A stretch of DNA of 64,000 nt, taken from contig NZ_LN831302.1 in NCBI RefSeq assembly GCF_001488575.1, forward strand, positions 62,001 to 126,000, given 5' to 3'. Below are positions 1 to 64,000 of the stretch, in pieces (the stretch's first letter is position 1; each line of letters begins with the position of its first letter). A program made the translations under genes and the position numbers. A model generated the notes under the pieces. That model did no database searches. It was given only the letters and a program-made list of their open reading frames with translations, and was not told the DNA's origin. Source of the DNA: Halobacterium hubeiense (GTDB taxonomy: Archaea > Halobacteriota > Halobacteria > Halobacteriales > Halobacteriaceae).

Positions 1-1377
1 GGCCCCGAGGACGTCGACCACCGCTCGAAGTGCATCGTCCCGGAGTTCGACGAGAGCGAGTACGGCGTCGAGGGCGTCTCCTCGCGGACCGACCACGAGG
101 TCGGCGAGCCGCTCGTGGAACTCCAGGAGATGCGCAAGTACTACGAGCAGGAGGACAGCTGGTTCGACCGGTTCTTCCCGGGCGAGGAGCCCAGCGTGAA
201 GGCCGTGGACGGCGTCAGCCTCGACGTCCACGAGGGCGAGACGCTCGGCCTCGTCGGGGAGTCCGGCTGCGGGAAGTCCACGGCGGGCCGGGCGCTGCTC
301 CACCTCGACCCGCCGACCGACGGCACGGTCGTGTTCGCGGGCGACGACCTCGGGAGCCTCTCGAAGACCGAACTCCGCGAGAAGCGCAAGGACATGCAGA
401 TGGTGTTCCAGGATCCGATGTCGAGCCTGGACCCGCGGATGACGGTCGGGCAGACGGTGATGGAGCCGCTGAAGATTCACGAGCTCGCGGAGGGCCACCG
501 CCGCCAGCGCGTCGTCGAACTCCTCGAAGAGGTGGGGCTGGACCCCAGCCAGTACGACCGCTATCCCCACGAGCTGTCGGGCGGGCAGCGCCAGCGCGTC
601 GGCATCGCGCGGGCGCTGGCGGTCGACCCGGACTTCATCGTCGCCGACGAGCCCGTCTCGGCGCTGGACGTCTCCGTGCAGGCCCAGATTATCAACCTCA
701 TGGAGGACCTCCAGGAGGAGTACGGGCTGACGTACCTGTTCATCGCCCACGACCTCTCCGTGGTGCGTCACATCTCCGACCGCGTGGCGGTGATGTACCT
801 CGGGGAAATCGTGGAGGTCGCCGGGACGGACGAGCTGTTCGGCGACCCCAAGCACCCCTACACGAACGCGTTGCTGTCCGCGATTCCCGAGCCCGACCCG
901 CTCGCGGAGACCGGCGACCGCACCATCCTGAAGGGGGACGTTCCCTCTCCCATCGACCCGCCGTCGGGCTGTCACTTCCGCACGCGGTGCCCGTCGGTGA
1001 TTCCGCCCGAGGACCTCGACATCGAGCAGGAGCGCTACCGCGAGGTGATGTTCTACCGGCAGCGCGTGGAGGCCCGGGACATCGACCTCGACGCCGCGCG
1101 CGAGCGGGCGGCCGACGCGGCGGCCGGCGACCGAGCAGTCGCGGACGGCGGTAGCGGCCTCCACGCGGTCCTCCACGACCAGTTCTTCGACGAGCCGCTC
1201 GCCGGCCGGGCGCGCGACGCGGTCGAGGAGTCGTTCGACCACCTCGCGGAGGGCGACTGGGAGGCCGCCGAAGACGTCCTCCGCGAGACCTTCGAGAGCG
1301 TCTGCGAGCGCGAGGACCCCCACCTCGGCGACGACGACCACCCCGCGGCGTGCCACCTGTTCGCGGACGCGGAGTGA
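1..1377 (+). CDS. Dipeptide/oligopeptide ABC transporter ATP-binding protein (DppF/OppF type), 5'-partial
   Basis: Energises peptide import at the inner face of the membrane. The frame is open from base 1 and has no start codon before GTG 115, so the gene probably begins outside the window; GTG 115 is the only internal alternative. Counted from 115, Walker [10 protein letters not shown] is at residues 48-56, the signature LSGGQ at 154-158 and Walker B ends in DEP at about 178-180. The family's C-terminal cysteine motif is present but split: C286-x5-C292, then about 100 residues rich in Ala, Asp and Glu, then C397 and C413. A 148-bp gap with a promoter separates it from the binding-protein gene, so it may serve that importer or one upstream. 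Confidence 0.9.
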
Positions 1378-1488
1378 GCCCAGCGGCCGTCTGACCCCCT
1401 GCTCCCCGCGTCTGCGGTAATTTTCGCAGCTACCGAAGAGTGCCGAACGGGCATCCCCGCGGCGTGTGCCGGTTCCACCACTACTATC

Positions 1489-1504
1489 CGATACTATTAT
1501 TTAG
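1489..1504 (+). promoter_or_regulatory. TATA-type promoter of the peptide binding-protein gene
   Basis: An AT-rich block (ACTATTATTTA, 1493-1503) in otherwise GC-rich DNA lies about 25 bases before ATG 1526. This spacing fits an archaeal box A with transcription starting at or next to the start codon (leaderless mRNA). Inferred from position and composition only. Confidence 0.55.
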
Positions 1505-1525
1505 GTCGCCGCCGGGCGTGGTGTT

Positions 1526-3163
1526 ATGGCAGGCAATGACAGTCAGGTCTCACGGCGCAGCTTCCTGAAGGCTGCCGGTACCGCAACCGTCGCCGCGACC
1601 GCGACGGGCTCGGTCGCCGGCTGTCTCGGCGGCGGCGGTGGCGGCGGCACGCTCCGGTACGGCCGGGGTTCGCACTCCCAGACGCTTGACCCGCACGCCA
1701 CCACCAGCGGGGAAGTCGCGAAGGTCACCAACCAGGCCTACGAGACGCTCATCGGCTTCCAGCCCGGCGAAGCCACGCTCACCGAGTCGCTGGCGACCGA
1801 CTGGACGATGGACGGCTCGAACGTCACCCTCCAGCTCCGCGAGGGCGTGACTTTCCACGACGGCACCGAGTTCACCGCCGACGACTTCATCGCCAGCTAC
1901 CGGCGCTTCGTCGACGAGGACTACGAGTACTACTTCGACGACGCCTCCGCGTACGGGCCGTTCACGCTCGGCAACTGGATCGACAGCGTCTCCAAGGACG
2001 GCGATTACACCCTGAACATCACGCTCTCGCAGACGTACGCGCCGTTCCTCCGGAACCTCGCGATGTTCGTCTCCGTGGTCATCTCCCAGGACGCCATCGA
2101 GGGCGACACGAACCTCGCCCAGGAGATGGTCGGCACCGGCCCCTTCGAGCTCTCCGAGCTCGACAACTCGAACAACCGCATCCAGCTCACCGCGTTCGGC
2201 GACTACTGGGGCGACAGCCCGAACGTCGACGAGGTGCTGTTCCTCACGCGCGGTCAGAACTCCACGCGCGCGCAGGCGCTCGTCGAGGAGGAGATGGAGA
2301 TTATCGACGGCCTGGACCCGGACACCATCCAGACCATCGAGGACTCGGACACCGCGTCCGCGGAGACGACGCAGGGCATCAACATCGGGTACATGAGCTT
2401 CAACATGTCCCGCGTCGAGGCGTTCCGCGACCGCCGCGTCCGGCAGGCAGTCAGCTACGCCATCGACACGCAGTCCATCGTCGAGAACATCTACTCGGGC
2501 ATCGCGACGCAGGCCGACCAGCCGATTCCGCCCGCGCTGTTCGGGCACAACGACGACCTCAGCCCGTACCCCCACGACCCCGAGCAGGCGCAGTCGCTGC
2601 TCGAAGAAGCCGGCTACGGCGACGGCTTCTCCTTCGAGCTGACTACCTTCCAGAACCCCCGCGGCTACAACCCCGCGCCGCTCCCGACCGCCGAGACCAT
2701 CCGGTCGAACCTCGACGAGGTCGGCATCGACGTCACCATCGACGACCGGCAGTTCGGCGACTACCTCACGTACACCTCCGAGGGGCGCCACGACGCCAGC
2801 CTCGCGGGCTGGTACACTGACAACGCCGACCCCGACAACTTCTGTTACGTCCTCCTGCACCCGCAGTGCGAGGTGCCCGAGGGCCAGGACTGGGTGTCGT
2901 GGGACACCGAGGGCTTCAACACGTCGAACCGCTCGGCGTGGGCGAACTCCGAGTACATGAGCCTCATCGAGGAGGCGCAGACGACGACCACGCAGAGCGA
3001 GCGCGCGAGCCTCTACAGCGACGCCGCCGAAATCGCTCACGACGAGGCGCCGTGGGTGTACATCGACTACGCCGAGGAGGTGCGCGGTGTCAGCAACCGC
3101 GTGAGCAACTACACCATCTCGGCCATCGGCGGCCCGCACCTCGACCTCGTCGAGCTCGAGTAA
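1526..3163 (+). CDS. Peptide/nickel-type ABC transporter substrate-binding lipoprotein (SBP family 5)
   Basis: Extracellular solute receptor of the dipeptide importer, 545 aa. The N-terminus has a twin-arginine motif (SRRSFLKAAG, residues 9-18) and a lipobox-like end at Cys33 followed by a Gly-rich linker, so it should be Tat-exported and lipid-anchored. The mature part shows family 5 features: TLDPHATT near the N-terminus, and FHDGTEFTADDFIASYRRF, a variant of the FHDGxxxxAxDVxxSxxR block that defines DppA/OppA proteins. Permease genes follow 49 bp downstream on the same strand. The exact peptide or other ligand cannot be read from sequence. Confidence 0.93.
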   Translation: MAGNDSQVSRRSFLKAAGTATVAATATGSVAGCLGGGGGGGTLRYGRGSHSQTLDPHATTSGEVAKVTNQAYETLIGFQPGEATLTESLATDWTMDGSNVTLQLREGVTFHDGTEFTADDFIASYRRFVDEDYEYYFDDASAYGPFTLGNWIDSVSKDGDYTLNITLSQTYAPFLRNLAMFVSVVISQDAIEGDTNLAQEMVGTGPFELSELDNSNNRIQLTAFGDYWGDSPNVDEVLFLTRGQNSTRAQALVEEEMEIIDGLDPDTIQTIEDSDTASAETTQGINIGYMSFNMSRVEAFRDRRVRQAVSYAIDTQSIVENIYSGIATQADQPIPPALFGHNDDLSPYPHDPEQAQSLLEEAGYGDGFSFELTTFQNPRGYNPAPLPTAETIRSNLDEVGIDVTIDDRQFGDYLTYTSEGRHDASLAGWYTDNADPDNFCYVLLHPQCEVPEGQDWVSWDTEGFNTSNRSAWANSEYMSLIEEAQTTTTQSERASLYSDAAEIAHDEAPWVYIDYAEEVRGVSNRVSNYTISAIGGPHLDLVELE

Positions 3164-3212
3164 CGCCCCCACGACGGGAGCTTTTTACCACTCGCACTCC
3201 CCCCTTCGCGTA

Positions 3213-4226
3213 ATGGTCTCAAAGCGGTTCGTCGCGAAACGGTTGCTGCTCCTCGTCCCCGTGCTGTTCGGGGTGGCGACCGTGGTGTTCGCGATTCTCC
3301 ACCTCTCGCCGGGCGACCCCGCGGTCGCGATTGCCGGGAACCGAGCCAGCCAGGCGTTCGTCGAGCAAGTCCGCACGGAACTCGGGCTGAACGACCCGCT
3401 CTGGCAGCAGTACGTCCGGTTCCTCGGCGAGGCCGCCACGTTCAACTTCGGCGAGTCCTACCAGATTCAGCGCGGCACGCCCGTCAGCCAGATTCTCGCC
3501 AACCGCCTCCCCATCACCATCGAACTCGCGGTGCTGGGCCAGCTCGCGGGCCTGCTGTTCGGCCTGCCGCTGGGCATCCTGAGCGCGGTCAAGCAGGACA
3601 CGTGGACCGACCACCTCACGCGCATCGGCGCGCTCAGCGGCATCAGCATCCCCATCTACTGGAGCGGACCGCTGCTCATCCTGCTGTTCGCGCAGTTCCT
3701 CGGCGTCCTCCCCACCAGCGGCCGCATCGGCTCCGCGCACTTCATCGACTCCGCCACCGGCTTCATCCTCGTCGATACGCTGCTTGAGGGCGACCTCCTC
3801 GCGTTCCGGTCCGCGGCCCGCCACCTCCTGTTGCCCGTCGTCGTGCTGGGCATCTACCAGATGGCGCTCATCTCGCGGATGATGCGCTCGTCGATGATCG
3901 AGGTCATCAGGCAGGACTACATGCGGACCGCCCGCGCGAAGGGCCAGGGCGAGAAGATTACGACGATGAAACACGGCCTGCGGAACGCGTTCATCCCCGT
4001 CATCACCATCATCGGCATCCAGTTCGGCGCGCTGCTGGGCGGCGCCGTCCTCACCGAGACGGTCTTCGAGATCAACGGCATCGGCACGCTGCTGGTGGAC
4101 GCCATCAACCAGAACGACTACCCGGTCGTGCAGGCCACCGTGCTCGTGTTCGCGGTGATGTACACGCTGGTGAACCTCCTCGTGGACGTGACCTACTCCG
4201 TGCTTGACCCCCGCATCGAACAATGA
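3213..4226 (+). CDS. dppB: ABC transporter permease, DppB/OppB type
   Basis: First integral membrane subunit of the peptide importer, 337 aa, about six transmembrane helices. It starts RFVAKRLLLLVPVLFGVATVVF and has the LSPGDPA segment typical of DppB. The cytoplasmic EAA loop that docks the ATPases is visible as DYMRTARAKG...HGLRNAFIPVI at about residues 233-262. Its stop overlaps the next start (ATGA at 4223-4226), so the two permeases are translationally coupled. Confidence 0.94.
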   Translation: MVSKRFVAKRLLLLVPVLFGVATVVFAILHLSPGDPAVAIAGNRASQAFVEQVRTELGLNDPLWQQYVRFLGEAATFNFGESYQIQRGTPVSQILANRLPITIELAVLGQLAGLLFGLPLGILSAVKQDTWTDHLTRIGALSGISIPIYWSGPLLILLFAQFLGVLPTSGRIGSAHFIDSATGFILVDTLLEGDLLAFRSAARHLLLPVVVLGIYQMALISRMMRSSMIEVIRQDYMRTARAKGQGEKITTMKHGLRNAFIPVITIIGIQFGALLGGAVLTETVFEINGIGTLLVDAINQNDYPVVQATVLVFAVMYTLVNLLVDVTYSVLDPRIEQ

Positions 4227-5140
4227 GCACCGAAACCCAGACCCCCGACGTCGACCGTGGCATCGTCGAACGGCTCCGCGCGAGCCCGTTCCTCTCCGAA
4301 CTGCTGTCGAACCGGCTGGCGGTCATCGGCATCACGCTCATCCTGGGCGTGTTCGCGGTCGCCATCTACGCGCGGTTCGCCTACGACCTGAACGCGATTA
4401 CGTCCACGAACTTCGGCACGAACCCCACCGAGGCCGCGCCGAGCGCGCAGTACTGGTTCGGGACGGACGGCCAGGCCCGCGACATCTTCCCGCGCGTGCT
4501 GTACGGCGCGTGGTACGCGATGCTGTACGGCACCGTCACGGTCATCGCCTCGACCGTGCTCGGCGTCGGTCTCGGCATCGTCGCGGCGTACTACGGTGAC
4601 CTCACGGACAACGTCATCATGCGCACGATGGACGTGCTGCTGTCGTTCCCGTCGCTGCTGCTGGCGCTCGCGCTGGTCACCATCTTCCCGGATAACCTTG
4701 GCCTGTGGCGCGCGGTCGCGGCGCTGACGCTCGTGTACACGCCGCGGTTCGCGCGCGTCGTCCGCGGCGCCGCGCTGAAAGTGCTGGAAGACGAGTACAT
4801 CGAGGCGACGCGCGCGCTCGGCGCGACCGACCCCCGGCTGCTCGTGCGCCACGTCCTCCCGAACTGCCTGGCGCCCATCACCGTCCAGTCGACGCTGAAC
4901 TTCGGGCTCGCCATCATCGACATCGCGGCGCTGTCGTTCCTCGGGTTCGGCGCTAGCCCCGGCGAGCCGACGTGGGGGATGATGCTGTCGAACGGCGTCG
5001 AGTACGGCCTCTTCTCGGGCGCGTGGTGGTGGTCGTTCTTCCCCGGCCTGTTCCTCGCACTGACGGTTCTGGGGTTCAACCTCCTCGGGGACGGGATGCG
5101 GGACGCCCTCGACCCGCGGATGCGGGAAGCCGTTGACTGA
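4223..5140 (+). CDS. dppC: ABC transporter permease, DppC/OppC type
   Basis: Second permease subunit of the peptide importer, 305 aa. A cytoplasmic N-terminus precedes the first helix (LAVIGITLILGVFAVAIYARF). The FGTDGQARDIFPRVLYGA segment is a DppC hallmark (usually GTDxxGRDxxSRxxxGxR). The EAA loop reads YIEATRALGA...RHVLPNCLAPITV. It overlaps dppB by 4 bp and the following small gene by 8 bp, giving a tight binding protein-permease-permease operon. Confidence 0.94.
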   Translation: MSTETQTPDVDRGIVERLRASPFLSELLSNRLAVIGITLILGVFAVAIYARFAYDLNAITSTNFGTNPTEAAPSAQYWFGTDGQARDIFPRVLYGAWYAMLYGTVTVIASTVLGVGLGIVAAYYGDLTDNVIMRTMDVLLSFPSLLLALALVTIFPDNLGLWRAVAALTLVYTPRFARVVRGAALKVLEDEYIEATRALGATDPRLLVRHVLPNCLAPITVQSTLNFGLAIIDIAALSFLGFGASPGEPTWGMMLSNGVEYGLFSGAWWWSFFPGLFLALTVLGFNLLGDGMRDALDPRMREAVD

Positions 5141-5495
5141 TTCCCCCCGCGAGGACTCGGCGAGTCCACGCGAACTCGTGGTTCGCGCGGGCCGCTGGAC
5201 GCTCCGCGGCGCCGCCGTCGGCATCGCCGTCTCGCTGGCGCTACTCGTCGTCACGTCCCCGAAGGGCGCCACGGACACGGCGTTCGCGCTCGGCGCGCTC
5301 GTGCTCGGGTTCGGCGTGTTCGCGTGGGCGACCGCCGTCGGCCTCGGCGAGACGCTCCGCGGCGTCAAGCAGTACGTCGACGTCGGCTCCGCGTGGACCG
5401 AGGCCGGCGCCCGCGAGGCCTTCTTCGTGCTGTCGTGGACGGGCGCCGGCTGGGCGTTCGCCGCCGCCGTCACGTCGATAGCGCTCGGCGTCTAG
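5133..5495 (+). CDS. Small membrane protein of unknown function, at the 3' end of the dpp operon
   Basis: 120 aa, read from TTG 5133, which overlaps the dppC stop by 8 bp. It has a charged N-terminus (DSPREDSASPRELVVRAGRW), two close hydrophobic segments (about residues 29-44 and 50-68), and a third near the C-terminus after a soluble loop (VKQYVDVGSAWTEAGAREA). I do not recognise a defined family. The overlap suggests co-translation with the importer. Its stop codon shares the tetramer CTAG (5492-5495) with the stop of the convergent carbamate kinase gene. Confidence 0.72.
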   Translation: MTDSPREDSASPRELVVRAGRWTLRGAAVGIAVSLALLVVTSPKGATDTAFALGALVLGFGVFAWATAVGLGETLRGVKQYVDVGSAWTEAGAREAFFVLSWTGAGWAFAAAVTSIALGV

Positions 5496-6403
5496 CCCGG
5501 GTGAATCTGCGTGCCGGCGTCGCCTCTGACCGCCGCAGCGACGTCTTCGGTGCCCGCGACGACCGCGCGCTCGCCGCCCGCGTCCAGAAAGTCCAGACAC
5601 GCCTGAATTTTCGGTTCCATGCTCCCCTCGCCGAACTCGCCGCCAGCGAGGTGCTCGCGCATCTCTGCGGCGGTCGCGTCCGCGATGCGTGACTGCTCGG
5701 GCGTCCCGAAGTCCGCGTACACGCAGGGCACGTCCGTCGCCATCACCAGCACGTCCGCACCGACGCGCTCGGCGACGAGGCGCGTCGTGTGGTCTTTGTC
5801 CACGACCGCCGCCACCCCCTCGATTCCGTCGTCCCCGACAGTCACTGGGACGCCGCCCCCGCCGCCGCAGACGACGGGTTCGCTGTCCCCGACGAGAGTC
5901 TCGATGCGCTCGCCCTCTAAAATCCGCCTCGGCTCCGGTGACGGGACGACCCGCCGGTGCGCCGTCTCGCCCTCCGGCGTCGTCACGTCCGTCGTCTCGA
6001 AGTCGCGCTCGCCGGCCTGCTCGGCGCTCAGGTACGGGCCGACCGGCTTCGACGGCTCCCCGAACGCCGGGTCCTCGGGGTCGACTTCCACCTGCGTGAC
6101 GACCGACGCGACGCTGGCGTGAATGCGCTCGTCGAGGGCCTGCTGGAGGAGGTAGCCGAGCTGGGCCTGCGTCTCCGCGACGAGCACGTCCAGCGGCCGC
6201 TCGGGCGCGTCCGACTCCTCCTGCTGGCGGAGCAGCGCGCCGACCTGCGGGCCGTTCCCGTGGGTCAACACGAGGTCGTGGCCCGCCTCGTGGAGTTCCC
6301 GTAGCTGGTCGGCGGTCGCCTCGATTCGCTCGCGCTGGGCGGCTATCGTGGCTTCCCCGCTCGGCGCGAGCGCGTTCCCGCCGAGCGCGACGACCGTTCG
6401 CAT
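5492..6403 (-). CDS. arcC: Carbamate kinase
   Basis: 303 aa, amino-acid-kinase fold. Carbamate kinase interconverts carbamoyl phosphate plus ADP with ATP plus carbamate; in halophiles it is the energy-yielding step of arginine fermentation or a carbamate scavenger. The N-terminus RTVVALGGNAL is the nucleotide-binding glycine loop of the family, and LVLTHGNGPQVG follows at about residues 45-56. The downstream PSPEPRRI and the GGGGGVPV loop also fit. No arcA or arcB is adjacent. Dihydroorotase lies 41 bp upstream on the same strand, so carbamoyl-phosphate metabolism is grouped here. Confidence 0.92.
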   Translation of the reverse strand: MRTVVALGGNALAPSGEATIAAQRERIEATADQLRELHEAGHDLVLTHGNGPQVGALLRQQEESDAPERPLDVLVAETQAQLGYLLQQALDERIHASVASVVTQVEVDPEDPAFGEPSKPVGPYLSAEQAGERDFETTDVTTPEGETAHRRVVPSPEPRRILEGERIETLVGDSEPVVCGGGGGVPVTVGDDGIEGVAAVVDKDHTTRLVAERVGADVLVMATDVPCVYADFGTPEQSRIADATAAEMREHLAGGEFGEGSMEPKIQACLDFLDAGGERAVVAGTEDVAAAVRGDAGTQIHPG

Positions 6404-6444
6404 ACCCCTGTGGTCGCCGCCCCGCCACTAAGCCCTGCTGGCGA

Positions 6445-7707
6445 CTACGCGCGGACGTTCTCGCCGCCGTGGTCGGCGAACGCCTCGCCGTCCCAGACGA
6501 CCGTCCCGCGCACCAGCGTCAACTCCGGGAACACGCCCGCCATCCCCTCGAACGGCGTCCACCCGCAGTTCGAGTGGAGGTCGTCGCCGCGGATTTCCCG
6601 GGATTCCTCGGGGTCAACGAGCACGAGGTCGGCGTCCCGTCCCGCCTCGATGCGGCCCTTCCGCGGCAGGTCGAAAATCTCGGCGGGATTGGCGGCCGTC
6701 ACGTCCCGCACGCGCTCGAAGCTCAGGCGTCCCTCGCTGGCGGCCTGCAGCAGCAGCGGCAGCGCCGTCTCGACGCCCGGTACGCCCGAGGGCGCGTCCC
6801 AGATGCTCGCGTCCTTCTCCTCGCGCGTGTGGGGCGCGTGGTCGGTCGCCACCACGTCCACCTCGCCGTCCGCGAGCCGCTCGAACAGCGCCTCGCGGCG
6901 CGCCTCGCTGCGCAGCGGCGGGTTCATCCGCCCGAACGTCCCGAGGTCGTCGAGCTCCTCGCGCGAGAGGAAGAGGTGGTGGGGCGTCACCTCGCAGGTC
7001 GCGCCGCCCGCGCGCGCCGCGTCCACGCCCTCCGGCGTGGACGTGTGCGCGACGTGAACCGTCGCGCCGACGTTCCCGCCGACGCCGACCGCGCGTTCGA
7101 CGGCCGCCTCCTCGGCCTCGGCCGTGCGGTACGCGCTCCACGCGTCCGCGTCGTCGCGCTCCCGGGCCGACTCGTCGAACAGCTCCGCGTCCTCGGCGTG
7201 GACCGTCACGACCACGTCCTCCTCTGCGGCCCGGCGACAGGCGTCCGCGAACAACTCGGCGTCGATGCCCATGTCGCCCGTCGAGTCCGCCAGGAACACC
7301 TCCCCGAGCGCGAACAGCGGCCGGTCGAACAGCGTCTCGCGCTCCCACTCGGCGGTGACGCCGCCGTTGATACCCCAGTCCACGAGCGAGTCGGCCGCGT
7401 ACTCGGCCTTCTCGTCGAACGCCGCCCCCGTCACCGTCGGCGGCTCCGTGTTCGGCTGGTCCACGACGGTCGTGACCCCGCCCGCCGCCGCGCTCCGCGA
7501 CCCCGTCGCCCACGTCTCCTTGTGCCCGTACCCCGGCTGGCGGAAGTGCACGTGTGCGTCAATCATCCCCGGGAGCAAGCGCTTCCCCGTGGCGTCCACC
7601 AGCGTCTCCCCGTCGAGGTCCTCGCCCACCGCGTCGATGCGGCCGTCCGTGATGCGGACGTCCCGCTCCAGTCCGTCGGGGAGCGTCGCGTTCCGGATTA
7701 CTCGCAT
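6445..7707 (-). CDS. pyrC: Dihydroorotase
   Basis: Third step of de novo pyrimidine synthesis (carbamoyl-aspartate to dihydroorotate), 420 aa, amidohydrolase fold. The metal-binding motif DAHVHFRQPG has His52 and His54. The FRQPG arginine and the TTVVDQPNT stretch are class I dihydroorotase features. VVATDHAPHT supplies the late metal/catalytic Asp and His. Start at ATG 7707 (MRVIRNATLPDG). It is probably co-transcribed with arcC, which starts 41 bp downstream. Confidence 0.94.
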   Translation of the reverse strand: MRVIRNATLPDGLERDVRITDGRIDAVGEDLDGETLVDATGKRLLPGMIDAHVHFRQPGYGHKETWATGSRSAAAGGVTTVVDQPNTEPPTVTGAAFDEKAEYAADSLVDWGINGGVTAEWERETLFDRPLFALGEVFLADSTGDMGIDAELFADACRRAAEEDVVVTVHAEDAELFDESARERDDADAWSAYRTAEAEEAAVERAVGVGGNVGATVHVAHTSTPEGVDAARAGGATCEVTPHHLFLSREELDDLGTFGRMNPPLRSEARREALFERLADGEVDVVATDHAPHTREEKDASIWDAPSGVPGVETALPLLLQAASEGRLSFERVRDVTAANPAEIFDLPRKGRIEAGRDADLVLVDPEESREIRGDDLHSNCGWTPFEGMAGVFPELTLVRGTVVWDGEAFADHGGENVRA

Positions 7708-7950
7708 ACTGTGAGTGTGAACGGCCGGCGCGTAAGTCCTCCGGACGCGACTAGATCTTCTGTACGTTCCCGCCGATGTCTATTAGAAAGCCCTCGGCAC
7801 GGTCGCCTCCCGCGGCTCGCTGCGCGCTTCGCTCGTTCGCGTCGCTCACTCGCTGCAGTGCTTACGTCGCCGGGGTTCGGCGACCGCGCCTCGCCCTTTC
7901 AATCCGCCAGGGGGCCGGCTGTGTAATCGCTGGTACTGTGGCCGAAGTCC
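7708..7950. other. Gene-free 243-bp intergenic region between pyrC and the lipoate-ligase-like gene
   Basis: Holds the pyrC promoter side (7708-7760) and, at about 7790-7915, a repetitive-looking segment listed separately. I see no open reading frame with haloarchaeal codon bias on either strand. Confidence 0.6.
7790..7915. repeat. Candidate dispersed haloarchaeal intergenic repeat
   Basis: A run of short imperfect repeats of GCTCGCT/TCGCTC type (7812-7855) leads into a 7-bp-stem hairpin (GTCGCCG at 7866-7872, CGGCGAC at 7878-7884) and then CCCTTTCAATCCGCCAGG at about 7895-7912. This arrangement resembles intergenic segments I associate with other haloarchaeal genomes. Only one copy is in the window, so the repeat status is an inference. 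Confidence 0.35.
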
Positions 7951-8619
7951 CTAAAGCCGTTCTACGTCGATGTCTGCATCGCCGACGAGCGCGGCCTCCA
8001 GTTCGTCTCTGACGCGTTCCGCCTCGCCGCCTGCGGCCGCGACGCTCCCCACCGATTTCGGGTCGAACGGCACCCCCAGTTTCGGGTAGACGGCCGCGAG
8101 CGCGTCGGCGATTTCGTCGCGGTCGTCCACGACGAGCACGCCCGACGTGAGCGCGGCGTCCTTCTTCACGCGCTGGGCGATGCCCGCGAGCTTCCCGTCC
8201 GCGGAGACGGAGTGGTCGCCCGGGCAGAACGACTCCGGTGGTTCGCCCTCCTCGGCGTCCACGCCGACCGCCGCGAGCGCGTCGAGTACGTCCGCGACCA
8301 TCGCGTCGTAGCGCTCTTGGAGGCCCGTGCGGACGCCCTCGACCGGCGTGATTCGCGCGAACGCCAGCGTCGAGTCGGTGTACGCGACCGCGCGACCGCC
8401 GACGCCGCGCTCGACCGGCCGAAAGCCGTGCTCGCGGGCGGCGGCCCGAGCCGCCTCGTAGCCGTCGCTGTTGGCGTCCCGGCGGCCGAACGCGAGCTGA
8501 CGGCCCGGCGCCCACACGCGAACCGCCGACTCGCGATTCTCGGCGACGGAGTCGAGGAGGTCGCGGGTCGCCGCGCGGTCGGCGTCCCGGTCCTCGGCTC
8601 GCCCGCGGAGCACGCGCAT
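7951..8619 (-). CDS. Lipoate--protein ligase family protein
   Basis: 222 aa, biotin/lipoate A/B ligase fold. The start is ATG 8619 (MRVLRGRAEDRDADR), inside a longer open frame. Family-like elements are RVWAPGRQLAFGRRD, the VERGVGGRAVAY block (in place of the usual R.SGGGAVYHD), and SVSADGKLAGIAQRVKKDAALTSGVLVV, which carries the conserved GKLxGxxQ lysine segment. Expected role: acyl transfer of lipoate, or another carboxylic acid, onto a protein lysine. The gene lies 51 bp from a divergent gene, so a shared bidirectional promoter is likely. The substrate is uncertain. Confidence 0.8.
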   Translation of the reverse strand: MRVLRGRAEDRDADRAATRDLLDSVAENRESAVRVWAPGRQLAFGRRDANSDGYEAARAAAREHGFRPVERGVGGRAVAYTDSTLAFARITPVEGVRTGLQERYDAMVADVLDALAAVGVDAEEGEPPESFCPGDHSVSADGKLAGIAQRVKKDAALTSGVLVVDDRDEIADALAAVYPKLGVPFDPKSVGSVAAAGGEAERVRDELEAALVGDADIDVERL

Positions 8620-8670
8620 ACCCGCCACTTCGACCGACGGCGGTAAATCCTCACGGTCCGACTGGCGGGT

Positions 8671-9495
8671 ATGGTCACGCTGGACGGCGACGTGCTCGCG
8701 CGCTACCCGCGGGCGTCCCTCTACAACTCGCCGTACCCCGCCCACGACGCCGGCTGTGCGGTGGACTTGTACCCCGACGACGCCGCGGGCCGCGCCCCGA
8801 GCCCCATCGCAGGCGACGTCGTGGAGACGCGGACCGTCCGCTGTCCGTCGAAGCCGTACGCCGCCGACCACGACCACCTCATCGTTGTCGACACGGGCGA
8901 CTACCTCGCACGCGTCCTCCACGTCGCACCCGCCGTCGAATCTGGGGATACTGTCGCAGTCGGGGACGACCTCGGGCGGCTGGTGCGTTCGGGCTTCTTC
9001 GCGCCGTGGGTCGACAACCACGTCCACCTCGGGTTCCGCGAGCGCGACGCCGACCCGGTGCGCGCCTCGGGGTCGCTCTCGCTGACCCTCGGCGCTCCAG
9101 TCGAAGCCGTCCCGTGGGACGGCACGGGCGAGGTCGTCGAAACCGGGGAGACGTACGCGCTGCTTGACGCGCCCAAGCACCCCGCGCCGGGCGACGCGCT
9201 CGCGGGCATCGCTACCGACGACGGCCGCGTACTCGACGGCGGATTCCCGCACTACGATGGCGGCGGCGTCTTCGGACCGAGCGGCATCGACGATTCGGTT
9301 TCGTTCCTCGGGACGCACGCTGGTGGCGTCGCGGACGACCGCACCGTCGCGTGGCGAGACGTCACCGTGACTGCGAACGACAAGCCGATTCGCGGGCTCT
9401 CGCTGTGGTTCGGCACCGACCGCCTCGGCGTCAAACTGGTCGCGCCCGGCCACGACTTCGTGGTCGGTGACAGCGTCGCTGTTTCGGTCGAGTAG
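8671..9495 (+). CDS. Predicted M23/lysostaphin-fold metallopeptidase-like protein
   Basis: 274 aa, no signal peptide. The first ~125 residues match the M23 order of elements: H25...D32 in HDAGCAVDLY, then SPIAGDVVET, then LARVLHVAPAVESGDTVAVG containing His84, then VDNHVHLGFRE with His117-Val-His119. M23 enzymes use H, D and the second H of HxH for zinc. The H-D spacing here (x6) is longer than the usual x3, so activity is uncertain. The C-terminal half is a beta-rich domain I do not recognise. Archaea lack peptidoglycan, so the substrate is unknown. It is divergent from the lipoate-ligase-like gene. Confidence 0.7.
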   Translation: MVTLDGDVLARYPRASLYNSPYPAHDAGCAVDLYPDDAAGRAPSPIAGDVVETRTVRCPSKPYAADHDHLIVVDTGDYLARVLHVAPAVESGDTVAVGDDLGRLVRSGFFAPWVDNHVHLGFRERDADPVRASGSLSLTLGAPVEAVPWDGTGEVVETGETYALLDAPKHPAPGDALAGIATDDGRVLDGGFPHYDGGGVFGPSGIDDSVSFLGTHAGGVADDRTVAWRDVTVTANDKPIRGLSLWFGTDRLGVKLVAPGHDFVVGDSVAVSVE

Positions 9496-9554
9496 CGCGC
9501 TCGCCGCCGAGTCCCGCCCACGCGCTTAATAGCGCCCCGGCTGTACCCCGTCGC

Positions 9555-9992
9555 ATGGACGTCGACGACCACGTACGAATCACCGAGCGGCTCATCCAGT
9601 CGGTCGAAATCGTCGCCGCGTACGTGCTCGTCCTCCTGTTCGCCGTCGGCGTCTTCGACCTCGGGCTGACCATCTTCGACCTCGTGCGCACGGGCGCCAT
9701 CACGCAGACCAGCGAGGTCATCGCGCTCATCGACACCGTCCTCCTGCTGTTCATCATCGTGGAAATCTACCAGACGGTCGTCGCGTACACCCGCGAGGAG
9801 AGCGTCGTCCGCATCGTCATCATCACCGGCATCATCGCGGTCACCCGACGGGTCATCAGCTTCCACCCCGACGACCACGCCGCACAGGAAGCGCTGCTGA
9901 CGTCCGCCGGGTTCGCAATCCTGCTCGCCGTGCTCGTCGGCGCGCTCTACATCGTCCGGAAGACCCCAACCGAATCCGGCAGCCTCCACTGA
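9555..9992 (+). CDS. PsiE-like phosphate-starvation-inducible membrane protein
   Basis: 145 aa with four predicted transmembrane helices (about residues 20-42, 60-78, 88-102, 118-136). The layout and the segment TVLLLFIIVEIYQTVVAYTRE followed by VRIVIITGIIAVTRRVI resemble PsiE family proteins. The function of the family is not known. Start at ATG 9555 (MDVDDHVRITERL). The convergent nicotinamidase-like gene ends 3 bp after this stop. Confidence 0.75.
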   Translation: MDVDDHVRITERLIQSVEIVAAYVLVLLFAVGVFDLGLTIFDLVRTGAITQTSEVIALIDTVLLLFIIVEIYQTVVAYTREESVVRIVIITGIIAVTRRVISFHPDDHAAQEALLTSAGFAILLAVLVGALYIVRKTPTESGSLH

Positions 9993-9995
9993 CCG

Positions 9996-10568
9996 CTACG
10001 CGAACGCCACGCCGTCGCGGTCGACGACCTCCCCGAACAGCCAGTCGGCGTGGTCGAGGGCGTACTCGCGGTGCTCCTCCTCGATGTAGCCGATGGCGTC
10101 CTCGACGAGCACCGGCCGGTAGTCCCGCAGGCCCGCGCTCCCCGCGGTGTGGAGCACGCAGACGTTCGCCAGCGTCCCGCAGACCAGCAGGTCGTCGATG
10201 CCGTGCGCGTCGAGGTGGCCGTCGAGGCCGGTCTGGTAGAACGCGTCGTAGGTGTGTTTCTCCACGACGTAGTCGTCGTCGCGGATGTCGAGGCGGTCGT
10301 GCAGTTGGGCGTCCCACGTCCCCTCGACGACGTGCTCGCCCCAGCGCTCGAACTCGTCGTAGTAGTGGGTGTCCTCGAACTGCTCGGGCGGGTGGACGTC
10401 CCGCGTGTAGACGACGCTCGCGCCCGCCTCCCGCGCCCGGGCGACGAGCGAGGTGACGGGGTCGATAACGTCCTCGCTGGCGGGCGCGTACAGGCTCCCC
10501 TCGGGGTGGCAGAAGCCGTTCTGCACGTCCACGACGACGACAGCGGTGCGTTCGGCGTCGAACTCCAT
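9996..10568 (-). CDS. Isochorismatase/nicotinamidase-family cysteine hydrolase
   Basis: 190 aa. The catalytic triad of the family is visible: Asp14 (VVVVDVQNGF), Lys104 (VVEKHTYDAF) and Cys137 (TLANVCVLHTA). The HPPEQFEDTHYY region could hold the metal-binding residues of nicotinamidases. Nicotinamidase turns nicotinamide into nicotinate for NAD salvage. A nicotinate phosphoribosyltransferase gene lies 1.6 kb away, which favours this assignment over isochorismatase. Start at ATG 10568; the surface-protein gene diverges 99 bp upstream. Confidence 0.87.
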   Translation of the reverse strand: MEFDAERTAVVVVDVQNGFCHPEGSLYAPASEDVIDPVTSLVARAREAGASVVYTRDVHPPEQFEDTHYYDEFERWGEHVVEGTWDAQLHDRLDIRDDDYVVEKHTYDAFYQTGLDGHLDAHGIDDLLVCGTLANVCVLHTAGSAGLRDYRPVLVEDAIGYIEEEHREYALDHADWLFGEVVDRDGVAFA

Positions 10569-10667
10569 GCGCGAGGGCTCGACGCCGAGCCACTAAGCCG
10601 TTCGGTCCGACTACGGGCGGTGTGACTGTGCGTAGCGTTTTACCCCGTCCGGTCCGAACGGCGTGTA

Positions 10668-12098
10668 ATGACACGCCGCATTCTCGCCGTGGCGTTCGTC
10701 GCGCTGGTCGTGCTCGCGGGCTGTCAGTCCCCCGCGGTGACTGGCGGCGACCCCGCGGAGACCACGACTGCGCCCGCGACGAGCGACTTCGACTACGCCG
10801 ACCCCGCCGGCGACGCGCTCGGCTGGGAGGGCGGCTACTGGCACAACGAGTCCCTCCCGGTCACTGTCGGTGACGGCCTCAACGAGACCGAACGCGAGAT
10901 GGTCGTCAACCGCTCGATGGCGCGTGTCGAGCAGCTCCGCGGCATCGAGTTCCAGAAGCCGGTGTCCGTGGACGTCATCTCGCGGTCGACGTACCGCGAG
11001 GAGTACGCCGGCTCCGGGAACGCCAGCGACGCCATGGAGACGTTCGACAACGTGAAATTCGAGGCGCTGTTCCTCGTCGGCGAGCAAAACGACTCGCTTG
11101 CCGTCCAGGACTCCAACCGCGGGTCGAACGTCCTCGGGTTCTACACGCCCCGCGACGACCGCATCGTCGTCATCTCCGAGTCCGAGACGCCGACCATCGA
11201 CGAGAACACGCTCGGCCACGAGCTGATGCACGCCCTGCAGTTCCGGAACTTCAACGCGAACTTCTCGTCGGCGACCCGCGACCAGTCGAACGCCCACAAC
11301 GGCCTCATCGAGGGCGAAGCGAGCTTCCTCGACAGCCAGTACAGCGAGCGTTGCGGCGTCGAGTGGGAGTGCGCGACGCCCGAGGCGTCCGGCGGCGGTG
11401 GCGGTAGTAGTGACATTCACCGCGGCATTTACACTATGTCGTACTTCCCGTACAGCGCGGGGTCGGCGTTCGTCGAGCACGTTCACGACGCCGGCGGCTG
11501 GGACGCGGTCGTGGACGTCTACGACGACCCGCCGGCGTCCTCCGAGCAGGTCGCCCAGCCCGAGAAGTACGGGAGCGACCAGCCCACGGACGTCTCGCTT
11601 CCCGACCGCTCCAGCGACGACTGGGAGCGCGTGACGCCGGGCGGCCGCGCGCCCTACGGCGAGGTCGGCGTCGGCGGCCTCACCGCGATGTTCGGCTACA
11701 CGTACTACGAGCAGAATCGCCATCCACAGAGCGCCGTGTTGAACCCCCTAGACTTCGACGCGAACGGCAACATTGACCTGTCCTCGCCGTTCGACTACGC
11801 CACCCAGCCCGTCGCGGGCTGGGACGGCGAGCAGCTCTGGGTGTACGAGAACGGCGACGACACCGCGTACACGTGGCGGCTCGCGTTCGACTCCAGCGGT
11901 GACGCCCGCGAGTTCGCGCAGACGTACCGCCAGCTCCTCCAGTACTGGGGGGCCCAAGAGCGCTCGGACGGCGTCTGGCGCATCCCCGAGAACGAGAGCG
12001 AGTTCGCGGACGCGTTCCGCGTCACGCGCTCCGGGGACGAGGTCACCATCGTGAACGCGCCGACGCCCGACGACCTCGGGGACGTCCACTCGCGGTAG
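10668..12098 (+). CDS. Hvo_1808-type surface lipoprotein with an HExxH metalloprotease motif
   Basis: 476 aa. It has a signal peptide with lipobox (VVLAGC, Cys19) and then a Thr/Ala-rich tether, so it is exported and anchored outside the cell. The domain contains GHELMHALQFRNFN with His184-Glu185-x-x-His188, the zinc-metallopeptidase HExxH signature. This is followed by NGLIEGEASFLDSQY, where a Glu about 40 residues later could be the third ligand, as in gluzincin-type peptidases. A TTTTAC box lies about 26 bases before ATG 10668. The overall resemblance is to the haloarchaeal Hvo_1808 surface-protein family; proteolytic activity is inferred. Confidence 0.83.
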   Translation: MTRRILAVAFVALVVLAGCQSPAVTGGDPAETTTAPATSDFDYADPAGDALGWEGGYWHNESLPVTVGDGLNETEREMVVNRSMARVEQLRGIEFQKPVSVDVISRSTYREEYAGSGNASDAMETFDNVKFEALFLVGEQNDSLAVQDSNRGSNVLGFYTPRDDRIVVISESETPTIDENTLGHELMHALQFRNFNANFSSATRDQSNAHNGLIEGEASFLDSQYSERCGVEWECATPEASGGGGGSSDIHRGIYTMSYFPYSAGSAFVEHVHDAGGWDAVVDVYDDPPASSEQVAQPEKYGSDQPTDVSLPDRSSDDWERVTPGGRAPYGEVGVGGLTAMFGYTYYEQNRHPQSAVLNPLDFDANGNIDLSSPFDYATQPVAGWDGEQLWVYENGDDTAYTWRLAFDSSGDAREFAQTYRQLLQYWGAQERSDGVWRIPENESEFADAFRVTRSGDEVTIVNAPTPDDLGDVHSR

Positions 12099-12165
12099 GG
12101 AGGCGAGGCTTTTTCGCCGGGGCGAGTGTACCCGAGGGCATGCAGGCTACTCGCCGGGTGGTCGC

Positions 12166-13320
12166 GTGAGCTTCGACGTCGTCCCGCCCGAGGCCATCGA
12201 GAGCGGGCGCGCGACCGACGCGTACTTCGAGCGCACCGAGACGACCCTGGAGTTCGCCGGGAAGAACCCCCGCGTGGTCGCGGAGGTCACCGCCGACCAG
12301 TTCCCGACCGGGGAGTTCGAACTGCTCGCGGGCGTCAAGGACGCCGCCCACCTCCTCGAAGGCCTCCCCATCGACGTGGACGCGATGCCGGAGGGGTCGC
12401 TGTTCGACGGCGGTCCCGTCCTCCGCATCGAGGGCGACTACCGCGACTTCGCGCGCTACGAGACCTCCCTACTGGGCTTTCTCTCGCACGCCTCCGGCGT
12501 CGCGACCGCCGCCCTCGAAGCTCGCCGCGCCGCACCGGACTCCCAAGTGCTGAGCTTCGGCGCGCGCCACGTCCACCCCTCGATTGCGGCGATGGTCGAG
12601 CGCTCCGCGCTCGTCGGCGGCCTCGACGGCTTCTCCCACCTCGCCGCCGGCGACGTCATCGGCCGCGAGGCCGGCGGGACGATGCCCCACGCCCTCCTCA
12701 TCTGCTTCGGGCGCGGCAACCAGGAGGCGGCGTGGCGCGCGTACGACGACGCGGTCGACGAGTCCGTGCCGCGGGTCGCGCTCTGTGACACGTACAGCGA
12801 CGAGAAAGACGAAGTCCTGCGCGCCATCGACGAACTCGGCGACGACCTCGACAGCGTCCGCCTCGACACCACGGGGTCGCGGCGCGGCGACTTCCGGCAC
12901 ATCGTCCGCGAGATTCGCTGGGAGCTGGACGCCCGCGACCGCCGGGACGTCGACATCTTCCTCAGCGGGGGCCTCGGCCCGACGGAACTCCGCAATCTCC
13001 GCGACGTCGCGGACGGCTTCGGCGTCGGGAGTCACGTCTCGAACGCCGACCCCGTAGACTTCGCGCTCGACATCGTCGAAGTCGAGGGCGAGCCCGCGGC
13101 CAAGCGCGGGAAGCTCTCCGGGAAGAAAGACGTCTACCGCACGCGCGACGGCGGCCACCACGTCGGCCTCGCCGCCCGGCCCGGCCCGACGGACGGCACG
13201 TCGCTGCTTGACCCGCTGATTCGGGACGGCGAACTCGTCCGAACCTTCAGCATCGAGGACGCCGCCGACCGCGCGCTCGACGACGCCGAGCGTGTCGGCT
13301 TCAGGGAGCGCGCGGAGTAA
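12166..13320 (+). CDS. pncB: Nicotinate phosphoribosyltransferase
   Basis: 384 aa, read from GTG 12166 (MSFDVVPPEAIESG). Transfers phosphoribose from PRPP to nicotinate, the committed step of the Preiss-Handler NAD salvage route. Family features: RATDAYFERT near the N-terminus, YETSLLGFLSHASGVAT, SFGARHVHPSIAAMVER, LDTTGSRRGDF in the sugar-phosphate binding part, and the SGGLGP phosphate-binding turn. The length suits the shorter archaeal form. It sits one gene away from the nicotinamidase-like gene, so two consecutive salvage steps are nearly adjacent. Confidence 0.92.
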   Translation: MSFDVVPPEAIESGRATDAYFERTETTLEFAGKNPRVVAEVTADQFPTGEFELLAGVKDAAHLLEGLPIDVDAMPEGSLFDGGPVLRIEGDYRDFARYETSLLGFLSHASGVATAALEARRAAPDSQVLSFGARHVHPSIAAMVERSALVGGLDGFSHLAAGDVIGREAGGTMPHALLICFGRGNQEAAWRAYDDAVDESVPRVALCDTYSDEKDEVLRAIDELGDDLDSVRLDTTGSRRGDFRHIVREIRWELDARDRRDVDIFLSGGLGPTELRNLRDVADGFGVGSHVSNADPVDFALDIVEVEGEPAAKRGKLSGKKDVYRTRDGGHHVGLAARPGPTDGTSLLDPLIRDGELVRTFSIEDAADRALDDAERVGFRERAE

Positions 13321-13330
13321 GGAATCCGTT

Positions 13331-13966
13331 CTACGCGGTGAGCTCTTCGACGGGCTCCTCGGCGTCCTCGCCGGTCTCTCGGAAGACCTGGCCCTCGAAG
13401 AGCGTGACCATCACGTCGTCGTCCTCCCACGCGCCGTTCGGGAGGCCCGCCTTCCGGCAGGTGCGGTCGAGGTACTCGAAGACGCTCCAGTCGTTCTCGA
13501 CGGGCAGCGTCGGATACATCCAGCCGTGCTGGCCGTCGCCGTCGATGGCGACGCCGTGAACGCCGAGCTCGATGTCCTCGACGGGGTCGTCCGTGAGGAC
13601 GAGATTCGACACCGTGCAGACGGAGACGCGGAGGTTCGGCAGCTCCGCGGCCTCGACCTCCGAGCCACACGAGGCGTCGGAGGCGGCCTTGATGGACGCC
13701 TCGACGATGGCGTGCCCGAGCTGCTGGTCGCGGCTCCCGAGGTCGCGGGCGGACTTCTGGGCGCCCGCGCAGCCCCGGAGCCGGCCGCGGCCGTGGGTGG
13801 ACTCCAGTCGAACGAACGCGCTCGTTCGGTTGTAGAAGGCATCCCGCATGCTTCCGGGCTGCTCGCGCTGGCCGTTCCGGACGAACGCCTCGACGGATTC
13901 GCGTGCTAGTTCGACTGTCCGGGCGCCGTCCTCGAAGGAAAGTACTACTGACTGGGCCTCGGCCAT
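13331..13966 (-). CDS. AMMECR1 domain protein
   Basis: 211 aa from ATG 13966 (MAEAQSVVLSFEDG), which is 24 codons inside a longer open frame. The AMMECR1 fold is recognised by the RGRLRGCAGA motif (family LRGCIG) and the HAIVEASIKAASDAS stretch. The later segment from LRVSVCTVSNLVL to GVHGVAIDGDGQHGWMYP also fits. The molecular function of AMMECR1 proteins is not established; they occur in all archaea and most eukaryotes. It converges on pncB with a 10-bp gap. Confidence 0.9.
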   Translation of the reverse strand: MAEAQSVVLSFEDGARTVELARESVEAFVRNGQREQPGSMRDAFYNRTSAFVRLESTHGRGRLRGCAGAQKSARDLGSRDQQLGHAIVEASIKAASDASCGSEVEAAELPNLRVSVCTVSNLVLTDDPVEDIELGVHGVAIDGDGQHGWMYPTLPVENDWSVFEYLDRTCRKAGLPNGAWEDDDVMVTLFEGQVFRETGEDAEEPVEELTA

Positions 13967-14217
13967 ACGAGTTTGTATATGGCAAGGATTAACTTGAACT
14001 CTTCCCCTCACGCGCGAGGACCCCGGCGGACTTCTCATCGGCTGCGTAGGACGGCCGAATCGCGGAACGTGAGTCGGACTCGAGCGTAGTGGTTGCTTAT
14101 CTTACAACGAATCTGCATAATTCCGGCGGCCACAAGGTTGAATACTGCAGGGTGGTCGTCGACGCTCGCTCCGACGGCCCGGGCAACCGAACCCCTTAAC
14201 GCCGCGGCACTCCTAGA
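13967..14217. other. Non-coding divergent promoter region between AMMECR1 and RNase P RNA genes
   Basis: Holds the AMMECR1 promoter side (AT-rich 13975-14000) and the RNase P RNA promoter (listed separately). I see no protein gene. Confidence 0.6.
14191..14217 (+). promoter_or_regulatory. Promoter of RNase P RNA
   Basis: CCTTAAC at 14194-14200 lies about 22-26 bases before the inferred RNA 5' end near 14218, the normal spacing of an archaeal box A. Confidence 0.5.
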
Positions 14218-14658
14218 ACGGGCGAGCAGAGGGAGCCTGGCTCCCGTGCCGCGAGGCATGAGGAAAGTCCCCCCACCCGTTCGGGCAGGCGGCCGGATGC
14301 AAATCCGGGACGGGAGACCGTCGGCACTGGAACAGAGACGACACGTCCCTCTCGAACCGATGAGGCGCGCGACCCGACCCGCGAGGGGAGGAAGCTAACC
14401 CGCCGAGGGAAGCGCGGCTTCGCCGCGTTACACGCGAACGGCGCAAGCCGTGAGCGAGCGTGACCGACGAACGTCGGTCACGTTACAGGTGCGCGGCGTC
14501 AGCCGCGAGCCAGACGGGAGGGGACCGATGGAACGGCTAATCCCCGCCGGTGCAAGTCCACGCGCGCAAGGTAGCCCGACACGCCCGCAAGGGGCCGCGT
14601 GGACGCTCAGCCGAATGCCAGGCCGAACAGAAGGGGGCTTACTCCCCTCCAGCTCGTA
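14218..14658 (+). ncRNA. rnpB: RNase P RNA (archaeal type A)
   Basis: Catalytic RNA that matures tRNA 5' ends. Conserved region I is GAGGAAAGTCC at 14260-14270. The matching 3' conserved region ACAGAAGGGGGCTTACT is at 14627-14643 and forms the P4 core with it. Helix P1 closes the molecule by pairing CGAGC (14223-14227) with GCTCG (14652-14656). CGGTGCAAGTCC at about 14558-14570 and GGAGGAAGCTAACC at about 14387-14400 are further conserved elements. About 440 nt is typical for haloarchaea. A TTTTT run follows at 14661. The ends are estimates. Confidence 0.95.
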
Positions 14659-14660
14659 CC

Positions 14661-14693
14661 TTTTTGCGGGGTCGCTGCGCGACCCCGCAAAAA
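14661..14693. terminator. Perfect inverted repeat directly after RNase P RNA (terminator-like in both directions)
   Basis: Two perfect 15-bp arms (TTTTTGCGGGGTCGC at 14661-14675 and its complement at 14679-14693) are separated by 3 bases. The T5 run on the plus strand follows the RNase P RNA end by 2-3 bases and fits oligo-T-driven archaeal termination. The A5 at the other end gives the same signal on the minus strand. Confidence 0.6.
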
Positions 14694-14873
14694 TCTACAC
14701 CGGGAGAGCGAGCTCTTCCGAGCCCTGCCGTACCGCGTTCGGCAGGACGCTAAAAAGACCGCCACAGCAACCGCTACCGGCGTGGAGACATCACGATACA
14801 GAAGTCTAAGACCGCGGTAAGTCCGCCCTACGAACGGTTCACGGGCTGAAAACGCGAAAAGTAGCGCGAAGCG
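14694..14873. other. Gene-free stretch downstream of RNase P RNA
   Basis: 180 bp without a credible reading frame. It contains a 7-bp-stem hairpin (CCTGCCG and CGGCAGG, about 14722-14745). I see no tRNA, and no convincing box C/D or H/ACA guide signature. Confidence 0.5.
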
Positions 14874-15113
14874 TTACGCGTTCTCTGCGCCGGCAATCGC
14901 CGTCAGCGGGGACGCGCCGCCGACGATGGCGCCCGCGGTCAACACCGCTGCCGCGAGTGTGACGAAGTCGTCGCCCGGACTGAGCCCGGCGAGGCTCGCG
15001 CCCGCGTCGACGATGAAGATGGTCACGAAGAAGCTGATTACCGCGAGCGCGAGCAGCAACGCGACCGCGATGACGCTGCCGACGAGTTCGCCGACGGAGT
15101 TGAGTATCGACAT
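14874..15113 (-). CDS. Small two-helix membrane protein, unknown function
   Basis: 79 aa, start ATG 15113 (MSILNSVGELVGSVI). One long hydrophobic segment spans about residues 11-37 and a second about 50-72 (VTLAAAVLTAGAIVGGASPL), joined by a short loop (GLSPGDD). No recognised family. An AT-rich upstream stretch with CTAAACATTG at about 15125-15134 could carry its promoter. It stands alone between RNase P RNA and the aminopeptidase gene. Confidence 0.65.
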   Translation of the reverse strand: MSILNSVGELVGSVIAVALLLALAVISFFVTIFIVDAGASLAGLSPGDDFVTLAAAVLTAGAIVGGASPLTAIAGAENA

Positions 15114-15270
15114 TGTGTCTCTCTAAACATTGACACGCCGGTGAGGGATAAACGCCGTGGCCTGCTCGCCCGTTCGAATTTCCCGAGAACCGGACCGCGT
15201 CCTCACGGCTCACTCTGTTCGCCGTTCGGCTCCTCGTGGTTCTCACTCACTCCGTTCGTTCCGGACCACG

Positions 15271-16374
15271 CTATCCGTCGAACCCGTCTTCCCACCGGAA
15301 CGTCCCGTTGCGCTGGACGACCTCGCCGTCGACTTCCATGAACGAGTCCTCGCTGACGTCCGTAATCATGTCCACGTGGACGGCCGACTCGTTGGCCTCG
15401 TCCTCGTAGCCCTCGGGGTAGTTGGAGTCGTAGGCGCGGCCGACCGCGAGGTGGACGGTGTCGCCCATCTTCTCGTCGAAGAGGATGGAGTCGGTGAACT
15501 GGTCGATGCCGCGGTTCATCCCGATGCCGAGCTCGCCGAGGCGGCGCGCGCCCTCATCGGTGTCCAGAATCTCGCCGACGACGCTCTCGTTCTGGGCGGC
15601 GCTGTAGTCGACGACCTCGCCGTCCTCGAACGTGAGGTGGACGTCCTGCACGCGCTCGCCGCGAATCGTCATCGGGACGTCGAAGAACACCTCGCCCTCG
15701 GTGGCGTGGGGCGCGGTGAACACCTCGCCCGACGGGAGATTGTGCGAGTCGTACGCGACCGACGCCGCGGAGTTCACGGCAGTCCGGTTCTCGATTGACA
15801 TCGTGAGGTCGGTGTCCTCCTTGACGAGCCGGACCTCGCTGCCCGCGTCGAGAATCTCCTTCATGTTCGCCATCTGGTCGGCCAGTTCCTCCCAGTCGCG
15901 GAGGATGGCGTCGTACGCGAACTCCCGGTACTCCTCGAAGGACATGTTCGCCTGCTGGGCGAGCGACCGCGTCGGGTGGACCGTCGACACCCAGTCCGTG
16001 TCCATCCGGGCCTCGCGGATGCCCTGCCGGGCTTTCGACTGTGCGCGGCGCGTCTCGGCGGGGATGTCCGAGCCTTCACTGGTATTGCGGCCGCCACCGA
16101 TGGAGAGTACCACGTCGGCGTTCTCGTAGAGCGCGAGTTCGTACTCGGGGTTCTCGTCGAAGTCGTCCTCGTGAGCGAGCGCGTACGCCCGGCCGAGTTC
16201 GCTCGACGCGTACGTCGTGACGAGATTCGCGCCGCGCTCGCCGACCTTCTCCGCGACGGCGACTGCGAGCTCGTGGGCGTCCGGGCCGACGCTCAATACG
16301 ACGTCGTCGCCCTCCTCGACGCGCGCGCTCCAGTCCACCAGCACTTCCGCGTGTTCCTCGATGCGGGGGTCCAT
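15271..16374 (-). CDS. M29-family aminopeptidase
   Basis: 367 aa, start ATG 16374 (MDPRIEEHAEVLVDWS). Cleaves N-terminal residues from peptides; family members are dimetal exopeptidases. The N-terminal Rossmann-like part has YASSELGRAYALAHE. The C-terminal catalytic part shows GEVFTAPHATEGEVFFDVP with the conserved GE(V)FTAP and Glu/His ligands, then LGELGIGMNRGI, FDEKMGDTVHLAVGRAY and SAVHVDMITD, which are hallmark metal-binding blocks of M29. Cytosolic, with no signal peptide. The CBS-domain gene lies 57 bp upstream. Confidence 0.92.
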   Translation of the reverse strand: MDPRIEEHAEVLVDWSARVEEGDDVVLSVGPDAHELAVAVAEKVGERGANLVTTYASSELGRAYALAHEDDFDENPEYELALYENADVVLSIGGGRNTSEGSDIPAETRRAQSKARQGIREARMDTDWVSTVHPTRSLAQQANMSFEEYREFAYDAILRDWEELADQMANMKEILDAGSEVRLVKEDTDLTMSIENRTAVNSAASVAYDSHNLPSGEVFTAPHATEGEVFFDVPMTIRGERVQDVHLTFEDGEVVDYSAAQNESVVGEILDTDEGARRLGELGIGMNRGIDQFTDSILFDEKMGDTVHLAVGRAYDSNYPEGYEDEANESAVHVDMITDVSEDSFMEVDGEVVQRNGTFRWEDGFDG

Positions 16375-16431
16375 ACCCCTCTCTCGCGGACGGCGGCGAA
16401 AAAGCAGTCGGGTTCCGGACGGCGCCGGGGG

Positions 16432-16848
16432 TTACACCTGTGTCTCGACGAGTTCGGCGACGTCGGCCATCTCCTCGCCGAGCAACACGAGCGCGTCGTC
16501 GAGGCTCACCAGCCGGACGACGTCGCCCGCCTCGTCCACGAGCGGGAGCCGGCGGACGTCCTCCTCGCGCATCGTCTCCACGACCTCGAAGATTTCCGCG
16601 CCCTGCTCGGCCGTGACGGGGTCGGGCGTCATCACCTCGTCCACGGTCGTCTGCTCGGGGTCGATGCCGTCGCGGAGCGCGAGCGCGAGGTCGCGGTCGG
16701 TGACGATGCCCGCGAGGTCGGTCGTGTCGCCGGTGACGACGACGCTGCCGACGTCTTCGGCGTGCATCGTCTCCGCGACCTGGTCGAGGAACGCGTCCTC
16801 GGGCAGGCGCACGACGTCCTCGATTCGTGGTGCTGTCAGGTCGACCAT
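16432..16848 (-). CDS. Tandem CBS-domain protein
   Basis: 138 aa made almost entirely of two CBS repeats. The first covers about residues 6-60 (VGSVVVTGDTTDLAGIVTDRDLALAL). The second covers about 68-125 (VDEVMTPDPVTAEQ, then VRRLPLVDEAGDVVRLVSLDD). Paired CBS modules bind adenine nucleotides and act as energy-sensing regulatory units. With no catalytic partner in the chain, this is a stand-alone regulator of unknown target. It lies between valS and the aminopeptidase gene, on the same strand as both. Confidence 0.9.
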   Translation of the reverse strand: MVDLTAPRIEDVVRLPEDAFLDQVAETMHAEDVGSVVVTGDTTDLAGIVTDRDLALALRDGIDPEQTTVDEVMTPDPVTAEQGAEIFEVVETMREEDVRRLPLVDEAGDVVRLVSLDDALVLLGEEMADVAELVETQV

Positions 16849-16891
16849 GCTCGCGGAGTCGCCCGCGCGCCAGTAGAAGGTAGTGGCCGTC

Positions 16892-19531
16892 CTACTCGTA
16901 GACGAGGACGGTGCCGAAGGAGGTCTCGACGACCGCGACCTCCTCGCCGGACTGGGCGCGGTACTCCTCCTCGACAGTCAGCCAGTCGGCGTCGAGTTCG
17001 TACGTCTCTCCGTCGGCCTCGACGGTGACGGTGTCCCCGGAGTGCATCTGGGCCTGAATCTCGGCGGGGTCGGCGTCTTCGACCGCCTGCATGACCGCGC
17101 CGGCCTCGCTGCGGAACTCGGGGCCGACCTTCGAGTCGTCGGCGTCGGCCTCGACGGGGACGAGTTCGATGTCCGGGCGCCCCTCCACGAGCTTGATGGG
17201 GGCGTTGACGGTCTCGCTGAGGTCGTACGTGTCGAGGCTCGCGTCGTTGCCGGCGTCGAAGTAGAGCTCGACGCGGTCCAGCGACTCGTTCAGCGGGATG
17301 TGGTTCTCGGACTTCCACGCGCGGACTTCGCTCGCGGTCTCGGCGATGTACTCGCCGGCGACCTCGGCGTCCTCGTCGAGCATGTCGACGTCGGGCCACG
17401 TCGCGTTGTGGACGCTGCCCTCGGTTCCGGGGAGGTGGGTCCAGATTTCCTCGGTGACGTGCGGGCTGAACGGCGACAGCATCCGGACGACCGCGGTGAC
17501 CGCGGTGTAGAGGGTCTTCTCGGCGGCGGCGCGCTCGCCGGGGCGGCCGTTGTACAGCCGGCCCTTGACGAGTTCGACGTAGTCGTCGGCGAGGTCCTCC
17601 CACGCGAACTCGCGGAGGCGACGGAGCGCCGCGTCGAACCGATACGCCTCCATCTCGGCTTCGACCTCGTCGGCGACGCGCGTGAGTTCCGAGAGAATCC
17701 AGCGGTCGGCGTCGCGGTACGCGGGGTCGGCGACGTCGGGCGTGTCCTCGTCGAAGTGCCCGCCCGCGAACTTCACGATGTTCCAGAGCTTCGTCAGGAA
17801 GCGGGAGGCGGACTTGACCTCCTTCCACTGGAACTGGACGTCGCTGCCGGGCTGGCCGCCGAGCGCGAGCGCCTGCCGGACGGCGTCCGCGGAGTACTCC
17901 TCGATGGCCTCGTCGGGCGCGACCACGTTCCCGCGGGACTTGGACATCTTGTTGCCGTCGTCGCCGAACACCATGCCGTTGACGAGGATGTCCTCCCAGG
18001 GCGCCTCGTCGGTGAGCGCGCCCGTCCGCAGCAGCGTGTAGAACGCCCACGTGCGGATGATGTCGTGGCCCTGCGGCCGCAGGCCGACCGGCTCGAACTC
18101 CTCGAGGTCGATGTCCTCGGGCCACCCGGAGATGTGCAGCGGCGTAATCGACGAGTCCATCCACGTGTCCATGACGTCGGTCTCGCCGCGCCAGTCGTGG
18201 CTGCCGCACTCGGGGCAGGCGCCGACGGCGGGGTCTTCCTCCGTGGGGTCCACGGGCGTCTCCGCGTCTTCCGCGATGTGCCAGTGCCCGCAGTCAGCGC
18301 ACTCCCACGCGGGGATGGGCGTCGCGAACACGCGCTGGCGGGAGATGACCCAGTCCCACTCCATGCCCTCCGCCCAGTCGACGAGGCGGTCGTGCATGTG
18401 CTCGGGAATCCACTCGACGTCCTCGGCCTTCTCCAGAATCAGGTCCTGGTCGACCTCGACGAACCACTGCTCCTTGGAGAGAATCTCGATGGGCGTGTCG
18501 CAGCGCCAGCACGCGCCGACGCTCTGCTCGGTGGGCTCGCTGTCGTTGAGGTAGCCCTCGTCGTCGAGCGCGTCCGCGATTTCGGTCTTGGCCTCGTCGA
18601 TGGTCAGGCCCGCGAACTCGGCGGCCTCCTCGGAGAGGTGGCCGTCCTCGGTGAACACCGACCGGAGGTCGAGGTCGTACTCGGCCCACCAGTCGACGTC
18701 CTGCTTGTCCCCGAACGTACAGATCATGACGGCGCCGGACCCGAACTCGGGGTCGACCTCGTCGTCGGCGAGCAGTTCGACCTCCTGGCCGAACAGCGGG
18801 ACCTCGAACGTGTCGCCGACGCGGCCCTCGAAGCGCTCGTCCTCGGGGTCGACGGCCATCCCGACGCAGGCGGCCAGCAGCTCCGGGCGCGTGGTCGCGA
18901 TTTCGATGTCGTCGTTGCCGACGCCCTCGAACGTGACGTAGTAGAGGGTGCCCTCGCGGTCGACGTTCTCGACCTCGGCGTCCGCGATGGCGGTCTCGCA
19001 GCGCGGGCACCAGTTGACGGGGTGTTCGTCGCGGTAGACCATGTCGTCGTCGGCCATCTCGACGAACGACGACTGGGTCTGCCCCCAGTACTCGGGGTCC
19101 ATCGTGCGGAACTCCGCCGACCAGTCCTGGGAGAACCCCATCTCGGTCATCGTCTGCTTCATCTCGGTGATGCGGGCCTCGGTGTGCTCGACGCACATCT
19201 CCCGGAACTCCTCGCGGGAGACGTCCGTGCGGTGGATGTCGTGGTTCTCCTCGACTTTGACCTCGGTCGGGAGGCCGTGGCAGTCCCAGCCCTGCGGGAA
19301 GAGGACGGCGTCGCCCTGCAGGCGGTGGAAGCGCGCGGTGAAGTCGATGTACGACCAGCCGAGCGCGTGCCCGAGGTGGAGGTTCCCCGTGGGGTACGGC
19401 GGCGGCGTGTCGATGATGTACTCGGTGTCGGCGTCGCTGGGGTCGAACTCGTAGACGTCGGAGTCCTGCCAGTCGCTTTGCCACTCGGATTCGATGCGGT
19501 CGGGGTCGTAGCTGTCCGGAATGTTCGTCAT
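16892..19531 (-). CDS. valS: Valyl-tRNA synthetase
   Basis: 879 aa, class I synthetase that charges tRNA-Val. The HIGH motif is in [11 protein letters not shown] (HLGH at 52-55) and KMSKS is at residues 528-532. The long CP1 editing insertion lies between them, with zinc-like CxxC pairs ([30 protein letters not shown]). The anticodon-binding helical domain follows. The length is usual for archaeal ValS, which lacks a long C-terminal coiled coil. Start at ATG 19531 ([10 protein letters not shown]). The long open frame on the opposite strand is its shadow. Confidence 0.97.
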
Positions 19532-19706
19532 AGCTGGGTGGGTCGTCGGCCGCGGCCGCGTGTCTGCGTGTGCGAGTCGTGACGAGAAGAGGGCTTACAC
19601 ACGTACTACCGCGAGCTCGACGCGCATACGTCAGCGGAGCGGTGGCGCGGCAATAAAGGTTCCCGTCCCGGGCTGTGTCGCGGCTCTGCCGCGCCCGCCC
19701 GTCTAG

Positions 19707-19722
19707 TTTAGGTTGGCCGAAA
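19707..19722. promoter_or_regulatory. Degenerate DtxR-like half-palindrome upstream of the iron-binding-protein gene
   Basis: TTTAGGTTGGCCGAAA keeps the left half of the TTTAGG-N4-CCTAAA palindrome and a weak right half. Its centre is 35 bp upstream of the strong operator at 19742-19757, with the presumed TATA element between them. Confidence 0.45.
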
Positions 19723-19741
19723 AACCGACGGGCTTTTATTC

Positions 19742-19757
19742 TTTAGGCGAACCTAAA
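19742..19757. promoter_or_regulatory. DtxR-type iron operator in the binding-protein promoter
   Basis: Perfect palindrome TTTAGGCGAACCTAAA (6-bp arms, 4-bp spacer) directly after the AT-rich element TTTTATT (19734-19740) and ending 5 bp before ATG 19763. A repressor here would block the transcription start of an apparently leaderless message. The same motif occurs before the permease and ATPase genes. Confidence 0.8.
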
Positions 19758-19762
19758 CGGGT

Positions 19763-20911
19763 ATGCGACGACGCACGTTCATCAAGTCGGGCGGCGCGGC
19801 CACCGTCGCCGGCCTGCTCGCCGGCTGTACGAGCGGCTCGGAGACCGAGGACCCCACTTCCGAGCCGACGACCACCGAATCGAGCGCGACGACCGAGGAG
19901 CCGACGACCAGCGAAGACAGCTCCTACAGCGTCTCCATCGAGCCGATGGGCGAGGTGTCCTTCGACTCGGTGCCCGAGACGTGGGTCGCGAACAACGGCA
20001 GTTGGGCGGACATGGGCGTCGCACTCGGCCGCGAGCCGCCGGAAGCCGTCTGGCTCGCGCGCCGCTACCACACCCAGTACTACGACGAAATCGACGACAT
20101 CTCCGTGGACGCCGGCGACATGACCTCGCTGTACCAGGGCGGCGTCGACAAGGAGCTGTTCTACTCGCTGGACGCCGACGTCCACGTCATCGACCCGAAC
20201 TTCCTGCTGAACCGCTTCAGCGGCTGGAGCGAGGGCGACGTCGAGGAAATCAGCGACAGCGTCGCGCCGTTCTTCGGCAACAGCATCTTCTCGCGGGGCT
20301 ACGGCTGGCACGAGGACTACCAGTACTACTCGCTGTACGAGGCCTTCGAGAAGCTCGCGCAGGTGTTCCAGCGCACGGAGCGCTACGAGGCCTTCGAGAG
20401 CCTCCACGAGGACTTCCAGTCCCGCGTCAGCGACGTCGTCCCCGCCGAGGGCGAGCGCCCCAGCGTCGCCATCATGTGGGCGGCCGGCGACGAGCCCACG
20501 TCCTTCTCGCCGTACCTCATCAGCGAGGGGACGAGCTTCAAGCAGTGGCGCGACCTCCAGGTCAACGACGCGCTCGCGGAGACCGACGTCCGTGACTTCC
20601 ACGCCTCCCGCGCCGAGGTCGACTTCGAGACGCTGCTGGAAATCGACCCGGACGTCCTGCTGCTGCGCGGGCAGGAGGCCAAGACCGCCGAGCAGTTCCA
20701 GAACACCGTCGTCTCGTTCCTCGAAGACGACACCACCGCCAGCGACCTCACCGCCGTCCAGAACGGCGACGTCTACCGCGGCGGCCCGCTCTACCAGGGG
20801 CCGATTACGAACCTCGTGCTCACCGAGCGTGCCGCCCGGCAGGTGTACGGCGTCGAGGAGGAGCTGTTCGACCGCGACCGCGTCGCGAACATCGTCAACG
20901 GCGACTTCTGA
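19763..20911 (+). CDS. Iron/siderophore ABC transporter substrate-binding lipoprotein
   Basis: 382 aa. The signal MRRRTFIKSGGAATVAG ends in a lipobox (LLAGC, Cys22) and is followed by a Thr/Glu/Ser-rich tether, so it is a Tat-exported lipoprotein. The fold reads as a cluster A-II/TroA-like receptor (Fe-siderophore or heme class): QYYDEIDDISVDAGD, DVHVIDPNFLL, a long central helix around LYEAFEKLAQVFQRTERYEAF, and LLEIDPDVLLLRGQEA near the end. The permease and ATPase genes face it on the other strand, all under TTTAGG-N4-CCTAAA operators. Ferric chelate is the likely ligand; cobalamin is less likely. Confidence 0.88.
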   Translation: MRRRTFIKSGGAATVAGLLAGCTSGSETEDPTSEPTTTESSATTEEPTTSEDSSYSVSIEPMGEVSFDSVPETWVANNGSWADMGVALGREPPEAVWLARRYHTQYYDEIDDISVDAGDMTSLYQGGVDKELFYSLDADVHVIDPNFLLNRFSGWSEGDVEEISDSVAPFFGNSIFSRGYGWHEDYQYYSLYEAFEKLAQVFQRTERYEAFESLHEDFQSRVSDVVPAEGERPSVAIMWAAGDEPTSFSPYLISEGTSFKQWRDLQVNDALAETDVRDFHASRAEVDFETLLEIDPDVLLLRGQEAKTAEQFQNTVVSFLEDDTTASDLTAVQNGDVYRGGPLYQGPITNLVLTERAARQVYGVEEELFDRDRVANIVNGDF

Positions 20912-20959
20912 GCGCGGTCCGACTGTTCTCTTGCGAGCCGGCGAACGGAAGACGGGACG

Positions 20960-22081
20960 CTACAGGTCGCCGACGTCCTGCTGGCGCCGCATCAGGTAGA
21001 GGAAGTACGGGCCGCCGAGGACGCCCGTGACGATGCCGACCGGCACTTGGCCGACGGGGAGCGCGAGCCGCGCGATGACGTCGGCGGCGACCATCAGCGC
21101 GGGGCCGGCGAACAGGCACCCGACCATCAACTGCTTGTAGTCGCTGCCGACGATGTTCCGGACGACGTGCGGGATGAGCAGGCCGACGAACCCGACGATG
21201 CCCGCGATGGCGATGCTGGCGGCGGCCGCGAGCACGGCGACGCCCGCCAGCAGGAACCGCGTGCGTTCGACGGCCATGCCGAGCGAGCGCGCGGTCTGCT
21301 CGCCGAGCGCGAGCACGTTCAGCTGGCGCGCGCTCACGAGCGAGAGCGCGACCGAGCCGAGCGCCCACGGGAGCGCGGGCCGGATGTGGCGCCACTCGAC
21401 GCCGGTCAGCGACCCCGTCGTCCACGCGATGGCGCTCTGGACGACGCCGAGGTCCTCGGCGAAGTAGAACATCCCCTGCTGGAGGGACTGGAACACCGTC
21501 GAGACGATGACGCCCGCGAGCACCAGCCGCACCGGGCTCGTGCCGTTCTGCCACGCGATGACGTACACGAGCACGAACGCGCCGGCGCCGCCGAGCGCGG
21601 CGATGATGGGGAGGTAAGCGTTCAGCCCGGAGAACACGACGAGCGTAAGGAGGATGGCAAGTCCCGCGCCCGAGGAGACGCCGAGGATGTACGGACTGGC
21701 GAGCTCGTTGCGGGTGACCGCTTGGAAGATGGCGCCCGACACCGCGAGGCTCGCGCCGACGACGACGGCGGCGGCCACGCGCGGCAGCCGGATGGTCCAG
21801 ACGACGACCGTGCCGGTCGCCAGTTCCGGGAGTTCGCCCTGGAAGCCCGTAATCGTCCGCATCAGGGACTCGCCGACGACGAACTTCAGCAGCCACCGCG
21901 GGTCGTAGATGACGTCGGTGTCGAACAGCGCTCTCAGCGCTTGTTCGAGGCTCATCGAGTACGAGCCGTACCGGACCTGTACGACGGCGCCGGCCGCGAC
22001 GATGACGACGCTCGCGACGACGACGCCGACCAGCGAGCGGTCGATTCCGTCGCGGAGGCGTTCGGTGTCGCCTACGGACAT
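20960..22081 (-). CDS. FecCD-family ABC transporter permease (iron chelate)
   Basis: 373 aa from ATG 22081 (MSVGDTERLRDGIDRS); the frame is open further upstream to 22186, but an operator sits there. About nine or ten hydrophobic helices. FecCD/BtuC markers are LPRVAAAVVVGASLAVSGAIFQAVTRNELASPYILG, the GxxLG-type ALGEQTARSLGMAVERTR block, and IVGFVGLLIPHVVR. The permease is converging with the binding-protein gene. Its operator at 22163-22178 leaves about an 80-nt leader. Confidence 0.93.
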   Translation of the reverse strand: MSVGDTERLRDGIDRSLVGVVVASVVIVAAGAVVQVRYGSYSMSLEQALRALFDTDVIYDPRWLLKFVVGESLMRTITGFQGELPELATGTVVVWTIRLPRVAAAVVVGASLAVSGAIFQAVTRNELASPYILGVSSGAGLAILLTLVVFSGLNAYLPIIAALGGAGAFVLVYVIAWQNGTSPVRLVLAGVIVSTVFQSLQQGMFYFAEDLGVVQSAIAWTTGSLTGVEWRHIRPALPWALGSVALSLVSARQLNVLALGEQTARSLGMAVERTRFLLAGVAVLAAAASIAIAGIVGFVGLLIPHVVRNIVGSDYKQLMVGCLFAGPALMVAADVIARLALPVGQVPVGIVTGVLGGPYFLYLMRRQQDVGDL

Positions 22082-22162
22082 CGCTTCCTCCGGGCGGGGC
22101 GTCGCGCGCGTGGTCGTTCGCCGGGCGGGGCCGGGTGGCGGCGAGTCGTCGTGTCCATCTAC

Positions 22163-22178
22163 TTTAGGGTTACCTAAA
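22163..22178. promoter_or_regulatory. DtxR-type iron operator of the permease gene
   Basis: Perfect palindrome TTTAGGGTTACCTAAA (6-bp arms, 4-bp spacer). Read on the minus strand, an AT-rich TATA-like block (complement of 22182-22196) lies directly before it. This is the same layout as at the binding-protein gene. Confidence 0.8.
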
Positions 22179-22237
22179 CGAAGCAAAAGGATTTCGTTCC
22201 GCGCTCCCGCGAGCGGCGCCGCCGGCCCGGGACACGC

Positions 22238-23083
22238 TCAGTCCAGCGACCCCTTCGGAATAATCTGGGGGTCGGGGGTGTAGGAGATGGCGGCGTCCAC
22301 GCTGAAGACGTCCGAGAGCAGCTCCTCGGTCAGCACCTCCACGGGCGGTCCCCAGTCGTACACCTCGCCGTCTTCGAGCGCGACGAGGTAGTCCGCGCGG
22401 CGGGCCGCCTGCGCGATGTCGTGGAGGACGACGCCGACCGTGACGCCGTCCTCCTCGTTGAGCCGCTCGATGGTCTCCATCACGCGCAGCTGGTGGTGGA
22501 GGTCCAGATACGTCGTCGGCTCGTCCAGCAACAGCACGTCCGGCTCCTGCGCCAGCACCATCGCAATCCACGCCAGCTGCTTTTGCCCGCCGCTGAGCCC
22601 GCCGACCTCGCGCTCGCGGAGGTGCTCGACGCCCGCGAGGTCGATGGCCCGCTCGACGGCCGCCTCGTCCTCGTCGGTCACCGAGTCGAAGAACCCGCGG
22701 TGGGGGTAGCGGCCGTGGTAGATGAGGTCTTCGACGGTGATCGAGCCGGGGGAGGTGTTCTCCTGGGAGAGCAGGCCGAGTTCGCGCGCGAGCTCCTTCT
22801 GCCCGTACTCCTGTATCTCCTTGCCGTCGAGGACGACCGCGCCCGCCTCGCGGTCGAGGTGGTTCGACAGCGCCTTCAGCAGCGTGGACTTCCCGCTGCC
22901 GTTCGGCCCGACGAACGCGGTGATTTCGCCCTCTGGGATGTCGACGCGGTCGCAAGTCACGACCGGCTCGTCGGCGGTCGCGTACGTCACTTCGAGGTCG
23001 TCACCGAACAGCGCCGAGGGGGTGTCCTCGTCGGCCTCGCTCGCCCGTTCCGCGCGCTCGGCGGTGGTCTCTTCCAGCGACAC
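22238..23083 (-). CDS. Iron/siderophore ABC transporter ATP-binding protein (FecE type)
   Basis: 281 aa, start ATG 23083. Walker A is VGPNGSGKST (about residues 59-68). The signature is LSGGQKQ (about 154-160), Walker B reads DVLLLDEPTTYLD, and the switch histidine is in VVLHDIAQA. The N-terminal ~30 residues are an acidic extension before the ABC core. Partner of the FecCD permease 150 bp downstream, though that gap holds the permease's own operator. Likely expressed only under iron limitation, from the operator at 23142-23157. Confidence 0.94.
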   Translation of the reverse strand: MSLEETTAERAERASEADEDTPSALFGDDLEVTYATADEPVVTCDRVDIPEGEITAFVGPNGSGKSTLLKALSNHLDREAGAVVLDGKEIQEYGQKELARELGLLSQENTSPGSITVEDLIYHGRYPHRGFFDSVTDEDEAAVERAIDLAGVEHLREREVGGLSGGQKQLAWIAMVLAQEPDVLLLDEPTTYLDLHHQLRVMETIERLNEEDGVTVGVVLHDIAQAARRADYLVALEDGEVYDWGPPVEVLTEELLSDVFSVDAAISYTPDPQIIPKGSLD

Positions 23084-23141
23084 TACCGCTCACCCCGAGA
23101 GCCAGTCCGGTCGGCGCCGACGCTTCGGTTCACGGCCGCAG

Positions 23142-23157
23142 TTTAGGCGTGCCTAAC
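23142..23157. promoter_or_regulatory. DtxR-type iron operator of the ATPase gene
   Basis: TTTAGGCGTGCCTAAC, palindromic over the inner 14 bp (TTAGG-CGTG-CCTAA core). It lies 59 bp upstream of ATG 23083 and directly after the stop of the neighbouring gene. Third full copy of the motif in this cluster. Confidence 0.72.
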
Positions 23158-23158
23158 G

Positions 23159-23413
23159 TTAATCGTTTCCCCTTCGCTCGCGGTCCTCCAGCGCCGCGAC
23201 CCGCTCGCGCAACGCCTCGATTTCGCGCTGTAACTCGGCGTTCGTGGGGGTTTCGCGCTCGACCCCCACACTGACGGCGGCCGCGACCAACGCCGTCAAC
23301 GCCAGCGCCGCGCCGAGGACGCCCAGCCACGCCGGCACCGACACGTCCAGCGCCAGCAGGAGGGCGGCGTCGTTCACGACCACGACCGCGAGGACCACCG
23401 GGAGCGTGCGCAT
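23159..23413 (-). CDS. Small membrane protein with C-terminal coiled coil, unknown function
   Basis: 84 aa from ATG 23413 (MRTLPVVLAVVVVN), the last 84 codons of a longer open frame. Two hydrophobic segments fill about residues 4-24 and 28-50. The cytoplasmic-looking tail TNAELQREIEALRERVAALE is a short leucine-zipper-like coil (about residues 57-77). No recognised family. It is on the same strand as the iron ATPase gene, but an operator separates them, so it is probably a separate unit. Confidence 0.6.
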   Translation of the reverse strand: MRTLPVVLAVVVVNDAALLLALDVSVPAWLGVLGAALALTALVAAAVSVGVERETPTNAELQREIEALRERVAALEDRERRGND

Positions 23414-23507
23414 ATTCGCGTGTCGCCGTGCGGCCGACTGAAACCTTGTGGTCGCCGGACTGCGGCGACCGTAACCGACTTCGGGGACGGTGGTATCTCG
23501 AACCGTA

Positions 23508-25358
23508 ATGGCAGCGACGGAGGACAGCGCCTTCGACGAGTACCGCGACCGCGTCGAGCGGCCGCTCGGCCGGCTGTTCCGGGAGTACGGCGCCAGCGAG
23601 TGGCCGTACTTCGCGGCCGGCATGGTGGCGAACGTCGTCGCGCGCGTCGCCAGCCTCCTGCCGCCGGTCGTACTGGGGGCCGCCATCGACAGCGTGTTCA
23701 CCGGGAACGCGCCCTTCGACCTCCCGCTCGTGCCCGCGGCGTGGTTCCCGACCGAGGAGGTCGCCGTCTTCGAACTGTCCGTGGTGCTCATCGCGGGGTC
23801 GTTCCTCGTCACCGCCGTGTTCACGTACGCGTACGGCGTCACCGCGAACCTGTTCGCGCACCGCGTGATGCACGACGTCCGCACGGACTCGTTCGCGAAG
23901 ATGCAGGGCCTGGACATGACGTTCTTCGACGACAAACAGACCGGCGAGGTGATGTCCGTGCTGAACAACGACGCCTCGAACCTCGAAGTGTTCCTCGACG
24001 ACGCGCTCCAGAACTCCGCGCGGCTCGTCGTGATGGTCGCGGGCATCACCGCCATCCTCGTCGCCGAGAACTGGCAGCTGGCGGTCGTCACGCTGTCGGC
24101 GATTCCGCTGATGGTCGCGCTCACGTCGTGGTTCATGAAGCGCGCCGAGCCCCGCTACGAGCGCCAGCGCGCCGCCGTCGGCAACCTCAACACGAAACTG
24201 GAGAACAGCCTCGCGGGGGTCGAACTCGTGAAGACCAACGCCGCCGAGGCCCACGAGACCGACCGCGTCACGGACGCCTCCTACCGGTTCTTCCGGGACA
24301 CGATGGACGTCCTCCGCCTGAGCTACGTCTACCGGCCGGGCATGGAGCTGCTCGCCGGGCTCTCCTTTGCTGTGACGTTCGCCGTCGGCGGCTACTGGCT
24401 GCTGTACGGCCCGCCGCTGTTCCTCTCGGGGTCGCTGTCCCCGGGCGCGTTCGTCACGTTCATCTTCCTCACCCAACGGTTCGTCACGCCGCTGGCGGAG
24501 GTGTCGAACATCGTCGACCAGTACGAGAACGCGAGGGCCTCCTCCGCGCGCGTGTTCGGCCTCATGGATGTCCCCTCGGCGGTCACGGAGGCCGAGGAGG
24601 CCGTCGAACTCACCGACGTCGAGGGGCGCGTCGAGTACGACGACGTGACGTTCAGCTACGACGCCGAGGAAACCGTCATCGACGACGTCTCCTTCGACGC
24701 AGACCCCGGCGATACCGTCGCGCTCGTGGGGCCGACCGGCGCCGGGAAGTCCACGCTCTGCAAGCTCCTGTTGCGGTTGTACGACGTGGACGAGGGCGCG
24801 GTTCGCGTGGACGGCCACGACGTCCGCGACCTGACGCTGGCGAGTCTCCGCGAGCACGTCGGCTACGTCAGTCAGGACACGTTCCTCTTCGACGGCACCA
24901 TCGCGGAGAACATCGCGTACGGCCAGTTCGACGCCGACCGCGAGGCGGTCGTCGAGGCCACGAAAGCCGCCGACGCCCACGAGTTCGTCGTCGACCTCCC
25001 GGAGGGCTACGACACGGAGGTCGGGGAGCGCGGCGTGAAGCTCTCTGGTGGCCAGCGGCAACGCATCGACATCGCACGCGCCATCCTCAAAGACCCCGAG
25101 ATTCTGGTCTTCGACGAGGCGACCAGCGACGTCGACACGGAGACCGAGCGCCGCATCCAGGCGAGCCTCGACGACCTCTCCGCGGACCGCACCGCGCTCG
25201 TCATCGCGCACCGGCTCTCCACCGTCCGGGACGCCGACGCGATTCTGGTCGTCGAGGACGGCGAAATCACCGAGCGCGGCACCCACGACGACCTCCTCGA
25301 CCGCGGCGGCCGGTACGCCGACCTCTGGAACGTCCAGACGACCACGCTGGACGAGTGA
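23508..25358 (+). CDS. ABC exporter, fused membrane and ATPase domains (MsbA/multidrug type)
   Basis: 616 aa from ATG 23508 (MAATEDSAFDEYRDR); a GTG 6 codons upstream is possible. The N-terminal ~330 residues form a six-helix exporter domain with the coupling segment DMTFFDDKQTGEVMSVLNND. The nucleotide-binding domain has Walker A VGPTGAGKST, Q-loop YVSQDTFLFDGTI, signature LSGGQRQR, Walker B EILVFDEATSDVD and switch His in VIAHRLSTV. Half-transporters of this kind act as homodimers exporting lipids, drugs or peptides. No peptide-maturation gene is nearby, so the substrate is open. Confidence 0.95.
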   Translation: MAATEDSAFDEYRDRVERPLGRLFREYGASEWPYFAAGMVANVVARVASLLPPVVLGAAIDSVFTGNAPFDLPLVPAAWFPTEEVAVFELSVVLIAGSFLVTAVFTYAYGVTANLFAHRVMHDVRTDSFAKMQGLDMTFFDDKQTGEVMSVLNNDASNLEVFLDDALQNSARLVVMVAGITAILVAENWQLAVVTLSAIPLMVALTSWFMKRAEPRYERQRAAVGNLNTKLENSLAGVELVKTNAAEAHETDRVTDASYRFFRDTMDVLRLSYVYRPGMELLAGLSFAVTFAVGGYWLLYGPPLFLSGSLSPGAFVTFIFLTQRFVTPLAEVSNIVDQYENARASSARVFGLMDVPSAVTEAEEAVELTDVEGRVEYDDVTFSYDAEETVIDDVSFDADPGDTVALVGPTGAGKSTLCKLLLRLYDVDEGAVRVDGHDVRDLTLASLREHVGYVSQDTFLFDGTIAENIAYGQFDADREAVVEATKAADAHEFVVDLPEGYDTEVGERGVKLSGGQRQRIDIARAILKDPEILVFDEATSDVDTETERRIQASLDDLSADRTALVIAHRLSTVRDADAILVVEDGEITERGTHDDLLDRGGRYADLWNVQTTTLDE

Positions 25359-25405
25359 CCGCTCCCGGCGCTGGAATTTTGTCGGCGGCGTTCCAACGTG
25401 TAGGT

Positions 25406-25573
25406 ATGGACGTCGAAGTCAAACACCTCGGTGCGCTCGGCATCCTCGGTGTGCTCGGCGTGCTGACCAACGAACCCGCGCTGTTCGGGCTGTTCGCCCT
25501 CTTCGTGCTGTTCGCCAGCGACCGCACCATCACGGTGCCGACGCCCGGCGGCCGCGACGCCAGCGCCGACTGA
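25406..25573 (+). CDS. Very small membrane protein, unknown function
   Basis: 55 aa from ATG 25406. A hydrophobic pair is packed into about residues 8-40 (LGALGILGVLGVLTN, then LFGLFALFVLFA), with a polar tail (TPGGRDASAD). It lies 47 bp after the ABC exporter and 51 bp before gnd on the same strand. Codon use is typical of the window. No recognised family; it could be an accessory peptide of the exporter or simply an orphan. Confidence 0.6.
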   Translation: MDVEVKHLGALGILGVLGVLTNEPALFGLFALFVLFASDRTITVPTPGGRDASAD

Positions 25574-25624
25574 CGCCCCCGCGGCTATCGCAACCACTAC
25601 CTACCGCGGCCGGGAGTGCCACGT

Positions 25625-26533
25625 ATGGAACTCGGTGTTGTCGGTCTCGGCCGCATGGGGCGCATCGTCGTCGACCGGTGTCTGGACGCGGGCCACGACG
25701 TGGTCGCGTTCGACATCGACGCGGACGCCCGCGAGGACGCCGCCGACGCCGGCGCGACGCCCGCGGAATCGATTCCCGACCTCGTGGACGAACTCGGCGA
25801 CGAGAAGCGTGTCTGGCTGATGGTGCCCGCCGGCGACCCCGTGGACGCCGCGCTCGACGAACTCGCGCCCGAACTCGACGCCGACGACGTGGTCGTGGAC
25901 GGCGGGAACAGCCACTTCGAGGACTCCACGCGGCGCGCCGGCGAGTACGAGTTCGCGTACCTCGACTGCGGCACCTCCGGCGGCCCCGCCAGCGCGGAAC
26001 TCGGCTTCTCACTGATGGTCGGCGGCCCCCAGTGGGCGTACGACGAACTCGTTCCGGTCTTCGACGCGGTTGCGACCGGCCCGGACGGCCACGACCGCAT
26101 GGGGCCCGCGGGCTCGGGCCACTACGTGAAGATGGTCCACAACGGCGTCGAGTACGCGCTCATGCAGGCGTACGGCGAGGGCTTCGAACTCCTCCACGAG
26201 GGCCGCTACGACCTCGATTTGGAAGCCGTCGCGAACACGTGGAACAACGGCGCCGTCATCCGATCGTGGCTACTGGAACTCTGCGAGGAAGCGTTCCGCG
26301 AGGAGGGCAACGACCTCGGCGACGTCGCCGACCACGTCGCCGGCGGCTCTACGGGCACGTGGACGGTCCAGGAGAGCCTCGAACAGGAGGTCCCGCTCCC
26401 CATCATCTATCAGGCGCTCGCCGAGCGCTTCGACTCCCGCGCCAGCGGCGACGGCGAGGGGCGGTTCGCGCGGCGGCTCGCGAACCGGCTGCGGTACGGG
26501 TTCGGCAGACACGAGGTCGCTCGGAAGGAGTAG
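25625..26533 (+). CDS. gnd: 6-phosphogluconate dehydrogenase (decarboxylating), short archaeal form
   Basis: 302 aa from ATG 25625. Oxidises 6-phosphogluconate to ribulose 5-phosphate and CO2 with reduction of NAD(P)+. The Rossmann loop GLGRMG is at residues 6-11. VVDGGNSHFEDS, CGTSGGPASAELGFSLMVGG and GSGHYVKMVHNGVEYA (catalytic Lys and substrate-binding Asn) are the classic Gnd motifs. The ~300-residue size matches the short bacterial/archaeal class. This fits an oxidative pentose phosphate route to ribose, as described for haloarchaea. Confidence 0.94.
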   Translation: MELGVVGLGRMGRIVVDRCLDAGHDVVAFDIDADAREDAADAGATPAESIPDLVDELGDEKRVWLMVPAGDPVDAALDELAPELDADDVVVDGGNSHFEDSTRRAGEYEFAYLDCGTSGGPASAELGFSLMVGGPQWAYDELVPVFDAVATGPDGHDRMGPAGSGHYVKMVHNGVEYALMQAYGEGFELLHEGRYDLDLEAVANTWNNGAVIRSWLLELCEEAFREEGNDLGDVADHVAGGSTGTWTVQESLEQEVPLPIIYQALAERFDSRASGDGEGRFARRLANRLRYGFGRHEVARKE

Positions 26534-26629
26534 CGCGGTTCTCAGTCGCTCGCTCCTTCCGAACCGCGGGAAACGCGAGCGGGGAGCGAAGCGACCCGCG
26601 AGCCGAGCGTAGCGAGCAACTGGGGGAGG

Positions 26630-27211
26630 TCAGTAGGTGTGGTCGTACTCGATTTCGTCGGCGACCTGTTCGGCGACGCCGGGCGAGCACTCGCGTTCGA
26701 GGAGGTGGAGAGCGAGATCGATGCCGGCGGTGACGCCGGCGGCGGTGAGGACGGTGCCGTCGTCGACGTAGCGGTCGTCGCGGACGTCGACGCCGTACTC
26801 GCGGAGGTCGTCTTTCGCGGACTCGTGGGTGGTCGCCGGCCGCCCCTCTAGGAGGTCGCCCTCCGCGGCGAGGAGCGCGCCCGTGCAGACTGTCGCGACG
26901 GTCGCGCCGCCGTCGTGGAGCGTAGCGAGGCGCTCCGGGAGCGTGCCGTCCTGCACTTCGGCCCACGTGCCGTTCTCGCTGCGGTCGTTCCAGCCGCCCC
27001 CGGGCACGAGCACGAGGTCGGGCGTGCCGATGAGCACGTCGTCCGGTTCGACGCGGAGGCCGTGGCTCGCGGTCACGCGCTCGCTTGGTACCAGCGTCTT
27101 CAGGTTCGCGTCCACGTCCGCGCCGAACGCGGCGGCCGTCCGGAACACCTCGTAGGGCGCGACCGCGTCCAGCTCGTCGAACCCCTCGTACAGCAGTATC
27201 GCGACGTCCAT
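26630..27211 (-). CDS. DJ-1/PfpI-family protein
   Basis: 193 aa from ATG 27211 (MDVAILLYEGFDELD), 18 codons inside a longer frame. The family nucleophile elbow is visible as VATVCTGALLLA with minor variation (TVATVCTGALLAAEG). LVLVPGGGWND is the preceding glycine turn and TTHESAKDDL follows. The ELDAVAPYEVF start resembles the AraC-type/isonitrile hydratase subgroup of PfpI proteins, but no HTH domain is attached. Members act as glyoxalases, deglycases or peptidases; the exact reaction cannot be told. Confidence 0.88.
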   Translation of the reverse strand: MDVAILLYEGFDELDAVAPYEVFRTAAAFGADVDANLKTLVPSERVTASHGLRVEPDDVLIGTPDLVLVPGGGWNDRSENGTWAEVQDGTLPERLATLHDGGATVATVCTGALLAAEGDLLEGRPATTHESAKDDLREYGVDVRDDRYVDDGTVLTAAGVTAGIDLALHLLERECSPGVAEQVADEIEYDHTY

Positions 27212-27303
27212 ACCGGGGGTTCGCGTTACCCCCTCAAAACTCGCCCGGAGCGGGGCGGTGAGCAATCACAATACTGTTAAGCCACCTCTCCGTACCGCCG
27301 GAC

Positions 27304-27885
27304 ATGGTGAACACACTGGGGCTGCTGCTCGGTCTCGGGATGGCGCTCGCGCTCGTCGGGCTCCACCTCCTGAAGGGCACGTCGAAGCCCGTCCCCGAGG
27401 ACATCGCCAGCGAGGTCCTCGAACAGCGCGCCTCGACGGTTCCGGAGACCGACTTCCCGGAGCCGTACAACCGCTCTATCGGCGGTGGCGGCGGCGCCGG
27501 CGCGGTCGCGGGCGGCGCCGCGGAAGGCGAACTCGAAGAGGAGAGCGAGGAAGACGAGGGCTTCGACCCCGAATCCATCCCGGAGGACGAGGTCGAGTAC
27601 TACGAAATCGAGTTCGTCAAGGAAGGCGAGACCATCGAGGTCGCGAACAACGAGTCCATCCTCGACGCCGGCGAGGAGGAGGGCTGGGACCTCCCGTACG
27701 CCTGCCGGCAGGGCCAGTGCCTGTCGTGTGGCGGCCGCGTCGCCAGCGGCGAGGACGCGAGCGAGTTCATCCGCCACACGAACAACGAGACGCTCAGCGA
27801 CGACGAGATGGAGAAGGGGTACATGCTGACGTGTACCGCCCACCCGACCACGTCGTTCTCCGTCGAGACCGACGAGACGCCGTAA
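27304..27885 (+). CDS. Membrane-anchored 2Fe-2S ferredoxin
   Basis: 193 aa. One N-terminal transmembrane helix (about residues 3-22) is followed by a Gly/Ala linker (60-72) and a highly acidic stretch (74-98), then a plant-type ferredoxin domain. Cluster ligands are Cys134, Cys139 and Cys142 (CRQGQCLSC) plus Cys177 (MLTCTAHP). The layout tethers an electron carrier to the membrane on a flexible acidic arm. Start at ATG 27304. No redox partner gene is adjacent, so the donor and acceptor are unknown. Confidence 0.92.
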   Translation: MVNTLGLLLGLGMALALVGLHLLKGTSKPVPEDIASEVLEQRASTVPETDFPEPYNRSIGGGGGAGAVAGGAAEGELEEESEEDEGFDPESIPEDEVEYYEIEFVKEGETIEVANNESILDAGEEEGWDLPYACRQGQCLSCGGRVASGEDASEFIRHTNNETLSDDEMEKGYMLTCTAHPTTSFSVETDETP

Positions 27886-27994
27886 CTGCGGACCAGTTCT
27901 CCCCGCGACGACCGTCGTTCGACGGCGACGCGTGCCGTTTGCCGCTTTCTCCGAGCCGGAGTTTTCAAAACGGGCCGCTGCGTGAGACGTTGTA

Positions 27995-29404
27995 GTGCCC
28001 GAAACCCGCTCGACGAGCAGCATCACCGAGGGCGACCTCGTCGGCCCCATGATTCGGCTCGCGTGGCCGATGGTCGTCATCCAGCTCCTCCAGGTGACGT
28101 ACAACCTCGCGGACACGTTCTGGCTCGGCCGGCTGTCCGGGAACGCCGTCGCCGCCATCAGCCTCGCGTTCCCGCTGGTGTTCTTCCTCATCTCCGTCGG
28201 CGGCGGGTTCACGACCGCCGGGTCGATTCTCGTCGCGCAGTTCACGGGCGCCGACAGCGAGGGCTCCGCGGGGAAGGTCGCCGCGCAGACGCTGGGCTTC
28301 GTCGTCGCCATCTCGACGGTCCTCGGCGTCGTCGGCCACTTCCTCACGCGGGACATGCTCGCGTTGCTCCCCGCGCAGGCCGAGACCGCCCGGGTCGTCG
28401 TGCCGCTGGCCGGCGACTACATGGAGGTGTTCTTCCTCGGGATGCCCGCGCTGTTCGGCTTCTTCGTGTTCTCCGCGCTGATGCGCGGCTACGGCAACAC
28501 CCGCACGCCGATGCTCGTGATGTTCGTCAGCGTCGCCATCAACGTCGCCCTCGACCCGTTCCTCATCTTCGGCTGGTGGGTGTTCCCCGAGATGGGCATC
28601 GCGGGCGCCGCCGTCGCCACCATCTTCGCGCGCCTCGTCGCCGCCGTCATCGGCGTCTACGTCCTCTTCTTCACGAACGCCGGCCCCGACATCTCGCTGT
28701 CCCAGTTCGCGCCCGACTTCTCGATGATTTCCCGCATCGTCCGCGTCGGCACGCCTAGCGCCGCCGAGCAGTCCACGAGCGCGCTCGCGATGATTACGCT
28801 CACCGCGATGGTGGCGTCGTTCGCGCCCGCCGTCGTCGGCGCGTTCGGACTCGGCAACCGCCTCATCTCGCTGGTGTTCCTGCCCGCGATGGGACTGGGC
28901 CGCGCCACCAACACGATGGTCGGGCAGAACCTCGGCGCGAAACAGCCCGAGCGCGCCGAGCGCGCCGTCTGGCTCGCCGCGAAGGTCGCCGCCGGCGTCC
29001 TCCTCGCGGTCGCCGTCCTCGCCGCCATCTTCCCGCGGCCCATCGTCGCGGTGTTCCTCAGCCCCGGCGCGGAGAACGCCGCCGCCATCGTCGAGTACGG
29101 CTCGACGTACGTCCGCATCCGCGCCGTCGAGTTCGTCTTCGTCGGCGTCGTCCAAGTCTTGCTCGGCGCGTTCCGCGGCGCCGGCAACACGAAGACCGCG
29201 ATGGTGATTTCGATGGTGACGCTGTGGATTGGCCGCGTCCTCACCGTCTACCTGTTCGCGTTCACGCTCGACTGGGGTGCTATGGGTATCTGGGTCGGAA
29301 TGGCGTTCGGGAACATCACCGGTGCCATCGTCGCCGCCGCGTGGTTCACGCGCGGCACGTGGAAGCGCACGCTCGTCGACGCCGACGACGGCGACCCCGC
29401 ATGA
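27995..29404 (+). CDS. MATE-family efflux protein
   Basis: 469 aa, read from GTG 27995. Twelve-helix Na+/H+-drug antiporter fold in two similar halves. Each half begins with the family's GP(M)IRLAWP / VGTPSAAEQ type segment, and LADTFWLGRLSGNAVAAISLAFP and NTRTPMLVMFVSVAINVALDPFLIFG are MATE hallmarks. The second half includes GLGRATNTMVGQNLGAKQPERA. The short hydrophilic N-terminus (PETRSTSSITEGD) is usual. Substrate unknown: cationic drugs or metabolites in the family. Confidence 0.94.
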   Translation: MPETRSTSSITEGDLVGPMIRLAWPMVVIQLLQVTYNLADTFWLGRLSGNAVAAISLAFPLVFFLISVGGGFTTAGSILVAQFTGADSEGSAGKVAAQTLGFVVAISTVLGVVGHFLTRDMLALLPAQAETARVVVPLAGDYMEVFFLGMPALFGFFVFSALMRGYGNTRTPMLVMFVSVAINVALDPFLIFGWWVFPEMGIAGAAVATIFARLVAAVIGVYVLFFTNAGPDISLSQFAPDFSMISRIVRVGTPSAAEQSTSALAMITLTAMVASFAPAVVGAFGLGNRLISLVFLPAMGLGRATNTMVGQNLGAKQPERAERAVWLAAKVAAGVLLAVAVLAAIFPRPIVAVFLSPGAENAAAIVEYGSTYVRIRAVEFVFVGVVQVLLGAFRGAGNTKTAMVISMVTLWIGRVLTVYLFAFTLDWGAMGIWVGMAFGNITGAIVAAAWFTRGTWKRTLVDADDGDPA

Positions 29405-29422
29405 CCGCCTTGGACTCACAAC

Positions 29423-29430
29423 CGTTATAC
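29423..29430 (+). promoter_or_regulatory. Box A of the tRNA-Arg gene
   Basis: GTTATAC at 29424-29430 is 26-32 bases before the tRNA 5' end, the usual archaeal promoter distance. Confidence 0.55.
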
Positions 29431-29455
29431 CGTTGCCCCCGCTACCACACGCCGA

Positions 29456-29528
29456 GGGCGCGTAGCTCAGCGGACAGAGCACTTGGTTCCGGACCAAGAT
29501 GTCAGGGGTTCAAATCCCTTCGCGCCCG
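29456..29528 (+). tRNA. tRNA-Arg (anticodon CCG)
   Basis: Full cloverleaf of 73 nt. Acceptor stem GGGCGCG (29456-29462) pairs with CGCGCCC (29521-29527), discriminator G 29528, and CCA is not encoded. The D arm is GCTCAGCGGACAGAGC. The anticodon stem CTTGG/CCAAG holds loop TTCCGGA with CCG at its centre, reading codon CGG. The T loop is GGTTCAAATCC. No intron is present. Confidence 0.97.
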
Positions 29529-29595
29529 CTTCTCGGTGGTTCGATAGCGATCATCGGAACTGGCAAACGATTTACTTGTCCGTGCGTCGTATCGC

Positions 29596-30006
29596 GTGAA
29601 TGTGAGTTGGCGCCGCTCGGCCCGCCGTCTCGTCGCGCTCGTCGTGTATTTCGTGACGTTCACGCTCGGCGCCGGGCTATTCGCAATCGACCCGGTTCGC
29701 GTCCTGCTCGCCGTGCCGGTGCTGGCTGGCGTCGTGGTGCTCGGTCACGCGGTGAAAACGAGTCACCTCGACGCGGTCGGCGTCGCGATACTGTGGCTGT
29801 GGGGCGCCGTGTTGGCGCTCAGCGTCGGTGGGGCCGTCGTCGAGACCGCGTTTCTGCTCCTGCACCGAGATGTACCGCCGTTAGTCGAACTGCGGGTGGC
29901 GCGCGTCGTCGGCACGGTCGCGCTCGTCGCCGTCCCCCTCTCGGTCTACCTCCGGCGCGTCCGGCGGAATCGACGAGCGACGGGTTCGAGCGGACGAGCC
30001 GCCTGA
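29596..30006 (+). CDS. Four-helix membrane protein, unknown function
   Basis: 136 aa, read from GTG 29596 (MNVSWRRSARRLVAL). Hydrophobic segments lie at about residues 11-31, 35-50, 59-84 and 97-115, with a basic C-terminus (YLRRVRRNRRATG) that should be cytoplasmic. An AT-rich ATTTACTT at 29569-29576 lies 20 bases upstream and may be its promoter. No recognised family. It stands alone between the tRNA gene and the propeller lipoprotein gene. Confidence 0.6.
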   Translation: MNVSWRRSARRLVALVVYFVTFTLGAGLFAIDPVRVLLAVPVLAGVVVLGHAVKTSHLDAVGVAILWLWGAVLALSVGGAVVETAFLLLHRDVPPLVELRVARVVGTVALVAVPLSVYLRRVRRNRRATGSSGRAA

Positions 30007-30088
30007 TACCGCCCCTCGAAATCCTCGGCTGTCCTATTCTGAAAGTCGTCACAAGACACTTCTCGGGGGCGTCCGAACCCGCACAGCG

Positions 30089-31336
30089 ATGGCTTCTGGT
30101 CCCTCGCCCTCCAGCCCTCCACCCTCGGAGTCGTCTCCGCGTCGTTCGTCGCGGCGCGCGTTCCTCGCGGGCCTCGGCGCGGTCTCGGCGACCGCGCTCG
30201 CGGGCTGTAGCGCGCTCGACGGCGACGCCGGTCCGGCCCCGTTCCCCGACGGCGACTGGCGGACGTACGGCAACGGCGCGACGAACGCGAACTACGCCGC
30301 GGGCGGCGTCCCGGAGCCCGAAGCCCACACGAACCTCGCGTCCGGGCAGTGGCCGCAGTTGCCGCCGGTCGTCCACGACGGCGTCGTCTACTTCGCCGCG
30401 GACCGAGCGGTCGTCGCCGTGACGCCGGACGGCAACGAGCAGTGGACGTGCCGCCTCGACGTGGAAGCCTGCGGCGCGCCCGCGCTGGATCCCGAGCGCG
30501 GCCGGCTCTATGTCCCGACTCGGGTCGTCCCGACGCAGGACGGCCCGGACCCGGCGCCCGCGTCGGTCACCGTCCTCTCACTCGCGGACGGCGACATCGT
30601 CGCGACCCACCGCGTCGGCGACGGCCGCACGTACGGCGTCACGGTCGCCGACGGCGACGTGTACGCCCGGAGCGCGACGTCGTGCGTGCGGCTCGCGCCC
30701 GACGGCACTGAGCGCTGGCGGCGCTCGCTGACGCCGCTGGTCTACGACGAGTACAACCTCGGCGACTCGTCGGCGACCCAGATTCCACCAGCAGTCACCG
30801 ACGACGGCGTGTACGTCCCCGACCGGGACGCGCTCGTGAAGTTCGACCGCGAGACTGGCGACGAACAGTGGCGCGTCCCCGTGGACACGCCGTACGCCGC
30901 CGCGGTCGTGGACGACGGCGGCGTCGTCCAGACGGGCTGGCAGGAGACGGTCGCTGTCACGCGCTCGGGCGACGTTCGCTGGCGGCGGGACCTCCAGAGT
31001 CGGGCGGCCGCCGCGGCCGACGGCGGCGACCTCTACGTCGTCTCCGGCGACCTCCACGAGGTCGACGCCGAGACCGGGGAGACGAACTGGCAGGCACACC
31101 TCCCTAGCGAGGGGACGGCCGCGCCGGTCGTGACCGACGAGTCGGTCCTCGCCGTCGCCGGTAGCGTCTACGCGTTCCGCCGGGACGCCGGCGGCTTCCT
31201 CGGTCCCGACCGGCGGCGCTGGCGCGTCGCCGCGGTCAACGCGACGACGCACGCGTCCCCGGTGCTGGCGGCCGGGCGGGCGTTCGTCGTCACGCTGTCG
31301 CGTCTCGTGGCGCTCTCGCCCGAGACGAGCGACTGA
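30089..31336 (+). CDS. PQQ-type beta-propeller lipoprotein
   Basis: 415 aa. A Tat signal with an extended N-region (SRRAFLAGLG, RR near residues 21-22) ends in the lipobox ALAGC (Cys39), so it is anchored outside the cell. The rest is repeated beta-propeller blades of the PQQ/BamB kind: VVYFAADRAVVAVTPDGNEQW, GVYVPDRDALVKFDRETGDEQW and DLYVVSGDLHEVDAETGETNW. Such propellers can bind cofactor or proteins. Without the catalytic residues of quinoprotein dehydrogenases it is best seen as a scaffold or binding protein. Start at ATG 30089. Confidence 0.88.
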   Translation: MASGPSPSSPPPSESSPRRSSRRAFLAGLGAVSATALAGCSALDGDAGPAPFPDGDWRTYGNGATNANYAAGGVPEPEAHTNLASGQWPQLPPVVHDGVVYFAADRAVVAVTPDGNEQWTCRLDVEACGAPALDPERGRLYVPTRVVPTQDGPDPAPASVTVLSLADGDIVATHRVGDGRTYGVTVADGDVYARSATSCVRLAPDGTERWRRSLTPLVYDEYNLGDSSATQIPPAVTDDGVYVPDRDALVKFDRETGDEQWRVPVDTPYAAAVVDDGGVVQTGWQETVAVTRSGDVRWRRDLQSRAAAAADGGDLYVVSGDLHEVDAETGETNWQAHLPSEGTAAPVVTDESVLAVAGSVYAFRRDAGGFLGPDRRRWRVAAVNATTHASPVLAAGRAFVVTLSRLVALSPETSD

Positions 31337-31384
31337 GAGACGTGACTCGGGAATGGCGCGCGGCGTCGCGGGCCGCCGCGAGAA

Positions 31385-32083
31385 TCAGTGCTCGGTCTCC
31401 GCGTCGCGGTCGTCGTCGGGTGCCGCGCCCATCGCGGCGAGTTCGTCTTCGTCGAGTTCGATGGCGTCGCTGCCGGAGCCGTCGGCCATCCCCGTCGTCA
31501 TGAGGATGCGGATGGCCGTGCGGACGCTGAGGTCGGCGTCGTAGACGCGGCTCTCCGGGACCATTAGGAGCGCGCCCTGCGTGGGATTGGGGCTGCCCGG
31601 CACGAAGACGTTGTGCGCGGGCTCGCCGGCCACGTCGCCGACGCCGCTGGGGCTCTCGCCGGTCTTCAGGCCGAGCCGGTAGAGGCCGTCGCGCTCGTAC
31701 TCGACGTACACCGCGGACTCGAAGTCAGAACTCCGCGAGGAGACGGAGTTCGCCATCTGCTTGACGCTGCTGTAGATGGTGCGGAAGACCGGGACGAAGT
31801 TCACCAGCCGCCCGGTCCGGCCGAACACGCGCCGGCCCGTGGGGCGCTTGGCGAACGCGCCGAGGACGGTGACCGCGACCAGCAGCACCGCGAGCGCGAC
31901 CAGTTGCGCCAGCAGGTAGTTGTCGGCGGTGTACGAGGCGAGTCGCGTCCCTTCGACGATTGGCTGCAGCTGGCCCGCCAGGAGGTTCGTGACGAACCGG
32001 AGGATGACAATCGTCGCGACCAGCGGCGCCACCAGCACTACTCCCGCGAGAAAACTGCTCTTCAGTGACTCCTTGAGCCGCAT
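31385..32083 (-). CDS. DUF502-family membrane protein
   Basis: 232 aa from ATG 32083 (MRLKESLKSSFLAG), 25 codons inside a longer frame. Two transmembrane helices (about residues 11-31 and 57-77) are followed by the DUF502 core: FGRTGRLVNFVPVFRTIYSSVKQ, then VYVEYERDGLYRLGLKTGE, then HNVFVPGSPNPTQGALLMVPE (family FVPTTPNPTSGxxxxVP). The C-terminus is an acidic tail. The biochemical role of DUF502 is unknown. Confidence 0.9.
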   Translation of the reverse strand: MRLKESLKSSFLAGVVLVAPLVATIVILRFVTNLLAGQLQPIVEGTRLASYTADNYLLAQLVALAVLLVAVTVLGAFAKRPTGRRVFGRTGRLVNFVPVFRTIYSSVKQMANSVSSRSSDFESAVYVEYERDGLYRLGLKTGESPSGVGDVAGEPAHNVFVPGSPNPTQGALLMVPESRVYDADLSVRTAIRILMTTGMADGSGSDAIELDEDELAAMGAAPDDDRDAETEH

Positions 32084-32197
32084 ATCGCGAACGGGCGCGC
32101 TGCGGAGAAAAGTGTGGCGGTGGGCCGTGTTTCCGACCCCCGAGAGAACACATGTCAAAGTTTATGTCGGTGGAGTAAGATGATTACGCGAACACGA

Positions 32198-32742
32198 ATG
32201 CGAGGGGAGGGTCTGCCGGCGGCTCGACGCACGTTCTCGTCACCGGCGCGGACGCCGTGGCGACGGACGCCGACGTCCCGCCGGCGTCGAACGTGCTTGG
32301 TATCACTTACGAGACCGCCGCGGAGACGTGGCTCGGGGAGGTCCAGTCCGGTCCGGAGCGCACCGCCGTCGTGAGTGTCGGGGAGCACTCGCGGGCGGCC
32401 GCTGCCGCGCCGGCCGAACCGACCGCCGCCGCGTCCGAGGACCTCGCGGTCGCGACGGCCGCCGTCGAGACCGTCCCGGAGGTCGCGGACGTCGCCAGCG
32501 TCGGCGTGCTCGTCAACGACTACGTGTCGGCGTGGGACGACGAGACCACCGTCTACGTCGACGACTTCTCGGCGCTGCTGGACCCGACGTCCACGGAGAC
32601 GGCGTTCCGGTTCGCGCACGCGCTGACGTCGTGTGCGGCCGCCAACGACGCGCGCGTCGTCGCCGGCCTCGACACCGCCGACCGACCGTCGTACGTCGCC
32701 GCGACGTTCGCGGAGCTGTTCGACGACGTCCGCGAGGTCTAG
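32198..32742 (+). pseudogene. RecA-fold-like haloarchaeal protein (DUF7504-like), start region apparently frameshifted
   Basis: The clean frame runs from GTG 32257 to 32742 (161 aa). The sequence before GTG 32257 still reads as protein (STHVLVTGADAV, a first beta strand), yet this frame has no start codon back to the TAA at 32176. ATG 32198 lies in another frame. Adding one G to the run at 32204-32211 would join ATG 32198 to the gene as MRGGGSAGGSTHVL. The later VYVDDFSALLDPTSTETAFRFAHALT resembles the Walker-B region of degenerate RecA-like haloarchaeal proteins. A TTTATG box at 32161-32166 may be its promoter. A real GTG start cannot be excluded. Confidence 0.6.
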
Positions 32743-33707
32743 ACCCAGTCCTCGCGGCGGAAGTACGCCATCAGTATCAGCGCCATCGCGGCCATCCCGA
32801 CCATCACCGCCGGGTAGCCGTACGGCCACGCCAGCTCCGGCATGTGCTCGAAGTTCATGCCGTAGACGCCCGCGACGAACGTCAGCGGGAGGATGACGGT
32901 GGCGACGACGGTGAGCTTCTTCATCGCGTCGTTGGTGGACATCGACAGCGCGTTCAGGTAGATGTCCCGGGCGCCGCTCGTCAGGTCGCGGTACGTCTCC
33001 ACGAGGTCGACGAGCTGGACGAGGTGGTCGTAGACGTCCCGGTAGTACTTCTCGGCGTCCTCGCCGATCTGCTCGGGGTCGCCGCGCGCCAGCACGCCGA
33101 CGGCTTCCCGCGTCGGCCACAGCAGCCGCCGCACGGACAGCAGGTCGCGGCGCAGGTCGTTGATGCGCTCGAGGACGTCGTCGCCGGCGGCGTCCACGAC
33201 CTCGTCCTCGACGACCTCGATGTCGTCCTCGATGTCGTCCAGGATGGCGAAGTAGTCGTCGACGACGCGGTCGAGACACCGGTACGCGGTGAAGTCCGCG
33301 CCCCGGGAGGCGAGCCGCGGCTCCTCGCGGTGGACGCGCTCCCAGACGTCGTCCAGCGAGGCGACGCGCTCCGGTTCGACGGTGACCAGCCAGTCGTCCC
33401 CGAGGAACAGCCCGACCTGCTGTGCGTGGAGTTCCTCCGCGAACGCGACGTCGCCGCGCCGCAGCGTCGCCGCCTTCACGAGCACGAACGTGTGTTCGTC
33501 GAACTCCTCGACCTTCGGCCGGACGTCCCCGCGCACGTCCTCGACTTCCAGCGCGTGGATGTCGTAGGCGTCGGCGACGTCGTCGAGTTCGGCGTCGCTG
33601 GGGTCGGTCACGCGCACCCACGTCGTCCCTTCGGCGTCCCGCGCGGCTTCGAGGTCGGTCCACTCCGCGAGCCCGTCGGCCGCGTAGACGACGCAGTCGA
33701 CGGTCAC
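32739..33707 (-). CDS. corA: CorA-family magnesium/cobalt transporter
   Basis: 322 aa from GTG 33707. The long N-terminal soluble domain and coiled stalk (AGDDVLERINDLRRDLLSVRRL) are followed by two C-terminal transmembrane helices with the diagnostic YGMNFEHMPE loop (GMN filter). It ends with a positively charged tail, FRREDW. CorA pentamers carry Mg2+ or Co2+. GTG 33707 overlaps the stop of the small upstream gene as GTGA, indicating co-translation. Its 3' end overlaps the preceding convergent gene by 4 bp. Confidence 0.93.
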   Translation of the reverse strand: MTVDCVVYAADGLAEWTDLEAARDAEGTTWVRVTDPSDAELDDVADAYDIHALEVEDVRGDVRPKVEEFDEHTFVLVKAATLRRGDVAFAEELHAQQVGLFLGDDWLVTVEPERVASLDDVWERVHREEPRLASRGADFTAYRCLDRVVDDYFAILDDIEDDIEVVEDEVVDAAGDDVLERINDLRRDLLSVRRLLWPTREAVGVLARGDPEQIGEDAEKYYRDVYDHLVQLVDLVETYRDLTSGARDIYLNALSMSTNDAMKKLTVVATVILPLTFVAGVYGMNFEHMPELAWPYGYPAVMVGMAAMALILMAYFRREDWV

Positions 33708-33868
33708 GCCGCCACCTCCCGTCCCGCGGTGATGCTCAACAGCGTGATGCCGACGATGAGTGCGGTGATGCTGAACGCCCGCCCGGGGTAGGCGACGGTG
33801 GTGCCGACGACGTAGCCCGCGACGCCGGCGGCGGTCGCGGCGACGCCGGCCGCTCGCAGCCAGTGCAT
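33704..33868 (-). CDS. Small two-helix membrane protein, upstream of corA
   Basis: 54 aa from ATG 33868 (MHWLRAAGVAATAAG). Two hydrophobic segments (about 5-25 and 31-49) are linked by TVAYPGRAF. Its stop overlaps the corA start, so the two are probably made together. No family is recognised; a small accessory of the magnesium transporter is possible but unproven. Confidence 0.62.
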   Translation of the reverse strand: MHWLRAAGVAATAAGVAGYVVGTTVAYPGRAFSITALIVGITLLSITAGREVAA

Positions 33869-33909
33869 GCTCTGGTGCTCGCGCCCGGCCACCAAAAGTG
33901 CCCGCCCGA

Positions 33910-34374
33910 CTACTCGACGCGCTCGCCCTGGTAGCTCCCCTCGTAGGTGTCGGCGTGTTCGGCGTCGGCGAGCACGAGCTGGGCGACGCGCGCACCGCGT
34001 TCGAGTTCGACCTCGTGGTGGACCTGCAGCAGTCCCTCGCCCTTCCCGGTGTAGCCGGCGTCCCAGACGGCGGTGTTGAGCATGCAGGAGTTCCGCATCA
34101 GCGACGACCGCGGGTAGAGGAAGCCGACGTGGTCCTCGGGGATGGAGATGGTCTCGGCGTACTGGAGGATGTAGCCGCCCGGCGAGAGCGTGAACGTCTC
34201 TGCCTCGGTCGCGACCGGCTGGCGGTCGCCGATGGTCTTGCCGTCGGTTCCGATGCGGCCGGGCTGGCGCTGTTCGAGGACGGCTTCGACGGTGAGGTCG
34301 ACGCCGTTCGGCTGGACCTGTGCTTTCGTGACCGGTTCGACGTGCTCGGCGACGAACGCGCCGCTCTCGTACAT
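33910..34374 (-). CDS. dUTPase / dCTP deaminase-family trimeric pyrophosphatase
   Basis: 154 aa from ATG 34374 (MYESGAFVAEHVEP). It keeps the central dUTPase-fold motifs PRSSLMRNSCMLNTAVWDAGYTG: PRSS phosphate-binding loop and the A(V/W)DxGYxG uracil hairpin. QPNGVDLTVEAVLEQ near the start is the form seen in archaeal dCTP deaminase / dUTPase proteins. It would cleave dUTP to dUMP and keep uracil out of DNA. The C-terminus lacks an obvious Gly-rich motif V (RGxxGFGSTG), which fits the archaeal bifunctional or dCTP deaminase branch. Confidence 0.85.
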   Translation of the reverse strand: MYESGAFVAEHVEPVTKAQVQPNGVDLTVEAVLEQRQPGRIGTDGKTIGDRQPVATEAETFTLSPGGYILQYAETISIPEDHVGFLYPRSSLMRNSCMLNTAVWDAGYTGKGEGLLQVHHEVELERGARVAQLVLADAEHADTYEGSYQGERVE

Positions 34375-34443
34375 GCAGGGGCGGTCGCCCTCGCGGCCCT
34401 ATGCTCTGTCGGTTCCACCGCCGAGTAGAATACGACCCCAAGA

Positions 34444-34490
34444 CAGTATTATTTGTAGGTAAGAACTAGAAAAATTTTAAGTCTAAACGG
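34444..34490 (+). promoter_or_regulatory. AT-rich promoter of the halolysin-type protease gene
   Basis: Unusually AT-rich block, with AAAATTTTAA at 34471-34480 about 28 bases before ATG 34508, plus a second AT-rich patch at 34447-34456. Confidence 0.55.
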
Positions 34491-34507
34491 TAGCTCGGTT
34501 GGGTGGT

Positions 34508-36093
34508 ATGGCTGACAATACCAACCTGACGCGACGCGGCTTCCTGGGGGCAGCGGCAGCCGGAACAGTAGCGCTGGTCGGCGCGGCGTCGGCCGCGCCC
34601 GGCAAGGGGAACGGCAACGGAAACGGCCCGGAGCGCCGCGAGTACATCGTCGGCGTCTCCGCGACCGAGGACGACCCGAAGGGGTACGTGAAACAGCACC
34701 TGAAGGGCCGCGAGCAGGCCCTCGACAGCAACGAGACGCTGAACACGACCGTCGTCGGGCTGCCGGAGAACGCCGCCGAGCCCGCTCACGAGAACTTCCG
34801 CGAGCGCCTCGAAGCCGCGGACGCGGTGAAGTACGTCGAGCAGAACGTCGAACTGCAGGCGCAGGTCGCGCCCAACGACCCGCGGTACGGCGACCAGTAC
34901 GCCGACCAGCAGGTGAACGCGCCCGACGCGTGGGACGTCACGTTCGGGGACGCGTCCGTGACCGTCGGCGTCGTCGATCAGGGCGTCAAGTACGACCACC
35001 CGGACCTCGACGGGAACATGGACGGCTCCGTCTCGAACTACGGCCGGGACTTCGTGGACGACGACGGCGACCCGTACCCGGACAGCATGGCCGACGAGTA
35101 CCACGGCACGCACGTCGGCGGCATCGCGGCCGCCGAGACCGACAACGGCGAGGGCGTCACCGGCATCGGCAACTCCAGCTGCTCTCCGGGCGCGCGCTCT
35201 CCGAGCAGGGCTCGGGCTCGACGTCGGACATCGCTGACGCCGTGACGTGGGCGGTCGACCAGGGCGCGGACGTCGTGAACCTCTCGCTGGGCGGCGGCGG
35301 GTACACGAACACGATGAAGAACGCCGTCTCCTACGCCGCGGACAACGGCGCGCTCGTCGTCGCTGCGGCGGGCAACGACGGGCAGGGCTCCGTCTCCTAC
35401 CCGGCGGCGTACAGCGAGTGTCTCGCGGTGAGCGCGCTCGACCCCGACGAGACGCTGGCGTCGTACTCGAACTACGGCTCGAACATCGAACTCGCGGCCC
35501 CGGGGACGAACGTCCTCTCGACGTGGACCGACGACGGCTACGACTCCATCTCGGGGACGTCGATGGCGACGCCCGTGGTCGCGGGGGTCGCGGGTCTGAC
35601 GCTCGCGCAGTACGACCTTACGAACGCCGAACTTCGCGACCACCTGAAGGCGACCGCCGTTGATGTCGGCCTCTCCGGCGACGAGCAGGGCGCGGGGCGC
35701 GTCGACGTCGGCAACGCCGTCACCACCGAACCCGGTTCCGGCGGGGGCGGTGGTGGCGGTGGTGGCGGCGACGGCGGTTCGACGTCGACGACCGTCTCCG
35801 GGTCGCTGAACTACTGGGGAAGCACGTGTCACACGTACGCCTTCGAGTACGACAGCCCGAGCCGCGTCGTCCTCGAACTCTCCGGGCCGTCCGACGCGGA
35901 CTTCGACCTCTACGCGACCACGGGCGTGGACGCGTGCCCGACCACCTCGGACTACGACCGCCGCTCGTGGACGACCAACTCCCAGGAGACCATCTCCATC
36001 GACGACCCGGACGCGTCCACGGACCTCCACGCGCTCGTGGACTCCTACTCGGGGAGCGGTGACTACACGCTCACGGTCACCGAGTACGAGTGA
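34508..36093 (+). pseudogene. Halolysin-type subtilisin protease, split by a one-base frameshift
   Basis: ATG 34508 gives a Tat signal (NLTRRGFLGAAAAG), an inhibitor I9-like propeptide, and the start of the catalytic domain with Asp157 (GVVDQGV, codon 34976) and His199 (YHGTHVGGI, codon 35102). The frame then fails; stop at 35245. The other frame resumes at about 35176 with QLLSGRALSEQGSG and carries the oxyanion Asn (AAAGND), catalytic Ser in SGTSMATP (codon 35560), a Gly-rich linker and a C-terminal domain with two Cys, as in halolysins. Adding one C at 35175-35176 restores a single frame, about 528 aa. Either a broken gene or a one-base sequence error. Confidence 0.85.
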
Positions 36094-36186
36094 CGAGCGA
36101 CCCGCGAATCGTGTGGGTCGTTCACACTGTGCAAATAAGGACTTAGCCCGCGTATAAGGCGAATACGCCGTTCCTGAAACACGCGG

Positions 36187-36198
36187 GATTTATAATCT
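36187..36198 (+). promoter_or_regulatory. TATA box of the aconitase gene
   Basis: TTTATAAT at 36189-36196, 26 bases before ATG 36222. A strong match to the archaeal box A and a sign of a leaderless mRNA. Confidence 0.65.
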
Positions 36199-36221
36199 TC
36201 GAAGGTGCATCTTCGGACGCT

Positions 36222-38207
36222 ATGGGACAGACGCTCACGGAAAAAATCCTCGACGACCACCTCGTCGAGGGCGACCTCGTTCCCGGTGAGGAAATCGGGA
36301 TCGAGATCGACCAGACGCTCTCCCAGGACACCACTGGGACGATGGTCTGGCTGCAGTTCGAGGCCCTCGAGATGGACGAAGTCCAGACCGAGCTCGCGGC
36401 CCAGTACTGCGACCACCAGACTTATCAGTTCGACTTCAAGAACACCGACGACCACCGCTTCCTGCGCTCGGCCGCGGGGACGTACGGCGCGTACTTCTCC
36501 CGGCCCGGGAACGGCATCTGTCACAACGTCCACAAGGAGAACTTCGCCGCGCCCGGCAAGACGCTCCTCGGTTCTGACAGCCACACGCCGACCCCCGGCG
36601 GGCTCGGTCAGCTCGCCATCGGCGCCGGTGGCATCGACATCGCCGTGGCGATGGGCGGCGGCGCCTACCACGTCGAGATGCCGGAAGTCGTCAACGTCCG
36701 CCTCGAAGGCGAGCTCCCCGAGTGGGCCACCGCCAAGGACGTCATCCTCGAGCTCCTCCGTCGCCTCTCCGTGAAGGGCGGCGTCGGCAAGGTGCTCGAG
36801 TACACGGGTCCGGGCGTGGAGACGCTCTCGGTGCCCGAGCGCACCACCATCACGAACATGGGCACCGAACTGGGCGCCACCTCCTCCATCTTCCCGACCG
36901 ACGAGAAGACCGAGGAGTGGCTCGCGCAGTTCGACCGCGAGGACGAGTTCGTCGACCTCGGCCCCGACGAGGACGCCGAGTACGCCGACGAAATCGTCGT
37001 CGACCTCTCGGACCTCGAACCGCTCGTCTCGAAGCCGTCCATGCCCGACGAGGTCGTCCCCGTCCGCGAGGTCGAGGGCGAACAGGTCGAGCAGGTCATC
37101 GTCGGCTCCTGTACGAACGGCGCCTACGAGGACATCCTCCCGTCGGCGAAGATGCTGGAAGGCCGTCAGGTCAACGCCGGCACCGAGATGATTGTCGCGC
37201 CCGGCTCCAAGCAGGCCTCCGAGATGCTCGCCCGCGAGGGCTGGACCGCCGAGATGATGGCGGCCGGCGTCAACTTCTCCGAGGCGACCTGCGGCGCCTG
37301 TATCGGCATCGGCCACGTTCCGGCCAGTGATTCCGTCTCGCTGCGGACGTTCAACCGGAACTTCGAGGGCCGCTCGGGCATCGAGGACGACTCGGTGTAC
37401 CTCTGCTCGCCGGAAGTCGCCACCGCGGCGGCCATCGCCGGCGAGATCGTGGACCCGCGCGACCTCGCCGACGAGCTCGGCGACCTCGAAGCGCCCGGCT
37501 TCGAGCTCGCGGACAAGTACTCCGCGGGCTACGGCGCGGACGACCCCGACATCATCACGCCCGACGAGGCCATCGACGACGAGCTCATCAAGGGCCCGAA
37601 CATCTCCAGTGTGCCCGTCAAGGACCCCATCGACGAGGACGTCTCCGGCGAGACGCTCCTGAAGATGGGCGACAACATCACGACGGACCACATCATCCCG
37701 GCGACCTCCGACATCCTGAAGTTCCGCTCGAACATCGAGCGGCTCTCGGAGTTCACGCTCTCGCGCATCGACGACACGTTCGCCGAGCGCGCGAAGAACG
37801 CCGGTAGCAGCGTGCTCGTCGCGGGCGAGAACTACGGTCAGGGTTCCTCTCGCGAGCACGCGGCGATGTGCCCGATGTTCCTCGGCGTGGAAGCGGTGCT
37901 CGCACAGAGCTTCGCGCGCATCCACAAGGCCAACCTGTTCAACTTCGGCCTGATTCCGCTCACCATCGACGAGGAGACCTACGAGCGCATCGAGCAGGGC
38001 GACGACGTCGAAATCGTCGACGACGCCCGCGCGGGCGTCGAGTCCGGCCAGGAGGAGTTCACCATCCGCGTGAACGACGACTGGGAGGCGACCGCCTACC
38101 TCGACGCGTCCGAGCGCGAGCGCCGCACGCTCGCGGCCGGCGGGAAGCTCTCGCTGACGAAGCAGCGCCACGGCGACAGCGGCGCGACGAGCTCCGCCGA
38201 CGACTAA
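36222..38207 (+). CDS. acnA: Aconitate hydratase
   Basis: 661 aa, TCA-cycle enzyme converting citrate to isocitrate through a [4Fe-4S] cluster. Cluster cysteines are in VGSCTNGAYEDI and CGACIGIGH. Substrate-binding blocks LGSDSHTPTPGG, GDNITTDHIIPA and GQGSSREHAAMCP are all present, the last in the swivelling C-terminal domain. The ~660-residue size and domain order match the mitochondrial/AcnA-like group of haloarchaea. Start at ATG 36222. No neighbouring TCA genes. Confidence 0.96.
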   Translation: MGQTLTEKILDDHLVEGDLVPGEEIGIEIDQTLSQDTTGTMVWLQFEALEMDEVQTELAAQYCDHQTYQFDFKNTDDHRFLRSAAGTYGAYFSRPGNGICHNVHKENFAAPGKTLLGSDSHTPTPGGLGQLAIGAGGIDIAVAMGGGAYHVEMPEVVNVRLEGELPEWATAKDVILELLRRLSVKGGVGKVLEYTGPGVETLSVPERTTITNMGTELGATSSIFPTDEKTEEWLAQFDREDEFVDLGPDEDAEYADEIVVDLSDLEPLVSKPSMPDEVVPVREVEGEQVEQVIVGSCTNGAYEDILPSAKMLEGRQVNAGTEMIVAPGSKQASEMLAREGWTAEMMAAGVNFSEATCGACIGIGHVPASDSVSLRTFNRNFEGRSGIEDDSVYLCSPEVATAAAIAGEIVDPRDLADELGDLEAPGFELADKYSAGYGADDPDIITPDEAIDDELIKGPNISSVPVKDPIDEDVSGETLLKMGDNITTDHIIPATSDILKFRSNIERLSEFTLSRIDDTFAERAKNAGSSVLVAGENYGQGSSREHAAMCPMFLGVEAVLAQSFARIHKANLFNFGLIPLTIDEETYERIEQGDDVEIVDDARAGVESGQEEFTIRVNDDWEATAYLDASERERRTLAAGGKLSLTKQRHGDSGATSSADD

Positions 38208-38306
38208 GCGCCTCGATTCTCTCTCTCCTTTCTTTCGCGACCCGACAGCGGCGCGTGGACTTCGCCTGCCACAGCGCCTTTATCCGCGGTGTGCCTAGGG
38301 TGGCAC

Positions 38307-38810
38307 GTGACGACCGTCGCCCCGCGAGGCTCCGACACGGCCATCCGGCAGGCGACCCGCGCGGACCTGCTGGACGTGTTCGGCATCGAGAAGGAGGTGT
38401 TCGACCAGCCGTGGCCGTACTCGGCGTTCGAGCGACAGGTCGGGACGCCGGCGTTCCTCGTCAGCGAGACCGGCGGCCCCGTCGCCGCGAACGGCGAAAT
38501 CACGGGGTACGTGGTCGCGGACACGATTCCGAACCACCGCCAGCCGCTTGGCCACGTCAAGGACATCGCGGTCCGCCCGGACAGCCGCGGCGAGGGCATC
38601 GGCGCGGCGCTGCTGCGGCGGTCGCTGTCCGCGCTCGGCGGGCAGGGCGTCCGCAGCGTGAAACTCGAAGTCCGGCAGAGCAACGACGCCGCGATGAACC
38701 TCTACGAGAAACACGGCTTCGAGTACCTGCGGACGCTCCCCCAGTACTACTCGGACGGCGAGGACGCCTACGTACTCGTCGCGAACCTCGAAGACCGTGA
38801 CGCGTTTTAG
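38307..38810 (+). CDS. rimI: GNAT N-acetyltransferase, RimI type
   Basis: 167 aa from GTG 38307; a CTTTATCC box about 28 bases upstream suits a leaderless start here. The acetyl-CoA binding motif A is VKDIAVRPDSRGEGIGAALLRRSL (R/Q-x-x-G-x-G/A as RGEGIG). The KLEVRQSNDAAMNLYEKHGF segment is the RimI/Ard1 signature, followed by YYSDGEDAYVL. In archaea this family acetylates protein N-termini. Immediately followed, 22 bp on, by a small zinc-binding protein gene. Confidence 0.9.
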   Translation: MTTVAPRGSDTAIRQATRADLLDVFGIEKEVFDQPWPYSAFERQVGTPAFLVSETGGPVAANGEITGYVVADTIPNHRQPLGHVKDIAVRPDSRGEGIGAALLRRSLSALGGQGVRSVKLEVRQSNDAAMNLYEKHGFEYLRTLPQYYSDGEDAYVLVANLEDRDAF

Positions 38811-38832
38811 GCGGTAGCCCCATCTCTCCGGC

Positions 38833-39210
38833 ATGGGCTACGAGTGTCCGGTCTGCGGCGTCGAGGAAGCCGACGGCGAACACCTCGCGAACCACCTCGC
38901 GTTCACGGCGCTGGTGCGGGGCGGCGACCACGAGGCGTGGCTCGACGAGACCGTGCCGGACTGGGAGGACCGCGACCCCGAGTCGCTGGCGCCCGACGTG
39001 ACCGAGCACGCCGAGGAGACGGACACGGAGACGGTGACCGAGCACCACGGCCACGAGATGCCCGCCGTCGAACAGCACGGCGACGCCGACCTCTCCGGGG
39101 AGGCGGCCGCGATTCTCGACGACGCACAGGAGCTCACCGAGCAGCTCCACGAGTCGTCGCTGGCGAGCCCCGACCCCGAGGACGGCGACGACGACTCCGA
39201 AACCCAGTAG
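38833..39210 (+). CDS. Small zinc-finger protein with acidic tail (DUF5810-like)
   Basis: 125 aa. The N-terminus has CPVCGVEEADGEHLANHLAF: CxxC plus two His, a C2H2-like zinc site. The segment AWLDETVPDWEDRDPESLAP is distinctive, and the rest is a Glu/Asp/Thr-rich low-complexity tail. I associate this layout with a haloarchaeal family of unknown function, often next to the gene that follows. Whether it binds nucleic acid or protein is unknown. Start at ATG 38833. Confidence 0.75.
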   Translation: MGYECPVCGVEEADGEHLANHLAFTALVRGGDHEAWLDETVPDWEDRDPESLAPDVTEHAEETDTETVTEHHGHEMPAVEQHGDADLSGEAAAILDDAQELTEQLHESSLASPDPEDGDDDSETQ

Positions 39211-39234
39211 GGCGTCCAGACTGTTCGTCCGCGC

Positions 39235-39654
39235 ATGACAGAGACGCGTGGCGTGCTCGCGCCCGCGACAGAAGCCGCGGTCCGCGAGCGCTTCGAGGGC
39301 GTGGGGCCGGCCGCACAGACAGTCACCCGCGAGGTCGCTCGCGCGATGGAACTCTCCAAGGAGGAGTACGACGAGCGCGTCACCAGCGACGTCGTGGGCG
39401 CCACCCGCGAAGCCATGTTCGCCTCACTCCTGCAGGTCGAAGTCGGCGACTACGAGGAGTTCGAAACCGCGAAAGCCGACCACCCCGACGCCGAGGTCCA
39501 CGAGAACGGAAGTAGCGACGTAGACCGCGCCGCGTGGCACTACGTGCCGTTCTCGGACGCGCTGGTGGCAACGACGTTCCAGAACGAGCCCGACGCCGCC
39601 GTCGCGACGCTGCGCCGCATCGCGTTCAGCGAGTTCTACGAGCCGGTCCTCTGA
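39235..39654 (+). CDS. Conserved haloarchaeal protein (DUF5809-like)
   Basis: 139 aa, start ATG 39235. All-soluble, with helical N-terminal two thirds (VRERFEGVGPAAQTVTREVA) and the distinctive block VDRAAWHYVPFSDALVATTF near the C-terminus. No catalytic motif can be seen. It is 24 bp downstream of the zinc-finger gene on the same strand, so the two are probably one unit. It converges on the DtxR-type regulator with no gap. Confidence 0.7.
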   Translation: MTETRGVLAPATEAAVRERFEGVGPAAQTVTREVARAMELSKEEYDERVTSDVVGATREAMFASLLQVEVGDYEEFETAKADHPDAEVHENGSSDVDRAAWHYVPFSDALVATTFQNEPDAAVATLRRIAFSEFYEPVL

Positions 39655-40092
39655 CTACCGCGACACCTGGTAGTCCGAGCAACACTCCGCGAAGTCCGCG
39701 TCCGGCGCCGAACACCGTCCCGTGCAGGGGTGGTCGATGTGGCGCTTGAGCGCGCGAGCGGCGTCGTCGGAGAGCACGCCGCCGATGGCGTCCGAGTCGA
39801 CGCCGTCGAGGTCGAGGTCGTCGCTCGTGAAGTTCTCCACGAGACACCGCTTCCACATGAGTTCGCGCGTGACGGTCTCGCCGTCGCCGGTGAGCGTCGC
39901 GCCCTCGTAGCGCTCGTAGTCGACGAGCCCGCGCTCCGCGAAGTCGTTCACGCGTTCGGTGACGGTCGCGGGGTCGACGTCGAGCCGGTCGGCGACCTCG
40001 CCGGTCTTCGCCGGGCGGTCCTCGCGGGCGGACACCAGCAGGATGGCGCTGAGGTAGCGGCCCGCCGTCTCCGAGAGGTCTCCCCCACTCAT
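39655..40092 (-). CDS. DtxR-family metal-dependent transcriptional regulator
   Basis: 145 aa from ATG 40092 (MSGGDLSETAGRYL). The winged helix (about residues 8-70) contains TGEVADRLDVDPATVTERVNDFAERGLVDYE. The metal-binding helix region shows MWKRCLVENF with Cys83 and Glu86, and HIDHP (residues 118-122) of the dimer/metal domain. An unusual Cys-rich end follows (Cys123, Cys127, Cys137, Cys138). Family members repress iron or manganese uptake when metal-loaded. This makes it the best in-window candidate to bind the TTTAGG-N4-CCTAAA operators at 19.7-23.2 kb. No such operator is seen at its own promoter. Confidence 0.92.
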   Translation of the reverse strand: MSGGDLSETAGRYLSAILLVSAREDRPAKTGEVADRLDVDPATVTERVNDFAERGLVDYERYEGATLTGDGETVTRELMWKRCLVENFTSDDLDLDGVDSDAIGGVLSDDAARALKRHIDHPCTGRCSAPDADFAECCSDYQVSR

Positions 40093-40185
40093 CTCGCGTG
40101 TTCGTCCGCCCCTCGGAGGGAAAAGGCTGTTCCCGGCCGCGCCGAGTCCCCCGGAGGCTTTGTGGGTGAGCGCGTACGGTCGCCC

Positions 40186-40758
40186 ATGCGCGACCACGAC
40201 TGGCCGGTCGTCGACGCCGTGACTGAGTACGAGACCAGCTGGTACGACGGCGGCTACGACCGCGTCGAGCAGCCCGACGGCTCGCTGAAAGACTACTACT
40301 GGGCACAACTGCCGCCCGCGGTCGTCGTCGTCGCCGTCGACGACGGGGACGTGTTGTTCGTCGACCAGTACCGGCCGACGATTCGCGAGCAGTGCATGGA
40401 GTTGGTGGCGGGCATCGTGGAAGAATCGAGTGAAGAAACGGAGGATGTCGCACCGACCCCGAACCGCGAGTCGTACGTCTCCGCTGGCCGCCGCGAACTC
40501 CGCGAGGAGACCGGCTACGACGCCGACGACGTCCACTTCCTCGAATCGTTCTGGACGGCGACCGGCGTGCTCCGCCACCAGCGCGGCATCGTCTTCGCGG
40601 AGGGGCTGACGGAGGTGGGGCGCGACCTCGACGACAACGAGTTTCTCTCCGTCGAGCGCGTGCCCGTCGAGGAGGCGCTGTCGGTGGCCCGCGAGCCGCC
40701 CGCCAACGACGCCACCATCGAGGGCCTGCTGCTCGCGCGGGCCGACGGCTACCTCTAA
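40186..40758 (+). CDS. Nudix hydrolase (ADP-ribose pyrophosphatase-like)
   Basis: 190 aa from ATG 40186, well inside a longer open frame. The Nudix box GX5EX7REUXEEXGU is split by a short acidic insert: MELVAGIVEE, then about 20 residues (SSEETEDVAPTPNRESYVSA), then GRRELREETGYDADDV. The AVVVVAVDDGDVLFVDQYRPTIRE start matches the ADP-ribose/NDP-sugar pyrophosphatase branch. A housekeeping role is likely; the substrate is not certain. Confidence 0.88.
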   Translation: MRDHDWPVVDAVTEYETSWYDGGYDRVEQPDGSLKDYYWAQLPPAVVVVAVDDGDVLFVDQYRPTIREQCMELVAGIVEESSEETEDVAPTPNRESYVSAGRRELREETGYDADDVHFLESFWTATGVLRHQRGIVFAEGLTEVGRDLDDNEFLSVERVPVEEALSVAREPPANDATIEGLLLARADGYL

Positions 40759-40805
40759 GTTCCACGACCGCAAGCCGTAACTCCGCACAGACCCACCGGA
40801 GGGAC

Positions 40806-41174
40806 ATGGACGGCGAGATTTCCGCCGACGAACTCGAAGCGCTCCTCGACGACGGGGAGGACGTCCGCGTCGTCGACATCCGCCAGCGGGCGGCCTTCGA
40901 GCGCGGCCACATCCCGGACAGCGAGAACATCCCCTTCTCCGAACTCCCGCAGTCCGTCGACCAGCTAGAGGGCGCCGACCGCGTCGTCACCGTCTGCCCA
41001 CACGGGCAGGCCAGCCAGCAGGCCGCCCGGCTCATCAAGTCCTACGAGGGCCTCGCCGAGGACGCGCGCGTCGAGAGCCTCGCCAGCGGCATCACCGGCT
41101 GGGACGGCGACGTCGTCGCCGACGACCGCGACGAGGGGCCGGACACCGAGTCCGCGACCGAATCCCCGTTCTGA
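40806..41174 (+). CDS. Single-domain rhodanese-like protein
   Basis: 122 aa. Rhodanese fold with VVDIRQRAAFERGHIPDSENIPFSEL (CH2A-like) and active-site Cys64 in TVCPHGQASQQAA. The family transfers sulfane sulfur, for example from thiosulfate or a persulfide. An acidic C-terminus follows the fold. Start at ATG 40806, 48 bp after the Nudix gene on the same strand. Confidence 0.92.
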   Translation: MDGEISADELEALLDDGEDVRVVDIRQRAAFERGHIPDSENIPFSELPQSVDQLEGADRVVTVCPHGQASQQAARLIKSYEGLAEDARVESLASGITGWDGDVVADDRDEGPDTESATESPF

Positions 41175-41268
41175 ACGCTGGCGCTCCTCCTGCGGTAGCT
41201 GTACTGCGGAGCCGTGCGGCTCGGCGACGCGAACACTGAGAGAGAAGCGGTGGTCGTCGACGCGCGGG

Positions 41269-41978
<710 letters not shown>

Positions 41979-42209
41979 TCACGACCAGCGCTTACAGGCC
42001 GCGCACACGAACTCGCCGTCGTCCAGCCAGCGCCGCTGTGCGGCCTCGCCGCAGGCCGCACAGACCGACGCGTCGCTCCACGAACTCGTCACCGGCGTCG
42101 CGGCCGGCTCGTCGGCGTCATCGTCCGATTCCCGTTCGTCGTCCGCTCGGGCGAACGCATCGAGCGTGGCGTCGTCGGACACGCCCCCGAATTCGGGGGC
42201 GACCGACAT
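41979..42209 (-). CDS. Small zinc-ribbon protein, unknown function
   Basis: 76 aa from ATG 42209 (MSVAPEFGGVSDDA), 15 codons inside a longer frame. The N-terminal two thirds are acidic and low-complexity (ADDERESDDDADEPAAT). The C-terminus is a compact zinc ribbon with VCAACGEAAQRRW and FVCAACKRWS (two CxxC). Small haloarchaeal proteins of this kind may bind nucleic acid or protein; no partner is known. Divergent from the next gene with 45 bp between starts. Confidence 0.72.
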   Translation of the reverse strand: MSVAPEFGGVSDDATLDAFARADDERESDDDADEPAATPVTSSWSDASVCAACGEAAQRRWLDDGEFVCAACKRWS

Positions 42210-42254
42210 AACCGTCCCGGAGCATCTAAGGTACCAGCTCACACACGACCGCAT

Positions 42255-42452
42255 ATGGTCTGGTTCATCGACAACGCCGTCTCGCTCGTCGAGAACATCG
42301 TCACCGCCGCCAGCACGGACCCGCTCTCCGCTGCGCTCGTCCTCCTCGGCGGCGCCATCGTCACGCTCTCCGCCGGCGGCTTCGGCGCGCTCGCGCTCGG
42401 CGCGCTCGCCGAGTCGCTGGTCCCGGACACCGCGACCCAGCGCCAGCCCTAG
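42255..42452 (+). CDS. Small membrane protein, unknown function
   Basis: 65 aa from ATG 42255 (MVWFIDNAVSLVENI). One amphipathic N-terminal helix is followed by a Gly/Ala-rich hydrophobic segment at about residues 25-55 (AALVLLGGAIVTLSAGGFGA) and a polar end. No recognised family. Its stop TAG shares CTAG (42449-42452) with the stop of the convergent mer-like gene. Confidence 0.62.
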   Translation: MVWFIDNAVSLVENIVTAASTDPLSAALVLLGGAIVTLSAGGFGALALGALAESLVPDTATQRQP

Positions 42453-43423
42453 ACGCCCGCCGAATCGAACGCGTCCGCGAGCAGCGACACCGCCTTCTCC
42501 CGGTCGGGACCGAGCGGCGACGCCGCTACCACGCTGTCGACGTGCTCGCCGACCGCCGCCAACTGCTCGGCGACGTCCCCGGGGTCGCCCGCGATGCAGA
42601 ACGCCTCCAGCATCCCGTCGGTCACCTGCTCGAACGCCGCCGAGAACTCGCCGGCCTCGATGGCGTCGCCGATGTCGCTGGCGCGCTCGGCGTCGATGCC
42701 GTGGCGCTCCAGTACGGGCGGCGCCGCGCCCGCCGCGATGAACGCGACCGGCGGCCGCGCGGCCTCCAGCGCGGCGTCAGCGTCCTCGGCGATGGACACC
42801 GACGCGAACGCCGCCACGTCCACGTCGCCGTCCACCACGCGGTCCGCTTCTCCCTCCGCGACGCGGTCGGCCGACCACGCGAGGTCCTTCTCGTGGCTCG
42901 CGTTCACCAGCACGCCGTCGGCGTGCTTGCCGGCCATCCGGAGCATGTGCGGGCCCTGCGCGCCCACGTACACCGGAATCTCGCCGACCTCGTAGTTCAG
43001 GCCCGCGTCCCGCGCGACGAACGTCCCGTCGTGATCCACGCGCTCGCCCGCCCACAGGTCCTGCGAGACTTTCATCGCCTCCAGCACCCGCCGCAGCGGC
43101 TTCTCCCGCTCGACGCCGAGATTGCGGAGCGTCGAGGCGTCGCCAGCACCCAGCCCCAGCATCGCGCGCCCGCCGCTCACCTCGTCGAGGGTCGCGACCT
43201 GCGACGCGAGCTTCACGGGGTGGGTGTCGTAGGGGTTCGCCACCCCCGGACCGAGTTGCACGGTCTCGGTCGCGGCCGCCATTTGGTCGAGCGCGATTGC
43301 CGGGTCGCGGTTGTTGTAATGACACGACGCGAACACCGCGTCGAAGCCCACTGACTCCGCCCGCGACGCGAGGTCTGCGACCTCCGAGACCGGAATCTCG
43401 GGCGTCAGCTCAATTCCGCGCAT
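42449..43423 (-). CDS. mer: F420-dependent LLM-class oxidoreductase, Mer-like
   Basis: 324 aa from ATG 43423 (MRGIELTPEIPVSE), 12 codons inside a longer frame. Bacterial luciferase-like TIM barrel: FDAVFASCHYNNRDPAIALD, LGPGVANPYDTHPVKLASQVATLDEVSGGRAMLGLGAGD and PVYVGAQGPHMLRMAGKHADGVL are hallmarks of 5,10-methylenetetrahydromethanopterin reductase. Haloarchaea are not methanogens and use folate, so this is probably a methylenetetrahydrofolate reductase-like enzyme using F420. It overlaps cofE by 14 bp, which ties it to F420. Confidence 0.88.
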   Translation of the reverse strand: MRGIELTPEIPVSEVADLASRAESVGFDAVFASCHYNNRDPAIALDQMAAATETVQLGPGVANPYDTHPVKLASQVATLDEVSGGRAMLGLGAGDASTLRNLGVEREKPLRRVLEAMKVSQDLWAGERVDHDGTFVARDAGLNYEVGEIPVYVGAQGPHMLRMAGKHADGVLVNASHEKDLAWSADRVAEGEADRVVDGDVDVAAFASVSIAEDADAALEAARPPVAFIAAGAAPPVLERHGIDAERASDIGDAIEAGEFSAAFEQVTDGMLEAFCIAGDPGDVAEQLAAVGEHVDSVVAASPLGPDREKAVSLLADAFDSAGV

Positions 43424-44171
43424 ACTCCCACCCCCGGAGCGCCTGCCGCACGAAGTCACCGTCTATCTCGCGGTACAGCGCCTCGCTGCCCTCGTGGTCG
43501 CCGAACTCGAACTCCCGGACGACGACGACGGGCGTGCCGCCGTCGCCCTCCCCGGAGACGAGGTTCGCGGTCGCCGCGAGCTCGTCCACCACGCTCTCGA
43601 CGGTCACTTCGAGCTCGTGGCCGTCGCGATCGGTCTCTCCGCGCCAGTCCCGGGACGCGGGCATTCCCGCCCAGCCGAGCGCGACGCCGCGCTGGCCGTG
43701 CCGGAACGGCCGCCCCGACGTGTCGGTCACGACGACCGCGACGTCCGCATCCAAGCCCTCGCGGATGCGCTCGGCGCTCTCCGACGGTCGCTCCGGGAGC
43801 AACAGTAGTTCGGCGCCGCCCGTGTTCGACCGGTCGATGCCGGCGTTCACGCCGACGTGGCCGAACGGCGTCTCCGTCAACAGGAACGGCGCCTCCATCA
43901 GCAAGTCCACGGACTCCTCGAGGACCGCCTGCGCGAACCGCGGGTCCTTCTGCTCGCCCGTGGCGTCCGCCAACCGGACGGCGATTTCCCGGGCGCGCGG
44001 CCCCGCCGGGTAGTCCGCCAGTGACGCCGTCCGCCCCTCAGCCTTCGAGACGATCGTGCTCGCGACGCAGACCACGTCGCCGTCCTCTAGGTCGGCGCGC
44101 TCGGCGACGAGGTCGGCGAGGCTGTCGTCCGAACGCACCTCCGGGAACTCCGGCACCGCGAACGCGTGCAT
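43410..44171 (-). CDS. cofE: Coenzyme F420-0:L-glutamate ligase
   Basis: 253 aa from ATG 44171 (MHAFAVPEFPEVRS). Adds the glutamate tail of coenzyme F420. Family blocks are DLEDGDVVCVASTIVSKAEGR near the start, VLEESVDLLMEAPFLLTETPFGHVGVNAGIDRSN (metal- and phosphate-binding ESxxxL, and GxxxxNAGIDxSN), and VVVTDTSGRPFRHGQRGVALG (DTxGRPFR). Its 3' end overlaps the mer-like gene by 14 bp, so the two are co-translated. npdG, 15 kb away, is a third F420 gene in the window. Confidence 0.94.
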   Translation of the reverse strand: MHAFAVPEFPEVRSDDSLADLVAERADLEDGDVVCVASTIVSKAEGRTASLADYPAGPRAREIAVRLADATGEQKDPRFAQAVLEESVDLLMEAPFLLTETPFGHVGVNAGIDRSNTGGAELLLLPERPSESAERIREGLDADVAVVVTDTSGRPFRHGQRGVALGWAGMPASRDWRGETDRDGHELEVTVESVVDELAATANLVSGEGDGGTPVVVVREFEFGDHEGSEALYREIDGDFVRQALRGWEYARN

Positions 44172-44259
44172 ACCCGGGCTTCGACGCCACCGACAAAAGC
44201 CCCGGCGGTACCGGACACGCTGGACTACGTTCAAGCCGCTGGCGCTCCCAGTTCCCCAT

Positions 44260-45497
44260 GTGCCAACGCACGTCGTCACCGCCTTCCTGCGGAACGGGCC
44301 GGACGTACTGCTGTTGCGACGCAGCGACGACGTCGGCTCCTACCCCGGACAGTGGGGCGCGGTCGCCGGCCACGCCGAGGGCGACCCGGACGCGCAGGCC
44401 CGCGTCGAAATCGCCGAGGAGACGGGGCTCCACGACGCGGTCTCGCTCGTCCGCCGCGGCGACCCCTTCGAGGTGACCGACCCCGAGCACGGCACGTGGG
44501 TCGTCCACCCCTACCTCTTCGACTGCGACACTCGGAACGTCGACCCGAACTGGGAGACCGCCGACTACGAGTGGGTGCCGGCGACCGAAATCCGGGAGCT
44601 CGACACCGTCCCCGAACTCTGGACGTCCTACGACGCCGTGCGGCCGACCGTCGAGACGGTCGCCGGCGACGACGAGCACGGCTCGGCGTACCTCTCGCTG
44701 CGCGCGCTCGACGTGCTCCGCGACGAGGCCGCGCTCGCCGCCGACGACGGCGGCTGGCCAGCGGTCGCTGAGACTGCCCGCCGACTCCGCGACGCGAAGC
44801 CGAGGATGGCGGTCGTCCGGAATCGCGTGAACCGCGCGGTGACGACCGCCGACCGCGCGGCCGACAGCGTCGAAGCCGCGGCCCGTGAGGTCGCTCGCGA
44901 GGCCGTCGATGCGGACGACCGCGCCGCGAGCAACGTAGCGAGCGAACTCGACGACATCGACGCGGTGTTCACGCTCTCGCGCTCCGGGACCGTCGAACGC
45001 GCGCTCTACCACGCGCGCTCTACCACGCGCGCTCCGAGCAGGTGTTCGTCGCCGAATCACGGCCCGGCGGCGAGGGGATTGCTGTCGCGGAGTCGTTCGT
45101 CGGCGACTTCGACGTGACGCTCACCAGCGACGCGAACGTTCCCGCGACGGTCGCCGACGCCGACGCGGTGCTCGTCGGCGCGGACGCCGTCTTCCCGGAC
45201 GGCCGCGTCGTCAACAAGGTCGGGACGCGCGCCGCCGCGCTCGCCGCCCGCGACGCCGGTATTCCGGTGTTGGTCGTCTGCGCCGCTGACAAGGTAGCCC
45301 TGGAACCGCACCCGGTCGGCGACAGCGAAGCCGGGTCGCTGTACGACGGCGACGCGCAGCTCGACGTCTGCGACCCCGTCTTCGAGGTCGTTCCCGCGCG
45401 CCTCGTCGACGGCGTCGTCACCGAGGAGGGGCGACTCGATTCCGCAGACGTCGAGCGGGTCGCCGACGAACACCGTCGCTGGGCGGACTGGGAGTGA
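44260..45497 (+). pseudogene. Nudix + eIF2B-like fusion protein, split by a 14-bp tandem duplication
   Basis: From GTG 44260 the frame gives a Nudix domain (GAVAGHAEGDPDAQARVEIAEETG) and an extended helical middle part, then enters a wrong frame at about 45015. The other frame (45029-45497) is an eIF2B-alpha/ribose-1,5-bisphosphate isomerase-like end: VFVAESRPGGEG, ADAVLVGADAVFPDGRVVNKVGT. Two perfect copies of GCGCTCTACCACGC at 45001-45014 and 45015-45028 mark the break. Removing one copy restores the frame as ERALYHARSEQVFVAESRPG. The intact protein would be about 407 aa. Confidence 0.88.
45001..45028. repeat. 14-bp perfect tandem duplication causing the frameshift
   Basis: Two head-to-tail copies of GCGCTCTACCACGC followed by a partial third (GCGCTC at 45029-45034, part of the original gene). 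14 is not a multiple of 3, so the duplication shifts the reading frame. Confidence 0.93.
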
Positions 45498-45911
45498 AAG
45501 GCTCTTCTCCCGGGAGCCCCTACCACGCTCCCGGGCGACGGTGACGAGGAGTTACCCCCTCCGAGCCCCTTGTGACGAGGAATTTTCTCCCGAGTCGCCC
45601 GCCTCAGAACTAGGCAGCGACGGCTGTAGCTCGCAGGCGGCGTTCGAGTTCGCGAGCCGGTCCGCCGCCGTTCCGCGTCCGCCGGCCCGCGGCGACTGTC
45701 AGGTCACGCGCTCGGTTGGCTCCGTTCTCTCACTTGAACCTACGCAGCCGACGAACAAGCATCCGCGAGCCTCGCGGCTCGGAGAGCCCGAGGCGAGCGG
45801 TTCACTCGCGGCGAAGCCGCGAGGCCGACGAACCCCCGAAGGGGTGAGGACGGCTTTTGGCCGAGCTTTTGTCGAGGGCGCGCTCCGCGCGCCCGCAGCG
45901 CAAAAGGTCGC
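45498..45911. other. 414-bp gene-free region between two convergent genes
   Basis: Holds a 9-bp-stem hairpin right after the upstream stop (CCCGGGAGC 45509-45517, GCTCCCGGG 45527-45535), a direct repeat GTGACGAGGA (45541 and 45572) and several short GC-rich inverted segments up to 45905. No credible reading frame and no recognised RNA. It looks like decayed intergenic sequence. Confidence 0.55.
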
Positions 45912-46529
45912 CTAGAAGAACTTCTTGAGGTCGTCGCGTTTCTCGGCGTCGAGGTGCGTCCGGACGGCGTCGTCGAAGGCGCTGGTGCGGCCGTGTTTGG
46001 CGGCGATGGGGGCGATGGTGTCCTGCCACTGCTTCCACGGGGGGTGGAGGCCGAGGCGGTCGGCGACGTCGTTCAGTCGTTCGTCGCGGTCGTCTACTTT
46101 GTCCATCTTGTTGACGGCGACGACCGGCTGGATGTCAAGGTCCTGGAGGAGGTAGAACAGCTCGACGACGTGGGGAATCTCGTCGTCGCTGGTGTGGCGG
46201 TCGATGATGTCGACGGCGGCCTTGCCGTCGAGGACGAGCACGCCGACCATGATGTCGTCGGCGTTGTCCTCCAGGTAGCGGACGACGTCGGTCTTGATGC
46301 GTTCGCGGACGTCGTCCTCGACGCCGGACATGAACCCGAAGCCGGGGAGGTCGGTGACGACGAAGTCGTCGCTGGCCCAGTCGTAGTGGTTGGGTTTCCG
46401 GGTGACGCCGGGCTTCTGGCCGGTCGCCACGCTGTGGCCGGTAATCTCCCGCATGAGCGTGGACTTGCCGACGTTCGACCGGCCGACGAGGACGACCTCG
46501 TCGCTGCGGTCGGGGCGGGTGTCGAACAT
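45912..46529 (-). CDS. engB: EngB/YihA-type ribosome-biogenesis GTPase
   Basis: 205 aa, single TRAFAC GTPase domain. G1 is GRSNVGKS (residues 16-23). G2/G3 are seen in TRKPNHYDW and [11 protein letters not shown]4 is NKMDK. The [23 protein letters not shown] block is the EngB switch I. EngB acts late in large-subunit assembly in bacteria; archaeal members are thought to act similarly. Start at ATG 46529. Confidence 0.95.
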
Positions 46530-46641
46530 ACCGTTCGTAGCCGGTCGGCGGGGTTAAGTCCCGCGTCCGGTAGCGCACGCTCAAACGCGGGTTTCACTCT
46601 GAGCGAGGTTGAAGGCGTCGCCCGTCGTAGCGTGGTGTGTG

Positions 46642-47397
46642 ATGCGACAGCAAACACTCGTGCTCGCGGTCCTCGGCACCGCCCTGGTGGTGACTGCTGG
46701 CGTCGCCGGCGCGCTCACTCTCGGGAGCGGGTCGGCGACGGCCGGTCAGGCGGCGCCCGACGAACAGTCGATTACGGTCTCCGCGGACGGCACCGTGGAG
46801 GCGTCGCCCGACCAGGCGGTCGTCCGGGTCGCGGTGACGGCCACCGGTAACGACTCCTCGGCGGTCCGCGACGAGATTGCCGAGCGCGCCGAGACGATGC
46901 AGTCGGCGCTCGAGTCGTCCGGCGTCCCGTCTGAGAACGTCCGCACCGCGCACTTCGACATCCGTCAGGAGCGCGAGCGGACCGGTGACGGAATCGAGCG
47001 CGGCCAGTACGTCGGCACGCACGCGTTCGAAATCACCGTCGAGGACACCGATTCGGCCGGCGAAGTCATCGACACGGCCGTGAACAACGGCGCCGACCGC
47101 GTGGACGGCGTCTCGTTCACGCTCTCCGACGAGAAGCGCGATTCCCTCTACCAGGACGCGCTGACGAACGCGATGGGCAACGCGGAGACGCGCGCCGACA
47201 CGCTCGCCGACGCCGGCGGGCTCTCGGTGACCGACACCCACACTATCGTCTCGACGAACACCGACTACCGCGCGTACCGCGTCGAGTCGGCCGCGCTCTC
47301 GGCTGGCGCCGCTGCCGCCTCCGGGACGTCCGTGGAGTCGGGACCGGTCACCGTCACCGCGGACGTCCGCGTGACGTACAACGCGACCGTCGCCTGA
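46642..47397 (+). CDS. Secreted SIMPL-domain (DUF541) protein
   Basis: 251 aa from ATG 46642. It has an N-terminal hydrophobic segment or signal (LVLAVLGTALVVTAGVAG) followed by the SIMPL fold: ITVSADGTVEASPDQAVVRVAVTATG, AETMQSALESSGVPSENVRTA, and GVSFTLSDEKRDSLYQDALTNAMGNAETRADTLADAGGL. The C-terminus has a surface-exposed beta strand set (GPVTVTADVRVTYNA). Likely outside the cell and membrane-tethered. The function in archaea is unknown. Confidence 0.9.
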   Translation: MRQQTLVLAVLGTALVVTAGVAGALTLGSGSATAGQAAPDEQSITVSADGTVEASPDQAVVRVAVTATGNDSSAVRDEIAERAETMQSALESSGVPSENVRTAHFDIRQERERTGDGIERGQYVGTHAFEITVEDTDSAGEVIDTAVNNGADRVDGVSFTLSDEKRDSLYQDALTNAMGNAETRADTLADAGGLSVTDTHTIVSTNTDYRAYRVESAALSAGAAAASGTSVESGPVTVTADVRVTYNATVA

Positions 47398-47444
47398 GCG
47401 TCGTCCCCTGAACGCTTTTCTTGTGCCCGCGTGAACGCCCGGTC

Positions 47445-48740
47445 GTGCGACTCGTTCAGGCGACCGTTCCGACGGGCAAACGCGAGGCCGTCCTCGACGC
47501 GCTCGACGAGGAGGGCATCGACTACGTGGTCAGCGACGAGACCAGCGGTCGCGACTACAACGCCGTCGTCCACTTCCCGATACCCACCGAGGGCGTCGAG
47601 GACGCGCTGGAGGCGCTCCGCTCGGCGGGGCTCTCCGAGGACGCCTACACGGTCGTGTTGAGCGCGGAGACGGTCGTCTCCCGGCACTTCGACGACCTCG
47701 AAGACCGCTACAGCGAGGAGGAGGAGAACGGCGACAAAATCGCCCGCGAGGAGCTGGTCGCCCGCGCGAAGGAGCTCGCGCCGTCCCGACCGACGTACGT
47801 CGTGATGACGCTCGTCAGCACCATCATCGCGACCGCGGGCCTGCTGTTGGACTCGCCGGCGACGGTCGTCGGCTCGATGGTCATCGCGCCGCTTCTCGGT
47901 CCGGCGATGTCCGCGAGCGTCGGCACCGTCGTCGACGACGAGGACCTGTTCCGCAGGGGCGTCTATCTCCAGTTCGTCGGTGTCGTGCTCGCCGTGGTGG
48001 GCGCGGCGGCGTTCGCGTTCTTCGTGAAGTACACGAACGTCGTCCCGCCCGGGCTGGACGTGCTGACGCTGTCGGAGGTCAGCGAGCGCCTGCGCCCGGA
48101 CTTCCTCTCGCTCGTGGTCGCGCTCGGCGCCGGCGTCGCGGGCGTGTTCAGCCTGATGACCGGCGTCTCGTCGGCGCTGGTCGGCGTCGCCATCGCCGTC
48201 GCGTTGATTCCGCCGGCCGCCAGCGTCGGCATCGGCATCGCGTGGGGCGTCCCGGCGCTCGCCGTCGGGTCCGGCGTGCTCGTCATGGTGAACGTCCTCT
48301 CCATCAACCTCGCCGCGCTCGTCGTGCTGTGGTACTCGGGCTACCGCCCCCAGCGCTTCTTCGAGGTCGGGCAGGCGCGCTCGGCGCTCCTGAAGCGCGG
48401 CGCCGCGCTCGCCGTCGCCATCGTCGTGCTGTCGGCGTTCCTCGGCGGCGTCACGTACACGTCTTACCAGTCCGCCACCGAGGAACAGGCTATTAACGAC
48501 GCCGTCGGCGACGTGCTCTCGCAGTCCGAGTACGGCGACGCCGCGCTGCTGGACACGAACTACGAGTACGAACAGGGGCTGATTCAGCGCGAGCCACAGC
48601 GCGTCGTCGTCACCGTCGGCGCCCCGCCCGGCGCTGACTACCCCGGGCTCTACGACGCGCTCGACGAGCGCGTCAGCGCGACCACGGACCACGACGTCGA
48701 GCTGGAAGTCAGGTACGTCTACCGCCAGCAGTCGGGCTGA
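47445..48740 (+). CDS. TIGR00341/DUF389-family membrane protein
   Basis: 431 aa from GTG 47445 (MRLVQATVPTGKREAVL). The N-terminal soluble ~90 residues are ferredoxin-like (LVQATVPTGKREAVLDALDEEGIDYVVSDE). The DUF389 multi-helix core begins at SRPTYVVMTLVSTIIATAGLLLDSPATVVGSMVIAPLLGPAM, the family signature, followed by four to six further helices, with a C-terminal soluble tail. Function unknown. It abuts the convergent GTPase gene with no gap (stop 48740, neighbour stop 48741). Confidence 0.92.
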   Translation: MRLVQATVPTGKREAVLDALDEEGIDYVVSDETSGRDYNAVVHFPIPTEGVEDALEALRSAGLSEDAYTVVLSAETVVSRHFDDLEDRYSEEEENGDKIAREELVARAKELAPSRPTYVVMTLVSTIIATAGLLLDSPATVVGSMVIAPLLGPAMSASVGTVVDDEDLFRRGVYLQFVGVVLAVVGAAAFAFFVKYTNVVPPGLDVLTLSEVSERLRPDFLSLVVALGAGVAGVFSLMTGVSSALVGVAIAVALIPPAASVGIGIAWGVPALAVGSGVLVMVNVLSINLAALVVLWYSGYRPQRFFEVGQARSALLKRGAALAVAIVVLSAFLGGVTYTSYQSATEEQAINDAVGDVLSQSEYGDAALLDTNYEYEQGLIQREPQRVVVTVGAPPGADYPGLYDALDERVSATTDHDVELEVRYVYRQQSG

Positions 48741-49727
48741 CTACTCCTCGTGGGGGAGCGTCGGCTCGTAGCCGACCGCTTCCACCGCCGCGTCCAGCGT
48801 CTCCTGGACGCCCTCGCCGTTCTCGACGCTCATGTAGCAGTCCGCCGCCACGTCCTCGGAGAGGTCCGCCTTGTTGCAGACGGTGACCAGCGGCACGTCC
48901 CCGAACTGGTCGGCGACCTCCGCGCGGAGCGCGCGCTGGTCCTCGAGCATGTACCCGCAGGTCTCGCTGGCGTCGAGGAAGAACAGGATGACGTCGCCGG
49001 CGTGCGCGAGCGCCGACACCGCCTGATTCTCGATTTCGTTGCGCTCGTCGGCCGGCCGGTCGAGCAGGCCGGGCGTGTCCACGATCTGCCAGCGCACGCG
49101 CTCGACGTCGAAGTGGCCGACCTCGATGCCCTTCGTCGTGAACGGGTACTCGGCGGTCTCGATTTTCGCCGACGACACCGCGTTCACGAACGACGACTTC
49201 CCGACGTTCGGGTAGCCTGCGACCACGATGGTCGGGGCGTCCGGGTCGATTTCGGGGAGGCCCTTCAGCGCGTCGCGGGCGCGCCCCACGGCATCGAGGT
49301 CGTCGTCGATTTGCTCCATCACGGAGCCCATGCGCGCGAACCCCTGCTTGCGGACCTTCCGCATCGCGTCGGTGTCCCCGCGCGGGAGCTTCCCGATGTA
49401 CTCGCGGCCGAGGTCGTGGGTCTTGTTCGCCGCCCACGAAATCTCGGAGAGGTGCTGGCGGAGCGCGTCTATCCCCCTCTCGTCGTCGAACTCCCGGCGG
49501 AGCACGGCGTCCGCGAGCTCGTAGTAGAACGGGTCCACGCTGTCGAAGTCCGGCCACGCCGTCACGACGTTGTGGAGGTTGTCACCGAGGATGTTCGACG
49601 ACGTCTGCAGCATCGACTCCTGGGCCTCGTAGCCGCCCTTCGCGCGGCCCGCCCGAGCCGCCCGCGAGAACGCCTTGTCGAGGAGCTCCTCCGACGTCGG
49701 CGTCGTCGGCAGGTTCTCGAAAATCAT
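48741..49727 (-). CDS. NOG1-like GTP-binding protein
   Basis: 328 aa from ATG 49727 (MIFENLPTTPTSEELLD). The N-terminal four-helix bundle of NOG1 proteins (residues 1-160, with DPFYYELADAVL and ANKTHDLGREY) precedes the GTPase domain: G1 AGYPNVGKSS, G3 VDTPGLLDRP, G4 CNKADL. NOG1 family members act in large ribosomal subunit assembly. It ends at the GTPase domain, as in archaeal NOG1, without the eukaryotic tail. Confidence 0.94.
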   Translation of the reverse strand: MIFENLPTTPTSEELLDKAFSRAARAGRAKGGYEAQESMLQTSSNILGDNLHNVVTAWPDFDSVDPFYYELADAVLRREFDDERGIDALRQHLSEISWAANKTHDLGREYIGKLPRGDTDAMRKVRKQGFARMGSVMEQIDDDLDAVGRARDALKGLPEIDPDAPTIVVAGYPNVGKSSFVNAVSSAKIETAEYPFTTKGIEVGHFDVERVRWQIVDTPGLLDRPADERNEIENQAVSALAHAGDVILFFLDASETCGYMLEDQRALRAEVADQFGDVPLVTVCNKADLSEDVAADCYMSVENGEGVQETLDAAVEAVGYEPTLPHEE

Positions 49728-49820
49728 ACACCGAAGTAGGTCCGCGGGACGTAAAAGCGCACGTATCGCCGCCGACGGCCGCCCGCGAGGCTTTTCGGCG
49801 TCGCCCACCTCTCTCCCGGC

Positions 49821-50183
49821 ATGGTCAACTGGCGCGCGGTCCTCACCGGGTTCGCCGTGGAGTTCGTACTGGGTGTGTTCGCGTTCGCGCTCCCGGGCGT
49901 CGGGCACGCGGCCGCCGGTCTTGTCGGCGGCTTCGTCGCCGGCTGGATGGCCGACGACGGCGTCTGGGGCGGCGTCGTCCACGGCTTCCTCGCGGGCGCG
50001 CTCGGCGGCCTCCTCGTCGCCGTCGTCGTGCTCGTGCTCGGCGTGCTGTTCTCCGCGACGGGCCTCCTGCCCGTCGGCCTGCTCGGGCTCGGTATCGGTG
50101 CGATAGCGCTGGTTTTCTTCGGCCTGCTCGCCATCGACAGCGCCATCGCGGGCGCAATCGGCGGCTGGCTCGCCGCGTCGTAA
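49821..50183 (+). CDS. Small Gly/Ala-rich membrane protein (DUF5518-like)
   Basis: 120 aa, start ATG 49821 (MVNWRAVLTGFAVEFV). Four hydrophobic segments cover almost the whole chain, with repeated small-residue patterns (GHAAAGLVGGFVAGWMADD, GVVHGFLAGALGGLL, AIAGAIGGWLAAS) resembling glycine-zipper helices. I associate this layout with a haloarchaeal DUF5518-type family. It meets the hisE stop with no base between. Confidence 0.7.
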   Translation: MVNWRAVLTGFAVEFVLGVFAFALPGVGHAAAGLVGGFVAGWMADDGVWGGVVHGFLAGALGGLLVAVVVLVLGVLFSATGLLPVGLLGLGIGAIALVFFGLLAIDSAIAGAIGGWLAAS

Positions 50184-50468
50184 CTACCGCCGCGCTTCCA
50201 GTTCGTCCAGCAGGTCCTCGGCGTCCACGTCGTTCTGCGCGAGCACGACGAGCATGTGGTAGACGATGTCCGCGCCCTCGTGGGCGAGTTCCTCCTCGTC
50301 GCCGTCCTTCGCGGCGAGGATGAACTCCGTGGCCTCCTCGCCGAGCTTCTCTAGGGCGGCGTTCTCGCCCTTCTCGTGGGTGAACAGGTCGGCCGTGTAG
50401 GAGTCCTCGGGGAGAGTCTCTTTGCGGTCCTCGATGACGGCGAACAGCTCGCGGATGGTGTCGCTCAC
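50184..50468 (-). CDS. hisE: Phosphoribosyl-ATP pyrophosphatase
   Basis: 94 aa, all-alpha NTP-PPase fold. Second step of histidine synthesis. Family motifs are visible: DSYTADLFTHEKGENAALEKLGEEATEFILAA (ExxE and KxGEE metal/substrate helices) and EGADIVYHMLVVLAQ (ExxD). Start at ATG 50468. It overlaps the next gene's stop by 4 bp (50465-50468), giving a co-translated pair with the bifunctional-nuclease-family gene. Confidence 0.95.
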   Translation of the reverse strand: MSDTIRELFAVIEDRKETLPEDSYTADLFTHEKGENAALEKLGEEATEFILAAKDGDEEELAHEGADIVYHMLVVLAQNDVDAEDLLDELEARR

Positions 50469-50917
50469 GCCGCCATCACCTCCCGGATGTCGTCGAGGTC
50501 GTCGAACTCCGCGGGGTCGCGGCGGCCGTCCTCGAAGACGGCGTCGTCCACCTCGATGGGGGCGTCCGTGCGCGCGGCAAGCGCCAGCGAGTCGCTCGGG
50601 CGCGCGTCCACGATGGCGTCGCCGCGCGGTGTGTCCACGTGGAGGTCCGCGTAGTACGTGCCGCCGTCCACGTCCGAGACGGCGACGTGGTCGATGCGGC
50701 CGCCCAGCTCCTCCACGAGGTCGAGCGTGAGGTCGTGGGTCAGCGGCCGCCCGATGTCCGTGGCGTCCAGCCCGCGCGCGATGCTCGTGGCCTCCTCGAA
50801 GCCGACGAAGATGGGGAGCACGTCGTCCTCGCCGTCGACGCCGACGAGCACGACCGGCAGCGGGCCGTCCGGCGTCCCCGCCACGCGGACGCCGTCGATG
50901 TGAGCGTTCATGGCCAT
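50465..50917 (-). CDS. Bifunctional nuclease (BFN/DUF151) family protein
   Basis: 150 aa; ATG 50917 and ATG 50911 (MNAHIDGVRVAG) are both possible starts. The fold is seen in LPIFVGFEEATSIARGLDATDIGRPLTHDLTLDLVEELGG and in GGTYYADLHVDTPRGDAIVDARPSDSLALAART, the family core containing ARPSDSLALA. Plant members have nuclease activity; archaeal members are unstudied. It overlaps hisE by 4 bp and is 16 bp from the pdxT stop on the same strand. Confidence 0.92.
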   Translation of the reverse strand: MAMNAHIDGVRVAGTPDGPLPVVLVGVDGEDDVLPIFVGFEEATSIARGLDATDIGRPLTHDLTLDLVEELGGRIDHVAVSDVDGGTYYADLHVDTPRGDAIVDARPSDSLALAARTDAPIEVDDAVFEDGRRDPAEFDDLDDIREVMAA

Positions 50918-50933
50918 GGTTTCGTGAGGACGG

Positions 50934-51533
50934 TCAAAAGCTTGCCTCCTCGTTCAGGAAGAAGGCTAAGTCGTGGATGCGGGAGTCACTCGTCAGTTCG
51001 GGGTGGAACGACGTGCCGACCACGGGGCCGTCCCGAATCGCGACCGGGTTCCCCTCCCAGTCCGCGAGCACGTCCACGTCCGCGCCGACGTCGGCGACCA
51101 GCGGCGCGCGGATGAACACCGCGGGGAACGGCTCGTCCAGTCCCTCGACGTCCAACGGCGCCTCGAAGGAGTCCTTCTGCCGGCCGAACGCGTTCCGGTC
51201 CACCGTCGCGTCCACGAGGTCCAGCGTCTGCACGCGGTCGTCGTTGGCGTCCGTCGAGGAGACGATGAGGCCCGCGCACGTCGCCAGCATTGGCTTCCCG
51301 CTCTCGACGTGTGCTTTCACTTCCTCGTCGATGCCCTCGCGGGCGAGCAGCCGCGAAATCGCGGTCGACTCCCCGCCCGGCAACAACAGGATGTCACAGT
51401 CCGGGACGAGCCCCGAGCGCCGAATCTCGGTGACCTCGGCGTCCAGCCCGTGCTCGTCGGCGGCCCGACGGATGGCGTCCGCGTGCTCGGAGACGTCCCC
51501 CTGCACGGCGACGACGCCGGCGCTGACAGTCAT
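50934..51533 (-). CDS. pdxT: Pyridoxal 5'-phosphate synthase glutaminase subunit
   Basis: 199 aa, class I glutaminase that supplies ammonia to PdxS for vitamin B6 synthesis. The catalytic triad is visible: Cys86 (LATCAGLIV), His177 and Glu179 (TSFHPEL). The GGVVAVQGDVSEH-type start and LLPGGESTAISRLL are PdxT hallmarks. The partner pdxS is not in this window. Start at ATG 51533. Confidence 0.95.
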   Translation of the reverse strand: MTVSAGVVAVQGDVSEHADAIRRAADEHGLDAEVTEIRRSGLVPDCDILLLPGGESTAISRLLAREGIDEEVKAHVESGKPMLATCAGLIVSSTDANDDRVQTLDLVDATVDRNAFGRQKDSFEAPLDVEGLDEPFPAVFIRAPLVADVGADVDVLADWEGNPVAIRDGPVVGTSFHPELTSDSRIHDLAFFLNEEASF

Positions 51534-51578
51534 GGACTGGCCTACGGACCGCCGCGGAAAAAGCCTCTCGGGGTCGGG

Positions 51579-51740
51579 CTACGCGAAGAACTGGAGGAGG
51601 AGGACGGCGATGCCGAAGAACGCGCCCGTCGCCACCACGGAGCGCGGGTCGATACGGATGGCGTTCGGGTCCTCGGAGTCGAAGTACCGGACCAGCCCTG
51701 CGCTGGACATCAGTCCGCCGGAGTTCTGTCCACTGCTCAT
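51579..51740 (-). CDS. secG: Protein translocase Sec61-beta subunit (SecG, archaeal type)
   Basis: 53 aa from ATG 51740 ([15 protein letters not shown]); the rest of the longer frame is shadow. Archaeal Sec61-beta pattern: an N-terminal polar Gly/Ser-rich segment, the [23 protein letters not shown] signature (family GLxRYFxEExxGxxIxP), and one C-terminal transmembrane helix (about residues 37-52, [15 protein letters not shown]). Forms the protein channel with SecY and SecE. Confidence 0.95.
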
Positions 51741-51931
51741 ACGACCGAGTCGGGACCGAACCCGCGTAAACCTTTCGTGTCCACCCGGGCGTGCCCGCTG
51801 TAGCCCCGCGAGCCGCGCCGTACCGGGGCGCTCGGCGTGGGCGTCCCCCCGGTTCGCGGCCCGAACGAAGCGGCGAGGGTCGTCCCGTGAGAAACCCTTA
51901 TGCGGGGCGCGGGGCAAGGGAAAACAGACCG

Positions 51932-52201
51932 ATGACTGTCACCATCAAGGACTTCTACGCCGACTGGTGTGGCCCCTGCAAGACGCAGGACCCCATCCTC
52001 GAGGACCTCGAGGAGGACTACGGCGACCGCGTCACCTTCGAGAAGATCGACGTCGACGAGAACGAGGACGTCGCCAACGAGTACCAGGTGCGCTCGATTC
52101 CGACCGTCGTCATCGAGGACGACGACGGCGTCGTCGAACGCTTCGTCGGCGTCACGCAGCGCGACCAGCTCGAGGACGCGCTCGAAGAAGCCGGCGCGTA
52201 A
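51932..52201 (+). CDS. Small thioredoxin-family protein
   Basis: 89 aa from ATG 51932. The redox motif WCGPC is at residues 11-15. Normal thioredoxin has about 30 residues before it, so this protein lacks the first strand and helix, like the short archaeal Mj0307-type proteins. The cis-proline is in [11 protein letters not shown], and the [16 protein letters not shown] end is usual. Expected to reduce protein disulfides. Confidence 0.94.
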
Positions 52202-52304
52202 GCGCTCGTTCTCGCGGCCCGGCCGACACCTCCCTCCCCGTTGTTTTCGCCCCGCCAGCGCAGCGACCGTCAGGCTGTTGTAACCCACCGCCGACAGTCC
52301 CCCC

Positions 52305-54170
52305 ATGTTCGCGTCTCTGCCGCTCGCCGCACTCGGGGACCTCCCCCCGGTGACGACCGAGATGGCAGTCGTCTTCGTGCTCGTCGCAATCACGCTGGTG
52401 TTGTTCGTGACGGAGGCACTGCCGCTGGACGTCACCGCGATTCTCGTGATGGTGACGCTGATGGTCCTGCAGGACTGGACGAACATCTCCGTCACGGAGG
52501 GGCTGTCGGGGTTCTCGAACCCGGCGACCATCACGGTGCTGGCGATGCTCATCCTGAGCAACGGCATCTCGCGGTCGGGCGTCGTCCAGATCATCGGTCG
52601 GTACATGTCCGCGTTCGCGGGCACGAACAAGCACCGCCAGCTCGCCTCCACGATTCTCGCCACGGGGCCAGCGTCGGGGTTCATCAACAACACGCCCGTC
52701 GTCGCCATCCTCGTCCCCGTCATCAGCGACCTCGCGCACAAGGGCGGGACCTCTCCCTCGAAACTACTGATGCCGCTGTCGTTCGCGTCGATGCTCGGCG
52801 GAATGTTGACGCTCATCGGGACGTCGACGAACATCCTCGCGAGCCAGACCGCCGAGCGCATCGGCACCGAGCGCGGCGTGGAGGCCCTGCACGCGTTCTC
52901 GATGTTCGAGTTCACGCACCTCGGCGCCATCGTGCTCGTGGTCGGCGCCGCCTACCTGATGACCATCGGCTACTGGCTGCTCCCCGAGCGCGTCCCCCCG
53001 GAGGAGGACTACCTCGCGGAGTACGACATGCAGGACTACCTCAGCGAGGTCGTCGTGCAGGCGTCCTCGCCGCTCGTCGGGAAGACCGTCTCGGAGGCCA
53101 TCGACGAGCAGCGCTTCGACGCGGACGTCCTCCAGCTCGTGCGCGGCGGCGAGCGGTTCATCGAGCCCATCGGGCAGAAAGTCATCAAGCCCGGGGACGT
53201 GCTCACGATTCGGACGGACCGCGAGACGCTGGGCGCTATCGCGAACGTCGACGACCTCGCGCTGACGGGCGCGCCCGAGACCGACCCCGAACTGGAGCCC
53301 AGCACCGAGGAGGCAGAGCAGACGCTCGTCGAACTGGTCATCCAGTCGGGGTCGTCGCTGGTCGGCGAGACGCTGCAGTCGTCGTCGTTCCGCGGGCGCT
53401 ACGACGCGAACGTGCTGGCGTACCGCTCCCGGGGGGAGACCGTCCGCCAGCGCATGGACGAGCTGAAGCTCCGCGTCGGCGACACGCTGCTGATTCAGGC
53501 ACCCGAGGACAGCATCGACCGGCTCTCCCAGAGCCCGGACTTCATCCTCGCGCACGAGCCCGACGAGCCCGACTACCGCACCGAGAAGATTCCGTACGCC
53601 GTCGCCACCATCGTCGGCGTCATCGGCGCGGCGACGCTGCTCCCCATCAACATCGTCGTGTCGGCGCTCGCGGGCGTCGTCGCGATGGTTGCCACCGGCG
53701 TGCTGCGGCCCGGCGAGATTTACGAGTCCGTGGACTGGAACGTCATCTTCCTGCTGGCGGGCGTGATTCCGCTCGGCATCGCCTTAGAGCAGACCGGCGG
53801 CGCGGAACTACTGGGAGCGCTGGTCGCGTCCACCGGCCAGTTCCTCCCCGCTATCGGCGTGCTGTGGGTGTTCTACATGGCGACCAGCCTCATTACGGGC
53901 GTCATCTCGAACAACGCCAGCGTCGTGTTGATGATTCCCGTCGCCGTCGAGGCCTCCCTGGAGGTCGGCGCGAACCCGTTCGCGTTCGTGCTCGCGGTGA
54001 CGTTCGCGGCCTCGACGGCGTTCATGACGCCCGTCGGCTACCAGACGAACCTCTTCGTCTACGGGCCGGGCGGCTACAAGTTCAGCGACTACGTCCGCGT
54101 CGGGATGCCGCTGCAGCTGCTGTTGTCGTTCGTCACGGTCGCCGGCATCGCGTTCTTCTGGACGCTGTGA
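52305..54170 (+). CDS. SLC13-family (DASS) permease with two internal TrkA-C domains
   Basis: 621 aa. Two membrane halves carry the SNxT-type motifs (FINNTPVVAILVP and IGTSTNILA; later ISNNASVVLMIPVAVE and TPVGYQTNLFVYGPGGY), about 11 to 12 helices. A soluble insert at about residues 225-425 has two TrkA-C/RCK_C repeats (EVVVQASSPLVGKTVSEAIDEQRFDADVLQLVRGG and ELVIQSGSSLVGETLQSSSFRGRYDANVLAYR). Members import sulfate or di-/tricarboxylates with Na+. The regulatory insert suggests ligand control. Confidence 0.93.
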   Translation: MFASLPLAALGDLPPVTTEMAVVFVLVAITLVLFVTEALPLDVTAILVMVTLMVLQDWTNISVTEGLSGFSNPATITVLAMLILSNGISRSGVVQIIGRYMSAFAGTNKHRQLASTILATGPASGFINNTPVVAILVPVISDLAHKGGTSPSKLLMPLSFASMLGGMLTLIGTSTNILASQTAERIGTERGVEALHAFSMFEFTHLGAIVLVVGAAYLMTIGYWLLPERVPPEEDYLAEYDMQDYLSEVVVQASSPLVGKTVSEAIDEQRFDADVLQLVRGGERFIEPIGQKVIKPGDVLTIRTDRETLGAIANVDDLALTGAPETDPELEPSTEEAEQTLVELVIQSGSSLVGETLQSSSFRGRYDANVLAYRSRGETVRQRMDELKLRVGDTLLIQAPEDSIDRLSQSPDFILAHEPDEPDYRTEKIPYAVATIVGVIGAATLLPINIVVSALAGVVAMVATGVLRPGEIYESVDWNVIFLLAGVIPLGIALEQTGGAELLGALVASTGQFLPAIGVLWVFYMATSLITGVISNNASVVLMIPVAVEASLEVGANPFAFVLAVTFAASTAFMTPVGYQTNLFVYGPGGYKFSDYVRVGMPLQLLLSFVTVAGIAFFWTL

Positions 54171-54179
54171 GCGCCCCCG

Positions 54180-55361
54180 TCAGAAGCCGAAGACGGGGAC
54201 GAAGCGGAACGTGAGGTAGGCGCCGACGGTCGCCAGCATCGGGACGACGTTCTGCATGAGGACGACCCGGGCGGTCGTCCCGGGGTCGAAGAGGTCCGAC
54301 GCGCTCGGAATGTCCTCGGGCTCCTCTTCGCCGATTTCCGGCACTTCCTCGTCGCCCTCCTCGTCGGCGGCGAGCCCACCCACGGAGACGGGAACCTCGC
54401 CCTCGCCGCGGACGGCGTCGGGCACCGACACCGGGCGCGTCGCGCGCCCCCAACCGAGGCCGACGATGGACATGGTCGCGATGACGACGAAGCTCGCGGG
54501 GATGCCGATGGCCGACAGGAAGATGACCAGCGACGCGCTCACCACCGCGACGACGATGGCCGCGGTCAGCGGGAGTTCCGTGATGTCGCTGCCCATCGTC
54601 TCCAGCGTGCGGCGCGCGATGGTGAACGCGCCGATGCCGACCGCCACACAGCCGATGATGATAGCCGGGTTCATCTCTAAGACGCCGCTGCCCACGAGCG
54701 GTGCGATGGCGTTGGCGACGTTGCTCGTCCCCGAACTGAACGCCATCAGACACCCGATGGCGATGACCGTCGTGACGCCCCACAGCTCGCGGCGGTTCGT
54801 CGTCTCTGTCGGCCGCGGCACCGGGACGACGCCCGAACGGTCGAGTTCCAGCAGGTCGCCGCCGCTGCGCTCCATCGCGATGAGCCGGTGGAGCCGCGCG
54901 TAGAAGTACCGGCCGACGACCAGCGACACCCAGAAGCCGATGACGGGCGCGACCAGCCACCAGATGGCGATTTCCCCGAACACCGCCCAGTCGAGGGCGT
55001 TCTGGGAGACGCCCAGCCCCGCGATGGCGCCGACGGCCGTCATCGACGTGGAGGCGGGCACGCCGAAGAAGTTCCCGACGAACAGCGCCAGCCCCACGAA
55101 GAACAGCACGCCGATGCTGGCCTCCAGCGTGAAGATGCCGGGGTTCGTGACGAGCTCGCGCCCGAGCGTGTCCACGACCCGGCGGCCGAGCGTCCACGCG
55201 CCGACCGCGAAGAACGCGGTCATCAGCAGCGCCGCCACGGGCTTCGAGATGGCGTCCGCGCCGACCGCCGGCCCGAACGCCGGTCCGGTCGTCGACCCGC
55301 CGACGTTGAAGCCGACGAACATCGCCACCAGAATCCCCACGAGGAGCAGGACGCTAATCAC
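54180..55361 (-). CDS. Inorganic phosphate transporter, PiT family
   Basis: 393 aa from GTG 55361 (MISVLLLVGILVAMFVG). PiT duplicated motifs are clear: VGFNVGGSTTGPAFGPAVGADAISKPVAALL and IGCLMAFSSGTSNVANAIAPLVGSGVLEM (family FANGANDVANA..P), with PASTSMTAVGAIAG and IPASFVVIATMSIVGLGWGRA. About ten helices plus an acidic cytoplasmic loop near residues 300-350. Na+ or H+ coupled phosphate uptake. It lies 37 bp downstream of the ETVE-repeat gene on the same strand, so they are likely co-transcribed. Confidence 0.93.
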   Translation of the reverse strand: MISVLLLVGILVAMFVGFNVGGSTTGPAFGPAVGADAISKPVAALLMTAFFAVGAWTLGRRVVDTLGRELVTNPGIFTLEASIGVLFFVGLALFVGNFFGVPASTSMTAVGAIAGLGVSQNALDWAVFGEIAIWWLVAPVIGFWVSLVVGRYFYARLHRLIAMERSGGDLLELDRSGVVPVPRPTETTNRRELWGVTTVIAIGCLMAFSSGTSNVANAIAPLVGSGVLEMNPAIIIGCVAVGIGAFTIARRTLETMGSDITELPLTAAIVVAVVSASLVIFLSAIGIPASFVVIATMSIVGLGWGRATRPVSVPDAVRGEGEVPVSVGGLAADEEGDEEVPEIGEEEPEDIPSASDLFDPGTTARVVLMQNVVPMLATVGAYLTFRFVPVFGF

Positions 55362-55398
55362 GCCGCCACCCCGCTGTCGGTCCGCGTGACGAGCGCGC

Positions 55399-56325
55399 TC
55401 ATTTGGGCTCGTCCTCGTCGGGCTCGACGTCGTCTTGCGACCGCTTCTCCTCCTCGCTGTCCTCGTCTTCGCCGTCCTCGTCACCGTACCGCTCTTCGAC
55501 GGCTTCGACTTTCTCCTCGACGGACTCGTCGGTCTCGGTGTCGCCGGTCGTCTGCTCCACCGTCTTCTCGACGGTCTCCTCGACGGTCTTCTCCACCGTC
55601 TCCTCGACAGTCTCCTCGACGGTTTCGCCGACTTTCTCCTCGACCGTCTCCCCCACTGTCTCCTCGACGGTTTTCTCGACGGTCTGCTCGACGGTTTCGC
55701 CGACTTTCTCTTCGACCGTCTCGCCCACTGTCTCCTCGACAGTCTTCTCGACGGTCTGCTCGACGGTTTCGCCGACTTTCTCCTCGACCGTCTCACCGAC
55801 GGTTTCTTCGACGGTCTGCTCGACGGTTTCGCCGACTTTCTCCTCGACCGTCTCACCGACGGTTTCTTCGACGGTCTGCTCGACGGTTTCGCCGACTTTC
55901 TCCTCGACCGTCTCACCGACGGTTTCTTCGACGGTCTGCTCGACGGTTTCGCCGACTTTCTCTTCGACCGTCTCGCCGACCGTCTCCTCGACGCTGGCCT
56001 CCACGGTCTTGTCGACGGTTTCGCCGACGGACTTCTCGACGGTCTCTTCGACGGTTTCCTCGACAGTTTCGCCAACCTTCTCCTCGACCGTCTCGTCGAC
56101 GGTCTCGCTGACGGTCTCCTCGACGGTGTCGGTGACCGCTTCGGTCATCCAGTCGGGGTCGAAGCGCGCCATCTTCCACGCGATGTGGACGACGTACGAC
56201 GCCAGCACGCCCAGCCCGAACGCCAGTCCGGTCCGGGTGCCGACGACCGAGAACAGCGCCACCGAGACGAAGATAAGCACGCCGTACACGAGGTCGGTGA
56301 GGCTGTCAACGCGGTTCGGGTTCAT
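55399..56325 (-). CDS. Membrane-anchored ETVE tetrad-repeat protein, unknown function
   Basis: 308 aa, start ATG 56325 (MNPNRVDSLTDLVYG). Two hydrophobic segments (about residues 10-27 and 31-50) anchor the N-terminus. Residues ~58-255 are an almost unbroken run of four-residue units of the form VEET, VGET, VEEK, VEQT, with Val every fourth position and Glu, Thr and Lys between. The tail (about 265-308) is extremely acidic (EDGEDEDSEEEKRSQDD). In DNA the repeat has a perfect or near-perfect 60-bp period at 55741-55980. It is not a heptad coiled coil in the ordinary sense. Upstream of, and close to, the PiT phosphate permease gene. Confidence 0.88.
   Translation of the reverse strand: MNPNRVDSLTDLVYGVLIFVSVALFSVVGTRTGLAFGLGVLASYVVHIAWKMARFDPDWMTEAVTDTVEETVSETVDETVEEKVGETVEETVEETVEKSVGETVDKTVEASVEETVGETVEEKVGETVEQTVEETVGETVEEKVGETVEQTVEETVGETVEEKVGETVEQTVEETVGETVEEKVGETVEQTVEKTVEETVGETVEEKVGETVEQTVEKTVEETVGETVEEKVGETVEETVEETVEKTVEETVEKTVEQTTGDTETDESVEEKVEAVEERYGDEDGEDEDSEEEKRSQDDVEPDEDEPK
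55741..55980. repeat. 60-bp tandem repeat inside the ETVE-repeat gene
   Basis: Four consecutive 60-bp units (55741-55800, 55801-55860, 55861-55920, 55921-55980). Two are identical and the others differ by a few bases. Each unit encodes 20 residues (five tetrads). Looser repeats of the same type extend from about 55540 to 56130. Confidence 0.9.
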
Positions 56326-56601
56326 GCACTCACCTCCGTCTGCGCGAACGCGCCGCCCGCTGTGCAGGTCGTTTGCAAGCCACGCGACCGTGTGTAGCCC
56401 GGCGCTAACGGGCTACGGTGGACGAGAAATGTGATACTAACACGGAGGGCGCGCACGGAGAAAGGGATTCCGATGGGTGGGGTCTCCCGGCGACAGGTGT
56501 CCGCCCCGCCCGAGGCCGTTCGACGCCGAAACTCGGCTGTGGGCCCGCGGCCGCAGTCGCACACCCCAACCGATAAGTAGTCGGTGGTAACACTAGCGAA
56601 T
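56326..56601. other. 276-bp non-coding region upstream of thi4
   Basis: Divergent promoter region of the ETVE-repeat gene and thi4. It contains a 7-bp inverted repeat (TAGCCCG 56395-56401, CGGGCTA 56409-56415) and AT-rich CCGATAAGTAG at about 56570-56580. I looked for a TPP riboswitch and did not find its conserved cores. Confidence 0.5.
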
Positions 56602-57531
56602 ATGTCGTTCGACTCGTTCGCCGACGCCGACGAAGCACAGGTCACGCGCGCAATTGCCCGCCAGTGGACGGAGGAGTTCATCGACGACACCGAGACCGAC
56701 GTCATCATCGTCGGCGGCGGCCCCTCCGGGCTGATGGCCGCCAAGGAGCTCGCCGAGCGCGACGTTGACGTCACCGTCGTCGAGAAGAACAACTACCTCG
56801 GCGGTGGGTTCTGGCTCGGCGGCTTCCTGATGAACAAGCTCACCGTCCGCGCGCCCGCCGACGACGTCCTCGACGACCTCGGCGTCCCCTACGAGTACGA
56901 CGACGAGACCGAGGGGCTGGCGGTCGCGGACGGCCCGCACGCCTGCTCGTCGCTCATCAAGGCCGCCTGCGACGCCGGCGCGCGCATCCAGAACATGACC
57001 GAGTTCACCGACGTCGTCGTGCGCGACGACCACGAGGTCGCGGGCATCGTGATGAACTGGACGCCCGTCCACGCGCTCCCCCGCGAACTCACCTGCGTCG
57101 ACCCCATCGCCGTCGAGTCCGACGTGGTCGTGGACGCCACCGGCCACGACGCCGTCGTCGTCTCCAAACTCCAGGAGCGCGGCGTCGTCGAGGCCGAGGG
57201 CATCGAGCACGCCGACGAACACAACACGGGCATGGACAAGACCGCGGACGGCGAGTACGGCGCGCCCGGCCACGACTCCCCCGGCCACGACTCGATGTGG
57301 GTCGCCGACAGCGAGGACAAGGTCGTCGAACAGACCGGGAAGGTCCACGACGGCCTCGTGACCGCGGGCCTCTCCACGGCGACCGTCCACGGCCTCACGC
57401 GCATGGGCCCGACGTTCGGCGCGATGCTGCTCTCCGGGAAGGCCGCCGCCAACGCCGTCATGGACGAACTCGGCACCGACGAACCGCGCGTCGACCTCCC
57501 GTCGCGGGCCGCGCCCGCCGCCGACGACTGA
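56602..57531 (+). CDS. thi4: Thiazole synthase Thi4
   Basis: 309 aa from ATG 56602 ([15 protein letters not shown]). Makes the thiazole part of thiamin from NAD, glycine and sulfur. The FAD/NAD loop [14 protein letters not shown] and the [21 protein letters not shown] block are diagnostic, with NKLTVRAP and [24 protein letters not shown] following. The active-site position carries Cys165 (RELTCVDP), the suicide sulfur donor of the Cys-type Thi4 known from yeast and Haloferax, where methanogen enzymes have His and use sulfide. Overlaps thiDN by TGATG. Confidence 0.95.
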
Positions 57532-58901
57532 TGCGCCCCGTCGCGCTCACCGTCGCCGGGTCGGACAGCGGCGGCGGCGCGGGCGTGCAGGCCGACCTGA
57601 AGACGTTCGAGGCCTGCGGCGCGTTCGGCACGTCCGCGCTCATCGCCGTCACCGCGCAGAACACCACCGGCGTCACCCACAGCGCCGTCCTCGACCCCGA
57701 GACCGTCCGCGCACAGTACGACGCGGTCGTCTCGGATTTCGACGTCGCCGCCGCAAAGACCGGAATGCTCGGTGGCGCCGACGTGGTCGAGGAAGTTGCG
57801 GACGCAATCGCCGCAGCCGACTTCCCGGTCGTCGTCGATCCCGTCGTCGTCGCGCAGTCCGGCGACCGCCTGCTCACCGAGCGCGGCGTCGACGCCGTCC
57901 GCGACGACCTGCTCCCGGAGGCCGCGCTCGCCACGCCGAACGTCCCCGAAGCCGAACTGCTCGCGGGCGTCGAAATCGAGGACGAGGCCGACCTCCGCGC
58001 GGCCGCCGAGGCCGTCCGCGACCTCGGCCCGGACGCGGTCCTGCTGACTGGCGGCCACCTCGACGGCAACCCCGTGGACGTCTACGCCGGCGAGACGACG
58101 CGGGCGTTCTCCCGCGAGCGCGTCGACACCGACGACACCCACGGCTCCGGCTGCACGCTCTCCGCTGCCATCGCCGCTCGCCTCGCGGCCGGCGACGACC
58201 CCGAGCGAGCGGTCGAGCGCGGCGTCGACGCCACCGCCAGCGCCATCGAGTCGGACCTCTCGCTCGGTGCCGGCAGCGGTCCCGTGGACCACGCCGCAAT
58301 CGCTGACGGGCGCCGCGCCGTTCCGGACGGCTCGCGCGCGCCCGAGAGCGACGACGCGACCGACGCAATCGAAGCGGTCCGGGACGTGGCCGCCGTGCTC
58401 GAACGCGAGTGGCCGCCCGAACTCGTGCCCGAAGTCGGAACGAACGTCGCTGTCGCTCCCGCCGACGCGACCGCTCCCGAGGACGTGGTCGCCGTCGATG
58501 GGCGCTTGCACGCGACGAAGCGCGGCGTCCGCGCCGTGGGCGGCGTCGCGCCGGGCGCGTCCAGTCACGTCGCGCGCTTCCTGCTGGGGGTCCGCGAACG
58601 CGACCCGCGGGTTTCGGCGGCCGGGAACGTCCGCTGGAGCCGGGAGCGCGAGGCGGCGCTGCGCGAGCGCTGGGACGTCGAGCGCATCGACCGCACCGAC
58701 GAGCCCGCGGACGCCGACGGCACGATGGACTGGTCCGCGCGCGAGGCGATGGCCGGCCGCGAGCGCGCGCCCGACGCCGTCGTCGACCGCGGCGCAGTCG
58801 GGAAGGAAGCGATGATTCGCGTGGTTGCAGCAGACGCCGACGCGCTGCTGGAGAAGCTCAGCGAGGTCGCGTCACTCGAACGTGACGCCGACGTCGTGTA
58901 G
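57531..58901 (+). CDS. thiDN: Bifunctional HMP(-P) kinase ThiD fused to thiamin-phosphate synthase ThiN
   Basis: 456 aa from ATG 57531, which overlaps the thi4 stop. The N-terminal ThiD (about 1-265) phosphorylates hydroxymethylpyrimidine twice: [42 protein letters not shown] and [16 protein letters not shown]. The C-terminal ThiN (about 280-456) joins the pyrimidine and thiazole phosphates: [42 protein letters not shown] and [13 protein letters not shown]. With thi4 it forms a two-gene thiamin operon. Its 3' end overlaps npdG by 30 bp. Confidence 0.94.
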
Positions 58902-59540
58902 GCCGTCGTTGTGGAGCGCGAGGTCCACGAGCAGCGGCGTCAGCGATTCGACCTCGGCGGCGTTCGCCAGCGGCCCGGCGTCCAGCGCGCGGATGCCCTC
59001 GATGCCCTCCGCGAGCGAGACGACGTTCTCCTTGGCGTCGCCGTCGTCGCCGACGACGAGCGTGTCCAACTCTAACTCCACGTCGAGGTTCGCCAGCCGG
59101 TCGGCCGCGAGGTTCTGGAACGCGCCCACTACCGGCACCTCGTCGGGCGCGGTCTCGGCGACGAGTTCGGTGACGCTGCCCGCGCTCGGCGGGTTGTAGT
59201 CGAAGCCGCCCTGCCGCTTCTTCATGCCGACCGCGGGCGACACGAGCAGGGTGTCCTCGTCGATGCGGTCCGCGATTTCCGCCACGAGGTCCGCGACGTG
59301 GTAGGGGGGGACCGCCAGCACCACGACGTCCGCGCGGTCGGCCGCCATCTCGTTGGCGAACCCCGTAATCTTCCGGTCGATGCCGCGGCTGTCCAGCTCG
59401 GTCTCGTACTCCTCGGCCTTCCCGCGAGCGCGCTCGGGGTCCCGCGACCCGACCACGACCTCGTGGTCGGTGTCGTACGCCCACCGCAGCGCCAGCCCTT
59501 CGCCGATGTCGCCGGTCCCGCCGAGTAACGCGATTCGCAT
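58872..59540 (-). CDS. npdG: F420-dependent NADP oxidoreductase (NADPH:F420 reductase)
   Basis: 222 aa from ATG 59540. Passes hydride between F420H2 and NADP+. The N-terminal Rossmann loop is LLGGTGDIGEGLALRWA, followed by VVVGSRDPERA, in which the Arg fits NADP(H). VVVLAVPPYHVADLV and PPSAGSVTEL continue the fold, and AFQNLAADRLANLD is a family block. With cofE and the mer-like gene it indicates F420 use. Convergent with thiDN, overlapping 30 bp at the 3' ends. Confidence 0.93.
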   Translation of the reverse strand: MRIALLGGTGDIGEGLALRWAYDTDHEVVVGSRDPERARGKAEEYETELDSRGIDRKITGFANEMAADRADVVVLAVPPYHVADLVAEIADRIDEDTLLVSPAVGMKKRQGGFDYNPPSAGSVTELVAETAPDEVPVVGAFQNLAADRLANLDVELELDTLVVGDDGDAKENVVSLAEGIEGIRALDAGPLANAAEVESLTPLLVDLALHNDGLHDVGVTFE

Positions 59541-59602
59541 ACCTCACCGTCTCCCGGCGCGTGGTTAAGAATTGTGTGGGCGCCGGCGCGGGCGGCGGCC
59601 CG

Positions 59603-59636
59603 AAAAATAATTTACTACATAAAACATTAAGTTTTG
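59603..59636 (+). promoter_or_regulatory. AT-rich promoter of the GH15 glucoamylase gene
   Basis: A 34-bp block that is almost all A and T (TTTACTACATAAAACATTAA at 59611-59630) in GC-rich surroundings, about 28 bases before ATG 59658. Confidence 0.55.
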
Positions 59637-59657
59637 GAACACACTGGGTGGGGGTGC

Positions 59658-62600
59658 ATGCCAACACTCGACAGGCGAACGCTGTTGAAGGCGCTCGGCA
59701 CCGGCGCGGCCGCGGCGGTTGCGGGCTCAGGGAACGTCGCGGCGGCCGGCGCGCCGTCCGGCGGCGACGACGCGTACTGGACGACCGGCGAGCAGTACGG
59801 CGTCGGTACCGTCGCCGACCACGCGGCCGACGACCCCTCCCGCGTCTGGTACACGCTCACCGAGGGTGCGCTCGCGCAGGCTCGCTTCCCGCGCGCGGAC
59901 CTGACGAACGTGCGGACGCTGGACGTGCTCGTCGCCGACCCCGACAGCGAGTACGCCGCCCGCACGTTTCAGGTGGACCGCACGGGCGACGCCCTCGAAC
60001 GCACCACGGAGCCGGTCGCGGACGACGCGCTCCTGTTCCGACAGACGGTGACCGACCCCGAGCGCGGCTGGGAGGTGGCCGTCGAGTACGCCGCCGACCC
60101 CGACGGCGACGCGGTGCTCGCGGACGTCGACTTCGACGGCGCCGGCCGCGAGTACGACGTCTACGTCGTCTGCGACCTCGCGCTGTCGAACTCCGGGCTC
60201 GGCGACGACGCGTCCGTCCGCCAGCTCCGCGAGGCAAACGGCAACGGCAAGGCGAAGGGCGGCGGCAAGGGCAACGGCAAGGCGAAAGGGCACGGCCCCG
60301 CATACGCGCTCACCGCACACGACACCGGCGAGAACGACGACCAGGCCGTGATTCGCGACGAGAACGGCGACCCGTACAACGTCGCGCTCGCGCTCGCCGC
60401 GCGCAGTGGCTTCGAGTGGGCGAGCGTCGACGTGGTCGGCGGGGACAGCCTCTCCCCGCTGCTCACGGCCGGCGACGCCTCGACGGCCTACGAGAACGCG
60501 TCCGGGAACGTTGCGCTCACCGCGCGCATCGGCTCCGGCGCCGCGCTCTCGGAGACGGTCGCGCTCGGGTTCGCCGAGAACGCCGACGAGGCCGCCGCGC
60601 TTGACGAAGCCACGGGCAGCCTCAAGCGGTCGTTCGACGCCACGCGAGCGAAGTACGCGAAGTCGTGGCGGTCGTGGCTGCGCGGCGTCGACACACCCGC
60701 GTCCGTCGCCGGCGACGACGTCCTCGAACCCCAGTATAACTTCGCCGCGATGGCGCTGAAAGCCGCCGAGTCCAAGCAGTTCCCGGGCGCAGGGCTGGCG
60801 GCGCTGTGCGTGCCGTGGGGCACCGAAGTCCAGGCGAACCAGCCCAGCGACTACGGCTACAACTACGTCTGGGGGCGGGACCTCTACCAGTCCGCGACCG
60901 CCTTCGAGGCGATGGGCGACGTCGAGTCGATGCGCGCCGCCGTCGAGTACCTCTACGGTGTCCAGCAGCGCGAGGACGGCTTCCTCCCGCAGAACACGTA
61001 CCTCGACGGCCGCACGCGCTGGGGCGGTGAACAGCTCGACGAGATTGCGTTCCCGAGCCTGCTGGCCCACCAGCTCGTCGAGCGCCACGACCACGCCCTC
61101 GCGGACCTCGACTTCGACTACGCCGACGTGAAGGCGTCCGCCGACTACGTCGCCGCCCACGGCCCCGAGACCGGCCAGGAGCGCTGGGAGGAGGAGGGCG
61201 GCCTCTCGCCGTCCACGACCGCCGCGGAAATCGCGGGTCTGGTCGGCGCCGCGCACCTCGCGGCCGACGCCGACGCCCGCGAGGACGCGCTGCTCTACCT
61301 CGCGCTCGCGGACCACTGGCAGGCCAACACCGAGGCGTGGATGGCGACCGAGACCGGCGCGGACGGCAACGAACCCACGCCGTACTACGTCCGCGTCAAC
61401 GACGACCGCGACCCCGACGACGGCGCGCCGCGGAGCCTCGCCAACGGCGGGCCGACCCTCGACGAGCGCGCGGTCGTCGACGCCGGCTTCCTCGAACTCG
61501 TCCGCCTCGGCGTGAAGCCCGCCGACGACCCGGTCGTCCAGAACTCCGTCTCCGTCGTGGACGACGCCATCCGCGTGGAGACACCCCACGGCCCCGCGTT
61601 CTACCGGTACAACGGCGACGGCTACGGCGAGCAGGACGGCTCCGGCCAGTACCGCGCGGGCGCCCCGTGGAGCCTCGACAACGCCGGGAAGGGCCGCCTG
61701 TGGCCGATTTTCACCGGCGAGCGCGCGGAGTACGAGCTGCTCGCGGGCGACGAGGACCCCGCGGCGCTGCTCCGTACGATGGCCGGGTTCGCCAACGACG
61801 GTCGGATGCTCCCCGAGCAGGTGTGGGACCGCGAGGAGCCGACCGCGTTCGGCTGGGAATTCGGCGAGGGCACCGGCTCGGCGACGCCGCTGTCGTGGAG
61901 CATGGCGCAGTTCGTCCGGCTCGCGCACTCGCTAGACGCCGGCGAACCGGTCGAGACCCCGGCGGCCGTCCGCGACCGCTACGCCGACGGCGCGGCGCCC
62001 GAGGGGCCGTCGCTGGACGTGTCGTTCCCGCTGCGGGTCGTCGGCGAGCAGCCCGCGACCGTCTCCGGCACCACGGACGCCGAGGAGGTCGTCGTGAGCG
62101 CGCTCGGCGACACCCGCAGCGTCCCCGTCGAGGACGGAGCCTTCGAGACGACCGTCGAACTGCCGGACGGCGAGACCCGCATCACCGTGGTCGCCGCGGA
62201 CGGCGGCGACGTCGCGGAGGCGGGGACGACGGTCGCCCGGAAGACTGTCGCGTACGCCGACGTCGGCGACCCCATCGCGGAGTTCGACGACGCCACCGGC
62301 GACGACCACGGCCCCGGCGACTACACGCACCCGACCGCGGACGTCTTCCAGGACGGTGTCTTCGACATCGACACCTTCGGCGTCTACGAGACCGACACGA
62401 CCGTCCAGTTCCTCGTCTCGCTGGCCGGCCCGCTCACGAACCCGTGGGGCGGCAACGGGTTCAGCCTCCAGACCGTGCAGGTGTACGTCAGCGACCCCGC
62501 CGCCGACGACGGCACCGTCGAGGCCCGCGAGGGCGTCAACGCCACCTTCGAGGCGCCCTACCAGCAGCGGGTGTTCGTCGAGGGGTGGAACCCACCGCAA

Positions 62601-62933
62601 GTCGAGGCCGCCGACGGCACGACGGTCACCAGCGACGTGTCCGTCTCCGCGTACCAGTCGCTGGACGCGATAAAGATCGAGGTGCCGAAGAGCGCGTTCG
62701 GCGGGTCGCTCGCCGACAAGCGCATCGCGCCCCTCCTGCTCTCCCAGGAGGGAAGCGTCCCGGGCCGCGTCCGGCAGGTGCAGGCGTCGAACTCCGGCTA
62801 CTACTTCGGCGGCGCGCGCAACGACAACGCGCCGAACGTCCTCGACCTCGTGACGCCCGAGGGCGTGACGAACGCCGACGCGCTCGCGTACACCGACGCG
62901 GAGACGGCGACAATTCCCTACGTCGACCTCTGA
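59658..62933 (+). CDS. Secreted GH15 glucoamylase/glucodextranase
   Basis: 1091 aa from ATG 59658. A Tat signal (DRRTLLKALGTGAAAAVAG) marks export. N-terminal beta-sandwich (about 40-330), then the (alpha/alpha)6 catalytic domain with YNYVWGRDLYQSATAFEAMG, general-acid Glu in QERWEEEGG (Glu511-513) and base Glu720 in LPEQVWD. A C-terminal module (about 860-1085, starting IAEFDDATGDDHGPGDYTHP) matches the glucodextranase C-terminal domain. A basic Gly/Lys/Asn tract (NGKAKGGGKGNGKAKG, about residues 194-210) is out of place in an acidic halophile protein. Releases glucose from alpha-glucans. Confidence 0.92.
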   Translation: MPTLDRRTLLKALGTGAAAAVAGSGNVAAAGAPSGGDDAYWTTGEQYGVGTVADHAADDPSRVWYTLTEGALAQARFPRADLTNVRTLDVLVADPDSEYAARTFQVDRTGDALERTTEPVADDALLFRQTVTDPERGWEVAVEYAADPDGDAVLADVDFDGAGREYDVYVVCDLALSNSGLGDDASVRQLREANGNGKAKGGGKGNGKAKGHGPAYALTAHDTGENDDQAVIRDENGDPYNVALALAARSGFEWASVDVVGGDSLSPLLTAGDASTAYENASGNVALTARIGSGAALSETVALGFAENADEAAALDEATGSLKRSFDATRAKYAKSWRSWLRGVDTPASVAGDDVLEPQYNFAAMALKAAESKQFPGAGLAALCVPWGTEVQANQPSDYGYNYVWGRDLYQSATAFEAMGDVESMRAAVEYLYGVQQREDGFLPQNTYLDGRTRWGGEQLDEIAFPSLLAHQLVERHDHALADLDFDYADVKASADYVAAHGPETGQERWEEEGGLSPSTTAAEIAGLVGAAHLAADADAREDALLYLALADHWQANTEAWMATETGADGNEPTPYYVRVNDDRDPDDGAPRSLANGGPTLDERAVVDAGFLELVRLGVKPADDPVVQNSVSVVDDAIRVETPHGPAFYRYNGDGYGEQDGSGQYRAGAPWSLDNAGKGRLWPIFTGERAEYELLAGDEDPAALLRTMAGFANDGRMLPEQVWDREEPTAFGWEFGEGTGSATPLSWSMAQFVRLAHSLDAGEPVETPAAVRDRYADGAAPEGPSLDVSFPLRVVGEQPATVSGTTDAEEVVVSALGDTRSVPVEDGAFETTVELPDGETRITVVAADGGDVAEAGTTVARKTVAYADVGDPIAEFDDATGDDHGPGDYTHPTADVFQDGVFDIDTFGVYETDTTVQFLVSLAGPLTNPWGGNGFSLQTVQVYVSDPAADDGTVEAREGVNATFEAPYQQRVFVEGWNPPQVEAADGTTVTSDVSVSAYQSLDAIKIEVPKSAFGGSLADKRIAPLLLSQEGSVPGRVRQVQASNSGYYFGGARNDNAPNVLDLVTPEGVTNADALAYTDAETATIPYVDL

Positions 62934-62934
62934 G

Positions 62935-63816
62935 CTACTCGCCGCGCGGCTCGACGGCCTCGGGGAGGTCGTTGACGGAGTCGAGCACGCCGTCCGCGCC
63001 CGCGTCCTCGTACTTCCGGCGGCCCTCCGGCCCTGTCAGCCCCCCGGTCAGCACGCCGAACGCGTAGTACGACCGTTCCGGGTCCGCTTCGCTCGCGTTC
63101 ACCGCCGTCTCGACGTCGTCGAGGGTGTCCCCGACGAACGCCACGCTGTCGGCGCCCGTGCGCTCGGCGAGCGCGACGAGCGCTCGCGGGTGGGGCTTGC
63201 CCTCCTCCCAGTCGTCCATCGTGAACCGGCGCTCAGCGGGCACGTCGAGGCCCACGCGCTCTAACGCGATTTCGGCTTCCGCCTCCGGCCGGCCGGTCAG
63301 CACGCCGACGGGGAACTCGCTGGTGAGCGCGTCGATTGTCTCGGGCGTCACGATGACCGGCTCGTCGTTGATGTACCCCTCCTCAGCGGGGAGGTCGGCC
63401 TCCTCGCCCTCCAGTTCCTCGTAGAGGTCGCTGCCGAGGTACAGTTGCTGGAACACCTCGCGGAGCCGGTCGGGGCGCCAGTCCTCGCGCACGCGCTCGA
63501 CGCCCTCGGGGTCCAGGTGCGACTCCACGACTTCCTCCGCGCCCGCCAGCCCGCCGCCGTGCGCGGCGACCTGGTCGGTGAACTCGCCGACGTCGCCCTC
63601 GTAGCCCTCGCGTCGGGCGAGCACGAACAGCGCCGCCGCGTCCGTCAGCGTCCAGTCGTTGTTGAACCCGCCCGCGTCCTTGAACTGCTGGACGGCGGCC
63701 TTCTCGATGGTGTCCCCGTAGACGTACTGGACCGACTCTACGATGGCGCGCCGGTAGGAGTCCGCGACGTCCACGAGCACGCCGTCGACGTCGAGCACGA
63801 CCGCGTCCACTTCCAT
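62935..63816 (-). CDS. HAD-superfamily phosphatase (TIGR01548 type)
   Basis: 293 aa from ATG 63816 ([16 protein letters not shown]). HAD motif I is DVDGVL (Asp nucleophile, residue 9). Motif II is the T in [13 protein letters not shown]. Motif III is in [18 protein letters not shown] (Lys), and motif IV is [14 protein letters not shown] large helical cap lies between I and II (residues 20-170). TIGR01548 members are haloarchaeal and cyanobacterial phosphatases of unknown substrate. Converges with the GH15 gene with 1 bp between stops. Confidence 0.92.
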
Positions 63817-63849
63817 GTCTCGACCGACGCGGCCCGCCGAAAAGACAGT

Positions 63850-64000
63850 TACGTCCCCGGACGCCCCGACTCGCCGCGCTCCCGCGCGACGTACAGCGTC
63901 CCCGAGGCGACGGGCCGCCGCTCGACGGGAACTGCGGGCTGGTCGCCGCCCAGCGTCGTGAACAGGCACGCCGCGTCCGCGGCCTCCGCCACGGCGACGA
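63850..64000 (-). CDS. 3' end of a gene running off the right edge
   Basis: On the minus strand a frame open from the window edge ends at TAA 63850-63852. The visible C-terminus includes [20 protein letters not shown] and ends [10 protein letters not shown], about 49 residues with normal codon bias. I do not recognise it. The start is outside the window and the product cannot be named. Confidence 0.55.

Follow-up and report, generated by a model that had tools for sequence, protein, structure and literature searches.

A two-helix membrane protein with a valine-tetrad tail, a candidate partner of CysP-like permeases in haloarchaea

Introduction

A window of 64,000 nucleotides from Halobacterium hubeiense (positions 62,001 to 126,000 of contig NZ_LN831302.1) carries, at 55399..56325 on the minus strand, an open reading frame with an ATG start for a 308-residue protein in which valine returns at every fourth residue through a long central part. 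Directly downstream lies a gene annotated as an inorganic phosphate transporter. Two questions are raised by this locus: does the protein belong with the transporter, and what can a repeat with a period of exactly four fold into? About 70% of the haloarchaeal species sampled have the candidate partner, whose annotation goes no further than hypothetical protein, and the permeases with which it is paired are annotated as phosphate transporters yet lack the phosphate residues. As for the repeat, the family is a natural series of proteins whose hydrophobic period is exactly four, kept in register over anything from a few to about 80 units, and such a series offers a direct test of the folds possible for a period-four repeat.

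Results

An earlier note on this DNA had described two N-terminal hydrophobic segments, some 200 residues with a strict valine period and an acidic tail, and this description was confirmed. Residues 1–60 (56146..56325, minus strand) form a two-helix domain, defined by alignment and predicted helices, which closes with FDPDWM. This is followed by 49 consecutive xxVx units in residues 61–262 (55540..56145, minus strand), read from the sequence and predicted as helix with low confidence, and by an acidic C-terminal tail of residues 263–308 (55402..55539, minus strand), which is predicted to be disordered. The net charge is −58 for residues 61–262 and −20 for residues 263–308. The PiT gene was also where the note had placed it, in line with the first gene and 37 bp downstream: at 54180..55361 (minus strand, GTG start) it encodes a PiT-family, CysP-like anion permease of 393 residues (PF01384, E 9e-41).

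Convergent with the PiT gene is a CitMHS/SLC13-type transporter gene with two TrkA-C domains (52305–54170, plus strand), and a gene of this type is also close to the pair in some relatives' loci. On the other side a Thi4-family gene (56584–57531, plus strand) diverges from the two-helix gene; the frame that begins near 57532, behind it, is a ThiD-type kinase by the look of its sequence, and the two genes look like a thiamine biosynthesis block. Two open frames antisense to the repeat (55403–56434 and 55435–56397, plus strand) were rejected as genes, being artefacts of the repeat period.

All 49 valines of the tail stand in a single register (residues 64, 68 ... 256), and every spacing between V, I or L is four, all 48 of them without a break. 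When the tail was shuffled (2000 trials) the longest valine run averaged 3.4 and never exceeded 10. The tetrads are ETVE, EKVG, ETVG and others. The near-perfect 60-bp DNA period that had been reported stood for the middle of the array, where direct reading and TRF gave three identical copies (55780..55959, minus strand; each 20 residues or five tetrads), but not for the array as a whole, for which TRF gave 60 bp at 79% together with periods of 24, 72 and 120 bp. A scan of the 3.13-Mb genome for seven valine codons at four-codon spacing returned chiefly the window gene, with overlapping matches, and one paralogous gene (C1:2114.5–2114.7 kb), besides a few scattered places.

Several profile matches of the full protein were set aside. 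Those to DUF445, GvpQ, the CdrL middle region, EcsC and others in Pfam and NCBIfam fell wholly or for the most part within the repeat, scored below cut-off and were taken as low-complexity matches; DUF445 (PF04286) reached 29.7 bits against a gathering cut-off of 33.8 on the repeat only, and the gas vesicle protein GvpQ (NF041670) 27.5 bits against 100, with no single stretch passing. A retrotransposon Gag model did exceed its cut-off, on the repeat alone and with no stretch passing by itself, and was likewise treated as a low-complexity match. For the two-helix domain no Pfam or NCBIfam family scored above cut-off and no match was found in the PDB, and a search of the open-access literature returned no published description of the family.

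In 295 genomes of the phylum searched with a profile, the family turned up only in Halobacteria, where it is present in 206 of the 292 sampled genomes and 60 of the 77 genera. In an alignment of 17 diverse members 18 of 64 columns are invariant, among them D7, D11, Y14, G15, G33, A35, G37, G39, Y44, H47, W50, K51, M52, D56, P57, W59 and M60. The proteins are 113–397 residues long (median 234) with no evident pattern, and their tails run from a few to more than 80 tetrads, the longest valine run having a median of 20. Tail length varies freely, but the valine register is constant: in 159 distinct proteins, which have about 3950 tetrads between them, valine occupies 98.6% of the register positions, whereas at the other three positions the commonest residue reaches only 50–70%. 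An RRP(R/S/K) motif is present in 43 of 104 members, and in the examples read it is preceded by heptad-spaced aliphatic residues, as in EVDAVIERLEEVNDRVDRRPR; such a heptad-like segment ahead of RRPR is found in some relatives only.

The gene's surroundings were compared at 104 loci, with more than one locus from a few genomes. The next gene downstream, on the same strand, is a PiT gene at 46, while a PiT gene lies divergently upstream at 25 and elsewhere nearby at three; at the remaining 30 there is none within 5 kb, so the expectation that homologues always stand beside a PiT gene did not hold. A further set, of 82 named loci that share some species with the first, gave 31 downstream, 21 divergent, five other nearby and 25 with none. 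In 19 of the 46 downstream pairs the genes overlap by 1–8 bases at stop and start, as expected if the partners are co-translated, and even short members of about 127 residues still adjoin a PiT gene. UspA-type universal stress genes adjoin the two-helix gene or a further PiT paralogue at 23 loci (L041, L109, L119 and others).

The PiTs concerned are of one kind. In a tree of 126 proteins all 66 adjacent PiTs fell into a single clade (n = 95, support 0.998), within which the downstream and divergent arrangements occupy separate subclades, with a few downstream cases nested among divergent ones. Of 20 PiTs from protein-bearing genomes, taken from loci chosen for a non-adjacent PiT, 19 also belong to this clade; of 18 PiTs whose genomes lack the two-helix protein, 14 lie outside it. 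When presence of the clade was scored per genome as a best tblastn E below 1e-140, 197 of the 292 genomes had both protein and clade, nine the protein only, 13 the clade only and 73 neither (Fisher p 1e-44). Joint loss of adjacent genes inflates this figure, and related genomes are not independent samples. Inside those genera where presence is mixed the association remains strong (chi2 31). In some of the nine protein-only genomes the PiT gene appears as two split matches, which weakens its E-value; conversely, 13 of the 86 genomes without the protein still carry a PiT of the clade. Joint loss of an operon accounts for part of this co-occurrence but not for genomes that keep both genes unlinked, and the majority of genomes with non-adjacent genes do keep that clade's PiT elsewhere.

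The genome holds a second pair (L247, G000:C1:2112517–2118695). Its second closest PiT, 65% identical to the window PiT, has directly behind it a two-helix protein of 155–156 residues, encoded near G000:C1:2114.5–2114.9 kb. This paralogue has the same build, a pair of hydrophobic helices before a tail in which every fourth residue is valine, with different tetrads (EEEV, DERV). Its N-terminal domain was related to that of the first family by hhalign (probability 94%, E 1.5e-7), and the first-family profile (A1) also matches it weakly (E 2e-5). Relatives of the paralogue occur in up to 23 genera, a count that includes weak matches that are first-family members. A PiT gene is the direct neighbour at 16 of 21 paralogue loci (14 upstream on the same strand, two divergent), and these PiTs are 60–64% identical to the window PiT in some cases and 40–44% in others. 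The presence of the paralogue beside the second and more distant PiTs shows that tetrad-tailed two-helix proteins have accompanied PiT-type carriers as these diversified in haloarchaea. Five paralogue loci (L297, L298, L300, L301 and L302) have long regular tetrad tails and no PiT within about 3 kb.

The constancy of valine against variable neighbours, together with its persistence in the diverged paralogue, argues that the valine spacing is under selection and not merely the outcome of DNA slippage.

The earlier note had taken the permease for a phosphate transporter. It is a member of the PHO4 family (PF01384) and matches TmPiT (6l85, E 3e-16), but when it is aligned to this Thermotoga phosphate carrier the two signatures read GGST and GTSN where the carrier has GAND twice: the first signature aspartate is replaced by Thr and the second by Asn. 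Asp is absent from both columns in all 126 haloarchaeal sequences of the PiT tree. The aspartates of the GANDVANA signature are critical to phosphate transport in human PiT2 (PMC3126765), and in the sulfate permease CysP they are replaced by Gly and Asn (PMC5840216). The window permease resembles CysP in having N for D at the second signature and in a score of 167 bits with the CysP model NF053884, under the curated cut-off of 400; it differs in the first signature, where B. subtilis CysP has Gly (PMC5840216) and the window permease Thr. NF053884 is the only NCBIfam model matched by any of the genome's six PHO4 proteins, so that a best match by itself proves no CysP identity; the likeness rests instead on the signature residues and on the score gap to three others of these six, which reach 40–57 bits. 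As both signature aspartates are absent and the nearest score is to CysP, phosphate is an unlikely substrate; a better guess would be sulfate or some other divalent oxyanion. The six PHO4-family genes lie at G000:C1:116183, 532388, 2115017, 2137033 and 2341872 and at G000:C3:81534; their readable first signatures are GGST or GGSS in three, GAGSSGS and GANSNSA, none of them the classical GAND.

AlphaFold2 predicted helices at residues 3–28, 30–54, 57–152 and 163–260, with a disordered acidic end. The repeat is thus predicted to be helical but with pLDDT of 40–65 for the most part, compared with about 73–84 for the membrane part. For a short member of 127 residues the prediction shows the two-helix hairpin again, together with a helix at 57–94. 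A Foldseek search with the predicted model gave no PDB fold match. Lys and Arg number on average 2.3 after helix 2 and 0.2 in the loop between the helices; by the positive-inside rule this cluster behind helix 2 puts the tail probably in the cytoplasm, which argues against an external stalk.

The observation that a period of four is unlike a heptad coiled coil was borne out. The periodicity accessible to coiled coils has an upper limit of about 3.9 residues per turn and excludes 4.0 (PMC4786415). A heptad or hendecad coiled coil, with core spacings of 3-4 or 3-4-4 and 3.5–3.8 residues per turn, was rejected for the window tail, in which all 48 spacings are four. The right-handed coiled coils (hendecad 11/3, pentadecad 15/4, YadA 19/5; PMC4786415) are similar in being long helices whose hydrophobic spacing is often four, but the pure four-spacing of the valine tail, equal to 4.0 residues per turn, lies beyond their range (PMC4786415). 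A hydrophobic period of exactly 4.0 being outside the coiled-coil range, a single regular coiled coil is excluded for the tail. It might instead be a lone helix, a series of helical stretches interrupted at Gly, a chain that is disordered when salt is low, or an undescribed assembly.

Discussion

A partnership of the two-helix protein with a PiT-family transporter is well supported by comparative sequence evidence: adjacency at 71 of 104 loci, co-occurrence with one PiT clade, overlapping gene pairs and the second pair of paralogue and PiT. The partnership suggested by the earlier note therefore stands on linkage, clade and paralogue, although adjacency is not universal. The same gene linkage and co-occurrence are those looked for in an accessory subunit of a PiT/CysP-like permease, and the preferred reading, to which a probability of roughly 0.6 is given, is that the protein serves a haloarchaeal CysP-like permease of the PiT superfamily as an accessory membrane subunit, with a cytoplasmic arm that clusters or modulates the permease. 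The two-helix hairpin would dock on the permease within the membrane through its FDPxWMT edge, and the valine-tetrad tail, of variable length, would form a long arm, for the most part helical, on the cytoplasmic side. The arm may self-associate, in some members via an adjoining true heptad segment, and once self-associated it could cluster the permease or modulate its activity. A bolder version, in which the valine repeat takes up an undescribed structure, either a helix assembly whose 4.0 residues per turn exceed known coiled-coil periodicities or an arm that depends on salt, and provides haloarchaea at large with a cytoplasmic arm of adjustable length that clusters or gates a family of anion permeases, is considered unlikely.

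Contact between the two proteins is not the only way to read their association. They might serve one process, such as the homeostasis of anions or ions, with no contact between them; the two-helix protein would then be a membrane scaffold or a stress protein in its own right, only co-regulated with the permease. The 30 loci unlinked to a PiT, the divergent pairs, which have only a promoter region in common, and the recurrence of UspA stress genes at 23 loci would fit such an arrangement. It explains less readily why the protein co-occurs with one particular PiT clade even when unlinked, why gene pairs overlap and why a second paralogue has a second PiT, and is judged rather doubtful. A different objection concerns the tail, which could be a low-complexity by-product of 12- or 60-bp slippage with no selected structure, so that the two-helix domain alone matters. 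Three perfect 60-bp copies, protein lengths that range over 113–397 residues without evident pattern and short-tailed members of about 127 residues that still adjoin PiT all speak for this, but slippage would hardly hold valine at 98.6% of the register while its neighbours change, or keep the register in a diverged paralogue with EEEV and DERV tetrads, and this explanation is considered unlikely. That the protein serves a phosphate transporter as an outside stalk or as a phosphate sensor, a reading favoured by the annotation of the neighbour, is very improbable given the predicted cytoplasmic tail, a neighbour that lacks both phosphate-critical aspartates, and searches of Pfam and NCBIfam that found no binding or signalling domain in the two-helix protein; the suggestion of a sensor was accordingly dropped.

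In many prokaryotes the gene partner of PiT carriers is a PhoU-like Pit accessory protein (PF01865, DUF47). This is a soluble helical domain without membrane helices, unlike the two-helix protein, in which no PF01865 match was found; the single PF01865 gene of the genome, at G000:C1:1430141, is distant from any PiT gene. A precedent for small proteins acting on PiT carriers is MgtS, a small membrane protein that acts on E. coli PitA (review PMC10710835). Like the accessory subunit proposed here, it is thought to modulate a PiT-family carrier (PMC10710835), but it has 31 residues and no tail, its target is a classical phosphate carrier, and a sequence relation to the two-helix protein is not expected. 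The haloarchaeal proteins are best described as an unnamed, putative accessory-protein family with a structurally unexplained repeat. The pair is also carried on large Halobaculum plasmids (L323, L324), with nirK and a gene for a dolichyl-phosphate hexose transferase nearby, and its annotation there reads only hypothetical protein and inorganic phosphate transporter.
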